The position numbers and the translations under genes are program-made. A stretch of 64,000 nucleotides of DNA. Source: Lacticaseibacillus absianus (GTDB lineage Bacteria > Bacillota > Bacilli > Lactobacillales > Lactobacillaceae). Each line of letters opens with the position of its first letter. The stretch's first letter is position 1. The notes under the pieces were generated by a model, which was not told the origin of the DNA, ran no database searches, and saw nothing but the letters and a program-made list of their open reading frames with translations. Below, one piece after another: positions 1 through 64,000 of the stretch. Location: assembly GCF_013407595.1 (NCBI RefSeq), contig NZ_JABEKX010000001.1, forward strand, positions 700,522 to 764,521. The letters are read 5' to 3'.

Positions 1-63
1 GCCGAGCGCTTGGTCGCCCGTGACCTGGTCCGCGTGCCGGCCGGCGCCGCGGCTAAGTTCTGA
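1..63 (+). CDS. 3' end of an unidentified protein
   Basis: The first 60 bases read as an open frame of 20 codons ending in TGA at 61-63, with a C-terminus rich in Ala, Arg and Val (ending AAAKF). The window cuts off the rest, so no family can be assigned. It is co-directional with the ABC exporter genes downstream but separated from them by about 335 bp that hold a hairpin repeat and a separate promoter, so it is probably not in the same operon. That this is the tail of a real gene is inferred from frame and G+C pattern only. Confidence 0.45.
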   Translation, partial: AERLVARDLVRVPAGAAAKF

Positions 64-99
64 CGCGATGAGCCTGACCGGCGGCTGAGACCCAATGCG

Positions 100-175
100 G
101 TTTTAGCCCAGTGGATAAGCGACAATGCCTGTGAGACCCGAGCTTGGGTTTTGCAGGCATTGTCGCTTATTCGGC
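100..175. repeat. Hairpin repeat element, copy 1
   Basis: A perfect 17-bp inverted repeat (115-131 and 154-170, ATAAGCGACAATGCCTG in the left arm) encloses a loop with a smaller dyad of the type ACCC-N6-GGGT. It is preceded by TTTTAGCCCAG. The flank (TTTTAGCCCAG, or CTGGGCTAAAA on the other strand) and the loop core (ACC..AG.T..GGT) recur in elements near 55.1/56.9 kb and at 59.6 kb, so this looks like one member of a dispersed hairpin family. No T-run follows the stem, so a simple terminator is unlikely. Confidence 0.7.
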
Positions 176-336
176 TTGCGTTGCCCGGTCTAACGCAGTG
201 AGTGACGCGCAGATAGGCGTTAGCATGGGAGTTGGATTTTGTCTCGTCTTGGTCAGGCATTGTCGGGCATCGACTGTGAGTCGTTGATGATGATTCAGCC
301 GCTTTTCGGTTATCGCCCCAGTTTGGCCCGGTCCCC

Positions 337-365
337 TTGCGTCGACGCGCGAATTCGCGTAGGCT
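337..365 (+). promoter_or_regulatory. Probable promoter of the ABC exporter operon with a palindrome in its spacer
   Basis: TTGCGT (337-342), a 17-bp spacer and TAGGCT (360-365) make a fair sigma-A-type promoter 34 bp before the ATG. The spacer contains the perfect 12-bp palindrome CGCGAATTCGCG at 348-359, between the two hexamers where a repressor would block polymerase. Operator function is inference; no regulator gene is visible in the window. Confidence 0.5.
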
Positions 366-398
366 GGAAGGACTAGAGGAAAATTCAAGGAGGGTACG

Positions 399-2120
399 AT
401 GAGGATACTGATCCCATACATTGGGCGTTATAAGCGAGATGCCATCTTGGCGACGTTGACCGTGGTCCTCCAGGTGTTCGCCACCCTGTGGCAGCCGCGG
501 TTGTTGCAGACGGTGATGGAAGCAATCATGGCGCAGGACAAAACGACTGTGTTCAACCACGGGCTGGGGTTGATCGGGTTAGCGGTGCTCGGGATCGCGG
601 CCGGGATCGCCAACACCGTGTTTTCGGCGCGCCTCGCGCTGAATGTCGCGACCGATCTGCGCACGGACCTGTACGGCCACGTGCAGACGTTTGCGTACGC
701 CGACGTGGAAGCCTTTTCGGCGTCGAACTTGGTGGTGCGGATGACTAACGACATCAACCAGATCCAGCAGGTGGTGATGGCGACGTTCCAGCAAGTCGCC
801 CGCATCCCGCTGGTGTTCGCGGGGGCGTTGGCGCTGGCGCTGATCACGATGCCGATGCAGTGGTGGGTGATCGCCCTGATGATGATCGTGATCGTTGCGA
901 CTGCCGTGGTGACGTTCAAGCTGATGAGCAAGCTGTTCGCTCAGACGCAACAGGACCTGGAGGACGTGAACACGCTGGCGCGTGAGAACTTGATGGGGAT
1001 CCGCGTCGTCAAGTCCTTCGTGCAGGAACACAGCCAGATCACGCAGTTCGCCCAGACCTCTGACCGCCTGCGGGATGTGACCACCAAGATCGGGGAGATG
1101 TTCGCCGTCTTGATGCCGATCTTCTTTCTGACGGCGAACATCGCCGTGGCGGGCAGCGTCTACCTCGTCGGGGCACACCTGACCGCGCACCCGACGTATT
1201 TAGCGGCGATCTCCAGTTTTACCAGCTACCTGACTCAGATCCTGTTCGCCGTGATCAACGGCGCGTTCATGATGACCTTCGCCTCACGGGCGTTCATCTC
1301 GATGGGGCGGATCCACGAGGTGCTCGACCACCAGCCGAGCATGGCGTTCGTGCCTGCCGGCCCGGCGAAGGTGGCGGGAGACGTCACCTTCGAACACGTG
1401 ACCTTCACGTACCCTGGTGACACCCGCCCGACGCTTGAGGACGTCTCCTTCACGGCCAAGGCGGGGGAGATGGTCGGCATCGTCGGCGCGACCGGTAGTG
1501 GTAAGACCACGCTGGCGCAGCTGATCGCGCGGCTGTATGATCCAGAACGCGGGCGGGTCTTGGTCGGTGGGGTCGATGTGCGCGAGTTGCCCGAGGCGAC
1601 GCTGCGCCACGCGGTCGCCTATGTGCTGCAGCGCTCGACGCTGTTCTCAGGTACGATCGCCAGCAACCTGCAGCAAGTGCAGCCCAACGCGACCCCGGCC
1701 GTGATGGCCCGGGCGGCGGAGATCGCCCAGGCGGCCGAGTTCATCGACCGCCTACCGGAGGCCTACGACGCCCCAGTCGAGGAGCGCTCGGCCAATTTTT
1801 CGGGCGGGCAAAAGCAGCGCCTGGCGATCACGCGCGGCGTGATCGCAGACCCAGAGATCCTGATCCTCGATGACGCGACCAGCGCTTTGGACGCCCGCTC
1901 GGAGAAGCTGGTGCAAGAGGCGCTCGACCGCGAGCTGACGCACACGACGACGGTGGTGATCGCCGAGAAGATCGCCTCGATCGTGCGCGCCGATCAGATC
2001 CTCGTGATGGACAACGGCCGCGTGGTCGGGACCGGCACGCACCGTGAGCTGGCGGCGACCAACCCGGTCTACCAAGAGATCTATGCGACCCAAAAGGCGA
2101 AGGAAGGAGGCCAGCACTGA
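399..2120 (+). CDS. ABC exporter half-transporter with degenerate ATP site (LmrC/BmrC-like subunit)
   Basis: 573 residues: an N-terminal six-helix exporter membrane domain (about 1-310) and a C-terminal nucleotide-binding domain. Walker A is GATGSGKTT and the signature FSGGQKQR is intact. The residue after Walker B is Asp rather than Glu (LILDDATSALD) and the H-loop His is Glu (VIAEKIAS). This pattern is established for the degenerate-site subunit of heterodimeric exporters such as LmrCD, BmrCD and TM287/288. It starts at an ATG with AAGGAGGG seven bases upstream, and its TGA overlaps the ATG of the next gene by one base, so the two are translationally coupled. It probably exports drugs or lipids across the cytoplasmic membrane; the substrate cannot be read from the sequence. 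Confidence 0.9.
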   Translation: MRILIPYIGRYKRDAILATLTVVLQVFATLWQPRLLQTVMEAIMAQDKTTVFNHGLGLIGLAVLGIAAGIANTVFSARLALNVATDLRTDLYGHVQTFAYADVEAFSASNLVVRMTNDINQIQQVVMATFQQVARIPLVFAGALALALITMPMQWWVIALMMIVIVATAVVTFKLMSKLFAQTQQDLEDVNTLARENLMGIRVVKSFVQEHSQITQFAQTSDRLRDVTTKIGEMFAVLMPIFFLTANIAVAGSVYLVGAHLTAHPTYLAAISSFTSYLTQILFAVINGAFMMTFASRAFISMGRIHEVLDHQPSMAFVPAGPAKVAGDVTFEHVTFTYPGDTRPTLEDVSFTAKAGEMVGIVGATGSGKTTLAQLIARLYDPERGRVLVGGVDVRELPEATLRHAVAYVLQRSTLFSGTIASNLQQVQPNATPAVMARAAEIAQAAEFIDRLPEAYDAPVEERSANFSGGQKQRLAITRGVIADPEILILDDATSALDARSEKLVQEALDRELTHTTTVVIAEKIASIVRADQILVMDNGRVVGTGTHRELAATNPVYQEIYATQKAKEGGQH

Positions 2121-3901
2121 TGGCAGACATTCGCAATGCAGGCAAGTACTACGCTCACTACCTGGCGCGGTATTGGAAGGGGTTCATCGCGACGGCGATC
2201 CTGATCGGCATCAGCACCTGGTGTATCGTGGTCGCGCCGACGTACCTGGGGCGGGCGATCACCCAGCTGACCGATTACCTCCAGCTTTGGAATGACCCAG
2301 TGACACGGGCGAGCGCTGACCTCGCCAGTTTCCACCGCACCCTGATCACCTACGTGCTGCTCTACGTGGGAGACGCCAGCGCGCTGTTCGTGGCAAGCTG
2401 GATCCTCGCGCGCATCACGGCGTATTCGACGGGGACGATGCGTGTCGGGCTGTTTCGTAAGATGCAGCGCATGAAGGTCCAGTACTTCGACCAGCACACG
2501 GATGGCGACATCCTCGCGCGGTACACGAGTGACCTGGATAATATTTTCAACGCGCTGAACCAGGCGCTGATCGACATCTTCTTGGCGATCGCGCAGCTGG
2601 TCGGGATCCTTCTGATGATGTTCGACCAAAACGTGCAGATGGCCTGGGTGACCATCGCCTCGACGCCGCTGGCGTTGGGGGCGGCGGCGGTCGTGATGCG
2701 GCAGGCGAGCGTGGCGGTCAACCAGCAGCAGACCGATATCGGGGCGATGAATGGCTACATCAACGAACAGGTGACCGGCCAAAAGGTCCTGATCACCAAC
2801 GGCCTGCAGCAGGATTCGGTGCGCGGCTTCGCGCCGTACAACGCCAAGGTCCGCCGCTCCGCCTTGAAGGGCCAGATCTGGTCCGGGGTCCTGATGCCCC
2901 TGATGGCGGGGATGTCGCTCCTGAACACGGCGATCGTGATCTTCTTTGGCTCCTGGCTGGCCTTGAACGGGCAGATGAAAGTCGGCGCCGCCTTGGCGCT
3001 GGTCGTCGTCTTCGTCAACTACGCCCAGCAGTATTACCAGCCGCTGACCACGCTGACGAGCCTGTACGGCATGATCCAGCTGGCGATCACCGGCGCGCGC
3101 CGCGTGTCCGAGGTGCGCGACCAGCCGGATGAGCTCGCGGTCCCGGAGGGCCAGGTGCTCGACGGGCTCCAGCGCGGGGTGGCGATCGAAGACGTCCACT
3201 TCAGTTACCTGCCGGGCAAGGAGATCCTGCACGGCGTCTCCATCGACGTGGCCAAGGGCGAGATGGTCGCCTTGGTCGGGCCGACCGGCAGCGGCAAGAC
3301 CACGGTGATGAACCTGCTGAACCGGTTCTATGACGTCGATTCCGGGCGCATCACCTTCGATGGCACCGACATCCGCGACTTCACCCTGGCGAGCCTGCGG
3401 GCCAACGTTGGGATCGTGTTACAGGATCCGCAGTTGTTCTCCGGCACGATCGCAGATAATATCCGCTTCGGTGCGCCGGCGGCCGGTATGGACCGCGTGA
3501 TCGCGGCGGCTAAGCAGGCCAACATCCATGACTTCATCAGCGGGCTACCGCAGGGTTACGAGACGCGGGTCAGCGACGAGCAAAGCGTCTTCTCCGCGGG
3601 GCAAAAACAGCTGATGTCGATCGCCCGGACCATCCTGACCGACCCGCGTCTGCTGATCCTCGATGAGGCGACCAGCAACGTCGACACGGTGACCGAAGCG
3701 AAGATCCAAGCCGCGATGGACAACGTGATCCAGGGGCGCACAAGCTTCGTGATCGCCCACCGGCTCAAGACCATCCTGAACGCCGACAAGATCGTCGTGC
3801 TTCAAAGCGGCCGCATCATCGAGCAAGGCACACATGCGGCGCTTCTGGCCGCCGACGGCTTCTACGCGGAGCTGTACCACAACCAGATGGTGTTCGATTG
3901 A
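2120..3901 (+). CDS. ABC exporter half-transporter with canonical catalytic residues (LmrD/BmrD-like subunit)
   Basis: 593 residues: exporter transmembrane domain (about 1-340) then a nucleotide-binding domain with Walker A GPTGSGKTT, Walker B LLILDEATSNVD with the catalytic Glu, and an H-loop His (VIAHRLKT). Its signature is altered to FSAGQKQ. Combined with the upstream partner, one composite ATP site has every catalytic residue (this Walker A/B/His plus the partner's intact signature) and the other is degenerate on both sides. That complementarity strongly supports an obligate heterodimer. A rho-independent terminator follows directly, so the two genes form a complete bicistronic unit. Confidence 0.92.
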   Translation: MADIRNAGKYYAHYLARYWKGFIATAILIGISTWCIVVAPTYLGRAITQLTDYLQLWNDPVTRASADLASFHRTLITYVLLYVGDASALFVASWILARITAYSTGTMRVGLFRKMQRMKVQYFDQHTDGDILARYTSDLDNIFNALNQALIDIFLAIAQLVGILLMMFDQNVQMAWVTIASTPLALGAAAVVMRQASVAVNQQQTDIGAMNGYINEQVTGQKVLITNGLQQDSVRGFAPYNAKVRRSALKGQIWSGVLMPLMAGMSLLNTAIVIFFGSWLALNGQMKVGAALALVVVFVNYAQQYYQPLTTLTSLYGMIQLAITGARRVSEVRDQPDELAVPEGQVLDGLQRGVAIEDVHFSYLPGKEILHGVSIDVAKGEMVALVGPTGSGKTTVMNLLNRFYDVDSGRITFDGTDIRDFTLASLRANVGIVLQDPQLFSGTIADNIRFGAPAAGMDRVIAAAKQANIHDFISGLPQGYETRVSDEQSVFSAGQKQLMSIARTILTDPRLLILDEATSNVDTVTEAKIQAAMDNVIQGRTSFVIAHRLKTILNADKIVVLQSGRIIEQGTHAALLAADGFYAELYHNQMVFD

Positions 3902-3906
3902 CCGCC

Positions 3907-3946
3907 GCCCTGCGTCCCGCTGATCAGTGGGGCGCAGGGCTTTTTT
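3907..3946 (+). terminator. Intrinsic terminator of the ABC exporter operon
   Basis: A GC-rich dyad (CCCTGCG..., ...CGCAGGG) around TGATCAG is followed by TTTTTT, starting a few bases after the stop codon of the second ABC gene. Confidence 0.85.
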
Positions 3947-4354
3947 GACGCCAATTACTGATCCGTCATGCCAAGCGCCAGTACAAGGGCCAGGCCCGGT
4001 CTTCGCTTGACGGGTCCGTGCGGGCCGCTGATCACCCGAACACTTGCATGCTCACAAAACAGGCTAACTTTAGTGGTGGTGAAGTTGACCCGGCGAGGCC
4101 TTGTTTGACCGAACGCGCGCCATCAGTCGGTTAATGTGAGGGGTTACTTTCCGGACCATCACGAGTCGGACCGGCCAGATCGGTGGTAAATCCGAAGAAT
4201 TCGGTGTGAATTGGCGGCAATGGGTGGTCAAGGGATGGAGCGGGCGGGTATGCTAAGCGCCTACCGTGAGTCGGGGTGACCGCCGTTAGGCCCTAGATTG
4301 CGCCTCCGCGACGAACAGGTGTCGACAGACCGCGAACTTTTTGTTCGTTAACGC
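3947..4354. other. About 400 bp without a recognisable gene
   Basis: I see no ORF with a ribosome binding site on either strand. The only structure noted is a short dyad CCGAA-GAA-TTCGG near 4193-4205. Base composition resembles the coding neighbourhood, so it could be decayed coding sequence. No function is proposed. Confidence 0.5.
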
Positions 4355-4383
4355 TAGACAAATGTATTCATTTCGTGTACGAT
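4355..4383 (+). promoter_or_regulatory. Probable promoter of sstT
   Basis: TAGACA (4355-4360), a 17-bp spacer and TACGAT (4378-4383) sit about 35 bp before the ATG at 4417, in a locally AT-rich stretch. Confidence 0.6.
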
Positions 4384-4416
4384 GAAGCACATCATCTCAC
4401 TGAGGAGGCGCGTCTT

Positions 4417-5700
4417 ATGTTTGCTAAGTATCGCAGTGTATCGTTGATCGTCCGGATCCTGATCGGCCTAGTCGTCGGGTCCCTGCTCGGGGTGCTCCTG
4501 CCGACATGGTCAGGCATCGGCATCCTGGGGTCGCTGTTCGTGGGCGCGCTGAAGGGCATCGCGCCGGTCATGGTGTTCTTCCTGATCATGTCCGCCGTGT
4601 CCGGCTACAAGCAGGGGGGCGAGAACCACTTCGGCAGCGTGATCGTGATGTACCTGACCGCGACGCTTCTGTCCGCGTTCGCCGCAGTCGGGGCTTCCTG
4701 GCTGTTCCCCGTGCGCTTGGTGCTGCCAGAGGCGGCCAAGGTCGCCGGTGGGGCGCCTCAGAGCCTGGGCAAAGTGATCTCGGACCTTTTGACGAATGCG
4801 GTCGGCAACCCGCTGGCGGCGATCGTCGACGCGAACTACCTCTCGATCCTGTTTTGGGCCCTGATGATCGGGTTTGCCCTGCGGCTGACCAGCACCCAGA
4901 CCCGGCGCGTGATCACCGAGGTCTCCGGCGCGATCACCAATGTTGCGCAGCTCGTGATCGAATGCGCGCCGTTCGGGATCGCGGGGCTGATCTACACCAC
5001 CATCAGCGAGTCCGGGTTCGCCGGGGTCGCGAAGTACGGGCAACTGGTCTTGGTGCTGGTCGGGACGATGGCGTTCGTCTACTTGGTCGTCTACCCGGCG
5101 ATGGTCTGGGTGATGACGCGCCAGAACCCGTATCCGCTGACCTTGTGGACGCTCAAGGTCTCGGGCATCCCCGCCTTTTTCACCCGCAGCTCGGCGGTGA
5201 ATATCCCGATCAACCTGAAGGCCAGTGAGGACCTCGGGTTGAACAAGGAGTCTTACTCCGTGTCGATCCCGCTTGGCGGGTCGGCCAACTCCGGTGGGGC
5301 GGCGATCACCGTGTCAGTGATGACCCTAGCCGCGTGTGCGACCCTGGGGATCCACGTCTCCTTCCCGCTGGCGCTGATCCTGTGCGTGCTGACCGCGTTG
5401 GCGGCCACCGGGGCGTCGGGGATCGCCGGGGGGTCGCTGCTGATCATTCCGATGGCCGCAAGTCTGTTTGGCATCAGCAATGACATCGCGATGCAGGTGG
5501 TCGGGATCGGCTTCATCATCGGCGTGATCCAGGATTCGGTCGAGACCGCCGTCAATTCGGCGTCCGACCTGCTGTTCACCGCAACTGCGGAGTACCATGA
5601 CGCTTTGAAGAAGGGGCAGCCGGTCGACATTAAGGCGGCGGTGGCCCGGGCAGAAGGCAAGAACCAACCGGTCACCGTGGAGGCAGTGGCCTCCAAGTAG
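4417..5700 (+). CDS. sstT: Serine/threonine:Na+ symporter (DAACS family)
   Basis: 427 residues of a polytopic membrane protein of the dicarboxylate/amino acid:cation symporter family. The C-terminal half carries SstT-type motifs: SSAVNIPIN, the Ser/Gly-rich hairpin IPLGGSANSGGAA, GASGIAGGSLL and ISNDIAMQVV. It should import serine and threonine with Na+. I place the start at 4417 because TGAGGAGG lies ten bases upstream; the open frame runs back to 4375, but that ATG overlaps the -10 hexamer. A promoter precedes it and an intrinsic terminator follows, so it is monocistronic. It lies next to a cell-wall protease and an amino-acid permease. Confidence 0.92.
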   Translation: MFAKYRSVSLIVRILIGLVVGSLLGVLLPTWSGIGILGSLFVGALKGIAPVMVFFLIMSAVSGYKQGGENHFGSVIVMYLTATLLSAFAAVGASWLFPVRLVLPEAAKVAGGAPQSLGKVISDLLTNAVGNPLAAIVDANYLSILFWALMIGFALRLTSTQTRRVITEVSGAITNVAQLVIECAPFGIAGLIYTTISESGFAGVAKYGQLVLVLVGTMAFVYLVVYPAMVWVMTRQNPYPLTLWTLKVSGIPAFFTRSSAVNIPINLKASEDLGLNKESYSVSIPLGGSANSGGAAITVSVMTLAACATLGIHVSFPLALILCVLTALAATGASGIAGGSLLIIPMAASLFGISNDIAMQVVGIGFIIGVIQDSVETAVNSASDLLFTATAEYHDALKKGQPVDIKAAVARAEGKNQPVTVEAVASK

Positions 5701-5735
5701 GCGCCGGTGAGACACACTCGAATAATGATCAAGAC

Positions 5736-5769
5736 CTGGGACGAGTCTGACCATCGTCCCAGTTTTTTT
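5736..5769 (+). terminator. Intrinsic terminator of sstT
   Basis: Perfect 9-bp stem CTGGGACGA/TCGTCCCAG, 9-base loop, then TTTTTTT. Confidence 0.88.
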
Positions 5770-6084
5770 GCGTGGACGCAATGTGAATTTAGGTTGATCC
5801 GGCACTATTAGATTAAAATTAAATTATGCAACATTGCTTAAAAATGAGAATATTAAAATCGGCTAAATAACAACATGGTTGCGCGGGCTGAACGTCTGAA
5901 ACAGGCAACTAGGCGCTTGCTAAGTGCCTGGAAACGAATAAGATGACAGCAGCCGATCCTTGTCTTGACAAGGCGCGATGCGGAATACACGAACATTAGA
6001 TCCGGTGCAGACGTTGGACCCCACGGTCAACGTGCAAGGGGTCGACGCGGTCCAAAAAAGCATGACTTAAATTTGAAATTATAC
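5770..6084. other. AT-rich intergenic region upstream of the subtilase gene
   Basis: About 300 bp with no supported ORF. Much of it (5800-5880 and 6050-6120) is strikingly AT-rich against a roughly 62% G+C background. A dyad TTGGACC...GGTCCAA spans about 6013-6055. It may hold UP-element-like or regulator-binding DNA for the protease promoter, or mark a junction of acquired DNA; neither can be shown here. Confidence 0.5.
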
Positions 6085-6114
6085 TTGTATTATTAAAATT
6101 AAGTGATATATAAT
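6085..6114 (+). promoter_or_regulatory. Probable promoter of the subtilase gene
   Basis: TTGTAT (6085-6090), an 18-bp spacer and a perfect TATAAT (6109-6114) in an AT-rich tract, giving an untranslated leader of about 120 nt before the protease ATG. Confidence 0.7.
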
Positions 6115-6152
6115 GCCATAAACACACAGTGAGTTCTAATCTCGCTAAGGAG

Positions 6153-6245
6153 ATGAACCGGCACCTAAAAAAGACCATCGAGTTGCTGTTGAGGACCGGC
6201 GACGAGTTCGCCATGATCAGACCGAGGAATGAGGGAAGTAGATGA
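6153..6245 (+). CDS. Possible 30-residue leader ORF overlapping the protease start
   Basis: An ATG at 6153 opens a 30-codon frame (starting MNRHLKKTIELL) that ends in TGA at 6243-6245, overlapping the protease ATG as ATGA. That is a classic translational-coupling arrangement. Against it, AAGGAG abuts the ATG with almost no spacing, and the protease has its own GAGG site. It could be a real leader peptide or chance; confidence is low. Confidence 0.25.
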   Translation: MNRHLKKTIELLLRTGDEFAMIRPRNEGSR

Positions 6246-9200
6246 AACACAAAGCTATGAAGGGCGCCCGCAGTGCCGTGCTGCTTAGTACAGTGATCTT
6301 TTCGGCATTTTCGAACAGTTTACCGTTCACCGAAGCGGTCGTCAGCGCCGCAACGACGCAAGTCAAGACGCTGACCGCCAGCAAGAGCAAGCTGGAGGCG
6401 GCGCTGAAAAAAGCGACGAACCAGAAGATCGCGGCCGCTAAGGCGAAGCAGCAAGCCACATCGCAAGCGAAGTCGGCGGCCACACTGACCGATCAGGCGG
6501 CCGCGCAGTTGGCCGCAACTGGCGCCGACACGGCGGACATGAGCGCCAAAACACTCAAGAACGCGCAGGTGCGCTTGATCGTGACCCTGAAGGCCGACGC
6601 GGCGATCGATACGCTGGGGGCCTCCGATGGTTCCGCGGACAACGTGGCGGCCGTCGAGGCGGCGTCGCAGGCCGTGATCGCTGATCAGGCGAGCATCCAG
6701 GCGCAGGTCGAGGCACTCACGGGCAATCAGGTCGCGCAGGAGTACGGCTACGTGATCAACGGGTTCTCGATCGACGGGACAGTCGCGCAGGCCAAAGCCA
6801 TCGAGCAGATCAAGGGCGTGCAGAGTGTCAGCGTCTCGTCTGTTGTGGAGAAGCAAGACACCGGCTCCAGCACGATCGGGCAGGTGACCCAGGCGCAGGA
6901 AACATACGGGCTGAAGGGTGAAGGGACTGTCGTTGCGATCATCGATAGCGGCATCGATCCGAGCCACAAGGATCTGACGCTCACCGATCCAGCGCAAGCG
7001 AAGATCTCCCAGTCTCAGGCCGAGACCGCGATCGCCAAGTTGGGTCACGGCAAGTGGTACAGCGATAAGGTCCCATACGCCTACAATTATGTAGACGGGA
7101 CATCCGAGGTCGTCTGGGACAACGGGACGTCCGAGATGCACGGGATGCACGTCGCGGGGATCGTTGCGGCCAACGGGCATGATGACGGCAGCGGCGATGA
7201 TTACGTTCAAGGGGTCGCCCCGGAAGCCCAACTGCTGGACATGAAGGTCTTCTCGAACTCCGATTCGATCAACTATGATGACATGATCATCGAAGCGCTG
7301 GAAGACTCCGTCACGCTGGGGGCCGATGTGGTCAACATGTCGATGGGGACCCTGGCCGCCAACCAGGACAACTCACCGGAACAAGCAGCGGTCAACGCCG
7401 TTGCTGCTGCTGGGGTCGTCCCGGTCTTGTCTGCCGGGAACTCCGGGGCCACGGATTCCGATGACGCGACCAATGTGCTGACTGATTCCAACCCGGATAG
7501 CAGCTCCATGGGTAGCCCGGCGACCTCCGCGAACGCGATCACCGTGGCGAGCTCGGATAACATCACGACGACTGACCGCGCCTGGACCATTACGGACAAG
7601 ACGACTGGCAAGGACCTCTTCGAAGACCGAATCTGGATGCAGCAGTCCACGCTCAGTGCGGATGTGATCAGCACGTTCGAAGGCAAGCAACTCTTCTTCG
7701 CCGATAACGCGTCGACCAGCATCAGCGGGACGGATGACACGTTCCAAGGCGAAACGATGCCGGGCTACGGGACCGCGAGTGACTTTAACAAGGCCGTCAA
7801 GGGGCGGATCGCCGTGATCTCCCGTGGTAACGGGGTCACATTCGCCGAAAAAGCGAAGAACGCGATGCTCAAGGGTGCGGTCGGTGTCATTTTCATCGAC
7901 AACGACGCCTCCTTGAACGACACGCCTGCCTCGTACGGGATCAGTGAAGGGATCCCGACCCTGGTGCTCAAGAACAACACTGGGCTGGCGCTGTTGAAGC
8001 AGCTGGATTGGACCCCGGGCGGCACGACGACCGATACCTTCTCCTTCGCCAAGATCACTCAGACGACGCCGACCAAGAACGGTGGGGGCATCTCGTACTT
8101 CAGCTCGTTCGGGGCCACGTCGACGCTGGACTTCAAGCCAGACATCACCGCGCCAGGGGGCAGCATCTGGTCGCTGGCCAACGAGGACAGCTACCAGAAC
8201 ATGAGTGGGACCTCGATGTCATCCCCGTATATCGCCGGGGCGTCCGCGCTGGTGATGCAGGCGCTGCGTGAGGATGGGCTGATCGTCACCAACTCGATCG
8301 ATGAATCGATCGTCAATGGCCTGGATTCTGGCCTGGCCGCGTTCGCTCAGCGGATCATCGATTCGCACAACGGGATCGATATCACCGCCGCGGACTATAG
8401 TGACCAGACGAACCAAGTCGTCGATCCAGAAGAAGCGACTAAGGTCCAGACGGCGACGGTTTCTGACGTCATCAAGACCATCCTACAGAACACCGCCAAG
8501 CCGCTGACGGACACCGCCCACCAGGCGATCACCTCCGTGCGTCAGCAAGGGGCCGGGGAAGTCGACGTCAATGCGGCGCTGGGGAGCCGAGTCCTGGCGA
8601 CCGGCACCGGCTCGACGACCGGGAGCGTGGCGCTGCATGAGATCAAGAACCAAGACAATACGATCACGGTCTATCTGTCGAATATCGGGACCAAGACGGC
8701 CAAGTACAAGTTCAGCCCGAGCACCGTTTACCGCAACGCGGCGGACGAGAGCACCGGCCAAGCCGCCTACGATCAACCGATCCTGACCGCGTCGACCAAG
8801 CTGCTGTCCGTCGATGGGGCGAACGGCGCGGCATACGACGGCAAGACTGGCACGATCGCCGTCGAGCCAGGCAAGAGCGTGGCCGTCAACATCGACTTAG
8901 ACCTGGGGACCAGCGCGACCCAATCATACGTCGAAGGGTACCTCAACTTCTCGACGGTCAGCGACGACACGCAGGCGGCACCGGACCTGTCCGTGCCGTA
9001 CATGGGCTACTACGGTGACTGGGACGCGGTGGCGATCGCCAAGACCGGCACGACCGACGCCAGCGACCTGGCGCGGGAGACCTACATCGGCTACTACGTC
9101 AACGACGGGGCACCGACCGATCTGTCGGACGAGAACTTCGTGGCCCTGGGGTTGAGCCAGGATGGTCAGACCATTAACGAGGACAATGTCGCGATGTCGA

Positions 9201-12200
9201 CTGATGTCGCGTCTGAGAAGCACCAGGTCTACGCGAACTACTATATGTACCGCAACGCGAAGAACGTCACCGTGTCGATCTACGACGCGGATCCGACCAA
9301 GAGCGCGGACGCGAAGGAACTGCAGAACCTGTACTACATCGACGAAGCCCTCAAGACCGTGTTGTATGCGAATGACTACTACCTCAAGCTGGGAGGCTAC
9401 AGCTTCAACAACCTGCACGAATACGCAGATTGGGACGGGACCATTTTCACAAACGGGGTCTCCACCTCTGTGCCGGACGGTCAGTACTACTACGTGCTGA
9501 AGGCCGAGTCCATGGGGGATGGGTCTGACGAAGACGGGGATGCCGCTGACAACGGCACCAGCCAGACGGTCGTGATGCCGATCAAGGTCGATAGCGTTGC
9601 GCCGACCGCGACCTTCGATAAGGATAGCCTGTACAAGGACGCCCAGGGCAAGACCCACATCAAGGCGACGATCCAAGACGACTACGCCGGCCTGGACAGC
9701 AACTCGATCGTCACGATCGCCGTCAACGGCGAAGTCGAGACCTATGACTACACGCTGGACCAGACCAGCAATGATCAGTCGCAAGACATCGACATCACGC
9801 TGACAGACGAGCAGGCGAGCTACCTGCAGCAAGGGACCAACGACATTCAGGTCGGGGCCTACGATAACGCAGGGAACTTCGGCTCGAGCACCGATCGCCT
9901 GCAGGTGGGTGAAGTTCAAGATCTGTCTGTCACCGATCTGTACGCCGGCATGAGCTTCAACAGCAGCATGGAAGCCCTGACCGAAGGTAAAAACTCGCTG
10001 ACCGGCGACGAGTACTACCAGTACCGGGTCACCGGCTACTACAGCGGTGACAAGCTGTACATCAACGGCACCCCGGCGAAGATCGCCGACGATGGGTCGT
10101 TCACGGCCGACGTCAAGCTACCAAGCGACGGCCAGTGGGTCTTCACCTCTGACGTGCTGAAGAAGAATGTCCTGAAGACGATCAGCACTGAAGGCGACGT
10201 GATCAGCTCCGCGCTGACCCTTGACCAGACCGCGTTTGACACTGACCAGGCCTTCACCGAGTTCACCGGCAAGGTCTCGAACCCGGAGAACGTCGAGAAG
10301 ATCTACTACATCGTCACTGCAGATCGCTCACAAAACGATACGGGCAAGGAAGTGCTCAGCATGACGGGCGGCAAGACCACCGGCGAAGCCGTCGAGGTCA
10401 CGACCGACATGGATAAAGACGGCAACTTCGATACCTCCGTGCCGAACACGTTCGGTGGCTCGACGGTCGTCTTCTACGTCAAGGATAAGTACGGGACGAC
10501 CAAGAACGTGTCCACCACGGTCAAGTCGACCGCCGACGGGAACACGCAACTCGATCCGTCCGACGAATTCGTTCTGTCCGACGGGCTAAGCTTCGGCTAC
10601 AACCTGATCACCTCGAACTTCGCTGGGGGCGGCGTCTTCTCCATGGTCTTCGGGATCATGGGGATCGGGAACTTCTACGATGCCGAGACTGGAGAGGCGA
10701 CGATCTCCGGGAAGGTCCGCGACCAGGCGGATCACATCTACCTTGATCCGGATGGTGAAGGGACCGGCACTGGGACCCTCGAGCTGCCACACCGCACTGC
10801 GGCTGAAGCGCAGGCTGCGGCAGACGGCAAGGGCTACTACGATACGGCGACGCATGAATTTGCGCTGACCTTCCCGCTGAGCAAGGATAAGGCGCGCGTT
10901 GTCTCTGTTCCGCTGACCGCGACGAATGACGTGGATGACGGCAGCGGCAATTACAGCGACGATACGACCCAGCGTGTCCTGTCGACGGGTTCTGTCCAGT
11001 TCCTGATCGACACGGAATCCCCGACTGCGACGATCACCAGCACCGATGGGGAAGACCTGCCGGCGACGGTTTACACGAACCAGGCGGAACAAGACGTCGT
11101 GCTGACGTACGAGAAGGGCGCCGGTTACTACGTCACCCTGAGCGGGACGACCATCTACGCCTCCCAAGATGATGACGTCATCGCGGAAGAAAAAGGCGAC
11201 GTCGACACCATCACCCAGACCTACCACATGACGCTGGCCGAAGGCGAAAACGATCTGAACATCGCCGACACCGACGAAATGGGGAACTCTGGCTCGGACA
11301 GCTACACCGTGTTCTACTACGCGACTGACAAGCTGGCCGCACCGACGCTGGCGCTGAGCTCGACGGACCCAGGTCAAACGGCTGTCACTATCAAAGCGAC
11401 GCAGGGTGAAAAACCAGCGGACGCACCAACCAATGATACCTTCACGATCCAGTACAGCACCAATGGTGGCATGACCTGGCAGAGCTACCGCTCTGGCGTC
11501 ACGGCGGCATCGAACGGGTCGTACCTGTTCCGCACCGTCGACCGCTACGGCAACGCGTCTGATGCGGTCGAGCAGACCATCGATAACATCGGCGATGCGA
11601 CCCCGGCCACGCCAGCCGCACCGGCCGCACCGACCGTGACCGACACGCGCAACGCGGCGAATACTGAGGCGACGCTGACGGCGACCGCAGAAGACGGCGC
11701 GACCATCACCTACAGCACAGATGGTGGTGAGAGCTGGCAGGCGTACACCGAGCCGCTTAAGGTGACCGCAGACGCCACGATCGCGTTCCGCGCCACCACC
11801 GATGCGGGGCCTAGCGACAGCACCACGATCGCCGTGGCCCTGACCGACCCGACTAACCCCGATGAAGGTGACACCACCGACGAGGGGACGTCGACCGATA
11901 ACGGCGAAGGTGACACCACCGACGAGGGGACGTCGACCGATAACGGCGAAGGTGACACCACCGACGACGGGACGTCGACCGATAACGGCGAAGGTGACAC
12001 CACCGACGAGGGGACGTCGACCGATGACGGCGAAGGCGACACCACCGACGAGGGGACGTCGACTGATAATGGCGAAGGTGACACCACCGACGAGGGGACG
12101 CCGACCGATAACGGCGAAGGTGACACCACCGACGAGGGGACGTCGACCGATGACGGCGAAGGTGACACCACCGACGAGGGGACGTCGACCGATGACGGCG

Positions 12201-12490
12201 AAGGTGACACCACCGACGAGGGGACGTCGACCGATAACGGCGATGGCAACACCACCAGCACCGGGACCGGCCGCGCCGCTACTACGCCAGCGAAGACGAC
12301 ACCAGCCGATGAGACTGGGGCGGCGGCCGCAACGACCGGCGCACCGAGTCAGCGTGGCAACCGGACGACCAAGCAGGCGCTGCCGCAGACTGGCGAGCAG
12401 AAGGCGACACTGATCGCGGCACTCGGGACTGCGATGATCGCAGGCCTGGCCGCAGTCGGCGCATTCTTCTCCCGGAAGCGGGCACACTGA
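6242..12490 (+). CDS. Cell-wall-anchored S8 subtilase, lactocepin/PrtP-like
   Basis: 2082 residues. An N-terminal signal peptide (cleavage near residue 37 after VSAA) is followed by a propeptide. The S8 domain has catalytic Asp235 (AIIDSGID), His300 (HGMHVAG) and Ser658 (GTSMSSP), with oxyanion Asn400 (SAGNSG). A PA-type insert lies at about 455-600, as in lactococcal and lactobacillar cell-envelope proteinases. Fn3_5-like and further beta-sandwich domains follow, then two chitobiase-C-like YSTxGGxxWQ motifs, an acidic repeat stalk (about 1874-2000) and a sortase signal LPQTG (2047-2051), hydrophobic helix and RKRAH tail. It should cleave extracellular proteins to feed peptide uptake; a C5a-peptidase-like role is possible. 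The start has GAGG seven bases upstream, and the gene is monocistronic with its own promoter and terminator. Confidence 0.95.
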   Translation: MKHKAMKGARSAVLLSTVIFSAFSNSLPFTEAVVSAATTQVKTLTASKSKLEAALKKATNQKIAAAKAKQQATSQAKSAATLTDQAAAQLAATGADTADMSAKTLKNAQVRLIVTLKADAAIDTLGASDGSADNVAAVEAASQAVIADQASIQAQVEALTGNQVAQEYGYVINGFSIDGTVAQAKAIEQIKGVQSVSVSSVVEKQDTGSSTIGQVTQAQETYGLKGEGTVVAIIDSGIDPSHKDLTLTDPAQAKISQSQAETAIAKLGHGKWYSDKVPYAYNYVDGTSEVVWDNGTSEMHGMHVAGIVAANGHDDGSGDDYVQGVAPEAQLLDMKVFSNSDSINYDDMIIEALEDSVTLGADVVNMSMGTLAANQDNSPEQAAVNAVAAAGVVPVLSAGNSGATDSDDATNVLTDSNPDSSSMGSPATSANAITVASSDNITTTDRAWTITDKTTGKDLFEDRIWMQQSTLSADVISTFEGKQLFFADNASTSISGTDDTFQGETMPGYGTASDFNKAVKGRIAVISRGNGVTFAEKAKNAMLKGAVGVIFIDNDASLNDTPASYGISEGIPTLVLKNNTGLALLKQLDWTPGGTTTDTFSFAKITQTTPTKNGGGISYFSSFGATSTLDFKPDITAPGGSIWSLANEDSYQNMSGTSMSSPYIAGASALVMQALREDGLIVTNSIDESIVNGLDSGLAAFAQRIIDSHNGIDITAADYSDQTNQVVDPEEATKVQTATVSDVIKTILQNTAKPLTDTAHQAITSVRQQGAGEVDVNAALGSRVLATGTGSTTGSVALHEIKNQDNTITVYLSNIGTKTAKYKFSPSTVYRNAADESTGQAAYDQPILTASTKLLSVDGANGAAYDGKTGTIAVEPGKSVAVNIDLDLGTSATQSYVEGYLNFSTVSDDTQAAPDLSVPYMGYYGDWDAVAIAKTGTTDASDLARETYIGYYVNDGAPTDLSDENFVALGLSQDGQTINEDNVAMSTDVASEKHQVYANYYMYRNAKNVTVSIYDADPTKSADAKELQNLYYIDEALKTVLYANDYYLKLGGYSFNNLHEYADWDGTIFTNGVSTSVPDGQYYYVLKAESMGDGSDEDGDAADNGTSQTVVMPIKVDSVAPTATFDKDSLYKDAQGKTHIKATIQDDYAGLDSNSIVTIAVNGEVETYDYTLDQTSNDQSQDIDITLTDEQASYLQQGTNDIQVGAYDNAGNFGSSTDRLQVGEVQDLSVTDLYAGMSFNSSMEALTEGKNSLTGDEYYQYRVTGYYSGDKLYINGTPAKIADDGSFTADVKLPSDGQWVFTSDVLKKNVLKTISTEGDVISSALTLDQTAFDTDQAFTEFTGKVSNPENVEKIYYIVTADRSQNDTGKEVLSMTGGKTTGEAVEVTTDMDKDGNFDTSVPNTFGGSTVVFYVKDKYGTTKNVSTTVKSTADGNTQLDPSDEFVLSDGLSFGYNLITSNFAGGGVFSMVFGIMGIGNFYDAETGEATISGKVRDQADHIYLDPDGEGTGTGTLELPHRTAAEAQAAADGKGYYDTATHEFALTFPLSKDKARVVSVPLTATNDVDDGSGNYSDDTTQRVLSTGSVQFLIDTESPTATITSTDGEDLPATVYTNQAEQDVVLTYEKGAGYYVTLSGTTIYASQDDDVIAEEKGDVDTITQTYHMTLAEGENDLNIADTDEMGNSGSDSYTVFYYATDKLAAPTLALSSTDPGQTAVTIKATQGEKPADAPTNDTFTIQYSTNGGMTWQSYRSGVTAASNGSYLFRTVDRYGNASDAVEQTIDNIGDATPATPAAPAAPTVTDTRNAANTEATLTATAEDGATITYSTDGGESWQAYTEPLKVTADATIAFRATTDAGPSDSTTIAVALTDPTNPDEGDTTDEGTSTDNGEGDTTDEGTSTDNGEGDTTDDGTSTDNGEGDTTDEGTSTDDGEGDTTDEGTSTDNGEGDTTDEGTPTDNGEGDTTDEGTSTDDGEGDTTDEGTSTDDGEGDTTDEGTSTDNGDGNTTSTGTGRAATTPAKTTPADETGAAAATTGAPSQRGNRTTKQALPQTGEQKATLIAALGTAMIAGLAAVGAFFSRKRAH
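11861..12238 (+). repeat. Nine tandem 42-bp repeats encoding an acidic stalk
   Basis: A 14-residue unit (GEGDTTDEGTSTDN with D/N and S/P variants) is repeated about nine times in frame just before the sortase anchor of the subtilase. The units are nearly identical at the DNA level, so copy number should vary by slippage or recombination. The stalk probably spans the wall and displays the catalytic domain. Confidence 0.92.
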
Positions 12491-12506
12491 TCGATCGAAC
12501 GTTAGA

Positions 12507-12544
12507 ACACCAGCATGCGGGTGACCGCAGGCTGGTGTTTTTTT
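12507..12544 (+). terminator. Intrinsic terminator of the subtilase gene
   Basis: Stem ACACCAGC/GCTGGTGT with an internal GCGG/CCGC dyad, followed by TTTTTT, 17 bases after the stop. Confidence 0.85.
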
Positions 12545-12656
12545 GGTCGGGCGCGGTTGACAAGGCTGACGGTTCATGGAACACTACGATGAGTGCGCTT
12601 GGGCGCAAAATTCCCGCTTCGTGAATGACGTGGTGGGCAGAGCAGGAGGACGAGTT

Positions 12657-14099
12657 GTGTTACGTGGGCTATTGAAGCGGATGACCCTGAGGGAAGATCC
12701 AGGCGTGTATGAGGATAAAGATTCTCACTTGCCACGGGTGCTGACCATCAAGGATTTTCTGGCGCTGGGGGTCGGGACGATCGTGTCGACCACGATCTTC
12801 ACGCTGCCAGGGGTGGTGGCGGCCGATCACGCCGGGCCGGCGGTCGCGCTGTCCTGCCTGCTGGCGGCGGTGGTCGCCGGGTTAGTCGCCTTCGCCTACG
12901 CGGAGATGGCCGCGGCGATGCCGTTCGCCGGATCCGCCTACTCGTGGATCAACGTGGTCTTCGGGGAGATCTTCGGTTGGATCGCCGGGTGGGCGCTGTT
13001 GGCGGAGTACTTCATCGCCGTCGCCTTCGTCGCATCGGGGCTGTCGGCCAACTTCCGCGGCCTGCTGACGACGTTCGGGTGGACGATGCCCGCCAGCCTC
13101 AGCAATCCGCTGGGCACAGCCGGTGGGGTCGTTGACCTCGTTGCGGTCGGCGTGATCGTCCTCGTCGGGGTGCTGCTGTCGCGCGGGGTGGCCGAAGCAG
13201 CGCGGGTCGAAAACGTTCTGGTCGTGCTCAAAGTCATCGCGATCCTCGCCTTCGTCGGGATCGGCGTGACGCAGCTGCACCTTGAGCACTACACGCCGTT
13301 CATCCCGGCGTTTCACCTGAATCCGGACGGGACGGCGTTCGGCGGCTGGCGCGGGATCTATGCTGGGGTCTCGATGATCTTCCTCGCGTACATCGGCTTT
13401 GATTCCATCGCCGCCAACTCGGCCGAGGCCAAGGACCCGGCCAAAACCATGCCCCGTGGTATCATCGGCAGCCTGATCATCGCGGTCACGCTGTTCATGG
13501 CGGTCTCCTTGGTCCTCGTCGGGATGTTTCACTACCATCACTACGCCAGCGTTGCGGATCCGGTCGGCTGGGCGCTGCGTCACGCCGGGTTCACCGGCGC
13601 GGCGACGGTGATCGAAGCCGTGGCGGTCGTCGGGATGTTCACCGCGTTGATCGGCATGATGATGGCCGGCTCGCGCCTGCTGTACAGCTTCGGGCGCGAT
13701 GGCATGCTGCCACGCTTTCTCGGTCAACTGACACCGGGCAAGGGCCTGCCGAACCACGCGCTGGCCGTGCTGTCGGTGATCGGTGTGGTGATCGGGGCGT
13801 TCTTCCCGTTCAAGTTCCTGGCCCAGCTGATCTCGGCGGGGACGCTGATCGCGTTCATGTTCGTCTCGCTTGGGATCTACCGGTTGCGCCCGCGTGAAGG
13901 CCAAGACATCGCGGATCCGGCGTTCAAAATGCCGTTGTACCCCGTGATGCCGGCACTGGCGTTCCTTGGCGCATTGGTGGTGTTCCTCGGGCTGGACATT
14001 CAGGCCAAGCTTTACTCGGGCGGGTGGTTCCTGATCGGGTTGATCGTCTACCTTGCCTATCGCATCCGCCACTCGGCACTGAGTGATCAGGGGCACTGA
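12657..14099 (+). CDS. APC-family amino-acid permease (YfnA/CAT-like)
   Basis: 480 residues from a GTG start, chosen because AGCAGGAGGA lies nine bases upstream; the open frame extends back to 12576 but has no ribosome site there. The protein has about 12 membrane segments, with the APC helix-1 motif GVGTIVSTTIF and the helix-6 region (FLAYIGFDSIA, then NSAEAKDPAKTMPRG) typical of cationic-amino-acid-transporter-type permeases. It probably imports an amino acid with a proton; the substrate is uncertain. It follows the protease terminator and precedes the metE leader. Confidence 0.85.
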   Translation: MLRGLLKRMTLREDPGVYEDKDSHLPRVLTIKDFLALGVGTIVSTTIFTLPGVVAADHAGPAVALSCLLAAVVAGLVAFAYAEMAAAMPFAGSAYSWINVVFGEIFGWIAGWALLAEYFIAVAFVASGLSANFRGLLTTFGWTMPASLSNPLGTAGGVVDLVAVGVIVLVGVLLSRGVAEAARVENVLVVLKVIAILAFVGIGVTQLHLEHYTPFIPAFHLNPDGTAFGGWRGIYAGVSMIFLAYIGFDSIAANSAEAKDPAKTMPRGIIGSLIIAVTLFMAVSLVLVGMFHYHHYASVADPVGWALRHAGFTGAATVIEAVAVVGMFTALIGMMMAGSRLLYSFGRDGMLPRFLGQLTPGKGLPNHALAVLSVIGVVIGAFFPFKFLAQLISAGTLIAFMFVSLGIYRLRPREGQDIADPAFKMPLYPVMPALAFLGALVVFLGLDIQAKLYSGGWFLIGLIVYLAYRIRHSALSDQGH

Positions 14100-14132
14100 C
14101 GAGGCCGTGACGATAAAAATCGCGCGGATGTG

Positions 14133-14161
14133 TTGACAGGGCCCCGCGATGCGGGTACACT
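14133..14161 (+). promoter_or_regulatory. Promoter of metE-metF
   Basis: Consensus TTGACA (14133-14138), exactly 17 bp, then TACACT (14156-14161). Transcription would begin near 14168, at the 5' edge of the T-box leader. Confidence 0.85.
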
Positions 14162-14167
14162 GAGATA

Positions 14168-14456
14168 AATATTAAAGAGCGATTAAAAGATGAGTAGGGT
14201 CTCCCCGGTGATCACAGCGAGCTGCGTTGGATGAGAAGCAGTATGATCGGCGACCCGAAGATGGTCTTGGTTACGCTTGGGATCCGAGCTTCGGTTAGGG
14301 CCCCATGGGGACGCCCATTACAGCGTTCGGGTCTCGCCCGCTTTTTGGGGCCGGACCGATCGAGGCCGTCAGCGTGAGCTGGCGGCGAACCAAGGTGGTA
14401 TCACAGCGGCGCTGTCCTTGTTGCACACATTCGTGTGCAGCAGGGGCGGCGCTTTT
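14168..14456 (+). promoter_or_regulatory. T-box riboswitch (methionine specifier) with terminator
   Basis: The roughly 290-nt leader has the T-box order: a stem I 5' strand with GAGTA (S-turn type), an AGCGAGCTGCG...GAAGCAG distal element, and the 3' strand GACCCGAAG-ATG-GTC whose specifier-loop codon is ATG (14261-14263, Met). The T-box core AAGGTGGTATCAC lies at about 14393-14405, followed by a long terminator stem (GCGCTGTCC... with ...GGGGCGGCGC) ending in TTTTT at 14452-14456. Uncharged tRNA-Met should favour the antiterminator and switch on metE-metF. The specifier assignment comes from pairing GGGTC with GACCC around the loop; I did not fold it computationally. Confidence 0.85.
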
Positions 14457-14483
14457 TCGTCGCTCAAAAAAAGGAGAACACTC

Positions 14484-16772
14484 ATGACAAAAACGATTAT
14501 CGGCTATCCACGTATCGGTGCACACCGTGAATTGAAGTTCGCGACGCAGAAGTATTTCAAACAGGCGATCACGGCTGCGGACCTGCAGGCGACTGGCGCG
14601 ACCCTGCGCCGCACCAACTGGGCGACGCTACAGGCGGCCGGGCTCGACCAGATCCCGACCGGTGACTTCTCGTTCTTCGACACGACGCTGGACACCGCCT
14701 TCTTGCTGAACATCGTGCCGGCGCGCTACCAGGCGTTGGGCCTGGCGCCGCTCGATGAGTACTTCGCGTTGGCCCGCGGCTATCAAGGCCCGGCGGGGGA
14801 CGTCAAGGCGCTGTCGATGAAGAAGTGGTTCAACACCAACTACCACTACCTGCAACCGGAATTCGACCAAGACACGACGATCACGGTCGGGGACTGGCAG
14901 TTGTTCGACCAGTTCCAAGAGGCCAAAGCGCAAGGGCTCAACGCCCGGCCGAGCCTGGTCGGGCCGTACACCCTGTTGCGGTTGAGCCGCTTTCTCGACG
15001 GGCGGACGCCGCGCGACTTCACGGTGGCCCTGGTCGCGGCGTACACGACGATCCTCGCCAAGCTTGTGGCCTTGGGGGCCGAGTGGATCCAGATCGACGA
15101 ACCCGCGCTGGTGTTCGACCAAAGCGATGCGGACTTGGCGCTGTTCCACGACCTGTACGCGCCACTGCTAGCGGCCAAGGGTGACGCGAAGATCCTGCTT
15201 CAGACGTACTTCGGTGACGTGCGGGATTCCTACGCGACGCTGACGACGCTGGCCTTTGACGGCCTGGGGCTGGACTTCGTCGAAGGCCGCACGGAGAACC
15301 TGCGGCTGGTCACGGCGGGCTTCCCGAGCGACAAGGTGCTGTTCGCTGGGTTGATCAACGGTAAGAACATCTGGCGGAGCAACTACCAGACGGTCCTGGA
15401 CACCTACTACGCGTTGCGCAAGGCGACCGAGCTGATCATCCTGTCGACCTCGACGTCACTGCTGCACGTGCCATACACCACGGCCAACGAGACGCAGATC
15501 GCGCCGAGCGAGCTCGCGCACCTGGCGTTTGCCGAGCAGAAGCTGACCGAGCTGGCGGAGCTAGACGAGATCCGCGCCCACGGCACGGCCAGCCCGGCCT
15601 TTGCGGCCAACCAGCAGCTGTTCGCGACGCCGCGCGTAGCCGCAGACCCCGTGATTGCGGCGAAGATCGCGGCGCTGACCCCGGCGGATTACAAGCGTGA
15701 ACCAGCGCGCAGCCTGCGCCTGCGTGAGCAAGCGGACACGCTGGGCCTGCCGGTGCTGCCGACGACGACGATCGGCTCCTTCCCGCAGACGGCGGCCGTA
15801 CGCAAGAACCGCGCGCAGCTGCGCAAAGGGGCGATCACCGAAGCCGCCTACACTGAGTTCAACCACGCGGAGACGCGGCGCTGGTTGCGTCTGCAGGAGG
15901 AGCTGGGGCTGGACGTGCTGGTGCACGGGGAGTTTGAACGCAACGACATGGTCGAGTATTTTGGCGAGAACCTTGCGGGCTTCCGCTTTACCGAGAACGG
16001 GTGGGTCCAGTCTTACGGGACCCGTGGCGTGAAGCCGCCGATCATCTGGGGCGACGTTGCCCGCACGCGCCCGATCACGGTCGCGGAGACGGTCTACGCG
16101 CAGAGCCAGACGGATAAGCCGGTCAAGGGGATGCTGACGGGGCCGGTGACGATCCTTAACTGGTCGTTCCCGCGCGCCGACGTCTCGCCGAAGCTGTCCA
16201 CCGAACAGATCGCCTTGGCGCTGGCCGAAGAGACGCTGGACCTCGAAGCCCACGGTATCCGTTACATCCAGATCGACGAGCCGGCGCTGCGCGAGAATTT
16301 GCCGTTGCGTCAAAAAGACTGGTACACCGCTTACCTCGACTGGGCCGTTCCGGCTTTTCGCTTGGTGTCTGCCCAAGTCCAACCGACCACGCAGATCCAC
16401 ACGCACATGTGCTACTCCGAATTCGCCGACATCATCGACGCGATCGACGCCTTGGATGCCGATGTGATCTCCTTTGAGGCGGCGCGCGCCGACCTGACGC
16501 TCCTGGATGTGCTGCAGGAGACCCACTTCGAGACGCATGTCGGCCCCGGGGTCTATGATATCCACTCCCCGCGCGTGCCATCGGTCGATGAGATCGTCGG
16601 GATCATCCATCAGATCCTCGACCGCCTGCCGGTCGAGAACGTCTGGATCAACCCGGACTGCGGCTTGAAGACGCGTGAGGAACCCGAGACACTGGCCAGC
16701 CTGCGCAACTTGGTCGCGGCGACCCAGCAGGTACGAAAGGAACTCGTCCATGAAAGTCAACCAGCTCTTTAA
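14484..16772 (+). CDS. metE: Cobalamin-independent methionine synthase
   Basis: 762 residues. It transfers the methyl group of 5-methyltetrahydropteroyl-polyglutamate to homocysteine to make methionine. The N-terminus TIIGYPRIG is the family hallmark. The C-terminal barrel carries the zinc/homocysteine site: IHTHMCYSEF (His and Cys) and NPDCGLKTR (second Cys). The start at 14484 follows AAAAAAAGGAG; the frame is open far upstream, but that part is the T-box leader. Its last 23 bases overlap metF, which supplies the methyl donor, so both are co-expressed under the Met T-box. Confidence 0.97.
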   Translation: MTKTIIGYPRIGAHRELKFATQKYFKQAITAADLQATGATLRRTNWATLQAAGLDQIPTGDFSFFDTTLDTAFLLNIVPARYQALGLAPLDEYFALARGYQGPAGDVKALSMKKWFNTNYHYLQPEFDQDTTITVGDWQLFDQFQEAKAQGLNARPSLVGPYTLLRLSRFLDGRTPRDFTVALVAAYTTILAKLVALGAEWIQIDEPALVFDQSDADLALFHDLYAPLLAAKGDAKILLQTYFGDVRDSYATLTTLAFDGLGLDFVEGRTENLRLVTAGFPSDKVLFAGLINGKNIWRSNYQTVLDTYYALRKATELIILSTSTSLLHVPYTTANETQIAPSELAHLAFAEQKLTELAELDEIRAHGTASPAFAANQQLFATPRVAADPVIAAKIAALTPADYKREPARSLRLREQADTLGLPVLPTTTIGSFPQTAAVRKNRAQLRKGAITEAAYTEFNHAETRRWLRLQEELGLDVLVHGEFERNDMVEYFGENLAGFRFTENGWVQSYGTRGVKPPIIWGDVARTRPITVAETVYAQSQTDKPVKGMLTGPVTILNWSFPRADVSPKLSTEQIALALAEETLDLEAHGIRYIQIDEPALRENLPLRQKDWYTAYLDWAVPAFRLVSAQVQPTTQIHTHMCYSEFADIIDAIDALDADVISFEAARADLTLLDVLQETHFETHVGPGVYDIHSPRVPSVDEIVGIIHQILDRLPVENVWINPDCGLKTREEPETLASLRNLVAATQQVRKELVHESQPAL

Positions 16773-17622
16773 TGAAGGCCAGGTGATCTCCTTTGAGGTC
16801 TTCCCGCCGCGCCTGCGCGACCCGCAGGCCGACCTGCGGCGCATCGATGACACCGTCGCCGCGATCGCCGATCTGGCGCCAGGTTTCGTCTCCGTCACGT
16901 TTGGTGCCGGGGGCACGACGCACCGCGCCGGTACGCTTGAATTGGCCGCGCGGCTCAAAGACACTTACGGGATCGAGCCCGTCGCCCACCTGCCCGCGGC
17001 GCAGCTGAGCACACCGGCGGTCGATCAGCTGTTGGGGGAGTTCCAGGCCAGCGGGATCGAGAACCTCCTGGCGCTGCGCGGCGACATTCCCGTCGGTGGG
17101 CGGGTGGCGAATGATTTTGCCCACGCCAGCGACCTGATCGCACACATTCACGCGTTCGGTGACTTTGCAGTGGCCGGCGCCTGTTACCCAGAGGGCCACC
17201 CGGAGTCGCCGAGCGTGGTGGCGGACATCCGTCACTTGCGCACCAAGGTGGACAGCGGCGCCGACTGGTTGATCAGTCAGTTGTTCTTCGACAACCAGCA
17301 GTTCTACCAGTTCCAGGAGCGTGCCGCGTGCGCCGGGATCACGGTGCCGATCTCCGCGGGGGTGATGCCGGTCTTGAACCTGCACCAGATCGAGCACATG
17401 GCGACGATGAACGGCGTCACGCTCCCGCCCAAATTCACGTCGATGATGGCGCGCTACGCCGACAACAAGGCGGCGATGCGCGACGCCGGCATCGCGTATG
17501 CGATCGATCAGATCGTCGACCTGCTGGTGCACGGCGTGCGGGGGATCCACATCTACACGATGGACAACCCGACCGTTGCGCGGCGCATCGTCGAAGCCGT
17601 CGGCACGCTGGCGCGCGCGTGA
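16750..17622 (+). CDS. metF: 5,10-methylenetetrahydrofolate reductase
   Basis: 290 residues, FAD-dependent TIM barrel. Motifs: ISFEVFPPR near the N-terminus (substrate Glu in the FEVFPP segment), VTFGAGGTT, LALRGDIP, YPEGHPES and DWLISQLFFD. It reduces 5,10-methylene-THF to 5-methyl-THF for MetE. The ATG at 16750 has GAAAGGA upstream and lies inside the 3' end of metE (23-base overlap), indicating tight coupling. Confidence 0.96.
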   Translation: MKVNQLFNEGQVISFEVFPPRLRDPQADLRRIDDTVAAIADLAPGFVSVTFGAGGTTHRAGTLELAARLKDTYGIEPVAHLPAAQLSTPAVDQLLGEFQASGIENLLALRGDIPVGGRVANDFAHASDLIAHIHAFGDFAVAGACYPEGHPESPSVVADIRHLRTKVDSGADWLISQLFFDNQQFYQFQERAACAGITVPISAGVMPVLNLHQIEHMATMNGVTLPPKFTSMMARYADNKAAMRDAGIAYAIDQIVDLLVHGVRGIHIYTMDNPTVARRIVEAVGTLARA

Positions 17623-17629
17623 TCGCGCC

Positions 17630-17665
17630 AAGCCCTCACCGGGATGCATGCCGGTGAGGGCTTTG
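17630..17665 (+). terminator. Probable terminator of metE-metF
   Basis: Strong stem AAGCCCTCACCGG/CCGGTGAGGGCTT with loop GATGCATG. The T-run after it is only three bases, so efficiency is uncertain. Confidence 0.6.
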
Positions 17666-17752
17666 GTGCCTTCGGCCAGGATGAGGGACTAAACCCGAAC
17701 AATGACGTTTTTGTGTCGTTTTGGCGCCGGCGCGACCGGCTGGCGGTCAGTG

Positions 17753-17761
17753 TGGTAAACT
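17753..17761 (+). promoter_or_regulatory. Extended -10 promoter of gdhA
   Basis: TGG-TAAACT forms an extended -10 element 33 bp before the ATG; no good -35 hexamer is at 16-18 bp. The same TGGTAAACT motif precedes relQ at 51601. Confidence 0.5.
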
Positions 17762-17763
17762 AA

Positions 17764-19137
<1,374 letters not shown>

Positions 19138-19241
19138 GGCGCCCGCCTGCCCGCCGACGTGGTCGAGGCGGGACAAACCGCGCGATTCAGACCATGAAAG
19201 CGCATTTAGGCGACAAATGATTAGGTGTTTTGGCGCGAACG

Positions 19242-19365
19242 TGTTATACTGGGGTCACCGTGATAGATGAATTGAGAGCCAGATGTGTTTTGGCATTAAT
19301 GGATTTCTTTCATTGATTACCGGCTGTTTCGTCACTATAGGTTTAATATGAAGGAGATTCATACA
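19242..19365 (+). promoter_or_regulatory. Cold-shock gene promoter and long 5' leader
   Basis: TG-T-TATACT at 19242-19250 is a strong extended -10. Transcription from about 19257 would give a leader of roughly 110 nt before the ATG, AT-rich compared with its surroundings. Long leaders that refold with temperature are established for cspA-family mRNAs; whether this one does so is inference. Confidence 0.55.
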
Positions 19366-19566
19366 ATGCAACAAGGTACAGTTAAGTGGTTCAACGCTGA
19401 TAAGGGTTATGGCTTCATCACTGGTGAAGACGGCAAGGACGTTTTCGTTCACTTCTCCGCTATCCAGGGCGAAGGCTACAAGAGCCTTGACGAAGGTCAA
19501 GCTGTAAGCTTCGACGTTGAACAGTCCGACCGCGGCCCACAGGCGGCTAACGTCAACAAGCTGTAA
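19366..19566 (+). CDS. Cold-shock protein (CspA family)
   Basis: 66 residues, single OB-fold nucleic-acid chaperone. RNP1 (KGYGFI) and RNP2 (VFVHFS) are both intact. The start at 19366 has GAAGGAG upstream. Codon use is noticeably less GC-rich than in neighbours (AAG, GGT, GTT, GAA), as expected for a very highly expressed gene. A terminator follows at once. Confidence 0.96.
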
Positions 19567-19572
19567 GACAAG

Positions 19573-19601
19573 AAAAACCGCCCATGTGGCGGTTTTTTTT
19601 T
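19573..19601 (+). terminator. Intrinsic terminator of the cold-shock gene
   Basis: AAACCGCC-CATGT-GGCGGTTT hairpin followed by a long T-run (19593-19601). Confidence 0.92.
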
Positions 19602-19623
19602 GCCCTCAGCTGAGGCCAGGTGG

Positions 19624-20172
19624 TCACTGAAGCTTCTTCAAAAACGCCAGGTAGGCCGTCAGGATCAGCTTGAAGTACTTGGTGGTCCCGTCGACGAAGT
19701 GCCCGTTGTCGTCGAGCAGGTTGGCGACGTTGCCGATGTAGGCCTCGGGCTGTTGCAGCGTCGGCATGTCGAGGAACGTCAGCGCCTGGCGCAGGTGATG
19801 GTTCGCGCCGAAGCCGCCGATCCCCCCAGGGGAGACGCTGACCACCAGGGCCGGCTTGCCGGCCCAGACGTTGTGGCCGTATGGGCGTGAGCCAACGTCC
19901 AGCGCGTTCTTCAGGCCGCCTGGCACCGAGCGGTTGTACTCGGGGGTGAAGAACATCACGCCATCCAGCGCCGCGACCTGCGCGCGAAACGCGGTCCAGG
20001 CAGGCGGTGGGGTCGCGGCGTCCAAGTCCTCGTTATAAAGCGGGAGGTCACCGATGGTCAGCCAGACAGGGGTCACGTCCGTCGGCAGCAGTGCGGCGAA
20101 GGCCTTGGCCGCCTGGCGGTTGTAGGACCCTTCGCGCAGGCTCCCGACTAGGATCCCGATCGTTAAAGTCAT
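19624..20172 (-). CDS. NADPH-dependent FMN reductase / flavodoxin-fold quinone reductase
   Basis: 182 residues with the FMN-phosphate loop GSLREGSYNR at the N-terminus and PEYNRSVPGGLKNALD, diagnostic of the NADPH-dependent FMN reductase family (ChrR/YieF/AzoR-like). It likely reduces quinones, azo dyes or metal ions using NADPH and bound FMN in the cytosol. GAAAGGAG precedes the ATG. A second member of the family lies at 41.1 kb. Substrate unknown. Confidence 0.9.
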   Translation of the reverse strand: MTLTIGILVGSLREGSYNRQAAKAFAALLPTDVTPVWLTIGDLPLYNEDLDAATPPPAWTAFRAQVAALDGVMFFTPEYNRSVPGGLKNALDVGSRPYGHNVWAGKPALVVSVSPGGIGGFGANHHLRQALTFLDMPTLQQPEAYIGNVANLLDDNGHFVDGTTKYFKLILTAYLAFLKKLQ

Positions 20173-20235
20173 TGCTATCCACTCCTTTCACTCTTCATTA
20201 TACGAGAACGGTCGGGTGAACGGGGCGCAGACGCC

Positions 20236-20778
20236 TCAGCCCGGGGCCATATTGCCGATCACGGTGGCGATCTGCAGCGGCGTCTCCTTGGCGCCGCTGC
20301 GCAACCAAGTCGTGATCACGTGGACCGCACCGCTGAGGCAGAACTCGAAGTAATAGGCGAGCACCGCCGGGTCGTCCTCGTCGAACCAGCGCTGGTACTC
20401 CGCCATGGTGCGCGTGCGGATCGGGTCGAGGATCGTCTGCAGTAGCGGCGAGTCGCTGAGGTTGCGAATGATGATCTGCGTCGCGGCCTCTTCGCGCCGG
20501 ATCACCTCCAGCACGTCCGGCAGCCAGCCGGTCAGCTCACCGTCCGGCCCGCCGATCATCGGCGCGATCGTCGCGACGAGGTCGCGCTCGACCGTCTGGA
20601 ACAGGTCGCGCGGGTCTTGGTAATGCGCATAGAAGGTCCCGCGGTTGATGTCCGCCACGGCGCACAGCCGCGTGACAGTGATCTTCTCGAGCGGTTCCGA
20701 CTGCAAGAGCTGGATGAGGGCCGCGCGCAGGCGCTGCTGGGTGTACTGCGTGCGGCGATTGTTTTTGGTGCCGACCAT
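20236..20778 (-). CDS. TetR-family transcriptional regulator
   Basis: 180 residues from the ATG at 20778 (GGAGG upstream). The N-terminal HTH (ITVTRLCAVADINRGTFYAHY, split by helix turns, residues about 30-55) is typical TetR; the C-terminal half is the variable ligand domain. An open frame continues upstream to 20862 but crosses the operator and lacks a ribosome site. It is divergent from a MacB-type ABC transporter, which it probably represses together with itself through the palindrome at 20794-20809. Confidence 0.88.
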   Translation of the reverse strand: MVGTKNNRRTQYTQQRLRAALIQLLQSEPLEKITVTRLCAVADINRGTFYAHYQDPRDLFQTVERDLVATIAPMIGGPDGELTGWLPDVLEVIRREEAATQIIIRNLSDSPLLQTILDPIRTRTMAEYQRWFDEDDPAVLAYYFEFCLSGAVHVITTWLRSGAKETPLQIATVIGNMAPG

Positions 20779-20793
20779 GGGGCCTCCTGACCA

Positions 20794-20809
20794 AACCGAC
20801 AAGTCGGTT
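20794..20809. promoter_or_regulatory. Probable TetR-family operator
   Basis: Perfect inverted repeat AACCGAC-AA-GTCGGTT in the divergent intergenic region, 16 bp upstream of the TetR start codon. ACCGACNNGTCGGT-type palindromes are typical TetR-family operators. Binding is inference. Confidence 0.65.
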
Positions 20810-20919
20810 CGAAAGTGTCTAATTGATGACGAGCTGTTCAAAATTGGCGGTTGCCGCCACACCGGCGGTCGACCATAATGTCATTATACCAACAACGTGT
20901 GTGATTAATGGAGGCAATC

Positions 20920-21621
20920 GTGAGTTATATTCAAGTACGCAACGAATTCAAGCGTTACCAGATGGGTGAAACGGAGATCATCGCCAACAACGACCTGAGC
21001 TTCGACTGTGAAGCCGGGCAGCTGACCGTTATCCTCGGTCCGAGTGGGGCGGGCAAGTCGACGGTGCTGAACATCCTCGGCGGGATGGACACGCCGACGA
21101 GCGGTCAAGTGATCATCGACGGGGTCGACATCGCCAAGTTCAACAAGCGGCAGCTGACGGCGTACCGCCGCGAGCAGGTCGGCTTCGTCTTCCAGTTCTA
21201 CAACCTGATCCCGAACCTGACGACCAAGGAGAACGTGGAGATGGCCAACTCGATCGTCTCAGACGCCCTGGACGCCACTGCGACCCTGCAGGAAGTGGGC
21301 CTGGGCGCCCGGTTGGATAATTTTCCTTCCCAGCTCTCCGGCGGGGAGCAGCAGCGCGTCGCGATCGCCCGCGCGCTGGCGAAGAAACCGAAGCTGCTCT
21401 TGTGTGACGAACCGACCGGCGCGCTGGATTATGAGACCGGCAAGCAGGTGCTCGGTCTGCTCCAAGACGCCAGCCGTCGCGACAATAAGACCGTGTTGAT
21501 CATCACCCATAACGCGGCGCTGGCCAAGATGGCCGACCGAGTGATCCACATCAACGACGCGCGGGTCCGCTCGGTCGAGGACAACCCGAATCCGGTCCCA
21601 GTCGCCGAGATCGAGTGGTGA
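20920..21621 (+). CDS. ABC transporter ATP-binding protein (LolD/MacB family)
   Basis: 233 residues from a GTG start at 20920, preferred over the ATG at 20908 because GGAGG (20910-20914) overlaps that ATG. Walker [11 protein letters not shown]-loop FQFYNLIP, signature LSGGEQQR, Walker [13 protein letters not shown] and switch His THN are all present; the DEPTGALD form is characteristic of this family. It energises the FtsX-type permease that starts five bases after its stop. Likely role: efflux or extrusion of a lipophilic compound, controlled by the divergent TetR gene. Confidence 0.93.
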
Positions 21622-21625
21622 GCGC

Positions 21626-24226
21626 ATGAGACCGATGACTAAAAACATGTGGCGGGAGATCGGGGCCAACCTCGGGCGCTTCATCGCCATCATCCTGATC
21701 ATCCTGCTGGGCACGCTGATCTTCGTCGGGGTCAAGGCAGCGGGCCCGGGGCTCGACGACTCGATGGACCGCACCGTGGGCGACTTGCACCTCGCCGACG
21801 TGCAACTGATGTCGACCACCGGGTTCACCGCGGCCGACGTGAAGACGGCCGAAGGCGTCAAGGGCGCCCGGGCGGAGCTGGTCAAGTTCAAGTTCGTTAC
21901 CGGCGGCGCCGATGAGAACGTGGTCGCGCTGTATGGCTACAAGCCTGGCGCGACGCAGAATCGCCTGTCGCTGCGCGCCGGCCACCTGCCGCGCCGGGCC
22001 AGCGAGATCGTGCTCGACCAGCGCGCTGCGGAGCACTACGGCTACAAGCTCGGCCAGACCTACCACTTCGACCGCTCGGCTGATTTGAAGCGGCGCAGTT
22101 TCACGATCGTCGGCTTTGCGGATTCACCGCAGTACATCGACGACGCCAGCCGGGGGGCGGCCAACATCGGTGACGGGACGGTGCGGTATTTTGCCTACAT
22201 CCCGGACGCCCAGATGGGCCTGGCGGTCGCGACTCAGCTCAACGTGCGCTTCGCGTCGCTGCAGCACGACAACACTTACAGCGATGTCTACCTCGATCAG
22301 GTGGCGGCGCGCGTCGCGGCCCTGCGCCGCGCGTTTGGCCCGCGGGCCAAGGCGCGTGACAAGGCGCTGATTGCGGCGGCAACGGCTCCGCTGACCCAGC
22401 AACAGGCGCAGCTCGATGACGCGCAGGCCCAACTCGACGCGGCCCGCGCACAGGTGGCGGCCCAGTCACAGGGTCAGCTGACCACCACCCCGGCGCTCGA
22501 GGCACAGCAGGCGCAGCTGACCGCCAATCAGGCCAAGCTTGACGCCGCACGTCAGCAAGCGACCGCGGCTATCCACACGCGCTACACCTGGCAGACCCGC
22601 GCTGATCTGTCCGGCTTCTCTGCCTTCAGCGACTCATCCGCGCGCATCGCGGCGATCGCCAACGTGTTCCCCGTGTTCTTCTTCCTGATCGCGGCGCTGA
22701 TCACGTTCACGACCATCACCCGGATGGTCGAAGAGGCGCGTGGCCAGATCGGCACGTTCAAGGCGTTGGGGTACAGCAAAGGCGCGATCGCACGCAATTA
22801 CCTGACCTATGCCCTGATGGCCGGCGTGCTCGGCGCAACGCTGGGCGGCGTGATCGGCAACTTGACCCTGCCGCGGCTCGTGATCTCACTGTACCACGAG
22901 TGCATCCCGATGACGCCGACGGTCCCGTTCATGTGGGGGGTCTTCGCCTTGGCGTTAGGGTTCGCCCTGCTGGCAACGGTCGGCGCGGCGGCGATCGTCG
23001 TCCGGCGCGAGCTAGCGGAGAAGCCGGCTGAGCTGATGCGGCCGCGGGCCCCCAAGTCCGCCAAGCGCATCCTGCTGGAGCGGCTCACCCCGCTGTGGCG
23101 GCGCCTGAGCTTCCACCAGAAGGTCAGCTACCGCAACCTGTTTCGCTATAAGAGCCGCATGGTGATGACCATCGTCGGCATCGCCGGGGGAATGGGGCTG
23201 TTGCTGACCGGGTTCGGCCTGCGCGACTCGATCCTGGCGACCGGCACGACGCAGTTCAGCCAAGTGGCGCATTACGACGCGACAGTGGCGCTGGCCAAGG
23301 CCGGTCAAGTTCGCCAAGCGGAAGCCGTGCTGGAGGCGAACGCGCAGGTGCAGGGGGCTAAGCAGCTTCACACCGCCATCGGTAAGGCGCGGGCCAACGG
23401 CAAGCAACTCAACGAGATCAACCTGTTCACGCCGTTGACGGCGACCGACTGGGCGCGGTACGTCACGCTCAGCGCGGCGCTGCCGAAGCGGGGCATGATC
23501 ATCAGCCAAAAAGTGGCGGATAAGCTTGGTGTCAAGGCAGGAGGGCATCCGAGCTTCACCCAGACAGGCGGTCAGGCGGTGCGGGTGCGCGTCGCGGCGG
23601 TCACGCCGAATTACATGGGCGTGTTCGTCTACATGAGCGCCGACGCCTACCGCGCGGCCTTCAAGGCCGCGCCGCGCGTCAACGCGCTGCTCGTGCGGCT
23701 GAAGGCGAACACGACCGCCAAGCAGCAGGACCGCCTGGCCCACGCGCTACTGGCAGACGGCCAGGCGCTCGGGACCAGTTTTACCAGCGACCAGCTCACG
23801 AGCATGGACACCATGGGCAAGACCATGGGCCCGGTCGTCGCGATCTTCATCCTGCTGTCCGGCGTGCTGTCGTTCGTCGTCTTGTACAACTTGACGAATA
23901 TCAATGTTTCCGAGCGCATCCGTGAGCTGTCCACCATCAAGGTGCTCGGCTTCTACGACCGTGAAGTGACGATGTACATCGTGCGCGAGAACATCGTGAT
24001 GACGCTGGTCGGGATCCTCGGGGGGTACGGCATCGGCTGGGCGCTGCTCGCGTTCATCCTGCGGCAGGCCGCCACCCCGCAGGTGATCTTCCCGGTCGTG
24101 ATCCACTGGCCCGGGGCGGCGGCCTCGGCGCTGTTGATGGTCGCCTTCACGGTGATCGTGATGCTCGTCACGCACCGCAAGCTGCGCCATGTCGACATGA
24201 TCGAGGCGCTCAAATCGACAGAGTGA
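21626..24226 (+). CDS. FtsX/MacB-type ABC transporter permease
   Basis: 866 residues. One membrane helix near the N-terminus, a large external segment with an Ala/Gln-rich coiled coil (about 250-315, LDDAQAQLDAARAQ), then an FtsX domain with three helices (about 345-480), a short loop, a second helix pair start (about 515), another external domain, and a final FtsX domain (about 740-860). This duplicated FtsX layout is known from Gram-positive peptide/lipid transporters. It forms one transport unit with the upstream ATPase. Substrate unknown. Confidence 0.9.
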   Translation: MRPMTKNMWREIGANLGRFIAIILIILLGTLIFVGVKAAGPGLDDSMDRTVGDLHLADVQLMSTTGFTAADVKTAEGVKGARAELVKFKFVTGGADENVVALYGYKPGATQNRLSLRAGHLPRRASEIVLDQRAAEHYGYKLGQTYHFDRSADLKRRSFTIVGFADSPQYIDDASRGAANIGDGTVRYFAYIPDAQMGLAVATQLNVRFASLQHDNTYSDVYLDQVAARVAALRRAFGPRAKARDKALIAAATAPLTQQQAQLDDAQAQLDAARAQVAAQSQGQLTTTPALEAQQAQLTANQAKLDAARQQATAAIHTRYTWQTRADLSGFSAFSDSSARIAAIANVFPVFFFLIAALITFTTITRMVEEARGQIGTFKALGYSKGAIARNYLTYALMAGVLGATLGGVIGNLTLPRLVISLYHECIPMTPTVPFMWGVFALALGFALLATVGAAAIVVRRELAEKPAELMRPRAPKSAKRILLERLTPLWRRLSFHQKVSYRNLFRYKSRMVMTIVGIAGGMGLLLTGFGLRDSILATGTTQFSQVAHYDATVALAKAGQVRQAEAVLEANAQVQGAKQLHTAIGKARANGKQLNEINLFTPLTATDWARYVTLSAALPKRGMIISQKVADKLGVKAGGHPSFTQTGGQAVRVRVAAVTPNYMGVFVYMSADAYRAAFKAAPRVNALLVRLKANTTAKQQDRLAHALLADGQALGTSFTSDQLTSMDTMGKTMGPVVAIFILLSGVLSFVVLYNLTNINVSERIRELSTIKVLGFYDREVTMYIVRENIVMTLVGILGGYGIGWALLAFILRQAATPQVIFPVVIHWPGAAASALLMVAFTVIVMLVTHRKLRHVDMIEALKSTE

Positions 24227-24266
24227 CACACAAAAAGCCGGCCCTGGGCCGGCTTTTTGTGTGTCA
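24224..24266. terminator. Bidirectional intrinsic terminator
   Basis: Near-perfect dyad starting in the permease stop codon (TGACACACAAAAAGCCGGCC with its complement) with T-rich arms on both strands; it serves the permease and the convergent osmC-type gene. Confidence 0.88.
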
Positions 24267-24282
24267 TGAAGGGGTCGGCGCG

Positions 24283-24717
24283 TTACTCGCCGTACGCAGG
24301 GCCGTCGGTGAAGTCATCCACGATGTGGAAGGTGACCCCTTCGTTGTCCTTCAGGAGCTTGGCGACGGGGCATTCGTCGAGCGCTAGCGCGACGATCCGC
24401 TCAGCGTCGGCGCGGTCGTGTTCTGGCATCCGGATCTGCGCCTGTACGATGAAGCGGTAGCCGATCGTGTCCTTGGCGATGTCGACGCGCACGCGCAGCT
24501 GCGAGTCCTCCGGCGTGCCTTCGCGGTGCTCGATGATGCGGATGGTCGCGTTGAAGCAGGTCGACAGCGCGAAGCCGATGAACTGCTCAGGGTTGGTGCC
24601 GGGAGCCTGGATCAGCGAGCTGGAGACGCCCAGCGCCAGGCCTTCGTCGCCTTCGACGAAGCTGGTGCCGGTCAGGCCGTTGTGGTTTTGCACATAGGTG
24701 TGATAAAGCGAGTTCAT
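24283..24717 (-). CDS. OsmC/Ohr-family peroxiredoxin
   Basis: 144 residues with the two reactive cysteines of the family: Cys54 (LSTCFNATI) and Cys116 (DECPVAKLL). Such proteins detoxify organic hydroperoxides with a dihydrolipoamide- or thiol-dependent cycle in the cytosol. The ATG has TAAGGAGG upstream. Whether it is the Ohr or OsmC subtype cannot be settled by eye. Single gene. Confidence 0.92.
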   Translation of the reverse strand: MNSLYHTYVQNHNGLTGTSFVEGDEGLALGVSSSLIQAPGTNPEQFIGFALSTCFNATIRIIEHREGTPEDSQLRVRVDIAKDTIGYRFIVQAQIRMPEHDRADAERIVALALDECPVAKLLKDNEGVTFHIVDDFTDGPAYGE

Positions 24718-24788
24718 AAGTGAGCCTCCTTAGGGTTTTGGGGTCAGTGTACCATAACGCGCGCGAGAAGTCCGGCGCGACGCTCGGC

Positions 24789-26282
24789 TCAGCGGTGTAG
24801 CTCGATCACATGGGTCGCGACGCGGTCGATGAACGCCTGGTCGTGCTCGACGAACAGCATCGTCGGCTGGTGCGCCAGTAAGCTGTCGGCGAGCTGGTCT
24901 TGGTTGTAGAGGTCCAGGTAATTCAGCGGTTCGTCCCACACCAGCAGGTTGGCGGGGGTGACCAGTGACTGGGCGAGCTCAACTTTTTTCTGCTGGCCCA
25001 TGCTCAAGTGCTCGATCGGGGTGGTGAAGGCGCTGCGCTCAAGCCCGAGCTTCTTGAGGTTGTTCAACAAAGCCTGATAGTCGAGCTGGCGCGCAGCAGC
25101 TAGTGCGGCCAGCGTGCCGACGTTATCCTCGTAACGTTGGCGCTGGACGCTCATGCGCAGGGACTGGGGATAACTGATGGTGCCGTGCACCGTGCCTTTG
25201 AAGCGATGCAGCAAGGCGAGCAGCAAGGATGACTTGCCGATCCCGTTGGGGCCGACCAGGGCGATGCGGTCGCCGCGGTGAACGTCGAAGCTGACGGGCG
25301 CAAACAGCGGTGTCCCGTCCGCATAAGCGAGGCTGAGCGCAGCGAGGTGCACGTAGACGTCGTGGTGGTCGGGGCGCGTCTCGATGGTCAGCGGGGCGAT
25401 CGTCTCGATGTTTTGGAGCAGCTGGGCCTTGTGGTCGATCTCGGCGTCCATGCGCCGTTCGAGGTTCTTGCGTTTTTGCATCACCCGGGCGGCGCGGGCG
25501 CCGATGAAGCCCTTGTTCGCCACGGCGCCGTTGCCGGCCTGGTGCGGGTCGCCGTGCTTGTCGCCTTCGCGCGCGTGGGCCCACTGAGCCTTCTCCCGGG
25601 CGGTCTGGCGCAGGCGGTTGATGTCGGTACGCAGCTTGGCGTCCGTTGCGCGCTCGAAGGCGTCTTGGCGCGGCTTTTCGGCTGCGTACACCGAATAGTT
25701 ACCGGCGAATAAGGTGATCTGCTGCTTGTCGATCGCCAGGGTGTGGTCGGTGATCGCATCGAGAAAGTCGCGGTCGTGGCTGACCACGATGAAGCCGGAC
25801 TTGCGCCGCAGGTATGCGGCGACGTGCTGGCGGCTCGCGGTATCGAGGTGATTCGTCGGCTCGTCGATCAGGGCGAAGTGGGCCGTGTCGACGAACAGCA
25901 GTGCGAGGCGGACCTTGGTCTGCTCGCCACCGGAGAGGTCTGCGTAGGGCCGCCACAAGACATCAGGGTCGACCGCCAGCAGGTTCAGCTCCCGCTCGAG
26001 CTGCCATTGCTCGGCGTCGCTGATCGCTTGCATCGCGTACAGTGTCAGCGCCGTCGGGTCGGCGATCGGTTGTGGAAAGTAGTGGAGTGGCACCGGGACG
26101 CTCAAGTGGCCTGGGGCGTCCAGTTCACCGAGCAGTAGGCGCAGCAGGGTGGTCTTGCCGCGGCCGTTGCGCCCCACCAGCCCGAGGTGCCAGCTGGTGT
26201 CGAGGTCGAAGCTCGCGTTGTCGAACAGCAGGGCCTGGCCGTCGTAGCCGAAGGTCAGGTGGTCAAGTTGGATTGTCGTCAT
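24789..26282 (-). CDS. ABC-F ribosome-protection-type protein, Lsa family
   Basis: 497 residues: two ABC ATPase domains and no membrane segment. First domain: Walker A GRNGRGKTT, signature LSGGEQTK, LIDEPTNHLD. Second domain: GPNGIGKSS, LSMGQQKK, VWDEPLNYLD. The linker (about 190-300, with RQTAREKAQWAH and IGARAARVMQKRK) matches the antibiotic-resistance-domain linker of Lsa proteins. Length and segments such as ERELNLLAVDPDVLWRP also match Lsa(A). Family members dislodge lincosamide, pleuromutilin and streptogramin A drugs from the ribosome. Resistance here is inferred, not shown. An attenuator-like leader upstream supports drug-induced expression. Confidence 0.9.
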   Translation of the reverse strand: MTTIQLDHLTFGYDGQALLFDNASFDLDTSWHLGLVGRNGRGKTTLLRLLLGELDAPGHLSVPVPLHYFPQPIADPTALTLYAMQAISDAEQWQLERELNLLAVDPDVLWRPYADLSGGEQTKVRLALLFVDTAHFALIDEPTNHLDTASRQHVAAYLRRKSGFIVVSHDRDFLDAITDHTLAIDKQQITLFAGNYSVYAAEKPRQDAFERATDAKLRTDINRLRQTAREKAQWAHAREGDKHGDPHQAGNGAVANKGFIGARAARVMQKRKNLERRMDAEIDHKAQLLQNIETIAPLTIETRPDHHDVYVHLAALSLAYADGTPLFAPVSFDVHRGDRIALVGPNGIGKSSLLLALLHRFKGTVHGTISYPQSLRMSVQRQRYEDNVGTLAALAAARQLDYQALLNNLKKLGLERSAFTTPIEHLSMGQQKKVELAQSLVTPANLLVWDEPLNYLDLYNQDQLADSLLAHQPTMLFVEHDQAFIDRVATHVIELHR

Positions 26283-26561
26283 CGTTAAGTGCCTCCGTGA
26301 CGCCCCGCTCGGGGATGACCGAGTGGGACGGAAGGACTCATCGTCTCCAGGTGAGTTTTCCAGGCATGCAAAAAGGCCAGCGTGCGCTGACCTTAAGTGG
26401 TGGGCACCACTTGAGGCAAGCCATTGTCGAAAAAACCGTAGACGTCGCCTAGGCCAGACCGCTTGCGCGGTACTGGTCTGATGTCATCAGGCGATGAGTC
26501 AGGGTCGGTTTCAACAATGGGCTTACTTCAATGGCTTCCACTCCGTTTCGTGTTGATCTGG
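26283..26561 (-). promoter_or_regulatory. Attenuator-like leader of the ABC-F gene
   Basis: The transcript from about 26561 runs 280 nt before the start codon and contains, in order: a reading frame of about 30 codons ending in TAG at 26449-26451 (start unclear, GTG 26541 or later; it includes MTSDQYRASGLA); a segment at 26508-26530 strongly complementary to a later one at 26411-26435; a hairpin at 26396-26412; and a perfect intrinsic terminator at 26368-26394. Mutually exclusive pairing around a short leader frame is the established design of ribosome-mediated attenuation for vga/lsa-type genes. The mechanism here is inference. Confidence 0.65.
26368..26394 (-). terminator. Leader terminator (attenuator) of the ABC-F gene
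   Basis: AAGGTCAGCG-CA-CGCTGGCCTT followed by TTT on the minus strand, about 85 nt before the ABC-F start codon, so read-through is required for expression. Confidence 0.8.
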
Positions 26562-26566
26562 TTAGA

Positions 26567-26595
26567 ACCATAACATGGGGTGATCGGGCTGTCAA
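26567..26595 (-). promoter_or_regulatory. Promoter of the ABC-F leader
   Basis: Minus-strand TTGACA (26590-26595), 17 bp, TATGGT (26567-26572) with an extended TG. It begins three bases beyond the stop codon of the L,D-transpeptidase gene. Confidence 0.75.
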
Positions 26596-26597
26596 GC

Positions 26598-27338
26598 TCA
26601 GCCGATCGTGACCGGTGTGCCTTCCGGAACGGTGTTCATGATCCACTGGGCGTCGGGGATGCTCAGACGCACGCAACCGTGGGAGGCGGGTTCCTTACCC
26701 AGCTTCGCGGCTTCGGCGGGGATGTACTGGCGGTTTGCGTCGGTCGGCACGGTGTGGAACAGGTACTGGCCGTGGTTCAAGAAGCTGGTGTAGTAGTGGG
26801 CGCCCATCTTCTCGTTGGGGTTGTAGAAGTAGTCGCCGCGCTCGCGCTGGATCGCGTAAGTACCGTGCGGCGTGGTATCGTTCATCCCGGTCGACGCGTA
26901 CATCGTGTACAGCACGGTCGCCCCGTTTTTGATGTAGACGCGCTGTTTGGCCAGGGAGACCTGGATCGCGAGGTGCGCGTAGGCGTAGACATTCGGGTAG
27001 GCCTTGGCCTCGGATGGCTTGTGCCAGTCGATCGCTACGGCCTTTTTCGCCGCGGCCTTCTTCGCGGCTGCGGCCTTGGCCGCGGCTTGCCGCTGGGAGC
27101 GCGCTTGCTTAGCGGCTTGGGCCGCTTGCTGAGCCTGTTTCGCCTGGGCCGCTTCTGCGGCGGCTTGGGTCGCCTGTTGCTGGCCGTGCAGGTGCAGTCC
27201 GACGGCCACTCCCGTACCGACGACCAGGACGGCGCCAAGTGCGATCAAGGCGCGGCGGACCGGACGCTTCAGGTGGTGGTGGTGCAGGTAGTCAGCGGCG
27301 TCTTTCAGATCGGCGATGAGCGTTGTCAACCAATTCAT
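26598..27338 (-). CDS. L,D-transpeptidase (YkuD domain), membrane-anchored
   Basis: 246 residues. A cytoplasmic N-terminus, one membrane helix (about 30-50, RALIALGAVLVVGTGVAVGL), a low-complexity Ala/Gln/Lys coiled spacer (about 52-100), then a YkuD catalytic domain with the motif SHGCVRL (His220, nucleophile Cys222) and an upstream His in LFHTVP. It should form 3-3 peptidoglycan cross-links or attach wall components outside the membrane, and would be insensitive to most penicillins. It starts at an ATG with ACGAGG upstream. Confidence 0.93.
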   Translation of the reverse strand: MNWLTTLIADLKDAADYLHHHHLKRPVRRALIALGAVLVVGTGVAVGLHLHGQQQATQAAAEAAQAKQAQQAAQAAKQARSQRQAAAKAAAAKKAAAKKAVAIDWHKPSEAKAYPNVYAYAHLAIQVSLAKQRVYIKNGATVLYTMYASTGMNDTTPHGTYAIQRERGDYFYNPNEKMGAHYYTSFLNHGQYLFHTVPTDANRQYIPAEAAKLGKEPASHGCVRLSIPDAQWIMNTVPEGTPVTIG

Positions 27339-27371
27339 CGAATTCCTCGTTTCTCTATCAGGCGGGACGGG

Positions 27372-27989
27372 TCACAAGACCTGCGCGATCGGGATACTGC
27401 CGCCGGTGATCTTCAGCGTGGTCCGATGCAAGTCGGCATCCAGCGCCTCGACCAGGACCGTGGCGACGTCCGCCCGGCTGATCGCAGTCAGCCGAGCCGG
27501 GGCTAAGTTGATTGTACCTGCGGCCGGGGCGTTGGTCAACGCGGTCGGCTGGACGATCACGTAGTCCAAGTCGGTGCGGGTGCGCAGCCACTCGTCGGCG
27601 TAGAACTTGGCAATGTAGTAGTTAGTCAACTCGGCGGGCCACTTGGCGCGGTCGGCCGCATCGATGGTGCTGAGCATGATGAAGCGGGTGATGCCCAAGC
27701 GCTCAGCGGCCTGCATCACCTTGACCGCCCCGTCGAGGTCGACGGCCAAGAGGTCGCGCCCGGCAGACCCGGCGGCGAAGATCACTGCCTCACTACCGCG
27801 CATCGCGGCCTCGAGCGTTGCGATCGGCGCGGTCAGGTCGAAGGCGACCGGCAAGAACTCGGCCGTGGCCGGGCCGGCCTGGGCGATCGGGTCGCGGTAG
27901 CCGGCGATCACCGTGTGATCGTTGGCGCGCAGGGTGGTGACAACTTGTTGCCCGACTTGGCCGTGGGCACCGGCGACAAAAACCTTCAT
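27372..27989 (-). CDS. NAD(P)-binding atypical short-chain reductase (YwnB/YhfK-like)
   Basis: 205 residues. The N-terminal Rossmann motif GAHGQVGQQ binds NAD(P). STIDAADR followed by YYIAKFYADEWL (Tyr-x3-Lys-like) fits atypical SDRs of the NmrA/BVR-B type. AAGGAGG precedes the ATG. The stop of the aldo/keto reductase gene upstream is 19 bases away on the same strand, so the two probably form an operon. Substrate unknown. Confidence 0.85.
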   Translation of the reverse strand: MKVFVAGAHGQVGQQVVTTLRANDHTVIAGYRDPIAQAGPATAEFLPVAFDLTAPIATLEAAMRGSEAVIFAAGSAGRDLLAVDLDGAVKVMQAAERLGITRFIMLSTIDAADRAKWPAELTNYYIAKFYADEWLRTRTDLDYVIVQPTALTNAPAAGTINLAPARLTAISRADVATVLVEALDADLHRTTLKITGGSIPIAQVL

Positions 27990-28008
27990 TGGGAGACCTC
28001 CTTGTGGG

Positions 28009-28860
28009 TCAGATCATCTGCAACGGGACTTTGTGTGACGGGCGCGGGAACGCGGCCTCGATCTGGGCCAGCTCCGGGGCCGTCCAGGTGACGGCCTGGG
28101 CCGCAAGGTCGGCCTGCATGTGTGCGGGGCTGGCCGCCTTGGGGATCGACAGGACCTGATCGCGCAGGGTCCAAGCGAGCATCAGCTGGTGGTCGCTCAG
28201 GCCCTTGGCGCGAGCGAGGGCGTGTACGGCACGGGGGAGGTGGATGCTCGTCCCGCGGCCGGAGTTGAAGGGCGAGTAGCCGATCGTGGTCAGCCCATGG
28301 GCGGCGTGGGTCGCGCACAGGTCGACCTCGATCCCGCGCGCCGTGAGGTTGTACAGCACCTCGTTGGCCGCAAGCTGCGCACCGCCGGGTAGGGCCAGCG
28401 CGTCTTGCAAGTCGGCGACGTCGAAGTTCGAGACGCCATAGGCGCGGATCAACCCAGCCTGCTGCAGGGCCTGCAACCCGGTCAGCGTTTCGCGCAGGGG
28501 AGTGTTACCGCGCCAGTGAAGCAGGTACAGGTCGAGGTAATCAGTCCCGAGGCGGCGCAGACTGGCTTCGAGGGCCACACGCATCTTACGCGCCGTTGCG
28601 TGCCACGGGTAGAACTTCGAGATCAGGACCAACTGGTCGCGCGCCCGCCCTTGAATGGCCTGGCCGACCAGCGTTTCGGCAGCGCCGTCACCGTACATCT
28701 CGGCGGTGTCGATCACCTGTAAGCCGTGGTCCAACCCCAAGCGCAGGCTGGCCAGCTCGGCTTCAGACTGCGCCGTGCTGCCTTCGCCGAGCCCCCAAGT
28801 CCCGATGCCAAGCGCCGGCACCGTGCGGCCGGCGAGTGTGATCGTTCGTGTCACGGCCAT
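28009..28860 (-). CDS. Aldo/keto reductase
   Basis: 283 residues from the ATG at 28860 (AAAGGAAGG upstream). The catalytic tetrad is readable: Asp51 (VIDTAEMYG), Tyr56, Lys82 (LISKFYPW) and His115 (YLLHWRG). The C-terminal SIPKAASPAHMQ matches the NADPH-phosphate-binding IPKxxxxxH region. It reduces aldehydes or ketones with NADPH; the physiological substrate is not evident. Likely co-transcribed with the NAD(P)-binding gene that follows it. Confidence 0.92.
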   Translation of the reverse strand: MAVTRTITLAGRTVPALGIGTWGLGEGSTAQSEAELASLRLGLDHGLQVIDTAEMYGDGAAETLVGQAIQGRARDQLVLISKFYPWHATARKMRVALEASLRRLGTDYLDLYLLHWRGNTPLRETLTGLQALQQAGLIRAYGVSNFDVADLQDALALPGGAQLAANEVLYNLTARGIEVDLCATHAAHGLTTIGYSPFNSGRGTSIHLPRAVHALARAKGLSDHQLMLAWTLRDQVLSIPKAASPAHMQADLAAQAVTWTAPELAQIEAAFPRPSHKVPLQMI

Positions 28861-28900
28861 CCTTCCTTTCTTTCTGTAAGGCCAGTATAGCACAATACGC

Positions 28901-28924
28901 CAAAAAGGCCGCGATGCGGCCTTC
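28901..28924 (-). terminator. Intrinsic terminator of the Fe-ADH gene
   Basis: Minus strand AAGGCCGCATCGCGGCCTTTTT, 12 bases after the alcohol dehydrogenase stop. Confidence 0.85.
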
Positions 28925-28935
28925 GAGGGTGGTCA

Positions 28936-30108
28936 TCAGTCGGCGTCGTAAGCGGCCTGGAACAGCGCGATCAGCTCAGCCTTGGTGCCTTTGCGTGGGT
29001 TAGAGAAGGCGTTGCCGTCCTTCAAGGCGTTCTCCGCCATCAGCGGGAAGTCCGCCGGCTTGGCCCCGATCGCCTTGATGCTGTGCGGGATGCCGACGTC
29101 TTCGGCCATCTGGCGCATGTGGCGGATCGCCAGTTCTGCCGCTTCGCGTGTGGACAGGCCAGCGGTGTTTTCCCCCATTGCGACGGCTAGCTCGGCGAAG
29201 CGCTCGGGGCAGGCGATCAGGTTGTAGGCTTCGACGATCGGCAGCAGCAAGGCGCAGCAGACGCCATGGGGGGCGTCGTACTGCCCGCCGAGCTGGTGGG
29301 CCATCGCGTGCACATAGCCGAGGTCAGCGTTATTGAACGCCATGCCGGCGAGCATCTCGGCTTCGACCATACCGGTGCGGGCCGCCAGGTCGTGGCCGTT
29401 TGCGACCGCTGGCCGCAGGTGGCGCTCGATCAAGCGGATCGCCTGCAGGCACTGGGCGTCGGTGATCGCGTTGCGGTTAGTCGAGACATACGGTTCGATC
29501 GCCTGGACATAGGCGTCCATACCAGTCGCGGCGGTCAGCTTAGCGGGGACATCCAGCTGCAAGGCGGGATCGTTGAAGGAGACCAGTGGGATGTTGCGCC
29601 ACGAGACGACGACGAACTTCAGGTGTGTCGCCTCGTTCGTGATCACGCAGTGACGCGTCAGCTCGGAGCCGGTGCCGGCGGTCGTGTTCACCGCCATCAG
29701 CGGCGGCAAGGCGTGGGCGAGCGTCTCGATCCCAGCCAGCTGGGTGATGTCGTCGCCGTTGGTCAAAATGATCCCGGTCCCCTTGCCGGTATCGTGCGCG
29801 GACCCACCGCCGACGGTGATCAAGCTGTCACAGTGGCCGCTGAGGTACAGGGCCTTGGCCGCCTGAATGTTGCGGACCTTCGGGTTGGGTTCGACGTCGT
29901 TGTAGATGGTGTAAGTGATCCCTGCGGCGTCGAGCGATGCCAACGTCTGGGCGACTGGGCCGTTCGGGACCCCTTGCAAGAACTTATCGGTGACGATCAG
30001 CGGGTGCGTCATGTTCAGCATCTTAGCCCGGGCGCCGATCTTGTCGATCACGCCGGGGCCGAAGAAGTTGACGCTGGGCATGAGAAAATCAAAGTTTGTC
30101 TTCATCAT
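28936..30108 (-). CDS. Iron-type alcohol dehydrogenase with a substituted metal ligand
   Basis: 390 residues, group III ADH fold. The NAD loop GGGSAHDTGKG and the TTAGTGSE segment are intact. In FucO-type enzymes the metal is held by Asp196, His200, His263 and His277. Here the matching positions, with the same spacing, are Asp198, Gln202 (TGMDAYVQAIEPY in place of the usual DALTHAIEAY), His267 and His281. One of four ligands is therefore changed, which may alter metal choice or activity. GGAGG precedes the first of two ATGs. Monocistronic. Substrate (1,2-propanediol, 1,3-propanediol, butanol-type) undetermined. Confidence 0.88.
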   Translation of the reverse strand: MMKTNFDFLMPSVNFFGPGVIDKIGARAKMLNMTHPLIVTDKFLQGVPNGPVAQTLASLDAAGITYTIYNDVEPNPKVRNIQAAKALYLSGHCDSLITVGGGSAHDTGKGTGIILTNGDDITQLAGIETLAHALPPLMAVNTTAGTGSELTRHCVITNEATHLKFVVVSWRNIPLVSFNDPALQLDVPAKLTAATGMDAYVQAIEPYVSTNRNAITDAQCLQAIRLIERHLRPAVANGHDLAARTGMVEAEMLAGMAFNNADLGYVHAMAHQLGGQYDAPHGVCCALLLPIVEAYNLIACPERFAELAVAMGENTAGLSTREAAELAIRHMRQMAEDVGIPHSIKAIGAKPADFPLMAENALKDGNAFSNPRKGTKAELIALFQAAYDAD

Positions 30109-30246
30109 TGCGACCTCCGAGTTGTGGGTTTACCCCATCATGATACGCACCGGCCGCTGGTGGCGGTACGGACAATTCACGCCATCTGTCCGTTGACTAG
30201 GCAAGCGTTGCCAACTCGGGTAAACTGGGGGCAGGAGGTGGTTCAC

Positions 30247-30951
30247 ATGAACTACGAACTGAAAGGGGAGAGTCCCTTCCCGATGGCCGTCTTGCACCTT
30301 GATCGCGGCGCCAGCGTGCAGATCGAATCCGGCGCGATGATCTACCACAACGGGCGCGTGGCGCTGGAAGGCAAGATGAACAGTAACGGTAAGCGGGGCC
30401 TCGGGGGGTTGATGAGCGCGATCGGGCGCAGCATGACCTCGGGTGAGTCCTTCTTCATCACCACGGCGACCGGCACCGCTGATGCGGGGGAGATCGCTAT
30501 CGCGCCGGGCAACCCCGGGCCGATCTCGGCGCTCCCAGTTGACGCCGGCCACCAGTGGCGCCTGAACACCGGGGCGTTCTTGGCCGCCGACAGTACCGCC
30601 AGCTACAAGATGATCAGCCAAAGCGTCAGCCGCGCGCTGTTCGGCGGCACCGGCGGGTTCTTCATCATGGAGACACAGGGCGAAGGCACGATGCTGGTCA
30701 GCGCGTACGGTGACATGCTGGCGCTGGACCTGAGCGACGCCGACGACTATGTGATCGACAACAGTCACGTGGTCGCCTGGACCACCACGCTGGACTACAA
30801 CATCGAGGCCGCCAGCGGGACCTTTGGCTTCACCACCGGCGAAGGGTTGGTCAACCACTTCAGCGGGACTGGGCGCGTCTACATCCAGACGCGCAACGTT
30901 GAGGCCCTGGCTGGGATGATCCAACCGTTCATTCCGACGAAGAGCGACTGA
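30247..30951 (+). CDS. AIM24 / TIGR00266-family protein
   Basis: 234 residues with the glycine-rich beta-structure of the AIM24 (DUF124) family: EIAIAPGNPGPISAL, a variant FFIMETQGEGTMLVSAYG and a C-terminal FTTGEGLVNHFSGTGRVYIQTR. Molecular function is unknown; the yeast relative is mitochondrial. AGGAGG lies eight bases before the ATG at 30247; an open frame continues upstream, antisense to the ADH gene, and is spurious. A terminator follows. Confidence 0.9.
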   Translation: MNYELKGESPFPMAVLHLDRGASVQIESGAMIYHNGRVALEGKMNSNGKRGLGGLMSAIGRSMTSGESFFITTATGTADAGEIAIAPGNPGPISALPVDAGHQWRLNTGAFLAADSTASYKMISQSVSRALFGGTGGFFIMETQGEGTMLVSAYGDMLALDLSDADDYVIDNSHVVAWTTTLDYNIEAASGTFGFTTGEGLVNHFSGTGRVYIQTRNVEALAGMIQPFIPTKSD

Positions 30952-30970
30952 GCCGCGATCGCACGCTCCG

Positions 30971-30994
30971 GCCGGCGATTATGCCGGCTTTTTT
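30971..30994 (+). terminator. Intrinsic terminator of the AIM24-family gene
   Basis: GCCGGC-GATTAT-GCCGGC followed by TTTTTT. Confidence 0.8.
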
Positions 30995-31093
30995 GGGGTG
31001 GCCGGCGGGCCGCGCCCCGAGTCGTGAAGAAAATCACGATTGGTGGTGGCGCTTCCAGTCGAAATCCGGTACCCTTGAGGCAGACGAAAGGAC

Positions 31094-31993
31094 GTGACTG
31101 GATTGACAACGATTCTTGGCACGCGCCTGCCCCTGATCCAAGGGGCCTTGGCGCAGATCTCGACGCCGGCGCTGGTGAGCGCCGTCAGCGAAGCGGGCGG
31201 GTTGGGGGTCTTGACGACTGTCGGGATGACCCCGACGGACTTGGCGGCCGCGATCGCGGCGGTGCGTGCGGCGACAGACGCCCCGTTTGGCGTGAACCTG
31301 ATGTTGCAACAAGACAACATCGCGGACTTGGTGCCGGCGCTGATCGCCGCCCCGGTGCCGGTGGTAACGACCTCGGCGGGGACGCCGAAGCGCTTCTGTG
31401 CGGCGTTGCATGCGGTCGGGACGAAGGTGGTCGCCGTGATCCCGAGCGTCAAGGTGGCCCAGAAGATGGCCGCCTTGGGCGTTGATGCGCTGGTCGCCGA
31501 GGGCATGGAGTCAGGGGGCCACATTGGCACCGAGACCACCTTCAGCCTGGTGCAGCAAGTCGCCGCCGCCGTCGACTGTCCGGTGTTTGCCGCCGGCGGG
31601 ATCGCGGATGCGGCCGGTGTAGCGGCCGCTACGGCGCTTGGTGCGTATGGCGTGCAGGTCGGGACGGCCTTCCTGCTGGCGACCGAGACGCCGATCGCCC
31701 CGGCGTACAAGCAGGCCGTGATCGCCGCGCCGGATACCGGCACGGTGGTCACCGGCCGGGCCCTGGGCGACGCCGTGCGCAGCCTGCGCAACCCGCTGAC
31801 CACCGCTTACCTCGAGGCCGAGGCCGCCGGTGCGACACCGGCGGCGCTGCACGCGCTAGTCGACGGTAGCCTGGCACGTGCGATCCAAGGCGATGTCGAT
31901 CACGGCACGCTGATGGCCGGTCAGATCGCCGGCAAGCTGACGGTCGAACTGCCGGCGGCCGCGATCGTGGCACGGCTCTACCCCAACGCTTAA
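31094..31993 (+). CDS. Nitronate monooxygenase / FabK-like FMN oxidoreductase
   Basis: 299 residues, TIM barrel of the 2-nitropropane dioxygenase family. Motifs: LIQGALAQIS at the N-terminus, GVNLML, the AEGMESGGHIG signature and the phosphate-binding FAAGGIADAAG. It may oxidise alkyl nitronates; distinguishing it from enoyl-ACP reductase II (FabK) by eye is not safe. The GTG at 31094 is only one base from AAAGGA, so the TTG at 31103 (TTG ACA ACG ATT) is the likelier start, giving 296 residues. Confidence 0.85.
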   Translation: MTGLTTILGTRLPLIQGALAQISTPALVSAVSEAGGLGVLTTVGMTPTDLAAAIAAVRAATDAPFGVNLMLQQDNIADLVPALIAAPVPVVTTSAGTPKRFCAALHAVGTKVVAVIPSVKVAQKMAALGVDALVAEGMESGGHIGTETTFSLVQQVAAAVDCPVFAAGGIADAAGVAAATALGAYGVQVGTAFLLATETPIAPAYKQAVIAAPDTGTVVTGRALGDAVRSLRNPLTTAYLEAEAAGATPAALHALVDGSLARAIQGDVDHGTLMAGQIAGKLTVELPAAAIVARLYPNA

Positions 31994-32002
31994 TGGGGGC
32001 TT

Positions 32003-32042
32003 AAAAACGCCTCACCCTGTTGCAAGCGGGTGAGGCGTTTTT
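32003..32042 (+). terminator. Intrinsic terminator after the nitronate monooxygenase gene
   Basis: A 15-bp arm AAAAACGCCTCACCC and its exact complement with a 10-base loop, ending in TTTTT; it could work in both directions. Confidence 0.9.
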
Positions 32043-32081
32043 AGCGTTAGGCGGCGGGATGCTGGCACCGCGGGCTGGGCA

Positions 32082-32498
32082 TTAGTGGGTTGAAGCGGGG
32101 CGTGGGAAAAGCAACGACTGCGCGTAATGTTTGAGGTGGCGCGCATTGATGACCGTCCAGAGGCAGATGAACACGTATGGCGCCGTGAGCACGAGGCGCG
32201 GCAACAGGCGCTGATCGAACCCGAAAAACCAGATCAACGCCGCGATCATGAGCAGGTCGCCACACGCTGACCAGCGCATGCTGAAGGAGGTGAGGTAGCC
32301 GGCGGGGTCTTGGGTCAACTGGTCGAGGGGGCGGAGCCAGAAGCGGTCCGAGCAGCCGAGGAAGGCGAGCCCGTACATCAGCCAGTTGAGCCATGCGGTC
32401 GCGTCTGCGTGCATGGCCGGGAAGTAAGTGGTGACCGATAAAGCGACCATCTGGGCGACGAATAGGGCCTTTTGAAGTGTCTGGACTTGTTGGCGCAT
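32082..32498 (-). CDS. Small membrane protein of unknown function
   Basis: 138 residues from the ATG at 32498 (GGAGG upstream). Four probable membrane segments (about 12-32, 36-53, 77-95, 100-118), short loops, and no motif I recognise. A TATAAT at 32545-32550 (minus strand) lies in an AT-rich stretch upstream and is a likely -10. A single gene facing the converging terminator at 32.0 kb. No function is proposed. Confidence 0.7.
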   Translation of the reverse strand: MRQQVQTLQKALFVAQMVALSVTTYFPAMHADATAWLNWLMYGLAFLGCSDRFWLRPLDQLTQDPAGYLTSFSMRWSACGDLLMIAALIWFFGFDQRLLPRLVLTAPYVFICLWTVINARHLKHYAQSLLFPRPASTH

Positions 32499-32664
32499 GG
32501 CGATTCCTCCGGTCGGGCCGAATTGGCAGATAACCACTAATTGTATTATAAATTATTTACAGCCAAAGTGCACGAATCGTTGGCTGCGGATGATCGATGG
32601 TGATTGCCCTGGCCCCCGGTCTGACGCGACCGCCCTAAAGTCCGGCCGAGGCGAGCCGATCCGT

Positions 32665-33273
32665 TCACTTCGCGATCAGCGGTGCGACCAACAGCCCAAC
32701 ACAGGCGATCACGAGGATCACGATCGAGACGGCTGGGGCCAGCGCCAGGCTGATCAAAAGCCCCAGCCCGGCGAGCACCATCCACCGCCCCAGCCGGCGG
32801 GCAACGCGTGGCCACTGGGCGCGGCGGCTCAGCCAGCGCATCGTGTTGAGCCCATAGCTGTAGCCGGCCGGGATGGTGGGGATGTAGTTGCCCATCGCGA
32901 TGAACATTACCCCGATCAGCCCAGTCGCGAGGCGCCAGACGTCAATGTGGGCGCCGAGGGCGATCTGCGCGGTCGCCAGGTACAGGATCACGGTCATCAG
33001 CGGCATCAGCCAGATGACGATGCGCTCGAAGCGCGGCGCTGACTGCTTTCCGCGCGGCACCAGCAGAACGAGCAGCTGAAAGGCGCACATCATCAGCGGC
33101 AAACCGAAGACGAACATGGGCCGGCTCGCCCAGCCGTTGGGCGTGTTGTTCACTCCCCAGTGGATCGCGATGCGTGCAGGGAGCCGCCTGTAGATGGTCA
33201 GGCCGTACAGGATCGGCGCGAGGATCACAGGCAGGGTAAGGGCGAGTTGACGCCCGACATGACGCTCTTTCAT
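32665..33273 (-). CDS. SdpI-like membrane protein (DUF1648/SdpI family)
   Basis: 202 residues, six probable membrane helices. The N-terminal LPARIAIHWGVNNTPNGWASR is the DUF1648 motif (LPxxIPxHWGxxGxxxxW) of the SdpI family, and a C-terminal SdpI-type helix pair follows. In Bacillus subtilis SdpI gives immunity to the SdpC toxin and sequesters the repressor SdpR at the membrane. Here its ATG overlaps the stop of an SdpR-like gene (ATGA), exactly the sdpRI arrangement. No sdpC-like toxin gene is visible in the window. Last gene of a five-gene operon. Confidence 0.85.
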   Translation of the reverse strand: MKERHVGRQLALTLPVILAPILYGLTIYRRLPARIAIHWGVNNTPNGWASRPMFVFGLPLMMCAFQLLVLLVPRGKQSAPRFERIVIWLMPLMTVILYLATAQIALGAHIDVWRLATGLIGVMFIAMGNYIPTIPAGYSYGLNTMRWLSRRAQWPRVARRLGRWMVLAGLGLLISLALAPAVSIVILVIACVGLLVAPLIAK

Positions 33274-33539
33274 GGGTTTTGGCCTCCTAAGTCGTAGATC
33301 CAGCCCAGCAACTCCTCGAACACGGAGAGGTTGAGTCGGTAGTAGATGAAGTTCTTCTCCTTGGTCACCTCGATCAGTCCCGCCTCGCGCAGCAGGCGCA
33401 GGTGATAGGAGACCGTGGCCTGTGATAGGTCGAACTGCTGGGCGATATCGCCCGCCGAGCGGTCCCCCGCCTTGAGCAGCTCGAGGATCTGGCGGCGGAT
33501 CGGGTCGTTGATCGCCTTGAGTGTGTTGTTCAGTCCCAT
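33270..33539 (-). CDS. SdpR-like ArsR-family autorepressor
   Basis: 89 residues, almost the length of B. subtilis SdpR (90). A winged HTH with AINDPIRRQILELL, AGDIAQQFDLSQATVSYHLRLL (helix-turn-helix about 30-50) and the wing FIYYRLN. It has no cysteine metal site, so it is not a metal sensor. It overlaps sdpI-like by four bases and lies 13 bases after the ABC permease gene. Probably it represses the whole operon through the two boxes flanking the promoter at 35.4 kb and is released by capture on the SdpI-like protein. Confidence 0.87.
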   Translation of the reverse strand: MGLNNTLKAINDPIRRQILELLKAGDRSAGDIAQQFDLSQATVSYHLRLLREAGLIEVTKEKNFIYYRLNLSVFEELLGWIYDLGGQNP

Positions 33540-33552
33540 GTTGCCCTCCGTT

Positions 33553-34317
33553 TCAGAGTTTGGTCCGGTTCAGGCGCCAGATCGCGAGCCCCAAGCAGAT
33601 CACGATCAGTGCGACGCTCAGCCCCATCGCGGGCACAAATGTGTGCAGTGCCTTGCTGCCGGTGACTAAGGCGAGGTTGTCTTGCGCCAAGCTGAGCGGA
33701 TCGAAGCGGTGCGCCGCGGGGATCAGCCCGATCAACGATAGGGTGACGAAGCCTGCGGCGGCCGCCAAAAAGCCGGTGAAGCTACTGCGGGTGAGCGCCG
33801 AACCGAGCACGGTCAGCGCGAGCAGTAGCAAGCCGAACAGTGCAAGTGGCAGAAGCCCCCGCCAGACGTGCGGGGTCAGGTCGTCCGGGAAGTAGTAGCG
33901 CGTGTACGCCCAGGTCACGCCGAAGCTCATCAGCAGCGCACTCAGCCACAGCCCGGCGGCCACGAGGTACTTGGCGAGGATCACGGCGTAGCGCGGCAGC
34001 CCCTTGGTCACCAGGTTGACCAGCGTGCCGCGGCTGACCGCCTGGCTGACGGTGTTGCTGAAGACCAATGCGACGAGGAACAGGCCGAGTTGGGTCAGGT
34101 TCTTATAGAACTGCGTCCAGCTGTCGACACTAGTCGGCGTGGGCAGCTTGAGGGGGAGGTCACTGCCGAGCACGCTGCGCATCAGATCTGGCGTGAGTTT
34201 GGCGATCAGCGGGCTTTGAAGCCCGAAGAGGAGAAACAGTGCGCCGACCAGCAGCACCCGGTGACGCCGCCACGCCACGACCAGTTCCTTGCGGGCGAAC
34301 AACCAAGTCGTCATCAT
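33553..34317 (-). CDS. ABC transporter permease (ABC-2 type)
   Basis: 254 residues with six probable helices in the ABC-2 layout (one near residues 20-40, then 95-115, 140-160, 185-200, 205-225, 235-250). The start ATGATG overlaps the stop of the ATPase gene (ATGA), with GGAGG upstream, so stoichiometric expression is expected. It forms the membrane part of the transporter; substrate unknown, but linkage to sdpRI-like genes suggests peptide export or peptide resistance. Confidence 0.87.
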   Translation of the reverse strand: MMTTWLFARKELVVAWRRHRVLLVGALFLLFGLQSPLIAKLTPDLMRSVLGSDLPLKLPTPTSVDSWTQFYKNLTQLGLFLVALVFSNTVSQAVSRGTLVNLVTKGLPRYAVILAKYLVAAGLWLSALLMSFGVTWAYTRYYFPDDLTPHVWRGLLPLALFGLLLLALTVLGSALTRSSFTGFLAAAAGFVTLSLIGLIPAAHRFDPLSLAQDNLALVTGSKALHTFVPAMGLSVALIVICLGLAIWRLNRTKL

Positions 34318-35213
34318 TGCGTCACCTCCATGAAAATCTCCTCCAGTGTCGTCTCAGCGTGGGTGACTGCTTGCGGTGTCAGGTCCTGCGCGACCAGTGT
34401 CCGCAGCGTCTGGCGCATCACCGTCTGCGGTGCCTCGGTGGCGGTGAGCGTCACCGTTGTCCCTTGGACCGCGCCGTTCAACGCTCGGCCCGCGGCCTGT
34501 GCGCCTTCAGGGGTGGAGAACTGAAGCTCTAGGCGGTCGTGGGCGTACTGCTGGCGTAAGTCGGTGAGCGTTCCTTCGACGGCAAGGTGGCCGTCATGCA
34601 GGATCCCGACGCGGTCGCAGATGCGCTCGACGTCGCTCAAGATGTGGGTGGAAAAGAGCACGGTGGTCTGGCCGCGCAGGCTCGCGAGCAAGTCGAGTAG
34701 CTCACGCCGGCCCGCGGGGTCCAGCGCCGACGTCGGCTCGTCGCACAGTAGCAGGCGCGGCCGCGTCAGCAAGGCCTGCGCGATGCCCAACCGCTGGCGC
34801 ATGCCGCGCGAGAACCCGTGGATGCGCCGGCGCGACGTCGGCAGGTCGACCTGCTTCAACATTGCAGTCACTCGGGGCATGAGGTCAGCGCGTGGGACGC
34901 CGGCGATCCGGCCACACAGCGTCAGGTACTCGCTGGGGGAGAGGTCCTCGTCGTACGCTGGGACGTCCGGCAGGTAAGCGATCCCTTGGTTGGCAGTGGT
35001 GCGGCCGTAGTGGACCGGCGTATCGGCGACCGTGATTGTCCCGGCGTCGCAGGTGTCTAGCCCCAAGATCAGCTTCATGGTGGTGGTCTTGCCCGCCCCG
35101 TTCGCCCCGACGAAGCCGTACAGGGCGCCTTCCGGGACATTGAGCGTCAGGTCGCGCAGCACCGACGTGGCCCCGAAGCGTTTGGACACATTGGTCAGAC
35201 TCAAGATGGGCAT
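34314..35213 (-). CDS. ABC transporter ATP-binding protein
   Basis: 299 residues from the ATG at 35213, which shares one base with the stop of the preceding small gene. Walker A GANGAGKTT, a variant signature FSRGMRQRLG, Walker B LLCDEPTSALD, switch His STHILSD. The FSRGMRQR signature and a C-terminal ferredoxin-like extension (about 215-299) are typical of ABC-2 partners such as the EcsA/NatA/BcrA group used in bacteriocin and bacitracin resistance. Pairs with the next gene. Confidence 0.92.
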   Translation of the reverse strand: MPILSLTNVSKRFGATSVLRDLTLNVPEGALYGFVGANGAGKTTTMKLILGLDTCDAGTITVADTPVHYGRTTANQGIAYLPDVPAYDEDLSPSEYLTLCGRIAGVPRADLMPRVTAMLKQVDLPTSRRRIHGFSRGMRQRLGIAQALLTRPRLLLCDEPTSALDPAGRRELLDLLASLRGQTTVLFSTHILSDVERICDRVGILHDGHLAVEGTLTDLRQQYAHDRLELQFSTPEGAQAAGRALNGAVQGTTVTLTATEAPQTVMRQTLRTLVAQDLTPQAVTHAETTLEEIFMEVTQ

Positions 35214-35407
35214 CAGTCTGCCTCCCGTCCGAACAGGAAGTAGGCCAGCGCACCGAAAGGCTGGATCACGATGGCAACGATCAGCCACAGTGTGCGGTTG
35301 CCATGGGCGTAGTGCGTGTGCCGCAGGATACTGACGACGGCGGTGACGGTCAAGATCAGCTCGATGCCGATGATCGGCAGGAGCAGGGGCAGATAGGTTT
35401 GGACCAT
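35213..35407 (-). CDS. Small membrane protein with PLDc_N-type domain
   Basis: 64 residues: a helix (about 5-27), a short polar hairpin (HTHYAHGNRTLW) and a second helix (about 40-59) ending FGREAD. The pattern W(I/L)xxxIxxxPxGxxxYFxxG is that of the PLDc_N domain, often found as a stand-alone peptide next to ABC transporters and regulators. GGAGG lies nine bases before the ATG. First gene of the operon, coupled to the ATPase gene by a TGATG overlap. Confidence 0.8.
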   Translation of the reverse strand: MVQTYLPLLLPIIGIELILTVTAVVSILRHTHYAHGNRTLWLIVAIVIQPFGALAYFLFGREAD

Positions 35408-35418
35408 GACGGGACCTC

Positions 35419-35492
35419 CTATTTCGAATTTTGTCTAAATTATAGCGACACGGGCCGGCGAAAGGCAAGCACTATTTCGAAATATTTCTAAA
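35419..35492 (-). promoter_or_regulatory. Promoter of the sdpRI-like ABC operon flanked by two operator-like boxes
   Basis: Minus-strand TTGCCT (35463-35468), 18 bp, perfect TATAAT (35439-35444). Two direct copies of a 21-bp box flank it: box 1 at 35419-35439 abuts the -10 and covers the start site; box 2 at 35472-35492 lies just upstream of the -35. They match at about 17 of 21 positions, and each is an imperfect palindrome of the form TTTAGAAAT-ATTTCGAAA. AT-rich palindromes like these suit ArsR-type repressors, so autoregulation by the SdpR-like protein is the natural inference. Confidence 0.7.
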
Positions 35493-35517
35493 TGATCGAG
35501 GCTCGGCGTTGCGCGAC

Positions 35518-35546
35518 CAAAAAAACCACCGCGCTCAGCGGTGGTT
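35518..35546 (-). terminator. Intrinsic terminator of dxs
   Basis: Minus strand AACCACCGCTGAGCGCGGTGGTT followed by TTTTT, eight bases after the dxs stop. Confidence 0.88.
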
Positions 35547-35553
35547 CGATGGA

Positions 35554-37293
35554 TCACTGCAACGCCGCGAGGATATCCGCGGTGATCTGGGCCGGTGTCA
35601 AGTGGTCGCGCGCCATCAGCTCAGCGGTCGACTCGCGGTCGTTGAACTGGCGCTTGGCGCCCACGGTCAGCACCTTCGTCGCCGTTGGGCCGAAGTGGCC
35701 GGCGACTTTTTGGCCAAATCCACCGTCCAGGCTGCCTTCTTTCAGCGTGACGACGAGCTCGTGGTCAGCTTGCAAGGCGTCTAGCTCGGCGGGGTCAACG
35801 GCGTTGGCACTCCGCGGATCAATCAGGGTCGCGTCCACGCCATGCGAGGTTAACTGGGTCGCGACCGCCTGGGCGGTCGCCAACATCGAGCCCAGCCCGA
35901 GCAAGGCGACGCGGTGCCCTTGATGCAGAACGTGCAGGCCTAACGGGGTGAAGGTCGGCGTCAGCGGGGCGTGTTGCACCCCGTGGGCCGGTACGCGGAT
36001 CGCGATCGGACCGGCCGTCTGAGTCAGCGCCCAATCGAGCTGGGCCGCCAGTTCCTCGGCGGTAGTCGGCGCAAGGTAGGTGAGGTTCGGGATGTTGGCG
36101 AGCATCGCGATATCGAAGGTCCCTTGGTGCGTCGGGTCACCGCCGGAGACAGCGCCGCCGGTGAGGATCAGGACTGCTGGCAGCCGGTTGATCCCGAGGT
36201 CGTGGCTCAGCTGGTCATAGGCACGCTGCAAGAAAGTCCCGGAGTGGAAAACGACCGGGCGCAGGCCTTGCTGCGCCATGCCAGCGGCCAGCGTGATCGA
36301 GACCTGTTCGGCGATTCCGACGTCGAGGTAGCGGTGCGGGTAGTCCGCCGCGAAGCGTTTGAGGCCGAACGATCCCGGGATCGCGGCGTTCAAGGCGTAG
36401 ATCGGGGCCCCTTGGGCGATCTTCGCTTCCAGCTGGTCGAGGATCAGACTCGGGTAGCTTTCGCCAGTGCGCGGGCGTAGTGGGTCGCCGCTGGCCAGGT
36501 CGAACGGCACGTGCCAGTGCCAGCGTTCCTTATCGGTGACCGCCGGCGCGTAGCCCAGGCCCTTGGTCGTGTGGACGTGCAATACGACCGGGTGAGCGGT
36601 GTCTCGAACGGCTTCGAAGGCGCGGATCATTGCCGCCACGTCGTTGCCTTGCGGTTCGTAGCGGTAGTCGAGACCCATCGCTTTGAAAAAGTTCCGCTCG
36701 GCGTGGCCATTCGTCTCGCGCAACAGCGCCAGGTTCGCGTAAAGCCCGCCGTGATTCTCGGCGATACTCATCTCGTTGTCATTGACCACGATGATCAAGT
36801 TGCCCGCCAGGACCGCTGCGTTGTTCAGCGCCTCGAAGGCCAACCCGCCGGACAGGGAGCCATCGCCGATCACCGCCACGATATTGCCTGGGGCGTGAGC
36901 GTGGTCACGCGCAAGCGCCATTCCGGTCGCCAGACCGATCGACGTGGAGGTGTGGCCGATGGTGAAGAAGTCGTGCGGGCTTTCCTCCGGGGCGGTGAAG
37001 CCGCTGACATCGTCGTAGTGCGCTGGGTCGAGCCAGGCCTGCTTGCGCCCAGTCAGAATCTTGTGGGTGTAGCTCTGGTGTGAGACGTCCCAGACCACCT
37101 TGTCCGTGGGGGAGTCGAACACATAGTGAAAGGCGAGCGTCAGCTCCACGTCGCCAAGGTTCGGCCCGACGTGCCCGCCTGTCTGGCTGACCTTCGTCAG
37201 CAAAACGTGGCGGATCTCCGCGGCCAGCTGCGGTAGCTGATCAACGGTCAACCGCTTGAGGTCTTGAGGTGAATCGATATGATCGAGTAACAT
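35554..37293 (-). CDS. dxs: 1-deoxy-D-xylulose-5-phosphate synthase (short form)
   Basis: 579 residues, about 40 shorter than E. coli Dxs. The thiamine-diphosphate region carries GGHVGPNLGDVELT, WDVSHQSYTHKILTGR, GHTSTSIGLATGMA, VIGDGSLSGGLAFEALNNA and VVNDNEMSIAENHGG; the transketolase central domain carries HSGTFLQRAYDQ and the ALILTGGAVSGGDP-type segment. It condenses pyruvate and glyceraldehyde 3-phosphate to DXP, a precursor of MEP-pathway isoprenoids, thiamine and (in some bacteria) pyridoxal phosphate. No other MEP gene is in the window. AAAGGAG precedes the ATG. Confidence 0.92.
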   Translation of the reverse strand: MLLDHIDSPQDLKRLTVDQLPQLAAEIRHVLLTKVSQTGGHVGPNLGDVELTLAFHYVFDSPTDKVVWDVSHQSYTHKILTGRKQAWLDPAHYDDVSGFTAPEESPHDFFTIGHTSTSIGLATGMALARDHAHAPGNIVAVIGDGSLSGGLAFEALNNAAVLAGNLIIVVNDNEMSIAENHGGLYANLALLRETNGHAERNFFKAMGLDYRYEPQGNDVAAMIRAFEAVRDTAHPVVLHVHTTKGLGYAPAVTDKERWHWHVPFDLASGDPLRPRTGESYPSLILDQLEAKIAQGAPIYALNAAIPGSFGLKRFAADYPHRYLDVGIAEQVSITLAAGMAQQGLRPVVFHSGTFLQRAYDQLSHDLGINRLPAVLILTGGAVSGGDPTHQGTFDIAMLANIPNLTYLAPTTAEELAAQLDWALTQTAGPIAIRVPAHGVQHAPLTPTFTPLGLHVLHQGHRVALLGLGSMLATAQAVATQLTSHGVDATLIDPRSANAVDPAELDALQADHELVVTLKEGSLDGGFGQKVAGHFGPTATKVLTVGAKRQFNDRESTAELMARDHLTPAQITADILAALQ

Positions 37294-37304
37294 GTGAACT
37301 CCTT

Positions 37305-37352
37305 TGCATACTAGTATGCTTATATTTTGGAAGTGTCACATGGCGATGTCAA
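37305..37352 (-). promoter_or_regulatory. Probable dxs promoter and 14-bp palindrome
   Basis: Minus-strand TTGACA (37347-37352), 17 bp, CAAAAT (37324-37329). Between it and the ribosome site is the perfect palindrome GCATACTAGTATGC (37305-37318), which could be an operator or a short RNA stem. Confidence 0.5.
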
Positions 37353-38410
37353 TCCCAATTTGAGCGGGTGTCGGCAGGGTGAGACCCGAAGTGACGTTGG
37401 CGCGGTCGGGTGATCGCTTGCTGGTCGACGGTGAGCTCGTAAGGCGCATGCCTGAGGCTTCACCTGGGGATTTGTTTACTGCTTTCTGATCGTTGTCGAG
37501 CTCCGGACACGCCGTGCGCGTTACGGCCTGACATGCGGTAGAAAGGCAACCTGTCGCCCTAAGTTCGACTCCGCTGCGCTCTGGTTCGTCGAGCTGCGAA
37601 GCGCATGCGGGTTGGGCTAAGTCGGCCCAACGCAAGGCCACGCCTGGGGCCTTATCATTTTGGGGTGCTTGCTTACTGCTTCCCGATCGTCGTCGAGCTC
37701 TGCAAGGCCAACGCGGGCGCGTCTAGCTACGCCCACGAGTCCTCCGCTCTGGTTCGTCGAGCTGCGAAGCGCATGTGGGTGCGGTCCAAGACGTCCAAAC
37801 GCAAGGCCACGCCCGGGGCCTTATCATTTTGGGGTGCTTGCTTACTGCTTCCCGACCGTCGTCGAGCTCTGCAAGGCCAACGCGGGCGCGTCTAGCTACG
37901 CCGGACACCTTGGACCCAGGAGCGGTCCAAGGCGCCCGGCTAGGCTAGCCGTCCCGCTAAGGGCGGCCTTGCGCCGCTCTGGTTCCAGACACACCAAAGC
38001 CGCCCTCAGGGCACCTGAGGACGCCTTTGGCTGACTTACCGCGGCGGTCCCGCGGGGCCTCACCGGGGCCTTGAGTCTCTCGGCTTACCGGTGGGGTGGT
38101 GGCACCGTGCAGTCTGTGCCACCGCCTGATTGTCCCGCCAAGTTCAGACGACTTGGCGTGGCCGCTTGCGACGCTGCGATCACCACCGTCTTGCCTTGTG
38201 CCCGGTGGTGTCATCCGACTTCGACCATCTAACGTGAGCATACTCATCACGCCTCACTGTATCGATACTCTGGGTCGAGCCTACTGAGGACGCGATGCCC
38301 CTGGATGATTTCGGCTACCCGTTGGTGAACGATCGCGTTGCGCTGACGCGATCACCAGGCGAGCTCCCCATGAAGTACCTGCAGTCTACTGCGGACCAAC
38401 TTTTTTGGCA
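37353..38410. other. About 1.06 kb of structured, repeat-containing non-coding DNA
   Basis: No ORF with a ribosome site or recognisable protein is present on either strand. Instead there is a series of dyads: CCTTGGACC/GGTCCAAGG (37908-37932), CCAAAG..CTCAGG/CCTGAG..CTTTGG (37993-38030), GTGGCAC/GTGCCAC (about 38098-38122), GCCAAGT/ACTTGGC (38138-38158), CACCACCG/CGGTGGTG (38180-38210) and GATCGCG/CGCGATC (38331-38353). A T6 run lies at 38401-38406. The density of stems suggests a large structured RNA, or a decayed one. Strand, ends and function are unknown. Confidence 0.55.
37578..37902. repeat. Tandem 169-bp repeat (two good copies, one decayed)
   Basis: The segment 37578-37733 recurs at 37747-37902 with high identity (period 169 bp); both hold GGTTCGTCGAGCTGCGAAGC, an AAGGCCACGCC...GGGGCCTT dyad and a shared end GCGCGTCTAGCTACGCC. 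The block between the hairpins differs (GTTGGGC/GCCCAAC stem in copy 1 only). A degenerate third copy is recognisable around 37425-37520 (TTGTTTACTGCTTTCTGATC against TTGCTTACTGCTTCCCGATC). Function unknown. Confidence 0.85.
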
Positions 38411-38450
38411 AACAAAACGACTCGCGCGTCCGATCGGCGGCGCGAGTCGT
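38411..38450 (-). terminator. Intrinsic terminator of the padR operon
   Basis: Minus strand ACGACTCGCG...CGCGAGTCGT followed by TTTGTTT, just after the stop of the HAAS-type membrane gene. Confidence 0.8.
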
Positions 38451-38458
38451 TGGGGTGG

Positions 38459-39448
38459 TCAGCGTTTGGTGCGGCCGAACAGTGGCTTTTCGAACAGCCC
38501 GCCGACGATCAGAAGGAACCAGGCGAAGGTCCACTCGCCGCCGAGGAAGCCGAAGAGCAAGAAGCCGGTGATCAAACAGGGCCAGTAGAAGGCGCGCCAA
38601 CCGTCGTACCGCACTTTGTCGCGGCGCGGCTTGGCCGTCACCGTGGTGGGTTTGGTGTAGGGCGGGGCTGCCTGCGGACGTGGGGCCGGCGGGTCGAACA
38701 GGGTGTCGACGAATACCGATGGCTGCCGGGTCAGGCGCTGGAAACCGCCGGCGACGATGCTCGTGTAGACGATGTAGTAGACGCCGATCGCGACGAATAG
38801 GAATAGGCCACCGGCGCCGATTGCGCCCTCGAACGCGCCGGTGTTCGCCGCGATTGGCGGCACGACGCTGAGGATGCACATCATGATCCCGCCGACGAGC
38901 CCGATGGTGCGCGGTCGGCTGTAGGCGTCGGCTTGCCCGGCTGCGCGCGCCCGGATGGCCGGGGTGGACGCGAGGGCGCGCATGGCGCGGCTGACGGTGC
39001 GGTAGCCCATCGATGTGGCGATGATCAGACCGATCCCCAGTGCCACCGGCGCGATGAAGCCGAGTGCCGCCAGTGCCCCGCTGTCGATGGATAATGTGGC
39101 GGCCACACCAGGTGCAGCGATCACTAAGGCGATCCCGAGCCCGAGCAGGCGAGCAAAGCGCTCGGTGCCGGCCCAGTAGCCGTCAACGTCGTCGTCGGTC
39201 ATCTCGGGGCGATCGTTCGGTTCGGTGTCTGGGATCGGATCGACGTCCAGCGCGGCGAGCAGCTCATCGATGTCGCCGAACTCGCCGATCACTAACCCCA
39301 GCGCGGTGGCCTCGCTGTGCCCCTTGGCCAGTTCTTCATGGTAGTGGTCGGTCATCAGGTCCAAGAGGTCCTGTTTGGCCTTGGCGGTGCTCGGCGTTTG
39401 CGGCACCGCCGCGAACAACCCGTTGAGATAGGTCTCCAAAGTTTCCAT
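38459..39448 (-). CDS. Membrane protein with N-terminal HAAS/DUF1700-like domain
   Basis: 329 residues. A soluble helical head (about 1-70: ETYLNGLFAAVP, AKQDLLDLMTDHYHEEL, ATALGLVIGEFGDIDELL) resembles the HAAS/permease-prefix domain that accompanies PadR regulators. About six membrane helices follow (100-118, 125-150, 180-200, 208-235, and a pair at 285-320), with a Pro/Thr-rich cytoplasmic loop at about 250-275. Its start overlaps the end of the padR gene region (two bases apart), so both are co-transcribed. HAAS proteins are thought to sense or set envelope state; the specific role is unknown. Confidence 0.8.
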   Translation of the reverse strand: METLETYLNGLFAAVPQTPSTAKAKQDLLDLMTDHYHEELAKGHSEATALGLVIGEFGDIDELLAALDVDPIPDTEPNDRPEMTDDDVDGYWAGTERFARLLGLGIALVIAAPGVAATLSIDSGALAALGFIAPVALGIGLIIATSMGYRTVSRAMRALASTPAIRARAAGQADAYSRPRTIGLVGGIMMCILSVVPPIAANTGAFEGAIGAGGLFLFVAIGVYYIVYTSIVAGGFQRLTRQPSVFVDTLFDPPAPRPQAAPPYTKPTTVTAKPRRDKVRYDGWRAFYWPCLITGFLLFGFLGGEWTFAWFLLIVGGLFEKPLFGRTKR

Positions 39449-39449
39449 A

Positions 39450-39779
39450 CTACGCTTCCTCCGTCAAAAAGCGGTCTACGACTTGCTGCACCTGGCGCCA
39501 CTCCGCCGTTTTGGTGGCCAAAAAGGCGCGGCCTGCAGTCGTCAGGTGATAATAGGTGCGTGGGCGCCCGTACGTGATCTCACCGGGGTAGGCGGTGATG
39601 TAGCCGGCCTTGGTCAGCCGAGTGAAGGCCGAATACAGGGTCGTCTCGCGGATCACATACAGGTCATCCGTCCGCGCCCGGATCGCCCGGCCGATCTGGT
39701 AGCCGTAAGAGTCACCGTCTTGCAGCACCGCCAGGATGATCGCATCGTTGTAGCCGCGGATCCCGTCGCTTGAGATCAT
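39450..39779 (-). CDS. PadR-family transcriptional regulator
   Basis: 109 residues. A PadR winged helix with AIILAVLQDGDSYGYQI, ETTLYSAFTRLTKAGYI and GRPRTYYHLTTAGRAFL, and a short C-terminal helix. AGGTGAT precedes the ATG. It is immediately followed by the HAAS-domain membrane gene, an established PadR/HAAS pairing; it probably autoregulates the pair. Confidence 0.92.
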   Translation of the reverse strand: MISSDGIRGYNDAIILAVLQDGDSYGYQIGRAIRARTDDLYVIRETTLYSAFTRLTKAGYITAYPGEITYGRPRTYYHLTTAGRAFLATKTAEWRQVQQVVDRFLTEEA

Positions 39780-39928
39780 GTTATCACCTCCGGCTGTCTC
39801 GTTAAGGCTATCATAGCATGATTACTCCGACAGATGAAGTAGTCCCTGAGACCGATTTTTGAGCCGGTCACTGCTTGCACCAAGGCACGGACTAGCGTAC
39901 ACTAACGCCAATATCTGGAGGTGGTTGG

Positions 39929-40483
39929 ATGTTCATGTATCCGGTGGATGACGAGATCGCGCTGGCCCTGCCGCGCCCAGCAGTCGATGGCCCGGCGCTG
40001 TTTGCCTTGGTGGCAGCGGACCGTGAGGGGATCGGGCGCTTCTTGCCGTGGGCGCGCGCGCTGACGGACGCCGCGGCGGAACAGGCCTTTTTGACGCTGA
40101 TGCTCGAGCAGTTCGGGGCCGGACGCTCGGCGAACTTGTTGGTGTACGCGGCGGGGGCGCCGGTGGGCATGATCAGCTTCAACGGCTACGATGAAGACGG
40201 TTTGAGCGCGGACATCGGCTACTGGCTCGGGGCGGCCTACCGCGGGCGCGGGATCATGACGCGCGCGGTGGCAGCGATGTGCACGCTCGGCTTCACAGAC
40301 TACGGGCGCAATAAGCTCGTGATCCGTGCGGCGGTGGATAATGCGGCCAGCAATGGCGTCGCGGCGCGCGCCGGCTTCCACCTCGACGGGACACTGCGTG
40401 ACGGGGTCCGGCTGGCCGACGGGTTCCACGACGAGAATGAGTGGTCGCTGTTGCGACGTGAGTGGGCGGCAGCGCGAGGCTGA
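39929..40483 (+). CDS. GNAT acetyltransferase (RimJ/RimL-like)
   Basis: 184 residues with the GNAT core: beta-strand LVYAAGAPVGMISF, acetyl-CoA loop YRGRGIMTRAV and NVA-type NAASNGVAARAGF near the end, as in RimL/YdaF N-alpha or ribosomal-protein acetyltransferases. TGGAGG lies eight bases before the ATG. Substrate unknown; single gene with a terminator. Confidence 0.9.
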   Translation: MFMYPVDDEIALALPRPAVDGPALFALVAADREGIGRFLPWARALTDAAAEQAFLTLMLEQFGAGRSANLLVYAAGAPVGMISFNGYDEDGLSADIGYWLGAAYRGRGIMTRAVAAMCTLGFTDYGRNKLVIRAAVDNAASNGVAARAGFHLDGTLRDGVRLADGFHDENEWSLLRREWAAARG

Positions 40484-40519
40484 GCCCCCCAAGCGTGCGG
40501 TGTCTGCTTTGGGACAACT

Positions 40520-40551
40520 AAAAAACCGGGGGCCGCTGGCACCCGGTTTTT
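40520..40551. terminator. Intrinsic terminator, probably bidirectional
   Basis: AAAAACCGGG...CCCGGTTTTT with an 11-base loop between the converging GNAT and small membrane protein genes. Confidence 0.85.
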
Positions 40552-40571
40552 GGTGTCGATTCAGTGATGCG

Positions 40572-40961
40572 CTAGTCGCGCCCAAAGCAGCCGGCGATGC
40601 AAAGCTGTAGGTCGATCACTGCCGCACTTATCCACGGACTGACGGATTGTGCCAGGATCAGGACAAGGACACCGAGGGCCAAGGCGGCGAGGCGCGCGAC
40701 GATAGTCGGTCGCCCCGCCTTGGGATCAAGTCGGCGCGTTGGCTCGGCGGGTGATCGCGGGCTGGCGCCGAATGCGAACAGTGTACTGACGAGACCGATC
40801 ACGGCCGCGATCACCAATAGAACTGAGCCCCACATGAGGCCGGCACCACTGGTGAAGGTCCAATCACTGTTCAAGCACACCGTGACGAGAAGGGTCGCCG
40901 CGAGTAGGAATCTCCGGGCGCGATAGAACGAAGGGTTAAACACTGCTGTCAGTCGAACCAT
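40572..40961 (-). CDS. Small membrane protein of unknown function
   Basis: 129 residues, three probable helices (about 18-32, 42-66 and 90-112) with a basic, proline-rich loop between the second and third. I recognise no family. The ribosome site is weak (AAAGAGATG, with the ATG 12 bases on). It ends at the shared terminator with the GNAT gene. The about 150 bp between its start and the next gene hold nothing I can support. Confidence 0.55.
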   Translation of the reverse strand: MVRLTAVFNPSFYRARRFLLAATLLVTVCLNSDWTFTSGAGLMWGSVLLVIAAVIGLVSTLFAFGASPRSPAEPTRRLDPKAGRPTIVARLAALALGVLVLILAQSVSPWISAAVIDLQLCIAGCFGRD

Positions 40962-41110
40962 GCTGTCATCTCTTTGTTGCGATCAGGACCAGTCCTGTCC
41001 GCTCGAACGCGCTGCACCTGGCGGTAAGACTCGGTGTCAGTCTAACCCCGCGCTTGACGCGCGTCATCCGGCTTGAGCCCGATGCGCACGATTGGATCGG
41101 CCGGTGAGCG

Positions 41111-41653
41111 TCAGGCGCGCTCGAGGAACTCGAGGTAATTGGCGATGCAGGTGTCGAGGAAGGCGGCGGTGCCGAGGTCAACGAGCTGCCCGTGAACGTC
41201 GAACTTCTGGCCCGCCCGGCCCATCAAAAATTCGTTGCCGGGCAGGACCTGTGCACCGATCCCGGGGGCATCGAGGATCTGGCGCAGATGAGTTTGCGCC
41301 CGTACGGTCCCCATCGGCCCCAGCGAGGCCCCGATGACCATCACGCGCTTGTCTTCCAGGGGGTGCTCGATGCGTGAACACCAGTCCAGCGCGTTCTTGA
41401 GCACGGCTGGGACGCTGTGATTGTGCTCGGGCGTGGCGACGATCACGCCGTCCGCAGCCGTGATCGCGGTGCGAAAGGCGGTGACCACGGCGGGTGGGTG
41501 CGCCTCCGCGTCTTGTGAAAACAGCGGGAGCGTGCCGGTTTCCAGCAGCGTGAGCGCGAAGCGATCGCGGTAGCGCCGCTGGATGTACTGCAGCAGCTTG
41601 CGGTTCATGGAGCCGGAATAGTTGTTTCCGATAATACCGACCAGGTGTCGCAT
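41111..41653 (-). CDS. NADPH-dependent FMN reductase family protein
   Basis: 180 residues, flavodoxin-like, with GIIGNNYSGSMNRKLL (FMN-phosphate loop) and TPEHNHSVPAVLKNALDW, the family hallmark (usual PEYNxSxPxxLKNAxD). His replaces Tyr in PEYN. AGAGG precedes the ATG. Related to, but clearly distinct from, the protein at 19.6 kb; likely an NADPH:quinone or flavin reductase. Confidence 0.88.
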   Translation of the reverse strand: MRHLVGIIGNNYSGSMNRKLLQYIQRRYRDRFALTLLETGTLPLFSQDAEAHPPAVVTAFRTAITAADGVIVATPEHNHSVPAVLKNALDWCSRIEHPLEDKRVMVIGASLGPMGTVRAQTHLRQILDAPGIGAQVLPGNEFLMGRAGQKFDVHGQLVDLGTAAFLDTCIANYLEFLERA

Positions 41654-41768
41654 ACTGGGGCCTCTTTTCCGGGTAAGATAGTCCCCATTGTGCCGGGCAA
41701 ACGGCGTTTTGGCAAGCTGGACGCTCGAGCAGGTATACTAGGATCAGACCCGTTCAGGAGGCGAGCAG

Positions 41769-42617
41769 ATGGACACCCGTTTATACTACGATACCACGCG
41801 CCGCGACCGACCATTGGCGACCGCACTGTGGTGGCCGGACCCGCGGGTCTGGCCGGCGCCACACCCGCTGATCTTGCTGTCGCACGGGACCGGTGGCGAC
41901 CGCTTCGGTCAAGCGTGGCTGGCGACCGCGCTGTGCGCGGCGGGCTACGCCGTCGCGGCGCCAGATCACGATGGGAACAGCACGACCACGGCGCGGCCTG
42001 CGGGCTTCGTGCGCTACTGGGACCGACCGCTCGACCTGTCTGTTTTGCTGGATCACCTGCTGGCCGAGTTCGGCCCGCGCCTGGATGCCCAGCGGATCGG
42101 GGCCGCCGGGTTTTCATTCGGCGGTTACACGGTGCTTGCGCTGGCCGGGGCCGCCGCGGACTGGGGGCAACTGCTCGCGGCCGCGCGTACGCCGGTGGGG
42201 GCGCGGGAGTTCACGATCCCCGAGCTGGGCGACCTGCGCCCGTTGCTGACTGAGATCGACCCGGCGACGATCCCGGCTGACCTACAGGACCCCCGGATCA
42301 AGGCGGTCGCCGCGCTGGCCCCGGCGATGGGACTGGCCTTCACCGCCCCGCGGCAACTGGCGGCGGTGACAGTCCCGACGCTGATCATCGGTGCCACCCA
42401 CGACGCGGTCGCGCCGGTGGCGACCAATGCGCGGCATTACCACGCACTGCTGCCGCGCGCGACTTATGTCGAGCTGGCGGCGGGGCATTACACTTTTTTG
42501 CCGGTGCGGTCGGGGCCGGTACCGTATTTCGTCGATCCCGCCGGCGTCTCGCGCGAGGCGGTGCACCAGGCGGTCGCGGTGCGAGTGGTGGCGTTTTTTG
42601 ACCAGTCGTTGCGGTAG
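41769..42617 (+). CDS. Alpha/beta hydrolase (dienelactone hydrolase-like)
   Basis: 282 residues with a readable triad: nucleophile Ser116 in GFSFGG, Asp212 in GATHDAVAP and His240 in AAGHYTFL, plus an oxyanion segment SHGTGG (39-43). The architecture resembles the predicted dienelactone hydrolase / PAF-acetylhydrolase-like group. A cytosolic esterase or lipase-like activity is inferred; no signal peptide. CAGGAGG precedes the ATG, and GTATACT upstream (41733-41739) is a plausible -10. Confidence 0.88.
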   Translation: MDTRLYYDTTRRDRPLATALWWPDPRVWPAPHPLILLSHGTGGDRFGQAWLATALCAAGYAVAAPDHDGNSTTTARPAGFVRYWDRPLDLSVLLDHLLAEFGPRLDAQRIGAAGFSFGGYTVLALAGAAADWGQLLAAARTPVGAREFTIPELGDLRPLLTEIDPATIPADLQDPRIKAVAALAPAMGLAFTAPRQLAAVTVPTLIIGATHDAVAPVATNARHYHALLPRATYVELAAGHYTFLPVRSGPVPYFVDPAGVSREAVHQAVAVRVVAFFDQSLR

Positions 42618-42634
42618 GAAGTCGTCACGGCGCG

Positions 42635-43036
42635 TTACTTGCGCCCCATGAATTTGCTCTGAGCGCTGGATAGGGTATCGCCCAGAATGTGATCGCTCGC
42701 GCCACGGGCACTGTAATCAGCGGGGGTCGCGCCGTGGGGGTGCTTGTAATAACCCGTTGTCAGCTCGGACAAGATCACCGTGACCCCCGCGAGCAAGACC
42801 AGCCCCAAGCCGATGAACATAAAAAGTATGTTCAGGATGGTGAGCGCAAAACAGACAATCGTGAAAACCAGCTCGACCCAGAGCATGACCAAGTCGACGC
42901 GCCGTCTTTTGAGCCACTTCCGATCAGATGCCGATAGGGCCGCCGGCGACGTGAGCGTGCGGGTGAGCAGACGGGTGGTCTCGTCAACAGACCGTCCGGG
43001 TGCGGGTTTTAGGGCGTTGGTCGACGTCCGTTTCAT
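42635..43036 (-). CDS. Small membrane protein of unknown function
   Basis: 133 residues: a charged cytoplasmic N-terminus (about 1-45), two membrane helices (about 50-70 and 73-92), and a polar C-terminus with YYKHPHGATPADYSARG. No recognised family. CGAGGTGAG precedes the ATG. It converges with the alpha/beta hydrolase gene, whose stop lies 17 bases away. Confidence 0.65.
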   Translation of the reverse strand: MKRTSTNALKPAPGRSVDETTRLLTRTLTSPAALSASDRKWLKRRRVDLVMLWVELVFTIVCFALTILNILFMFIGLGLVLLAGVTVILSELTTGYYKHPHGATPADYSARGASDHILGDTLSSAQSKFMGRK

Positions 43037-43161
43037 GGATGCTCACCTCGTTCTTTCAATATTGATCTGCGTTCCGCGCGTTAAGTTAGGGTCATTATCG
43101 CGCAGATGCGAGGACTTGTCATGCGTTGTGTGTCGTTGAGTCAAGTGAAGCGGTGGTTGGA

Positions 43162-43199
43162 TAAAAAACAGCCTCCATTTGAAGTGGAGGCTACTTTTT
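43162..43199 (-). terminator. Hairpin with T-runs on both strands
   Basis: AGCCTCCA/TGGAGGCT with a 7-base loop, flanked by A6 and T5. On the minus strand it would end the ABC exporter transcript about 75 bases after that gene. Confidence 0.75.
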
Positions 43200-43272
43200 G
43201 GCGTGAACCGGTTCAGTTAGCGGGTGTCCGGCAAGCCGACCGGAATGGCGGCCGCGAGTGCGACCCGGCCCC

Positions 43273-44892
43273 TCACGTCAGTTGCACCACGCCGTCGAGC
43301 TGCGCTTCGAGCGCCGGCGTCAGGTGGTGGGTGACCATGATCACGGTGGTGTCGGGTAACGCCAGCAGGACCGCGTTGATCGCGGCGGCGCTGGCGCGGT
43401 CGAGGTTGGCCGTCGCCTCATCCAGCAGCAAGACGCTCGGGTCGCGGAGCAGCGCCCGGGCCAACACGATGCGCTGTTTTTGCCCGCCGGAGAGGTTGGT
43501 CGCACCGAAGCTCAGTTGCGTCGCCAGCCCGTCCGGCCAAGTGGCGACCAGTGTGTCGAGGCCGACTTGGCGCAACACGGCGGCGAGTCGCGCCGGCGGC
43601 ACGGAGCGGCCAAGGGTCAGGTTATCCTCGAGGCTCGTGTTGAACAGTAGCGGTGTCTGGTCGACGACGGCCAGCTGCGTGTGCAGAGACGTCGGCGCCA
43701 GCGCTGCCAGTGGCACCCCATCGTAAGTGAGCGTGCCGTGATCGGGCTGACGCATGCCGGCCAGGAAGCTGAGCAGCGTCGATTTGCCGCTGCCACTTGA
43801 TCCGACGATCGCATAGTGGCCACCGGCCTTGAAGGTCGCGGCGAAGTGCTGCATCACGGGTTCCGTCGCGCCGGGGTAGGTGAAGCCGAGGTCGCTGACG
43901 GTTAGGGCGATGCGCAGCGGGGCGGCGGGCTGGCCCGTCTCAGGGGCACCCACCGGCACGGCCTGGAACTTGGCGAACAGAGGGGCCGTGGTCTTGATCT
44001 CCGCCACGTTGGCGGCGAGCCCCGTCAGGCTGGAGAACATCGTGCCGGCCAGCTGTTGGGCGGTGACAAAAACGCCCAGCGGCACCTGATGATGGAGGAA
44101 CAGCCACCCGCTGAGGGCCAGCACGCTCAGCGAGCAGAGGAAGCTGGCCCCGTTGGTCACGGCGAACATGCGCCCGGTGGCCTGGGCGTACTCGACCCGC
44201 CGGTGGCGCAGGTGGGCCGAGGCGCTGGCCGCCGCGTCGTGCATTCGCGTGGTCCGGTTCAGGAGAAAGAGCTGGTCGAACCCGTTGAGCACGTCGGCGA
44301 GCAGGGTGGTCAGGGCTTCGCTCGCCCGTGATGCAGCGAGGTTAGTGGCGTTCATCGGCGGGGTCAGTGGTCGCGGCACCAGTAGCATCACCCCGGTCAG
44401 CGCCAAGCCGGCCAGCGCCAAGAGGTAGTGGTAATGCCACAGCGTCAAGGTCGCGAGCCCGACGTCAAGCACCTGCGACAAGGCCATCCAGAAGTTGCCG
44501 AAGCCCAGCTCGCCGATCGTGTTCAAGTCGTTGGTCAGCCACGAGAGGTAGGTCGGGACGGGTTGTTGGTGAAAATCCCGCGGGGTGGTCTGCCCTAACC
44601 GCTGGGTGATGGCGGTGCGCAGGTCCTGGGCCATCTGCTCATTAGCCCGGGTTTGGCTGACCTGGCGGCCGTAGATCATCATCGCAAACCCGACCAAGAC
44701 GAGCAGGGTGATCCCGATCCAGGTCCAGAAGCCAGTGGCCTGCCGGCGACCGAGCGCCGTCAGCACATTGCCGGTGGTGACGGTGTACAAGACGTTCATG
44801 GCGCTGCCCAGCGTGACCCAAAAAGACGCGATGAGCGACAGACGCCAATGACGGCGCAGGAGTTGTGTCAGGGACCAAGGCTGCTCACCCAT
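43273..44892 (-). CDS. ABC exporter with fused ATPase domain
   Basis: 539 residues from the ATG at 44892 (GGGAGGCGG upstream): six membrane helices (about 20-290) and an ATPase domain with GSSGSGKST, NLSGGQKQR, VLLLDEATANLD and switch His in VTHH. All catalytic residues are intact, so a homodimer is possible. The membrane domain is short, in the style of Lactobacillus multidrug/bacteriocin-type exporters. Its start lies inside the last eight bases of rsgA, so translation is coupled to the GTPase gene, an unusual pairing. Substrate unknown. Confidence 0.9.
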   Translation of the reverse strand: MGEQPWSLTQLLRRHWRLSLIASFWVTLGSAMNVLYTVTTGNVLTALGRRQATGFWTWIGITLLVLVGFAMMIYGRQVSQTRANEQMAQDLRTAITQRLGQTTPRDFHQQPVPTYLSWLTNDLNTIGELGFGNFWMALSQVLDVGLATLTLWHYHYLLALAGLALTGVMLLVPRPLTPPMNATNLAASRASEALTTLLADVLNGFDQLFLLNRTTRMHDAAASASAHLRHRRVEYAQATGRMFAVTNGASFLCSLSVLALSGWLFLHHQVPLGVFVTAQQLAGTMFSSLTGLAANVAEIKTTAPLFAKFQAVPVGAPETGQPAAPLRIALTVSDLGFTYPGATEPVMQHFAATFKAGGHYAIVGSSGSGKSTLLSFLAGMRQPDHGTLTYDGVPLAALAPTSLHTQLAVVDQTPLLFNTSLEDNLTLGRSVPPARLAAVLRQVGLDTLVATWPDGLATQLSFGATNLSGGQKQRIVLARALLRDPSVLLLDEATANLDRASAAAINAVLLALPDTTVIMVTHHLTPALEAQLDGVVQLT

Positions 44893-45880
44893 TGCGCCGC
44901 CTCCCTTCAGATCGCACTGCTCGTCGGCCAGCGGCCTGGCGGGCTTGTCGTTGGGCGCGCGCCTCACGCTGGCTGGCGGTCGCGAGCGTGGCGGCGAAGC
45001 GCTGATAGGCGGTCCAGGTCGAGGTATCCAGAGTCCCGGCCTCTAAGGCCGCTGCGACCGCACAGCCGGGTTCGCCGGCGTGCTGGCAGTTGCGGAACTT
45101 GCACTGTGCAGCCAGCGCGAGGATCGGCGCGAACTGGTCCGTCAAACCGGTTGCGGCGGTGTCGAGGCCGACCGCGCGCAGGCCCGGGGTATCGATCACC
45201 AGCGCCCCGTTCGGCAACGCGAACGCTTGGCGGCTGGCAGTCGCGTGGCGCCCATGGCTGTCGTCTTCGCGGATCGTAGCGGTTTGGAGCGAGCGGCCGA
45301 CCAGTGCCGCCAGCAGGGTGGACTTGCCGACCCCGGACGAGCCGATGAAGGCCAGCACCGCCGTTGGGGTCAAAAGCGGGGCCAGGCGCGTCGCCGGCGC
45401 CTGCGATCGATCGGTGGTGACAATAGGCGCGTCGGCGAACACTGCGTGCACTTGGGCCTGCAGATCAGCACGCACGTCGGCGCTGACGAGGTCGGTCTTG
45501 CTGATCAAGAATACGGGTTGCGCCCCGCTGGCGACTGCCAGGGTGTGGAAGCGGCGCAGGCGGTTGAGGTTGAAGTCGTGATTGGCACTGGTGACGATCA
45601 CGATGTGGGTGAGGTTGGCGGCGATTCCTTGCTGCTGGGTGGTGTAGCGGCCTGAATCGCGCGCCAGGAAGGTGGTGCGCGGCAGCAGGGTGTCGATGAG
45701 ATAGGTCCCATCAGGCGTTAGTTGGCCGCCAACGCGGTCGCCGACGACCAGCGTGGCGTGGGTCTGGTGCAGGTGGTGGCGCAGTTTGCCCCGCAGAGTG
45801 GCGGGGTACAGCCGGTGGTCATGCTGCACTTGGTACTGATCTTGCCCTTGAAACATCAGGCGATCTTCGGATTCTGTCAA
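44885..45880 (-). CDS. rsgA: RsgA-type ribosome small-subunit GTPase
   Basis: 331 residues from a TTG start at 45880, chosen because GAGGAGG lies eight bases upstream; the open frame reaches back to 45976 without another ribosome site. An N-terminal OB fold is followed by a circularly permuted GTPase (order G4-G1-G3): ISKTDL, GSSGVGKST, DTPGLR. The zinc motif CKFRNCQHAGEPGCAV follows, then a basic tail. RsgA matures the 30S subunit and responds to (p)ppGpp. This copy is coupled to an ABC exporter rather than to the usual stp-pknB neighbours, so it may be a second paralogue. Confidence 0.9.
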   Translation of the reverse strand: MTESEDRLMFQGQDQYQVQHDHRLYPATLRGKLRHHLHQTHATLVVGDRVGGQLTPDGTYLIDTLLPRTTFLARDSGRYTTQQQGIAANLTHIVIVTSANHDFNLNRLRRFHTLAVASGAQPVFLISKTDLVSADVRADLQAQVHAVFADAPIVTTDRSQAPATRLAPLLTPTAVLAFIGSSGVGKSTLLAALVGRSLQTATIREDDSHGRHATASRQAFALPNGALVIDTPGLRAVGLDTAATGLTDQFAPILALAAQCKFRNCQHAGEPGCAVAAALEAGTLDTSTWTAYQRFAATLATASQREARAQRQARQAAGRRAVRSEGRRRNG

Positions 45881-45974
45881 ATTGGAGTCCTCCTCTGGCC
45901 GCAAAGCGACCTTTGCGCGTCGTGACAATAGCGAAGCGCCGTCCCTCATGCGGCGACGCCTCGGTTTTGGGCAC

Positions 45975-46000
45975 AAAAAAACAAGCCAGGGGCGGCTTGT
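45975..46000 (-). terminator. Terminator between the small upstream gene and rsgA
   Basis: Minus strand ACAAGCC-GCCCCT-GGCTTGT followed by T6-T7, 95 bp before the rsgA start. It either ends an independent small transcript or attenuates rsgA. Confidence 0.85.
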
Positions 46001-46030
46001 TAGTGTCGGATCACGAACGATCGCTTTGGG

Positions 46031-46120
46031 TCAGAGCACACCCAGAGGGGTCTGTGATGCACGCAGCAAGCCGCACAGATCAGTTGCCGTACGCCGTGGT
46101 TGCTTTAAGTATGCAAGCAT
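46031..46120 (-). CDS. 29-residue small protein or leader peptide
   Basis: The ATG at 46120 follows a near-perfect AAAGGAGGGG and opens a 29-codon frame beginning MLAYLKQPRR, basic in its first half, with one Cys, ending in TGA at 46031-46033. A consensus promoter lies about 50 bp upstream and an intrinsic terminator about 30 bp downstream, making a compact gene of about 190 nt. The ribosome site GAGGGGT is complementary to ACCCCTC near the end of the frame, so it may be occluded by folding. It could be a leader peptide controlling rsgA-ABC, or a free-standing small protein. No family recognised. Confidence 0.6.
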   Translation of the reverse strand: MLAYLKQPRRTATDLCGLLRASQTPLGVL

Positions 46121-46167
46121 AAGAACCCCTCCTTTCGATAGACCGAGTGGACGATCACGTTGGTTGA

Positions 46168-46196
46168 AGCATACAGGGGATCGGCACAAAAGGCAA
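46168..46196 (-). promoter_or_regulatory. Promoter of the 29-residue gene
   Basis: Minus-strand TTGCCT (46191-46196), exactly 17 bp, TATGCT (46168-46173). It is divergent from, and close to, the extended -10 (TGATATAAT, 46216-46224) of the ACT-domain gene. Confidence 0.75.
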
Positions 46197-46257
46197 GAAC
46201 AATCCGGACATTTTTTGATATAATGACGCTAATCAAACGCGAAAGCAGGAAATCCAC

Positions 46258-46524
46258 ATGCAAGTGATCATTACCGTTATCGGCACCGACAAGGTCGGCA
46301 TCATCGCGGCCGTTACCACGCGCCTCGCCGAGCTCGAGGTCAACATCCTCGACGTGTCTCAGACCATCATGCAAGGCGCCTTCACCATGATGCTCCTCGC
46401 CCAGCTGCCGGCAGGCGGAGATTTCACCGCAACTAAGGCCGACTTGACCCAGCTGGGGGAGACGATCGGCGTGGACATCAAGATCGCGCGTCAAGAGATC
46501 TTCGACGCCATGCACAAGCTGTAA
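46258..46524 (+). CDS. ACT-domain regulatory protein (UPF0237)
   Basis: 88 residues, a single ACT fold with VIGTDKVGIIAAVTTRLAEL and NILDVSQTIMQGAFTMML, typical of the UPF0237 family. Probably an amino-acid-binding regulator. AAGCAGGAAA precedes the ATG, and TG-A-TATAAT at 46216-46224 is its extended -10. Nine bases separate it from the PFL-family gene, a conserved pairing in Bacillota. Confidence 0.92.
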   Translation: MQVIITVIGTDKVGIIAAVTTRLAELEVNILDVSQTIMQGAFTMMLLAQLPAGGDFTATKADLTQLGETIGVDIKIARQEIFDAMHKL

Positions 46525-46533
46525 GGAGGCCCC

Positions 46534-47877
46534 ATGGAAACTCAACAGATCAAAGAGACCATCGAGATGATCAGCACCGAGAACCTCGACATCCGCACGA
46601 TCACGATGGGGATCTCGCTGCTCGATTGCATCACCGGTGACATGAAGACGACCGCGGAGAAGGTCTACGCCAAGATCACAACGAAAGCGCGCGACCTCGT
46701 GCCGGTGGCAACGGCGATCAGCAACGAGTACGGCTTGCCGATCGTGAACAAGCGCATCTCAGTCACGCCGGTCGCGATGCTCGCAGGAGCCGACCCGCAC
46801 CCCGATTTTCTCTTGCTGGCCCAAGCGCTGGATGATGCGGCCAAGGCCGTGGGCGTCGACCTGATCGGCGGCTACTCCGCCACGGTCCAAAACGGGAGCA
46901 CCCCGGCGGACCTGGCGCTGATGACCAGTATCCCGGCGGCCTTGGCCCAGACGGACCGCGTCTGCGCCTCGGTCAACGTTGGGAGCACGCGCAGCGGCCT
47001 GAACATGGACGCGATCAAGCTGATGGGGCAGGTGGTCAAAGACGTCGCAGCGATCAAGGCGGCCAACGCGATGAAGCTGGTCGTGTTCGCCAACGCAGTG
47101 GAGGACAACCCGTTCATGGCCGGTGCGTTTTGGGGTGTGTCTGAAGGCGATGTCGCGATCAACACCGGCGTCTCGGGGCCTGGCGTGGTCCAACGCGCGA
47201 TCGCCGCGCAGCCGCACGCATCCTTCGAGACGATCTGCGAGACAATCAAGCAGACGGCGTTCAAGGTCTCGCGCATGGGCCAGTTCGTCGGCAAGGTCGC
47301 CGCGGACCGCCTGAACGTGCCGTTCAATATTGTCGACCTCTCCCTGGCCCCGACCCCGGCACCCGGCGATTCCGTCGCTGAGATCCTCGAGACCCTTGGC
47401 TTGAGCCACGTCGGCACCCCGGGTACCACCGCCGCGTTGGCGCTGCTTAATGACGCGGTCAAAAAAGGGGGCATCATGGCGGTCGAGCGGGTCGGCGGCC
47501 TGTCCGGGGCCTTCATCCCGGTCTCCGAAGACGCGCAGATGATCGCGGCGGCGGCTGCCGGCCACATCACGCTGGAGAAGCTGGAGGCGATGACTGCGGT
47601 CTGCTCCGTCGGGCTGGACATGGTCGCCGTGCCTGGTGACACCTCTGCGAGCACGATCAGCGGTATGATCGCCGATGAGGCCGCGATCGGGATGATCAAC
47701 AACAAGACCACCGCCGTTCGCGTGATCCCGGTGCCGGGCAAAGGCGTCGGCGACGAGATCGAGTTCGGTGGGCTGTTCGGCACCGCGCCGATCATGCCGG
47801 TCAACCAAGGCGATGCGTCGGTCTTCATCGACCGCGGTGGCCGCATCCCAGCGCCGATCCACAGTTTCAAGAACTGA
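46534..47877 (+). CDS. UPF0210 / PFL-family protein
   Basis: 447 residues of the UPF0210 (DUF711) family, distantly related in fold to glycyl-radical enzymes. Characteristic stretches: [51 protein letters not shown] and [25 protein letters not shown] (split here). No glycyl-radical loop is apparent, so the enzymatic role is unknown. Co-transcribed with the ACT-domain gene (TAAGGAGG before the ATG); terminator downstream. Confidence 0.92.
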
Positions 47878-47891
47878 CGCTCGGCATGCCG

Positions 47892-47928
47892 AAGACCGCC
47901 ATCCCGCGAAGGGGTCGGCGGTCTTTTT
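47892..47928 (+). terminator. Intrinsic terminator of the ACT-PFL operon
   Basis: AGACCGCC...GGCGGTCT with a 15-base loop, followed by TTTTT. Confidence 0.82.
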
Positions 47929-47958
47929 GGCGTAATCTCCGACAAAGGGGATGGTGAG

Positions 47959-49023
47959 ATGTTTGTGGCGCAAACGGCAACAGGCCAGCTGGTGACCTTG
48001 CGCAACCACGCGCAGGCCCGGCAACTGACTGGTGCGTTCGTCTGTCCGGCGTGTGGTGCACCGGTCGGGGTGCGCAACGGCCCGGTGATGCCGGCGCATT
48101 TTTACCACCGCGGGCCGGCGTGTGCAGCCAGCGAACCGGAGAGTGCCGAGCACCTCAACGGCAAGCTGTGGCTGCTCGACTATGGGGTGCGCCGCGGGTG
48201 GGCCGGCACACTGGAGCAGGTCTACCCAACGATCAAGCAGCGCGCGGATGTCGTGTGGTGGCCCGCGGGGCGGCCGCTGGTGGTCGAGTTTCAGTGCAGC
48301 CCAATCAGCGTGACGCGGCTGGCCACGCGGACAGCGGGGTACCACCGCCTCGGGCTCCCGGTGGTCTGGGTGCTCGGTCGGCGCTACTTTGCGGCATTGC
48401 CTCAGGCCAAACAAGCGAAGTTCCTGCAGCACAGCCGCGCCCACGGCTGGCACCTGTGGTTCCTTGACGTCGCGGTGGGGCGGCTGGTGCTTTGGCAGCT
48501 CGATACGCTCGGTCTAGCGATCCACTGGTACTGGGCGAGCGGGTCGCGGGCGCTGCATCGCCCGTTCCCGGACGCCCCCCGCCGGCAGGCTCAGGCGGTC
48601 CAGCGGGCGCTCATGCACCGTGACCGCCGGGCGATGCTGCTACAGCAGGCGTGTGCGGCAGCCGGCCGGAACCTGGCCGGCTGTCCCTGGATCGTGCACA
48701 CCCAATTAACGCACTTGCCGGGGGTGGCGGTTCCAGAGTGGCAGCTGCGCACGCGGTGGCTGCTCGCCTTTCAGGCGCACCCCACGCTAACGACCGCGGC
48801 CGAGTCCGCGTTTTGGCGTCAGTTCGAGGGGCAACTGACGCCGCTGGTGGACTCGGCCGCGGTGTTGGCGGTGGTGCAAGCGCGTTGGCTTGCGGTGCTG
48901 GCAGCGGCCGGGCTGCTCAGCCGGACGACCACGGGGTGGCGGTGGCGGCAGGCACCACAGTGGTACCCGACGCTTGACGCGAAACTAGAGGCGGGTGCTG
49001 AGGGCGTGGTACGGCAGCTCTAG
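47959..49023 (+). CDS. coiA: Competence protein CoiA-like
   Basis: 354 residues. An N-terminal zinc-finger-like CPACGAPV (29-32) and HFYHRG, then a nuclease-like core with HLNGKLWLLDY, ADVVWWPAGRPLVVEFQCSPIS (the E-x-Q of the CoiA PD-(D/E)xK domain) and RTAGYHRLGLPVVWVLG. In streptococci CoiA promotes recombination of incoming DNA. AAAGGGGATGG precedes the ATG. I see no com-box-like element. The gene's last 39 bases overlap the 3' end of the convergent ald gene. Confidence 0.88.
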   Translation: MFVAQTATGQLVTLRNHAQARQLTGAFVCPACGAPVGVRNGPVMPAHFYHRGPACAASEPESAEHLNGKLWLLDYGVRRGWAGTLEQVYPTIKQRADVVWWPAGRPLVVEFQCSPISVTRLATRTAGYHRLGLPVVWVLGRRYFAALPQAKQAKFLQHSRAHGWHLWFLDVAVGRLVLWQLDTLGLAIHWYWASGSRALHRPFPDAPRRQAQAVQRALMHRDRRAMLLQQACAAAGRNLAGCPWIVHTQLTHLPGVAVPEWQLRTRWLLAFQAHPTLTTAAESAFWRQFEGQLTPLVDSAAVLAVVQARWLAVLAAAGLLSRTTTGWRWRQAPQWYPTLDAKLEAGAEGVVRQL

Positions 49024-50097
49024 GCTGTCGGCCACGGCCTGTTCCGTCAGGAGCCCAGCGTAGGTGTTGACCCCGGTGAACAGGGTGCGGTCGACTTTCA
49101 CCGCTTCCGTGAACCCGAGCCGCCCGAGCGTGGCCGCATACGGAATGGTCACCGCTGTCAGCGCGTCTGTCGCGGTGCGCGGGACGGCGCCTGGGATGTT
49201 GGCGACCGCGTAGTGGATCACGCCATCGACGGTGTAGGTCGGATCGGCGAAGGTCGTCGCGTGGGTGGTGGTCTCGAAGATCCCGCCTTGGTCGATCGGG
49301 ATGTCGACGACCACGGACCCCGGCGCCATGCTGGCGATCATCGTGCGGGTCACCAGCTTCGGCGCCACGGCGCCTGGGATCAGGACGGCGCCGATCACGA
49401 GGTCGGCTCGTGCGACCGAAAGCGTCAGGTTCTGGTGGTCGGAGAACAGCGTCTGCACCTTGCCTTCGAACTCATCATCGATCTTTGCCAGCGTCTTTGG
49501 GTCGATGTCCAGCACGGTCACCTGGGCGCCCATGCCAAGCGCGATCTTGGCCGCGTTGAGGCCGACCACGCCGCCACCGATGATGACGACCTGACACTTG
49601 GCGACGCCAGGGACGCTGCCGAGCAGGACGACTTTGCCCCCGAATTGGGTCTGGAGGAACTGGCTGCCCAGGGTGACCGCCATGCGCCCGGCGACCTGGC
49701 TCATCGGGGTCAGTGCCGGCAAGCTACCGTCTGCGCCGACCATCGTTTCGTAGCCGATCGCCGTCACCTGGTGGGCCAACAGGGCCTCGGTCAGCGGCTT
49801 GTTCGCCGCTAAGTGCAAGTAGGTGTAGAGGATCAGGCCGGGGCGGAAGTACTGGTATTCACTGGCCAGTGGTTCTTTGACCTTGATCACCATGTCTTTG
49901 GCCCAGGCCGTCGGGGCGTCGACCATCGTTGCCCCGGCATCGATGAAGTCTTGGTCCGGGTAGCCGGCGGCGATGCCGGCCCCGTGCTCGACGAACACGG
50001 CCTGACCGGCGTGCACTAAGTTGATCACGCCAGCTGGGGTGATCGCCACGCGGTTCTCATTGTTCTTGATCTCTTTGGGGATCCCAATTTCCATCAT
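48985..50097 (-). CDS. ald: Alanine dehydrogenase
   Basis: 370 residues from the ATG at 50097 (AAAGGAG upstream). MEIGIPKEIKNNENRVAITP, then FVEHGAGIAAGYPDQDF (usual spacing of substrate Lys/His region), YTYLHLAA with the catalytic His, MSQVAGRMA, and the NAD fold VVIIGGGVVGLNAAKIALGMGA. It oxidatively deaminates L-alanine to pyruvate and ammonia. It runs 39 bp into the end of coiA tail to tail, so neither gene has a separate terminator here. Confidence 0.95.
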   Translation of the reverse strand: MMEIGIPKEIKNNENRVAITPAGVINLVHAGQAVFVEHGAGIAAGYPDQDFIDAGATMVDAPTAWAKDMVIKVKEPLASEYQYFRPGLILYTYLHLAANKPLTEALLAHQVTAIGYETMVGADGSLPALTPMSQVAGRMAVTLGSQFLQTQFGGKVVLLGSVPGVAKCQVVIIGGGVVGLNAAKIALGMGAQVTVLDIDPKTLAKIDDEFEGKVQTLFSDHQNLTLSVARADLVIGAVLIPGAVAPKLVTRTMIASMAPGSVVVDIPIDQGGIFETTTHATTFADPTYTVDGVIHYAVANIPGAVPRTATDALTAVTIPYAATLGRLGFTEAVKVDRTLFTGVNTYAGLLTEQAVADSLELPYHALSTRL

Positions 50098-50181
50098 CAA
50101 TCAACTCCTTTAAAGACATCATACGGGGAATGCAGGGGTCAGGACAACTGATACGCCTCGGACACTATCTGTGGGCAACCC

Positions 50182-50214
50182 AAAAAACGGGCCTAAGCTT
50201 GGCTTAGGCCCGTT
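50182..50214 (-). terminator. Intrinsic terminator of spxH
   Basis: Minus strand AACGGGCCTAAGC-CAA-GCTTAGGCCCGTT followed by TTTT, ten bases after the spxH stop. Confidence 0.85.
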
Positions 50215-50224
50215 TGCCTGCTCG

Positions 50225-50833
50225 TCACCGCACGCGTAGGCGCTGCTTATTCCCGTAGGCGGGGTTGGTCAGCAGGCGAACGCAGACGGTCTTGAACATC
50301 TGGTAGCTGGACAGGTGCTCGATGCGCACTGCCGGGTTCTCGGGGTGATCGACGTTGATCAAAACGGCGCTGGGCACCTCGGTGACCCCCATCTCGTAGG
50401 CGATCCCTTGATCGGAGGAGAGGCAGTGTGCCATCGCCTCGCGGGCGCGATCATCCTGGAAGGCTTCGCGGTCGAGTCCGGAGGCCGCCAGACACTGGGC
50501 GGCAAACGAGGCGTCGTAACGGTGGGGATCGGCGTCGAGCATGGCCTGCTCCGCCATCAGCAAGGCGCGCGCTTTTTTGTTGCCCTGAAACTGGGCGGCC
50601 TTGTAGTCAAGCGACAGCTGGTAGGCGGTCTCGAATAGGCGGTTACGCATCGCAAGGTCCTTGCAGTCCATGGCGGTTTCTTGCATGTATTGATCGATCA
50701 CCTGAAAGTTCACGACCGGAATGAAGTGAAGGGTGATCTTCGCTTTGAGCTCACTGACGAGCCGGTATACCGCCGTTTCGGCTTGACGACATCGTCGACT
50801 GATCGGGTTGACGAATAAAAAGAGTTCTAGCAT
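50225..50833 (-). CDS. spxH: DsbA-like ClpXP adaptor SpxH (YjbH family)
   Basis: 202 residues from the ATG at 50833 (AGGAGG upstream). A DsbA/2-hydroxychromene isomerase fold beginning LELFLFVNPISRRC; the usual CxxC is reduced to a single Cys in this position, as in lactobacillar YjbH. VTEVPSAVLINVD (cis-Pro loop) and an Ala/Gln-rich helical insert follow. In B. subtilis the protein delivers Spx to ClpXP. It belongs to the conserved coiA/yjbH/CYTH/relQ/nadK neighbourhood. Confidence 0.88.
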   Translation of the reverse strand: MLELFLFVNPISRRCRQAETAVYRLVSELKAKITLHFIPVVNFQVIDQYMQETAMDCKDLAMRNRLFETAYQLSLDYKAAQFQGNKKARALLMAEQAMLDADPHRYDASFAAQCLAASGLDREAFQDDRAREAMAHCLSSDQGIAYEMGVTEVPSAVLINVDHPENPAVRIEHLSSYQMFKTVCVRLLTNPAYGNKQRLRVR

Positions 50834-50926
50834 GGACGGCTCCTCCTGTGGGTTTTGACGCCATATACGGTTTCGATACCTTAACTTTACCAGAATTTTA
50901 CAAAGCCGCAATCGAAACGCTTGTGA

Positions 50927-51502
50927 TTATTTCACGTTTTGAGCGGCTCGCGCGACCTTATTGCGCGGCGGGGTAGGGTCTAGCTGGAATCGCGCGATCA
51001 ACTGCGCAAAGAATGGTTTCGCCCGTGCCGCATCGGTGAACTCGAGTTCGAGCTCTCGGTCTCTGGTTCGATTAGCGTAGCATGTTTCGTCCAGCGTGAG
51101 CAAACCTTCTGCCTGCTGACACAGCCGGCGGGTGGTGGTCGCCTGAGCAAACGGGGCGAGCTGGGCCCAATCGACCCCGCGTGCGGTCAGGGCGCGCGCG
51201 ACGAGCCCATCGGCTTGCAGGCGTCCGGCGGCCGTCAGTGCTCGGGCGGTGGCGACCGAGAGCGGGTCAGTGAGCTCGGTCAGCACGCGGTCACCGGCGG
51301 CCGGGACCTTGAGCGTCTGCTCGGCATGGGTGGCGAACTGACGGATACGCAGCCCGAGGCCCTGCTGGCGTAGCGCCTGGTCGGGCGTATCATAGTAGGT
51401 GTTCGTCTGGGTGAAAGGGGCCGAAAAGGGGTAGGCGGCCGCGATGGCATCGGCCTGGCTTTGCGTCAGCATTACTTTGACCTCTTGTTCTTGACTGATC
51501 AT
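50927..51502 (-). CDS. CYTH-domain (triphosphate tunnel) protein
   Basis: 191 residues with the N-terminal ExExK signature (EQEVKVML) and alternating Arg/Lys/Glu strands (GLGLRIRQF, HAEQTLKVP, ELELEF) that line the tunnel of CYTH enzymes. It may hydrolyse inorganic triphosphate or a nucleotide. Divergent from relQ; GAGGAGG precedes the ATG. The link to stringent-response genes is conserved in Bacillota. Confidence 0.92.
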   Translation of the reverse strand: MISQEQEVKVMLTQSQADAIAAAYPFSAPFTQTNTYYDTPDQALRQQGLGLRIRQFATHAEQTLKVPAAGDRVLTELTDPLSVATARALTAAGRLQADGLVARALTARGVDWAQLAPFAQATTTRRLCQQAEGLLTLDETCYANRTRDRELELEFTDAARAKPFFAQLIARFQLDPTPPRNKVARAAQNVK

Positions 51503-51669
51503 GAACGTTCCTCCTCAGCTTGAGTACGAGCGATGCGACCGCAACAAGGCGGGTCTGGTGCTTCCAGTATAACCCGAGGCCCTTGTTTTGGCTGAATATA
51601 TGGTAAACTAATAGCGGAAACGAGTTTCGCGCCCGGCGATCACCGCGGGCGCCATTGGGAGGCCATCGC

Positions 51670-52332
51670 ATGCAACGAGACTGGGACACTTTTTTAATGC
51701 CGTATCAGCAGGCGGTCAAGGAGCTGAAGATCAAGTTCCGCGGAATGCGGATGCAGTTCCTGCAAGCCAGCACACACTCGCCGATCGAGATCGTCACCGG
51801 CCGGGTCAAACCGGTGGATTCGATCATCGAAAAGCAGTCTCGTCGCTACATCACCGATGACCTGCTCGAACAAGATATGCAAGACATCGCGGGTCTGCGG
51901 GTCCAGTGCCAGTTCGTGGAGGATATCTACGAGGTCGTCCGCCTGATCCACCAGCGCAAGGACATGAAGGTGGTCGAGGAGCGCGACTATGTCACCAACG
52001 TCAAGCCCAGCGGCTACCGGAGCTACCACATGGTGATCGAGTACCCCGTGCAGATGGTGCACGGGGAGAAGCGGCTCTTGGCGGAGATCCAGGTGCGCAC
52101 GATGTCGATGAACTTCTGGGCGACGATCGAGCACAGCCTGAACTACAAGTATCAAGGCGAATTCCCGACGGCGCTCAAGGAGCGGTTGAAGCGGGCGGCC
52201 GAGGCGTCGTTCATGCTCGACGAAGAGATGTCGGAGATCCGCGAAGAGATCCAAGAGGCGCAGCAGCTGTTTTCGTATGGCAAAGGCCAAAACGTCCCCA
52301 GCCTGAACGCCCCGGACAAGAAGGATGACTAG
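51670..52332 (+). CDS. relQ: Small alarmone synthetase RelQ
   Basis: 220 residues: a stand-alone (p)ppGpp synthetase domain without hydrolase or TGS/ACT regions. Motifs: GRVKPVDSIIEKQSRR, DIAGLRVQCQFVEDIY, KPSGYRSYHMVIEYP, EIQVRTMSMNFWATIEHSLNYK (read in parts) and a C-terminal helix used for tetramerisation. It makes (p)ppGpp from ATP and GDP/GTP. The ATG at 51670 has GGGAGG upstream; TGGTAAACT at 51601-51609 is an extended -10. One base separates its stop from nadK. Confidence 0.95.
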   Translation: MQRDWDTFLMPYQQAVKELKIKFRGMRMQFLQASTHSPIEIVTGRVKPVDSIIEKQSRRYITDDLLEQDMQDIAGLRVQCQFVEDIYEVVRLIHQRKDMKVVEERDYVTNVKPSGYRSYHMVIEYPVQMVHGEKRLLAEIQVRTMSMNFWATIEHSLNYKYQGEFPTALKERLKRAAEASFMLDEEMSEIREEIQEAQQLFSYGKGQNVPSLNAPDKKDD

Positions 52333-52333
52333 T

Positions 52334-53134
52334 ATGCGTATCGCAATCGTGGCCAACAGCGGCGTCAAGTCGCGCGCGGCCGAAACCAAACTGAAGCAGG
52401 CACTGGTAGCGGCTAAGTTCCCGCTGGATGAAGCGCGCCCGGACGTCGTGATCACCATCGGTGGGGACGGGACGCTTCTATCGGCGTTTCACCGCTACGC
52501 CAGCCAGCTCAACCGGGTGCGCTTCATCGGGGTGCACACCGGCCACCTCGGGTTCTACACCGACTGGCGCGACTACGAGATCGACGCGCTGGTCGAAGCG
52601 TTGCGCAACGACTCGGGCGAGAGTGTCTCGTATCCGCTGCTGGACATCTTGGCGGACTACGAGGACGGGACCACGTCGCATTACCTGGCCCTGAACGAGG
52701 CGACGCTCAAGCGGACCAGCGGCACGATGCGCACGGATGTGTACATCAAGGAGAACTTCTTCGAGAGCTTCCGCGGCGACGGCCTGTGTGTCGCGACGCC
52801 GACGGGTTCGACCGCGTATTCCAAGAGTAACGGCGGGGCGGTGATCCATCCGCGGCTGGACGCGATGCAGGTGACCGAGATCGCGTCGATCAATAACCGC
52901 GTCTTCCGCACACTGGCCGCGCCGATGATCCTGGCGCCGGATGAGTGGGTCATTTTACGCCCGGAGCCGTTCCAAGACTACGTGATGTCGATCGATCAGT
53001 TCACGATCACGCCGCAACTGGTCACGGCGATCCGGTTTCGTATCGCCGATGAGCGGATCCACTTTGCCCGCTACCGGCACATGCACTTCTGGGACCGGGT
53101 GGAGGACGCCTTCATCGGCGCGAAGCAGGAATGA
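52334..53134 (+). CDS. nadK: NAD kinase
   Basis: 266 residues from the ATG at 52334 (AAGGATG upstream); an in-frame ATG at 52325 inside relQ is a less likely start. ATP-NAD kinase signatures: GGDGTLLSAF (43-52), ALNEATLKR, and TPTGSTAYSKSNGGAV. It phosphorylates NAD to NADP. Coupled upstream to relQ and downstream (four-base ATGA overlap) to the pseudouridine synthase gene. Confidence 0.96.
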   Translation: MRIAIVANSGVKSRAAETKLKQALVAAKFPLDEARPDVVITIGGDGTLLSAFHRYASQLNRVRFIGVHTGHLGFYTDWRDYEIDALVEALRNDSGESVSYPLLDILADYEDGTTSHYLALNEATLKRTSGTMRTDVYIKENFFESFRGDGLCVATPTGSTAYSKSNGGAVIHPRLDAMQVTEIASINNRVFRTLAAPMILAPDEWVILRPEPFQDYVMSIDQFTITPQLVTAIRFRIADERIHFARYRHMHFWDRVEDAFIGAKQE

Positions 53135-54057
53135 GATTCGAGTGGACATATGAAGGCCCGCCGCTGAAGTTGCAGAACTTCCTGCAGCGCCAGGGCCTGT
53201 CGCGGGCGCAACTCAAAAAGCTCAAGTTTCACGGCGGTTTTGTGTTTGTGAATCGACGCCAACGCAACACCGCCTTTCGTTTGCAGTCCGGGGATCAGGT
53301 GCTGTTGCAGCTGGCGCCGGAAGTGCCTGTGGATACCGTGGTGCCGTACCGCGCGCCGCTGGCGGTCGTCTACGAAGACGATTACCTGCTGGTGGTGAAC
53401 AAGCCCGCTGGGGTCGCCTCGATCCCTGACGCGGCCAAAGGCAACGATAGCATGGCCAACATCGTCAAAGCCTACCTGCAGGACACGCACGCCGAAAGCG
53501 CGGCGATCCACGTGGTGACCCGGCTGGACCGCGACACCAGTGGGTTGATGCTCTTCGCCAAGCACGGCTTCGTGCACAGCCTGCTGGACCGCCAGCTCCA
53601 CTCTGACGACCTGGCCAAGCAGTACCTGGCGATTTTGACCAACTCGCAGCCACTGCCGCCGCACGGTTGGGTGGTGCTGCGGATCGGCCGCACCGCCGAG
53701 TTTTACATGAAGCGCGGCGTCACGCCGACGGGTAAGCGCTCGGTGACCGAATACCAACTGGTGGCGCAATCACCGCAAGCGGCGCTGGCGCGCGTGACGC
53801 TACACACCGGGCGCACCCACCAGATCCGGGTGCACTTGGCTGCGCTGGGCCACCCGCTGTATGGGGATGACCTCTATGGTGGACCAATGGTCGGTATCGC
53901 GCGTCAGGCGCTACACTGCGCGAGCCTGCGCTTCTGGCACCCGCTGTTGCACCGTGACATTCACCTGCGCGCACCGCTCCCTGAAGATATGGTATCCTTA
54001 GGGCGCAAGGTCGGCCTCGACCGTGCCGTCAATGAAGAAGAGAAAGAAGTGGGATAG
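53131..54057 (+). CDS. RluA-family pseudouridine synthase (YjbO/RluD-like)
   Basis: 308 residues: an N-terminal S4-like RNA-binding segment (about 10-60) and a synthase domain with the catalytic Asp133 in TRLDRDTSGLML, LVVNKPAGVA and HTGRTHQIRVHLA. It isomerises uridines in 23S rRNA (or tRNA). It starts within the end of nadK and runs straight into degV, so relQ-nadK-rluA-degV form an operon. Confidence 0.94.
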   Translation: MRFEWTYEGPPLKLQNFLQRQGLSRAQLKKLKFHGGFVFVNRRQRNTAFRLQSGDQVLLQLAPEVPVDTVVPYRAPLAVVYEDDYLLVVNKPAGVASIPDAAKGNDSMANIVKAYLQDTHAESAAIHVVTRLDRDTSGLMLFAKHGFVHSLLDRQLHSDDLAKQYLAILTNSQPLPPHGWVVLRIGRTAEFYMKRGVTPTGKRSVTEYQLVAQSPQAALARVTLHTGRTHQIRVHLAALGHPLYGDDLYGGPMVGIARQALHCASLRFWHPLLHRDIHLRAPLPEDMVSLGRKVGLDRAVNEEEKEVG

Positions 54058-54927
54058 ATGTATCAACTGTTAACCGATTCCGCCTGCGATCTGCCGCTCG
54101 CCACACTCACCGAAAAGGACGTCGGCATCGTGTCGTTCCACTTCGAAGTCGAAGGGCAGGCACTGATCGATGACCTCGGGGCCACCTACGACATCGAGAC
54201 GTTCTACGCGCGGATCAAGGCCGGCGTGATGCCGAACACGGCACAGATCAATGTCGGGGAGTACGTCGAGTTTTTCCGCCCCTATGTGGCGGCCGGCACA
54301 CCGATCGCCTACGTCGGCTTCTCCAGTGGTCTCAGCGGGTCCTTCTCCAGCGCGACGCAGGCCAAGGCGATGCTCTTGGAGGAGTATCCAGACGCCGAGA
54401 TCCGCGTGATCGACACCCTGGCGGCCAGCGCTGGGGAAGGGCGCCTGGTGCTGGAGGCGATCCGCTTGCGCGACGCCGGGGCGAGCCTGGATGAGCTGGA
54501 GCAGTGGCTAGTCGCCAACCGCTTGCGCCTGCAGCAGTGGTTCACCGTCGACAGCCTAGACTACCTGTACCACGGCGGCCGGGTCTCCCGCACTGCCGCA
54601 ACGCTGGGGACGCTGCTGAACATCAAGCCGCTGTTGGACGTCGACCCTGCCGGTAAGCTGCGCATGGTCGGCAAAGTCCGGGCGCGCAAGAAGGCGCTGC
54701 TGGCCCTGGCTGACAAGCTCTTGGCCGCGCTGGCCAGTGACCCGCAGCAGCCGCTGTTGATCGCGACCAGCGGCGACTGGGACGCCGCCAACATCGTCCG
54801 TGATCACATCCTGGCCCAAGCCCCGGACGCCCAGATCCAGGTCGGCCCGATCGGCTTGACCATCGCCAGTCACACCGGATTCGGCTGTGTCGCTGCCTTT
54901 GTGATGGGCGCCGCGGACCGACAATGA
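54058..54927 (+). CDS. DegV-family fatty-acid-binding protein, copy 1
   Basis: 289 residues. DegV (FakB-like) fold: LLTDSACDLP, INVGEYVEFF, IAYVGFSSGLSGSFSSA, DTLAASAGEG and LDYLYHGGRVSRT. Family proteins bind fatty acids and, in S. aureus, present them to the kinase FakA for phosphorylation. Starts directly after the pseudouridine synthase stop, within a GAAAGAAGTGGG context. A paralogue of identical length lies on the other side of the IS at 57.06 kb. Confidence 0.93.
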   Translation: MYQLLTDSACDLPLATLTEKDVGIVSFHFEVEGQALIDDLGATYDIETFYARIKAGVMPNTAQINVGEYVEFFRPYVAAGTPIAYVGFSSGLSGSFSSATQAKAMLLEEYPDAEIRVIDTLAASAGEGRLVLEAIRLRDAGASLDELEQWLVANRLRLQQWFTVDSLDYLYHGGRVSRTAATLGTLLNIKPLLDVDPAGKLRMVGKVRARKKALLALADKLLAALASDPQQPLLIATSGDWDAANIVRDHILAQAPDAQIQVGPIGLTIASHTGFGCVAAFVMGAADRQ

Positions 54928-55000
54928 GCCATTCGGGGGTGTACCATCACCTCTCGTGGCACGACGATTCCGGACCGTGACGTGCGATCACGCAACGCCC

Positions 55001-55063
55001 GTGCTTCCGTCCGGCGATGCCGGACTCCGCAGTAAGTGCTGGTGCTTCCGTCCGGCGATGCCG
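55001..55063. repeat. 22-bp direct repeat in the degV-IS interval
   Basis: GTGCTTCCGTCCGGCGATGC(CG) occurs at 55001-55022 and 55042-55063, 41 bp apart. Downstream (about 55093-55127) is a dyad TCTGCCCG...CGGGCAGA. No ORF is supported in 54928-55189; the segment may be a remnant of an older insertion. Confidence 0.7.
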
Positions 55064-55129
55064 AAGGCCGCAGTTCGACATTCTAATGCAGGTCTGCCCG
55101 TCACTCGCTACGTTCGAGCGGGCAGAGCA

Positions 55130-55189
55130 AGCGTATCAGTATGGCCCCGTGTCAACCCTAAGTTCGGGTTGGCGCTGGTCCGCGTCAAG
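55130..55189. repeat. Hairpin repeat element, copy 2, left half
   Basis: The 22-nt arm 55130-55151 is the exact reverse complement of 56891-56912 on the far side of the IS. It is followed by a loop core ACCCTAAGTTCGGGT shared with the other copies. The element was evidently one hairpin before the IS3 insertion separated its arms by 1.7 kb. Confidence 0.85.
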
Positions 55190-55214
55190 TAGACAGGTCA
55201 AATAATTAAAGTGC

Positions 55215-56093
55215 CTATGCAGTTTTCCTTACGGCATGATTCCGATATTCCATCGGGGTCATGCCGTTTAGTGTTTCTTGGCGGCGTTCGTAGTTATACC
55301 AGTTGATTGCCGCTTCGATACTCTTCATCATCTCAAGCTCGGACAAGCAGTGCTCAAAGGCGAACCACTCAACCTTAAGATGGCTCCACAGGCTCTCCAT
55401 TGGGCTATTATCGCCAGGAGTGCCCGGCCGCGACATGCTGTGGATAATTCCTTCACCTGCTAAGCACGTGTTGTAGGTGCGCCCGGTGTACGCGGATCCT
55501 TGGTCACTATGCGTAATTTCTGGCCTGATGCCATTGTTGCTCTTGATGGCCAGCTTAATCGTCTTGGTGGTAAGCGCCGCGGTTTCGCTCGGTGCCACAC
55601 ACCAGGCGATCACGCTGTGATCATAGAGATCCTTCACGGCACTAAGCCGCAGTTTCTGTCTACCATCTTGACCGTAAGTGAGCTCGGAACAGTCGGTCAC
55701 CCAGACTTTGTTGGCCGCGCTAGGGTGGAAGGCATGCCCCGCATCGACGGTGTACAGCTTGTTGGCTAGGAGGAACTCCTTCCTCTCGGCTCTGCGATCG
55801 TGCTTCGCTACACGGATAGAGGCTCGAATCCGTCCCTGACGCATGAGCCTGCGGACACGACCGTGACTCACGTGATAGGGTGTTTCCTTATTGATATACG
55901 TCACGAGCCGTTTGACCCCGAAGACATAGTGATGCTTTTCCTCAAGGGTCACGATGTAGGCCAGAATAGCCTGGTTCTCCCGTTCATGGGCCGTCACCTT
56001 ACGATGCGTCCACTTGTAGTACGCTGCACGCGAGATACCCAGAAACCGGCATGTCTCACTGATGCCATAAAGCTGACCGGAGTCGGGATTCAC
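55215..56093 (-). CDS. IS3/IS150 transposase OrfB (DDE integrase core)
   Basis: 292 codons counted from the GTG at 56093; in the cell it is probably made as an OrfAB fusion. An HTH_21-like start (GISETCRFLGISRAAYYKW), then the integrase core with the DDE triad: Asp in VTDCSEL, Asp in THSDQGSAYT, Glu in NSPMESLWSHLK. It catalyses strand transfer of the IS. All catalytic residues are present. Confidence 0.95.
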   Translation of the reverse strand: MNPDSGQLYGISETCRFLGISRAAYYKWTHRKVTAHERENQAILAYIVTLEEKHHYVFGVKRLVTYINKETPYHVSHGRVRRLMRQGRIRASIRVAKHDRRAERKEFLLANKLYTVDAGHAFHPSAANKVWVTDCSELTYGQDGRQKLRLSAVKDLYDHSVIAWCVAPSETAALTTKTIKLAIKSNNGIRPEITHSDQGSAYTGRTYNTCLAGEGIIHSMSRPGTPGDNSPMESLWSHLKVEWFAFEHCLSELEMMKSIEAAINWYNYERRQETLNGMTPMEYRNHAVRKTA

Positions 56094-56818
56094 TTCTTGC
56101 GCGAGTTGCTGAATGGCCTGATATTGCCTGTCTGATCGACATTCCCTCTTTCCAGTTCTTGGAGTTTTTTTAACACTGCGACCTCCGTTGACACACGGGT
56201 TAATCGTGCCTGTAGTCGCTTGTTCTCGAGCTTCAAACGCTCTACTTCAGTGAGCTGACCATTATCTTCCTTCGCCTTACCGCGGCGGTCTGCGAGGGCG
56301 GACTCACCACCTTGCTTGAACTTTTTGACCCATGCATAGACCTGTCCATACGAAACGTTGAACTGCTGGGTTGCGGCGACGTAGTCGTGTTCGTTGGCGA
56401 TGGTCCATTGTGCGATCTCGACACGTTCGAGCTGCGTAGTCTTGCGTCCATCTTTCATTGGCTTGGCCCTCCCAGTGGCTTGTAGTGATTTACCACTAGT
56501 ATACAGGGATACCCATTGACCGATGACGGTTTTACCCGGAATGCCGTAGGCAACAGCCAGCTGCCGAAAAGATGTGTTACCGGCTAGGTACTTCTGCACG
56601 ACTTCTAGCTTGAACTCCCGAGAATACTGTTGGTTAGTATGCCTGGACTTAAGACCATCCATCCCATCAGCTGCGTAACGGTTTAACCACTGGTTGACCT
56701 GGTGGTGATCGATACCGTGTATCCTTTCCACTGCCTGTGAACTCCAGCCGCCCTCATTAACCAGACCAATGTAGAACAGTTTCTCTGCGGGCGTGTATCT
56801 TGAACCTATCCGGCCCAT
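56090..56818 (-). CDS. IS3/IS150 transposase OrfA (DNA-binding)
   Basis: 242 residues, long for an OrfA, with two HTH segments (about 15-60 and 65-110: REFKLEVVQKYLAGNTSFRQ), a third helix-turn-helix-like part at 135-170, and a leucine-rich coiled coil (about 190-225: VERLKLENKRLQARL) for multimerisation. Near its 3' end TTAAAAAAACTC (A7) is a good -1 slippery site. After a -1 shift the frame stays open (K-T-P-R-T-G-K...) into OrfB, so a programmed OrfAB fusion is likely. Confidence 0.93.
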   Translation of the reverse strand: MGRIGSRYTPAEKLFYIGLVNEGGWSSQAVERIHGIDHHQVNQWLNRYAADGMDGLKSRHTNQQYSREFKLEVVQKYLAGNTSFRQLAVAYGIPGKTVIGQWVSLYTSGKSLQATGRAKPMKDGRKTTQLERVEIAQWTIANEHDYVAATQQFNVSYGQVYAWVKKFKQGGESALADRRGKAKEDNGQLTEVERLKLENKRLQARLTRVSTEVAVLKKLQELERGNVDQTGNIRPFSNSRKK

Positions 56819-56866
56819 AAAAAAACTCCTTCCCAGGAAGGCAAGCTTTAATTATTTGCTTGTCTA

Positions 56867-56926
56867 CCTAAGTAGGAGTATAGCCGTTTTCACGGGGCCA
56901 TACTGATACGCTGGGCTAAAGTCGCG
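56867..56926. repeat. Hairpin repeat element, copy 2, right half
   Basis: The arm at 56891-56912 complements 55130-55151 exactly and is followed by GGGCTAAAGTCGCG, matching the conserved tail (CTGGGCTAAAACCGC) of the copies at 100-175 and 59.63-59.71 kb. Confidence 0.85.
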
Positions 56927-57060
56927 TTGGTGGGTAAAGGTTAAAAATGGTTAATGGCACAAAATGATAATGCCATTGACAGTGTTTTCTGGTATGCTGG
57001 ACTCACGCCGAATTGGCGAATTCACCGCACCCGCTTGATGGGTGCAGGAGGGATGACCAC

Positions 57061-57930
57061 ATGTACCAGATCCTGACCGATACCGGCTGCGACTTGCCGC
57101 AGCAACTCCTGAACGACTATTCACTGCAGACCGTGCCGTTTCACTACACCGTCAACGGCGCGCTACACACGGACCAACTCGGCGATCGTCACAGCAACGA
57201 CGCGGTGTATGCCGATCTTCACGCCGCTGCGCAAGTCTCGACCACGCAGATCAACGTCGGGGAGTATGTCGACTTCTTCGGCCCATTCGTCGAGGCGGGC
57301 ACCCCGATCCTTTATATTGGCTTTTGCGGGGCGCTGAGCGGGTCGCTCGACAGCGCGCGCCAGGCGCGCACGCTCCTCAAAGACGCACACCCCGACGCCC
57401 AGATCGCGATCGTCGATTCCGTCGCGGCCAGCGGCGGGGAGGGGCTACTAGTGCTTGCAGCGGCAGCGCAGCAGCAAGCTGGGGCTAGTCTCGAGCAGGT
57501 CGTGAACTGGCTGGAGGCCAACAAGCTGCGCATGAATCATTGGGTGACTGTCTCGGATCTCGATCACCTCGTGCGTGGCGGTCGACTGCCGCGCGCCGTT
57601 GCCGCTTTGGGGGCGGTGCTCAACATCAAGCCGATGCTGGCGATCGACGCGCAAGGTAAGGTCGCCTTGGCCGGCAAGGTCCGCTCGCGCAAAAAGGCGC
57701 TGGCAACGCTGGCCGCCAAGGTGAATGCGGCCCTGGATGCGGTGCCGGACCAGCAAGTGATGGTCGCCAGCGCGGGGGATTGGCCCGCCGCCGATGAGGT
57801 CGTCGCCTTGATCCAAGCGGCGCACCCGGCCACTCAGGTGCTGGTGCGCCCAGTCAGCCTGACGATCGCCTGCCACACAGGCTACGGGTGCGTGGCCGTC
57901 TTCGCGATGACCCCAGCTGCCCGTGACTGA
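57061..57930 (+). CDS. DegV-family fatty-acid-binding protein, copy 2
   Basis: 289 residues from the ATG at 57061 (AGGAGGG upstream). Same motifs as copy 1: ILTDTGCDLP, INVGEYVDFFGP, ILYIGFCGALSGSLDSA, DSVAASGGEG, LDHLVRGGRLPRA. It differs by a cysteine in the fatty-acid-binding FCGALSGS segment (Ser in copy 1), which may alter ligand choice. A TGG-TATGCT extended -10 (56990-56998) gives it a promoter independent of the relQ operon. Probably a tandem duplicate. Confidence 0.93.
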   Translation: MYQILTDTGCDLPQQLLNDYSLQTVPFHYTVNGALHTDQLGDRHSNDAVYADLHAAAQVSTTQINVGEYVDFFGPFVEAGTPILYIGFCGALSGSLDSARQARTLLKDAHPDAQIAIVDSVAASGGEGLLVLAAAAQQQAGASLEQVVNWLEANKLRMNHWVTVSDLDHLVRGGRLPRAVAALGAVLNIKPMLAIDAQGKVALAGKVRSRKKALATLAAKVNAALDAVPDQQVMVASAGDWPAADEVVALIQAAHPATQVLVRPVSLTIACHTGYGCVAVFAMTPAARD

Positions 57931-57983
57931 GACGCACAAGGCCCACACCCCTCAACAGGGGCGTGGGCCTTGTGCGTCTCAGT
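57926..57983. terminator. Long bidirectional terminator between degV copy 2 and cutC
   Basis: A 27-bp arm beginning ACTGAGACGCACAAGG pairs with its exact complement around CAAC. It includes the stop region of both converging genes; there is little T-run, so the great stem length probably does the work. Confidence 0.75.
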
Positions 57984-58614
57984 ACTGGATCACCTTGGTG
58001 CCGTGGAACTCCTGCACGCCGAGTTGCGTCGCGAGCGCCTCAACGTTGGCGGCGGTGATACCGCCGCCGGGGAGGATCGCAAGTTTGCCGGCGGCCTGCT
58101 GGATCAAGGTCTGCAAGTGCGGCACGGTCGCATCGATCGGCGCCGTGAGTGGTCCGCCGTGCGTCAGGATGCGGGCGACGCCGTGGTCGGCGAGCCAGTC
58201 GATCGCAGCGGCTTGCTGCGCGGCGGGAATCGCGTCGAAGGCCATGTGCATGACCACGGTCATCCCGCCAGCTGCGGCGATCAGGTTTTCCATCGCCTCT
58301 TCATCCAGCCAGCCGGCGGGGGTCAAGGCGCCGAAGGTCACGGCGTCCACGCCGAGCGCTTGGGCTTCGAACAGGTCGGCCTCCATGATCTTGAGTTCGG
58401 TGTCGGTGTAGACAAAATCCCCGCCGCGCGGGCGGATCATGGCGACGACACTCGCGTCATGCTCGTGCGCGTACTGGGTGGTCTCTGCGAGGACACCGCG
58501 CGAGACGGTGGTGCCGCCGACGGCTAGGTTGTCGTTCAGTTCGATGCGGTGCGCACCGGCCGCGATGGCGGCGGGCACGTTGGTGAAGTTTTCAACACAG
58601 ACTTCTTTGAGCAT
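57979..58614 (-). CDS. cutC: CutC-family protein (copper homeostasis)
   Basis: 211 residues, TIM-barrel CutC family: LKEVCVENF at the N-terminus, AHRIELNDNLAVGGTT, VVAMIRPRGGDFVYT, VTFGALTP, MHMAFDA and ILPGGGITAANV. The family was named for copper tolerance; its enzymatic activity is unknown. Its ribosome site (AGGAGGGG) overlaps the stop codon of uppP, so the two are co-translated. Confidence 0.93.
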   Translation of the reverse strand: MLKEVCVENFTNVPAAIAAGAHRIELNDNLAVGGTTVSRGVLAETTQYAHEHDASVVAMIRPRGGDFVYTDTELKIMEADLFEAQALGVDAVTFGALTPAGWLDEEAMENLIAAAGGMTVVMHMAFDAIPAAQQAAAIDWLADHGVARILTHGGPLTAPIDATVPHLQTLIQQAAGKLAILPGGGITAANVEALATQLGVQEFHGTKVIQY

Positions 58615-58623
58615 AAGCCCCTC

Positions 58624-59445
58624 CTAGATGAACAAGACGGCTAAGACGATCAGTCCCAACGCGATGCGATACCAGCCGAACGGCTTGAAGTCGTGCGTCT
58701 GGACGAACTTCAGCAGCCACTTGATCGCGATCACGGCGACGATGAAAGACACCAGCGTCCCGGTCAGCAGGATCGCCCACTGCTGACCGGTGAAGGTGTT
58801 CCCGTTCAGTAGGAACTTGCCGATCTTCAGGATCGAGACGCCGACCATGGTCGGGATCGCGAGGAAAAAGGAAAACTCGGTGGCCACGAACCGGCTGGTT
58901 CCCAGTAAGATCGCGCCGAGGATGGTCGCGCCGGAGCGGCTGGTGCCGGGGATGATCGACAAGGCTTGGAACAGGCCGATGAACAGGGCGGTCGACCACC
59001 CGAGATCCGCGAGGGTGGTGATCTTCGCGTTTTTACCCTTGAAGTGGTTCTCGATCACGATGAACAAGACCCCGTACAGGATCAGCGTGGTCGCGACGAC
59101 GACGGGCGTGTGCAGGTGTTCATCCATCCAGTCATTGAGCGGCAGGCCGATGACGACCGATGGCAGCACCGCCAGGATCACCTTGGCCCACAGCAGCCAG
59201 ATCGAGTCGCGTTCGGCGCGGGTCTTGCGCCAGTCCAGTGGGTTGAGTTTGTTGAAATACAGCAGGATCACGGCGAGGATCGCCCCGAACTGGATGACGT
59301 ATTCGAACATCGCCATGAAGTCTTTCCCCTGGTCGATCGTGACGATCTGGCTGACCAAGTCGATGTGGCCAGTCGAGCTGATCGGAAGGAACTCGGTCAG
59401 CCCCTCGACGATCCCGATGACGATGGCTTTCAGTATGTCTAGCAT
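58624..59445 (-). CDS. uppP: Undecaprenyl-diphosphatase (BacA/UppP)
   Basis: 273 residues, eight or so membrane helices. Both catalytic motifs are intact: [14 protein letters not shown] (14-27) and [12 protein letters not shown]. It dephosphorylates undecaprenyl pyrophosphate outside the membrane to recycle the lipid carrier for peptidoglycan and teichoic acid synthesis, and gives bacitracin tolerance. GAGGA precedes the ATG; operon with cutC. Confidence 0.97.
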
Positions 59446-59627
59446 GTTGTCCTCCTCAAAAAATCTCCAATGCTTTTAGTATACAAGGAAAGTCGGCGCG
59501 CGCCACCGGTCTCAAGTAAAATTTAGTGCTTCGTGGTCAAAGGCGCGACCAAAAAGTGGCCGAGAGATCATCAACGGCTCACGATAGATGCCCGACGATT
59601 CCAGAACAGGACGCGCCATCAAGCGAC

Positions 59628-59709
59628 GCCCAGCGTATAAGTATGACCCCAGCAAAACCTAAGTTCAGGTTTTACTGGGGTCATGGTTATACGCTGGGCT
59701 AAAACCGCG
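59628..59709. repeat. Hairpin repeat element, copy 3 (intact)
   Basis: Arms 59631-59650 and 59677-59696 pair at 18 of 20 positions around a second dyad AAAACCT-AAGTTC-AGGTTTT; the tail CTGGGCTAAAACCGCG matches copies 1 and 2. It lies between the stop of the lactonase gene and the start of uppP. It has the same nested-dyad design as copy 1 but different arm sequence, so pairing rather than sequence is conserved. Confidence 0.85.
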
Positions 59710-59733
59710 TATGGCTGGCTCAGCCTCGTCGGG

Positions 59734-60771
59734 TCAGTCAGCCGGTAAGAAGACGACGTTGACCGCCTCTGGCGTGACGATGTCCTTTTGGCTCTCGGTC
59801 AAAAGACCGGTCTGCGGGTCGCGCCGGTACAGCGTGCCGTTGTCCGTGTTCTGGTTGACGGCTAGCAGATAGGTTTCGGTGAGATCGAGGTTGAAGTCGC
59901 GGGGGAATTCGCCTTCCGTCGACAGCTGCTGGATCTGGGTCAGACTCAAACCGTCTTCGGCGATCGCGTAGGCAGTCAGACTGTTGTGCCCGCGGTTAGA
60001 CAGGTAGAGGAAGCGCCCGTCTTGGGTGATGCGCACGGCGGCCGCGCCGTTGTGCGCCGTCCAGTCTGCCGGGATCGTTTTTTGCGTCTGGCCTTGGGTG
60101 AAGGTGCCCGTGGCCTGGTCGTAGGTCAAGACCGCCACTTGGCTGGAAAGCTCGCCCAGCAGGTAAGCGATCGGGCGGGTCGGGTGGAAGACGAGGTGAC
60201 GGGGACCGAAGCCCGGTGCCAGGGTCAGGACCGTCGGCGTGCCCAGGTGGCCGTCTTCGGCGACCGGGTAGGTGTAGACCTCATCGGTGCCTAGGTCGAT
60301 GACCGCCAAACGTCCGTCTGGGGTCAGATCGGCGAAGTGCACATGGCTGGCGTCTTGTTCCGGCAGCGGGCCGTGGCCGTGGTGCTGCGCGACATCGACG
60401 TCTTTCAGGGTGTGGTCCGCGTTGATCTTGTAGACGTTGACGCGCCCTTCGTGGTAGTTGCTGGCAAACACGAGCTGACGGGATTCGTCGATCGAGATGT
60501 GGGCCGGACTGGACCCAGGGGCCAGCACTGTGTTTAGTACGGTCGGTTGGGCCCCGTTGAGGTCGACGGCGGCCACGCCACCCACGCCGTCACCTGCGTC
60601 AACGACGTATGCGACGTTGGCCTTGGAGACGGCCATGTAGGTGGGCGAGCCCAGGGTCTCGAGGTAAGGGGTCGGGGTGGTCAAGGTGCCGGTCGCGTCA
60701 TCGAATGCCGCCCGGTACAGGCCTTTGCCAGTTTTGCGGGTGTACCCGCCAAGTAAGACGATTTGATTCAC
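59734..60771 (-). CDS. pgl: 6-phosphogluconolactonase-type beta-propeller lactonase
   Basis: 345 residues of the YbhE/Pgl seven-bladed propeller family: GGYTRKTGKGLYR, SPAHISID, NYHEGRVNVYKI, SHVHFADLTPDGR, GFGPRHLVFHP and a FPRDFNLDLTETYLLAVNQ end. The conserved His and Arg of SHVH, GPRH and PRDF lie in the active-site cleft. It likely hydrolyses 6-phosphogluconolactone in the pentose-phosphate route, though lactonase-family specificity varies. AGGAGGC precedes the ATG. Confidence 0.9.
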   Translation of the reverse strand: MNQIVLLGGYTRKTGKGLYRAAFDDATGTLTTPTPYLETLGSPTYMAVSKANVAYVVDAGDGVGGVAAVDLNGAQPTVLNTVLAPGSSPAHISIDESRQLVFASNYHEGRVNVYKINADHTLKDVDVAQHHGHGPLPEQDASHVHFADLTPDGRLAVIDLGTDEVYTYPVAEDGHLGTPTVLTLAPGFGPRHLVFHPTRPIAYLLGELSSQVAVLTYDQATGTFTQGQTQKTIPADWTAHNGAAAVRITQDGRFLYLSNRGHNSLTAYAIAEDGLSLTQIQQLSTEGEFPRDFNLDLTETYLLAVNQNTDNGTLYRRDPQTGLLTESQKDIVTPEAVNVVFLPAD

Positions 60772-60900
60772 AATATTGCCTCCTAATCAAAGAGTGGACT
60801 GATCGTGTCCGCCCCCACAGTATACCATGGTTGGAAAGCGGATACGCGTGCAACTCAAAGCGTGGTAGAATGAAGTTAAACCACAGAAAGTAGGCACACT

Positions 60901-61272
60901 ATGGATATTACTGCAACGATTAAGGCGATCGGCGAGTCGGCGCTGTCGCCGACCGACCCGCTCGTGATCCTGTTCGATGACTCCGCTACGCCGGCGCTGC
61001 GGGCAGTGACGTTGATCCAGCAGTTCGATGACCCCCAGGCGCAGCGCGACCTTGAGATGCAGGCCGGCGACACGCTGACGATCGATGGCGAAGACTTCGC
61101 GGTGACGGCCGTGGGCAAGCTCGCCAACGCGAACCTGCGAAGCATCGGCCACGTCGCGCTAGTCTTTGCGCCGCAGCCGGCCGTCGACCGACTCGAAAGC
61201 GCCCTGTACCTGAAGCCGACCAGCCGCCCGCACTTCACGGTCGGCACCACGCTGGTGTACCACACGCGCTGA
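60901..61272 (+). CDS. Orphan PTS EIIA-glucitol-like protein lacking the active histidine
   Basis: 123 residues, matching SrlB (EIIA-Gut) throughout: IKAIGESAL at the start and FAVTAVGKLANANLRSIGHVALVF in the middle. SrlB is phosphorylated on His43 in the sequence CFIHCHGE. The ungapped equivalent here is TLIQQFDD, with Gln40 at that position, and no His is nearby, so phosphotransfer should be impossible. No EIIB/EIIC glucitol genes are in the window. It may be a regulatory or ligand-binding relic. TG-G-TAGAAT at 60863-60871 is an extended -10; AAAGTAGG precedes the ATG. Confidence 0.85.
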   Translation: MDITATIKAIGESALSPTDPLVILFDDSATPALRAVTLIQQFDDPQAQRDLEMQAGDTLTIDGEDFAVTAVGKLANANLRSIGHVALVFAPQPAVDRLESALYLKPTSRPHFTVGTTLVYHTR

Positions 61273-61283
61273 TCGCTGGACAT

Positions 61284-61338
61284 CAAAAAGGCGAGACGCG
61301 GTGACCCAACTCTTGGGTGCGCTGCGTCTCGCCTTTTT
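61284..61338. terminator. Bidirectional intrinsic terminator
   Basis: AAAAAGGCGAGACGC and its exact complement around a second dyad GACCCAA/TTGGGTG, with A5 and T6 runs; shared by the EIIA-like gene and guaC. Confidence 0.9.
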
Positions 61339-61352
61339 TGGTCCGGTCACAC

Positions 61353-62330
61353 TCAGTACTGATCGCCGTTGAAGATCGAATTCTTGACGATCACGTAGTC
61401 CACTTTGGTCAGTGCGCCGAGGTCGCGCCCGCCGGCGTAAGAGACGGCGGATTGCAGGTCTTCTTGCATCTCGATCAGTGTGTCTTTGATCGAGCCTTTG
61501 ACCGGCAGGAGGATCTTCTTGCCTTCGACGTTGTGGTGCGCCCCTTTCTGGTATTCGGAGGCGGAGCCGAAGTATTCTTGGTACAGCGCGCCGTCGCGCT
61601 CGACTTGCTTGCCCGGCGTCTCTTCGTGGCCGGCAAACAGGGAGCCGATCATGCACAGGGTCGCGCCGAAGCGCAGGGACTTGGCGATGTCGCCGTTCGT
61701 GCGGATCCCGCCGTCAGTGATGATCGGCTTGCGCGCGGCCTTGGCGCACCAGCGCAAGGCCGCCAGCTGCCAGCCACCGGTACCGAAGCCCGTTTTGATC
61801 TTGGTGATGCAGACCTTCCCGGGGCCGATGCCGACTTTGGTCGCGTCGGCCCCGGCGTTTTCGAGCTCGCGCACGCCTTCGGGGGTCCCGACGTTGCCGG
61901 CGATCACGAAACTATCGGGCAGGTACTTCTTGATGTGCTGGATCATGTCGATCACCACTTGCGAGTGGCCGTGCGCGATGTCGATGGTGATGTACTCCGG
62001 GATGAGCTGGCGGCCGGCCAGCGCCTTGATGAAGCCGAACTCCTCATCTTTGACCCCGACGGAGATCGACGCGAACAGCCCCTTCGCGTGCATCGTCTCG
62101 ACGAACTGCTGGCGCCGCTCCGGGTTGAAGCGGTGCATCACGTAGAAGTAGCCGTTGGCCGCGAGCCATTCGGCCAGTGGCTCGTCGATGATGGTCTGCA
62201 TGTTCGCCGGGACGACCGGCAGCTTGAAGGTGCGGCCGCCGAACACCACGGTGGTGTCGACCTCTTTGCGTGAGCGTACGACGCACTTATTGGGGATCAG
62301 TTGAATGTCTTCGTAGTCAAAAATTTCCAT
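61353..62330 (-). CDS. guaC: GMP reductase
   Basis: 325 residues from the ATG at 62330 (GAAAGGACG upstream; the frame is open to 62396 but without a ribosome site). An IMPDH-like barrel with [45 protein letters not shown] and the catalytic Cys174 in [11 protein letters not shown]. It converts GMP to IMP with NADPH, balancing purine pools. Length and the AKA-type loop fit the Gram-positive GuaC2 group. Two PurBox-like sites flank its promoter. Confidence 0.96.
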
Positions 62331-62350
62331 AAGGCAAGGCGTCCTTTCGT

Positions 62351-62466
62351 AAAAACCGAACGATTCACTCGCTTGAGTGGGTACTTTTCGCACCAAGTCG
62401 AACTATACGGGGATTGTCGCAAAAAGTCAACTTTCAGCGCTAATATAAAAAAATCGTTCGGTTTTT
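62351..62466 (-). promoter_or_regulatory. guaC promoter with two inverted PurBox-like sites
   Basis: Minus-strand TTGACT (62425-62430), 17 bp, TATAGT (62402-62407). AAAAACCGAACGATT occurs on the plus strand at 62351-62365 and on the minus strand at 62452-62466. It matches the lactococcal/bacillar PurBox AWWWCCGAACWWT except for one position. Purine-responsive control by PurR is inferred. Confidence 0.72.
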
Positions 62467-62482
62467 CGAGTCGCTTGGGGTC

Positions 62483-62504
62483 AAAAAAAGCCGCTTGCCG
62501 CGGC
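62483..62504 (-). terminator. Intrinsic terminator of corA
   Basis: Minus strand GCCGC-GGCAA-GCGGC followed by T7, ten bases after the corA stop. Confidence 0.85.
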
Positions 62505-62513
62505 CAGAGCAGA

Positions 62514-63461
62514 TCAGAAGTACTTCTTGCGCCAGAACTGGAAGCCGAGCAGGATCGCGATGATCAGCGAGATCACGATCGTCACGATCCACGACACGTG
62601 CATGTTCGCCAGTGGAAGCTCGACGTTCATCCCGTAGAAGGAGAAGACCAGCGTGGGGATCGTCAGGATGATCGAGTATGACGTCAGGAACTTCATCACC
62701 CCGTTCATGTTGTTGTTGATGATGGAACTATAGGTGTCGGCGGTCTCGTTGATGATAGAGTTGGAGATCTGTGCCATTTCGGTCCCTTGCTGGTTTTCGA
62801 TCAAAATGTCATCCAGCAGGTCCGCGTCGTCTTCGTTCAGGTGCAGCGGGTCGGTGCGCTGGATCTGTTGGAGCACGTTGCGGTCAGTTTTGAGGCTCAT
62901 CATGAAGTAGACCAAGCCGCGTTGGATCCCCATCAAGGCGTAGAGTTCCTCGTTCTTCAGGTTGCTCTGCAGCTTGGTCTCCAGGGCTTCACGGGCCTTG
63001 TTGATGTCGCGCAGGTAGGAGAGGTAGGCGACAGTCGCCTTGTACATCATCAAGAGCGCAGCTTTGTTCTTGAGTTTCGGGTTGAAGCCCGGCACCCGGT
63101 TGTCGGCGAACAGGGCGAGCAGCGGCTGCTGCTTCATGTCGAGCGTGATGATCGCGGTGGTGGTGATGATCAAGGCCAGCGGGACCGTCTTGTAGACGAT
63201 GCGCTGCTTGGCGTCTTGCTCGACGATCGGCATATCGAAGATGATCAGATGGGCATCGACGTCTTCGTCGTATTCGTAGCGCGCCCCTTCGTCAGGATCC
63301 AGGCCATAGAGCAGGAAGGATTCAGGGACACGCGCCTTTTTTTGAAGGCGCTGAAGTTCCGCAGGGGTCGGGTCGATCGCGTTGATCCAGACCCCCGCCT
63401 CGATTTTGTCTTGTGCCTTCAGCTGACCCACGGTATCATCGAATTTATAAGTCGAGAGCAT
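62514..63461 (-). CDS. corA: CorA-family divalent-cation (Mg2+) channel
   Basis: 315 residues from the ATG at 63461 (GAAGGAGG upstream). A large cytoplasmic funnel (about 1-250), a long stalk helix, two C-terminal membrane helices, and the pore signature YGMN (in FSFYGMNVELP). The terminal RKKYF basic motif is typical. It conducts Mg2+ (or Co2+/Ni2+). The upstream open frame to 63746 overlaps the divergent rRNA methyltransferase and is not used. Confidence 0.94.
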   Translation of the reverse strand: MLSTYKFDDTVGQLKAQDKIEAGVWINAIDPTPAELQRLQKKARVPESFLLYGLDPDEGARYEYDEDVDAHLIIFDMPIVEQDAKQRIVYKTVPLALIITTTAIITLDMKQQPLLALFADNRVPGFNPKLKNKAALLMMYKATVAYLSYLRDINKAREALETKLQSNLKNEELYALMGIQRGLVYFMMSLKTDRNVLQQIQRTDPLHLNEDDADLLDDILIENQQGTEMAQISNSIINETADTYSSIINNNMNGVMKFLTSYSIILTIPTLVFSFYGMNVELPLANMHVSWIVTIVISLIIAILLGFQFWRKKYF

Positions 63462-63531
63462 GTCTTCCTCCTTCAGGCGTTTCTTATAGTCTACTTGAAA
63501 ACATGCGCAGAATACAGCGAGGAGTGTGGAC

Positions 63532-64000
63532 ATGCGCAAAATCATGCAAAAATCGGCGTGGCTGAAGGCCCAAGGCCCCCTGGTCGCTTGCCCGGTCTGC
63601 CAGGCCGTGATGACCGTCAGCGAGACCAGTCTCGTCTGTGTGGCGGGCCACCGCATTGACTTGGCCAAGAAGGGCACCGCAAACTTCCTGAACAAGCCCG
63701 TGGCCACCGAGTACACCACACCGATGCTAGCCGCGCGTCGGCGCATCCTTGAGGCCGGTTTTTTTCACCCGTTCCTGACTGCGATCGCTGCGCAACTGCG
63801 CCCGAGCGACCGGTTGCTCGATGTGGGGTGTGGCGAAGGGACCCCGACGGCCACGCTGGCGGCGGGTGTCGCAGCGGCGGTCGGATTCGACATCTCGGCC
63901 CCGGCGATCCAGCTGACCGGGGGGCTGGACACCGCCGCATTCTTCTGCGTGGCCGACTTGGCGCGCTTGCCGTTTGGTGACGACACCTTCGATGTGCTCG
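63532..64000 (+). CDS. 23S rRNA guanine-N1 methyltransferase, RlmA type (5' part)
   Basis: The window ends after 156 codons. ATG at 63532 with GAGGAG upstream. A zinc finger ACPVCQ...LVCVAGH (Cys-x2-Cys, Cys-x3-His), FDLAKKG-like IDLAKKGTANFLN, AARRRILEAGFF and the SAM motif LLDVGCGEG. These match RlmA(I)/RlmA(II), which methylates G745 or G748 of 23S rRNA; RlmA(II) (TlrB) is the usual Gram-positive form and affects tylosin sensitivity. Divergent from corA. Confidence 0.92.
   Translation, partial: MRKIMQKSAWLKAQGPLVACPVCQAVMTVSETSLVCVAGHRIDLAKKGTANFLNKPVATEYTTPMLAARRRILEAGFFHPFLTAIAAQLRPSDRLLDVGCGEGTPTATLAAGVAAAVGFDISAPAIQLTGGLDTAAFFCVADLARLPFGDDTFDVL

Follow-up and report, generated by a model that had tools for sequence, protein, structure and literature searches.

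What occupies the more than 1 kb of DNA between dxs and the operon that holds padR? The initial annotation of this locus saw no gene there and proposed a large structured RNA or else a degenerate mobile element. The window, by which we mean the whole 64-kb stretch of DNA that was analysed, comes from a 2.84-Mb genome of the Lacticaseibacillus type. Its dxs protein is 82-84% identical to those of the nearest named species, L. kribbianus, L. parakribbianus, and L. daqingensis. The dxs, padR, and GNAT acetyltransferase genes are all present around the interval. Between dxs and padR there is also a gene (38459-39448) without a Pfam match, which we take to be DUF1700 from its place beside padR. That positions 37353-38424 are gene-free held up, as none of the four longer ORFs tested across the interval gave a Pfam match (37336-37641 on the minus strand and 37605-37895, 37660-38034, and 38295-38588 on the plus strand).

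Comparison with the three named relatives showed that their dxs-padR intervals measure only ∼105-150 bp, where the terminator and the dxs promoter, as judged by eye, nearly touch. In the window, ∼1.05 kb separates the two (Table 1). Because the relatives carry only the short interval there, the ∼1.05 kb is an insertion relative to them, placed in the narrow gap behind the terminator. It is composed of two dispersed, strongly folded, non-coding repeat families, with A units arrayed on the left and a single B element on the right. Of the two readings first offered, the mobile element is the closer one, although B, which lacks any gene, is not degenerate.

Table 1. Features of the insertion and its bounds, with a second A-like unit elsewhere in the window
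Feature	Position	Strand	Basis
dxs promoter-like site, left bound of the insertion	37324-37352	-	TTGACA-17-CAAAAT; similar site by eye in the three relatives
Array modules plus damaged or partial A units; two 120-nt copies start 169 nt apart here	37407-37858		repeats, own-genome matches
Full A unit, ∼124-nt nested hairpin repeat	37859-37981	+ (model orientation)	covariance model R1, 120.6 bits, E 4e-27 (one of the 46 units used to build R1)
B element of subfamily B1 (437 bp), sharp-ended and non-coding	37988-38424		nine B1 copies aligned with flanks
T6	38401-38406	+	run of at least six Ts seen in 7 of 13 B copies
Intrinsic terminator of gene 38459-39448 and of padR behind it	38416-38451	-	12-bp stem
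Second, diverged A-like unit	59608-59723		R1 match, E 1.1e-5

The left part of the insertion contains the tandem 169-bp repeats that had been pointed out, which we could define as two 120-nt copies, 94% identical, whose starts are 169 nt apart (37614-37733 and 37783-37902). Weak partial matches to R1 were found at 37690-37751 and 37493-37583. When 37550-37960 was searched against the host genome, at least 52 matches were obtained (best 40 of 50 candidates scored). An alignment of 46 units from eight genomes gave a consensus that is one long hairpin interrupted by conserved internal loops. These units remained from 77 long HMM matches after length limits (61), removal of redundancy (49), and removal of three low-scoring ones. 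The conserved letters include GCAACG, CTAGCTACG, GGCTAGGCTAG, and GCTAAG; many units start with TCGTCGAGC, others with TAGTCGCGC or otherwise. In this alignment, 25 of the 29 predicted pairs have changed on both sides with pairing kept. At 59608-59723, the diverged unit lies 10 nt away from the stop codon of the minus-strand ORF 59734-60771, which presumably encodes a lactonase-like protein. A weak match to the A model also lies on the minus strand at window positions 82-201 (E 0.005).

With the covariance model, A was present in 24 of 30 genomes of the genus at E ≤ 0.001. Scoring the best 117 candidates per genome gave at least eight matches in 17 genomes, 1-4 in seven, and none in six; the host genome has 38, and G009, G010, G017, and G024 have at least 117 each. 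Across the family, under stricter filters and with the best 17 candidates scored per genome, A was found at E ≤ 1e-6 in 13 of the 201 genomes sampled (a single match in three of the 13), representing 6 of 40 genera. Arrays hold 1-5 detected units, and arrays without B are common. By eye, a leader-like module of roughly GCTTGCTTACTGCTTCCCGAT precedes the leftmost A unit at L239, L240, L245, L246, and L247 (all in G006) and at B1 loci of the host genome. We found no description of the A repeat in lactobacilli in the literature searched, a search with most subscription journals outside its scope, and no Rfam entry. A is a widespread Lacticaseibacillus repeat family, with at least eight matches in 17 of 30 genomes, unusually clean covariation, and, as shown below, a precise address beside gene boundaries.

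The right part of the insertion belongs to a different family. Positions 37890-38420 gave at least 26 matches in the host genome (best 40 candidates scored), among which nine that cover the ∼440-bp right part define subfamily B1: the one in the window and eight more, with identities of 79-98%. Copies 96.6-98.2% alike to the window B1 sit at other loci. The nine copies have common ends, with small variants: left GACACACCAAAGCC.. and right ..AACGACTC(G). Four further copies, 97-98% alike, form subfamily B2, which has both ends and internal motifs in common with B1, and the right flanks of the nine B1 and four B2 copies are unrelated. A pattern made from the left hairpin of B occurs exactly 13 times in the host genome and in none of 29 other genomes of the genus, and the B1 sequence had no match in 300 other Lactobacillaceae genomes (the best two candidates of each genome scored). 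The left end of B1 adjoins array modules: in nine loci B1 is the terminal module with array-like modules directly to its left, some of them merely partial, as judged by eye. At the window locus, it sits between the minus-strand terminator and the A array. No terminal inverted repeats were seen when the ends of the 13 B copies were compared by eye. A long autonomous relative of B was sought and discarded, since the left-end pattern returned the 13 copies plus four places with two mismatches, and a stricter pattern the 13 alone.

At the window locus, the right end of B (GAGTCG..) is the 3′ arm of the gene's terminator (12-bp stem; 0 of 1000 flank shuffles), and the B end provides such an arm in two copies, the window copy included. 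A general rule that the right end pairs with its flank was rejected: the pairing is clear in only 2 of 13 copies (12 and 10 bp), and a third is weak (7 bp, 41 of 1000 shuffles). With crude ORF picking, 8 of 13 B copies have a minus-strand gene as their right-hand neighbour, at a distance of 3-61 bp.

Both families are folded. The six successive stems named in the initial annotation are all legible by eye; the stem at 37908-37932 falls within the A unit and the other five within B. For B1, we counted 10 pairs with both partners altered; sliding the partners left 0-1, and the covariation score exceeds those of all 500 shuffles. Set against this, 10 double-changed pairs also came up in 35 of 500 letter shuffles. 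At least as many pair types as in the real alignment were seen in 498 of 500 shuffles, and a single division of the copies, three versus six, accounts for nearly all the changes. In one B1 copy (L082, C4:132373-132903), two changes turn mismatches of the first hairpin into pairs and give a perfect long palindrome, possibly through quasi-palindrome correction, which is able to mimic covariation. By folding energy, the minus strand folds as well as or better than the plus strand: z = -2.4 on plus and -3.4 on minus for 37986-38422 (100 shuffles each), and z = -4.6 and -6.2, respectively, for a single A unit (200 shuffles). The array part as a whole (37407-37985, plus strand) gave z = -1.2, with 15 of 100 shuffles equally good.

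The proposal of a structured RNA divides into two. Covarying secondary structure is present in both families, with very strong evidence in A. The interval is unlikely to be a single-copy ornate RNA gene, because there is no Rfam match and copies are dispersed within one genome; it is probably an insertion of two folded repeat families instead. Rfam release 15, which includes the ROOL, GOLLD, OLE, raiA, HEARO, 6S, and RNase P models among the rest, returned no match at gathering score in the 64-kb window, and under lax thresholds the best match in the interval had E 0.5. Seven loci of relatives gave three matches to miRNA models (best E 0.0016), all far below gathering scores. No intron family was among the Rfam matches of the window and these seven loci (group II domain V and intron model). 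A phage or plasmid origin was likewise rejected, with no match in either collection.

In its original form, an RNA gene on the plus strand would end at the run of six Ts near the right edge, and this run is indeed present. Such a gene would account for the stems, the covariation in B, the z of -2.4, and the lack of a protein, and a weak promoter-like site on the plus strand lies ahead of the interval (37256-37283). Within 37353-38424, no promoter-like site was found on that strand in a scan covering one promoter type. Six or more Ts are found in 7 of 13 B copies (3 of 9 B1 and 4 of 4 B2), the other six B1 copies having 3-5; at least five are kept in 9 of 13 and the run shrinks to 3-4 in 4 of 13. 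Since the run is partly conserved, a transcript could conceivably end there. In the last 30 nt of B, the stretch from the last hairpin to GGCAA, T run included, is far more variable than its surroundings. With no Rfam match, many dispersed copies, a minus strand that folds as well or better, and B found in the host genome only (300 Lactobacillaceae and 29 genus genomes searched), we consider a plus-strand RNA gene very unlikely.

A structure that acts as RNA should tolerate G·U pairs on the acting strand. As a control, covarying pairs of RNase P from the same genus (29 of 30 loci, L144 left out; pairs picked similarly to those of A) gave 86 GT and 34 AC beside 1044 Watson-Crick cells. For A, we used 89 non-redundant units among the best 100 of 116, and the covarying pairs of all stems gave 41 GT and 86 AC beside 1822 Watson-Crick cells. 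In the central stem P4, AC outnumbers GT by 74 to 14; an A·C on the plus strand is a G·U on the minus strand, the one that would be transcribed by read-through from right-hand minus-strand genes. This excess would favor a minus-strand RNA, with the reservation that misalignment may inflate the count because P4 also has 50 other mismatches. Outside P4 there is almost no wobble on either strand (16 GT and 19 AC beside 1822; this total and the former come from different pair lists and are equal by chance), which looks more like pairing kept at the DNA level. An attempt to read the strand of B from wobble gave no signal, with seven GT and seven AC types in shared helices.

To locate A arrays relative to genes, we used two samples. 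Among the first 39 arrays, from the host genome and relatives, the right end lies within 4 nt of a terminator-like A-run in 14 and the left end in none. These runs are those of terminator-like hairpins of minus-strand genes; six right ends flagged through the hairpin of B1 itself are kept outside the 14, and one of the 14 (L121) is weak and lies beside a stop codon. The second sample comprised 60 further loci from eight genomes (G003, G006, G007, G009, G010, G017, G024, and G025), picked from the high-scoring A matches listed in the genus search. It held 63 arrays, or 61 once two at a locus edge were dropped. Right ends, in the plus orientation of the window, adjoin a gene boundary in 50 of the 61 arrays, and left ends in 4. 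ORFs and terminators were assigned mechanically, and the right ends fell into 18 at a terminator (A-run within 6 nt), 23 within 12 nt of a minus-strand ORF's stop codon, 9 at the ribosome-binding site of a plus-strand ORF, and 11 unclassified, a few of these being near-misses by eye. Pseudo-ends slid by 30-400 nt adjoined a boundary in 0-14 of 61 cases, the highest value being at +30. These slid ends are a better control than the left ends because decayed units blur the latter. By eye, arrays of different species adjoin seemingly the same gene ends in four pairs of loci (L094/L238, L229/L254, L118/L253, and L256/L275). It follows that the arrays are not all independent and that some sites are old or recurrent landing points.

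Array growth was examined through unit scores. In 36 of the 48 arrays with several units, the rightmost unit scores higher than the leftmost one (sign test p = 0.0007; repeated with a model from other loci), as it does in 19 of 26 arrays from the earlier loci (p = 0.03). We rejected this as a sign of polar growth, since significance was lost once truncated units were excluded: the 29 arrays with both end units nearly complete divide 18 versus 11 (p = 0.26), and the polarity stems mostly from truncation of the leftmost unit. When each of 99 units was matched within the sampled part of its own genome, the best match lay outside its own array for 74 and inside for 25, with 11 expected, and so local duplication also occurs. 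These results suggest, without establishing it, a serial addition of units beside the gene edge.

Searches for a mover centered on Y1 transposases (PF01797). The host genome has one partial match, and 13 of 30 genus genomes have matches. These include the A-rich G001, G007, G012, G023, and G027, and partially G024 and G025. No match was found in the A-rich G006, G009, G010, and G017, and G005 has seven matches and no A unit. Mobilization of the IS200/IS605 type was rejected on this basis, with one partial match in the host genome and no plain link to A copy number.

Taken together, the insertion is most likely a composite of two REP/BOX-like structured repeats. More broadly, we think it rather probable that A and B are repeats of this kind, set at gene ends in one polarity, which have presumably spread. 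Such non-autonomous hairpin repeats would be copied as a folded single strand and would come to rest, in a single orientation, immediately behind the ends of genes or of transcription. Reinsertion at the same spot would produce head-to-tail arrays of unlike units, with older units displaced and truncated. B would be a younger, species-specific element inserted between the terminator and the A array. Once settled, the repeats may fold into hairpins at the 3′ ends of read-through transcripts, as has been proposed for REP repeats. Against this account, no transposase or other mover was identified for A or B in the Y1 search. The nine right ends at a ribosome site of a right-hand plus-strand gene and the 11 unclassified ones speak against a terminator target, and B has a minus-strand gene end within 61 bp on its right in only 8 of 13 copies. 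A more ambitious version, which we advance tentatively and regard as unlikely, makes A an undescribed class of Lactobacillaceae hairpins added unit by unit, in one polarity, at a transcript or gene end, with B using the same landing point. If true, A arrays would be integron-like, polar, and cassette-free, built by some form of machinery, and B would be a second, larger, species-specific user.

Flush arrays could also arise by deletion back to the gene edge. A and B would then be selfish or neutral insertions that land anywhere, with deletion bias trimming spare DNA up to functional edges. Trimming would account equally for terminators (18 of 61), stop codons (23), and ribosome sites (9) as edges and fits the arrays seen by eye beside apparently the same gene in several species. 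It is harder to reconcile with arrays flush on one side only (50 versus 4 of 61), the left ends being a weak control blurred by decayed units, and we hold it improbable overall. Function as RNA deserves somewhat more credit, and is still doubtful: A and B would fold as hairpins within the 3′ UTR of the right-hand gene's transcript, protecting its 3′ end or insulating the next gene. Covariation in both families, better folding on the minus strand, and the array directly behind a stop codon in 23 of 61 cases are all consistent with this role, as are the covarying pairs of all stems (AC 86, GT 41) and above all P4, where A·C outnumbers G·T 74 to 14 and minus is the strand read into. That same stem has its 50 other mismatches, to which misalignment may contribute, and outside it A shows GT 16 and AC 19 beside 1822, against GT 86 and AC 34 beside 1044 in RNase P. 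A decayed coding sequence or decayed IS would explain a gene-free insertion beside repeats in a genome with one partial Y1 transposase match, and is nevertheless extremely unlikely. The nine B1 copies have nearly one length and the same ends, single-base indels among them would break any frame, and no longer element with the left end of B was found in the genome.

The preferred reading, REP/BOX-like repeats at gene ends, can be set beside several known systems. Like ROOL, GOLLD, and OLE, the interval is long, stem-dense, and non-coding, but it has no Rfam match and consists of dispersed repeats, not one gene; folded multi-copy repeats may pass for ornate RNAs when judged from a single locus. 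Integron attC sites and group IIC introns offer parallels in their use of folded hairpins or terminators for landing, in polarity, and in arrays: A is also folded, of a single polarity, and arrayed. Unlike integrons, no cassettes or genes were seen between A units, and unlike group IIC introns, no group II intron match was obtained in the Rfam scans. B differs from MITEs in that no terminal inverted repeats were seen by eye in its 13 copies.

The pneumococcal BOX, RUP, and SPRITE repeats are described as folded and over-represented between convergent genes, BOX being a modular composite with variable inner units whose terminal inverted repeats were compared with those of an IS (PMC3049150). 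The proposed likeness to BOX concerns overall organization and folding, and B, by eye, lacks such terminal repeats. REPs are reported to be 20-40 bp long with GTAG or CGTC tags, to lie mostly within 20 bp of ORF 3′ ends when in convergent intervals, with others near the 3′ end of the upstream ORF, and in the CGTC group to occur without a dedicated transposase (PMC3733652). A too is high-copy, intergenic, palindromic, and beside gene 3′ ends. Four A-rich genomes (G006, G009, G010, and G017) have no Y1 match, and other A-rich ones have some. A differs from REPs and BIMEs, which are short tagged palindromes, in its ∼124-nt length, its several conserved internal loops, and its head-to-tail arrays. 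For REP-like repeats, whether they land at gene ends or are kept there is now testable by strain comparison.
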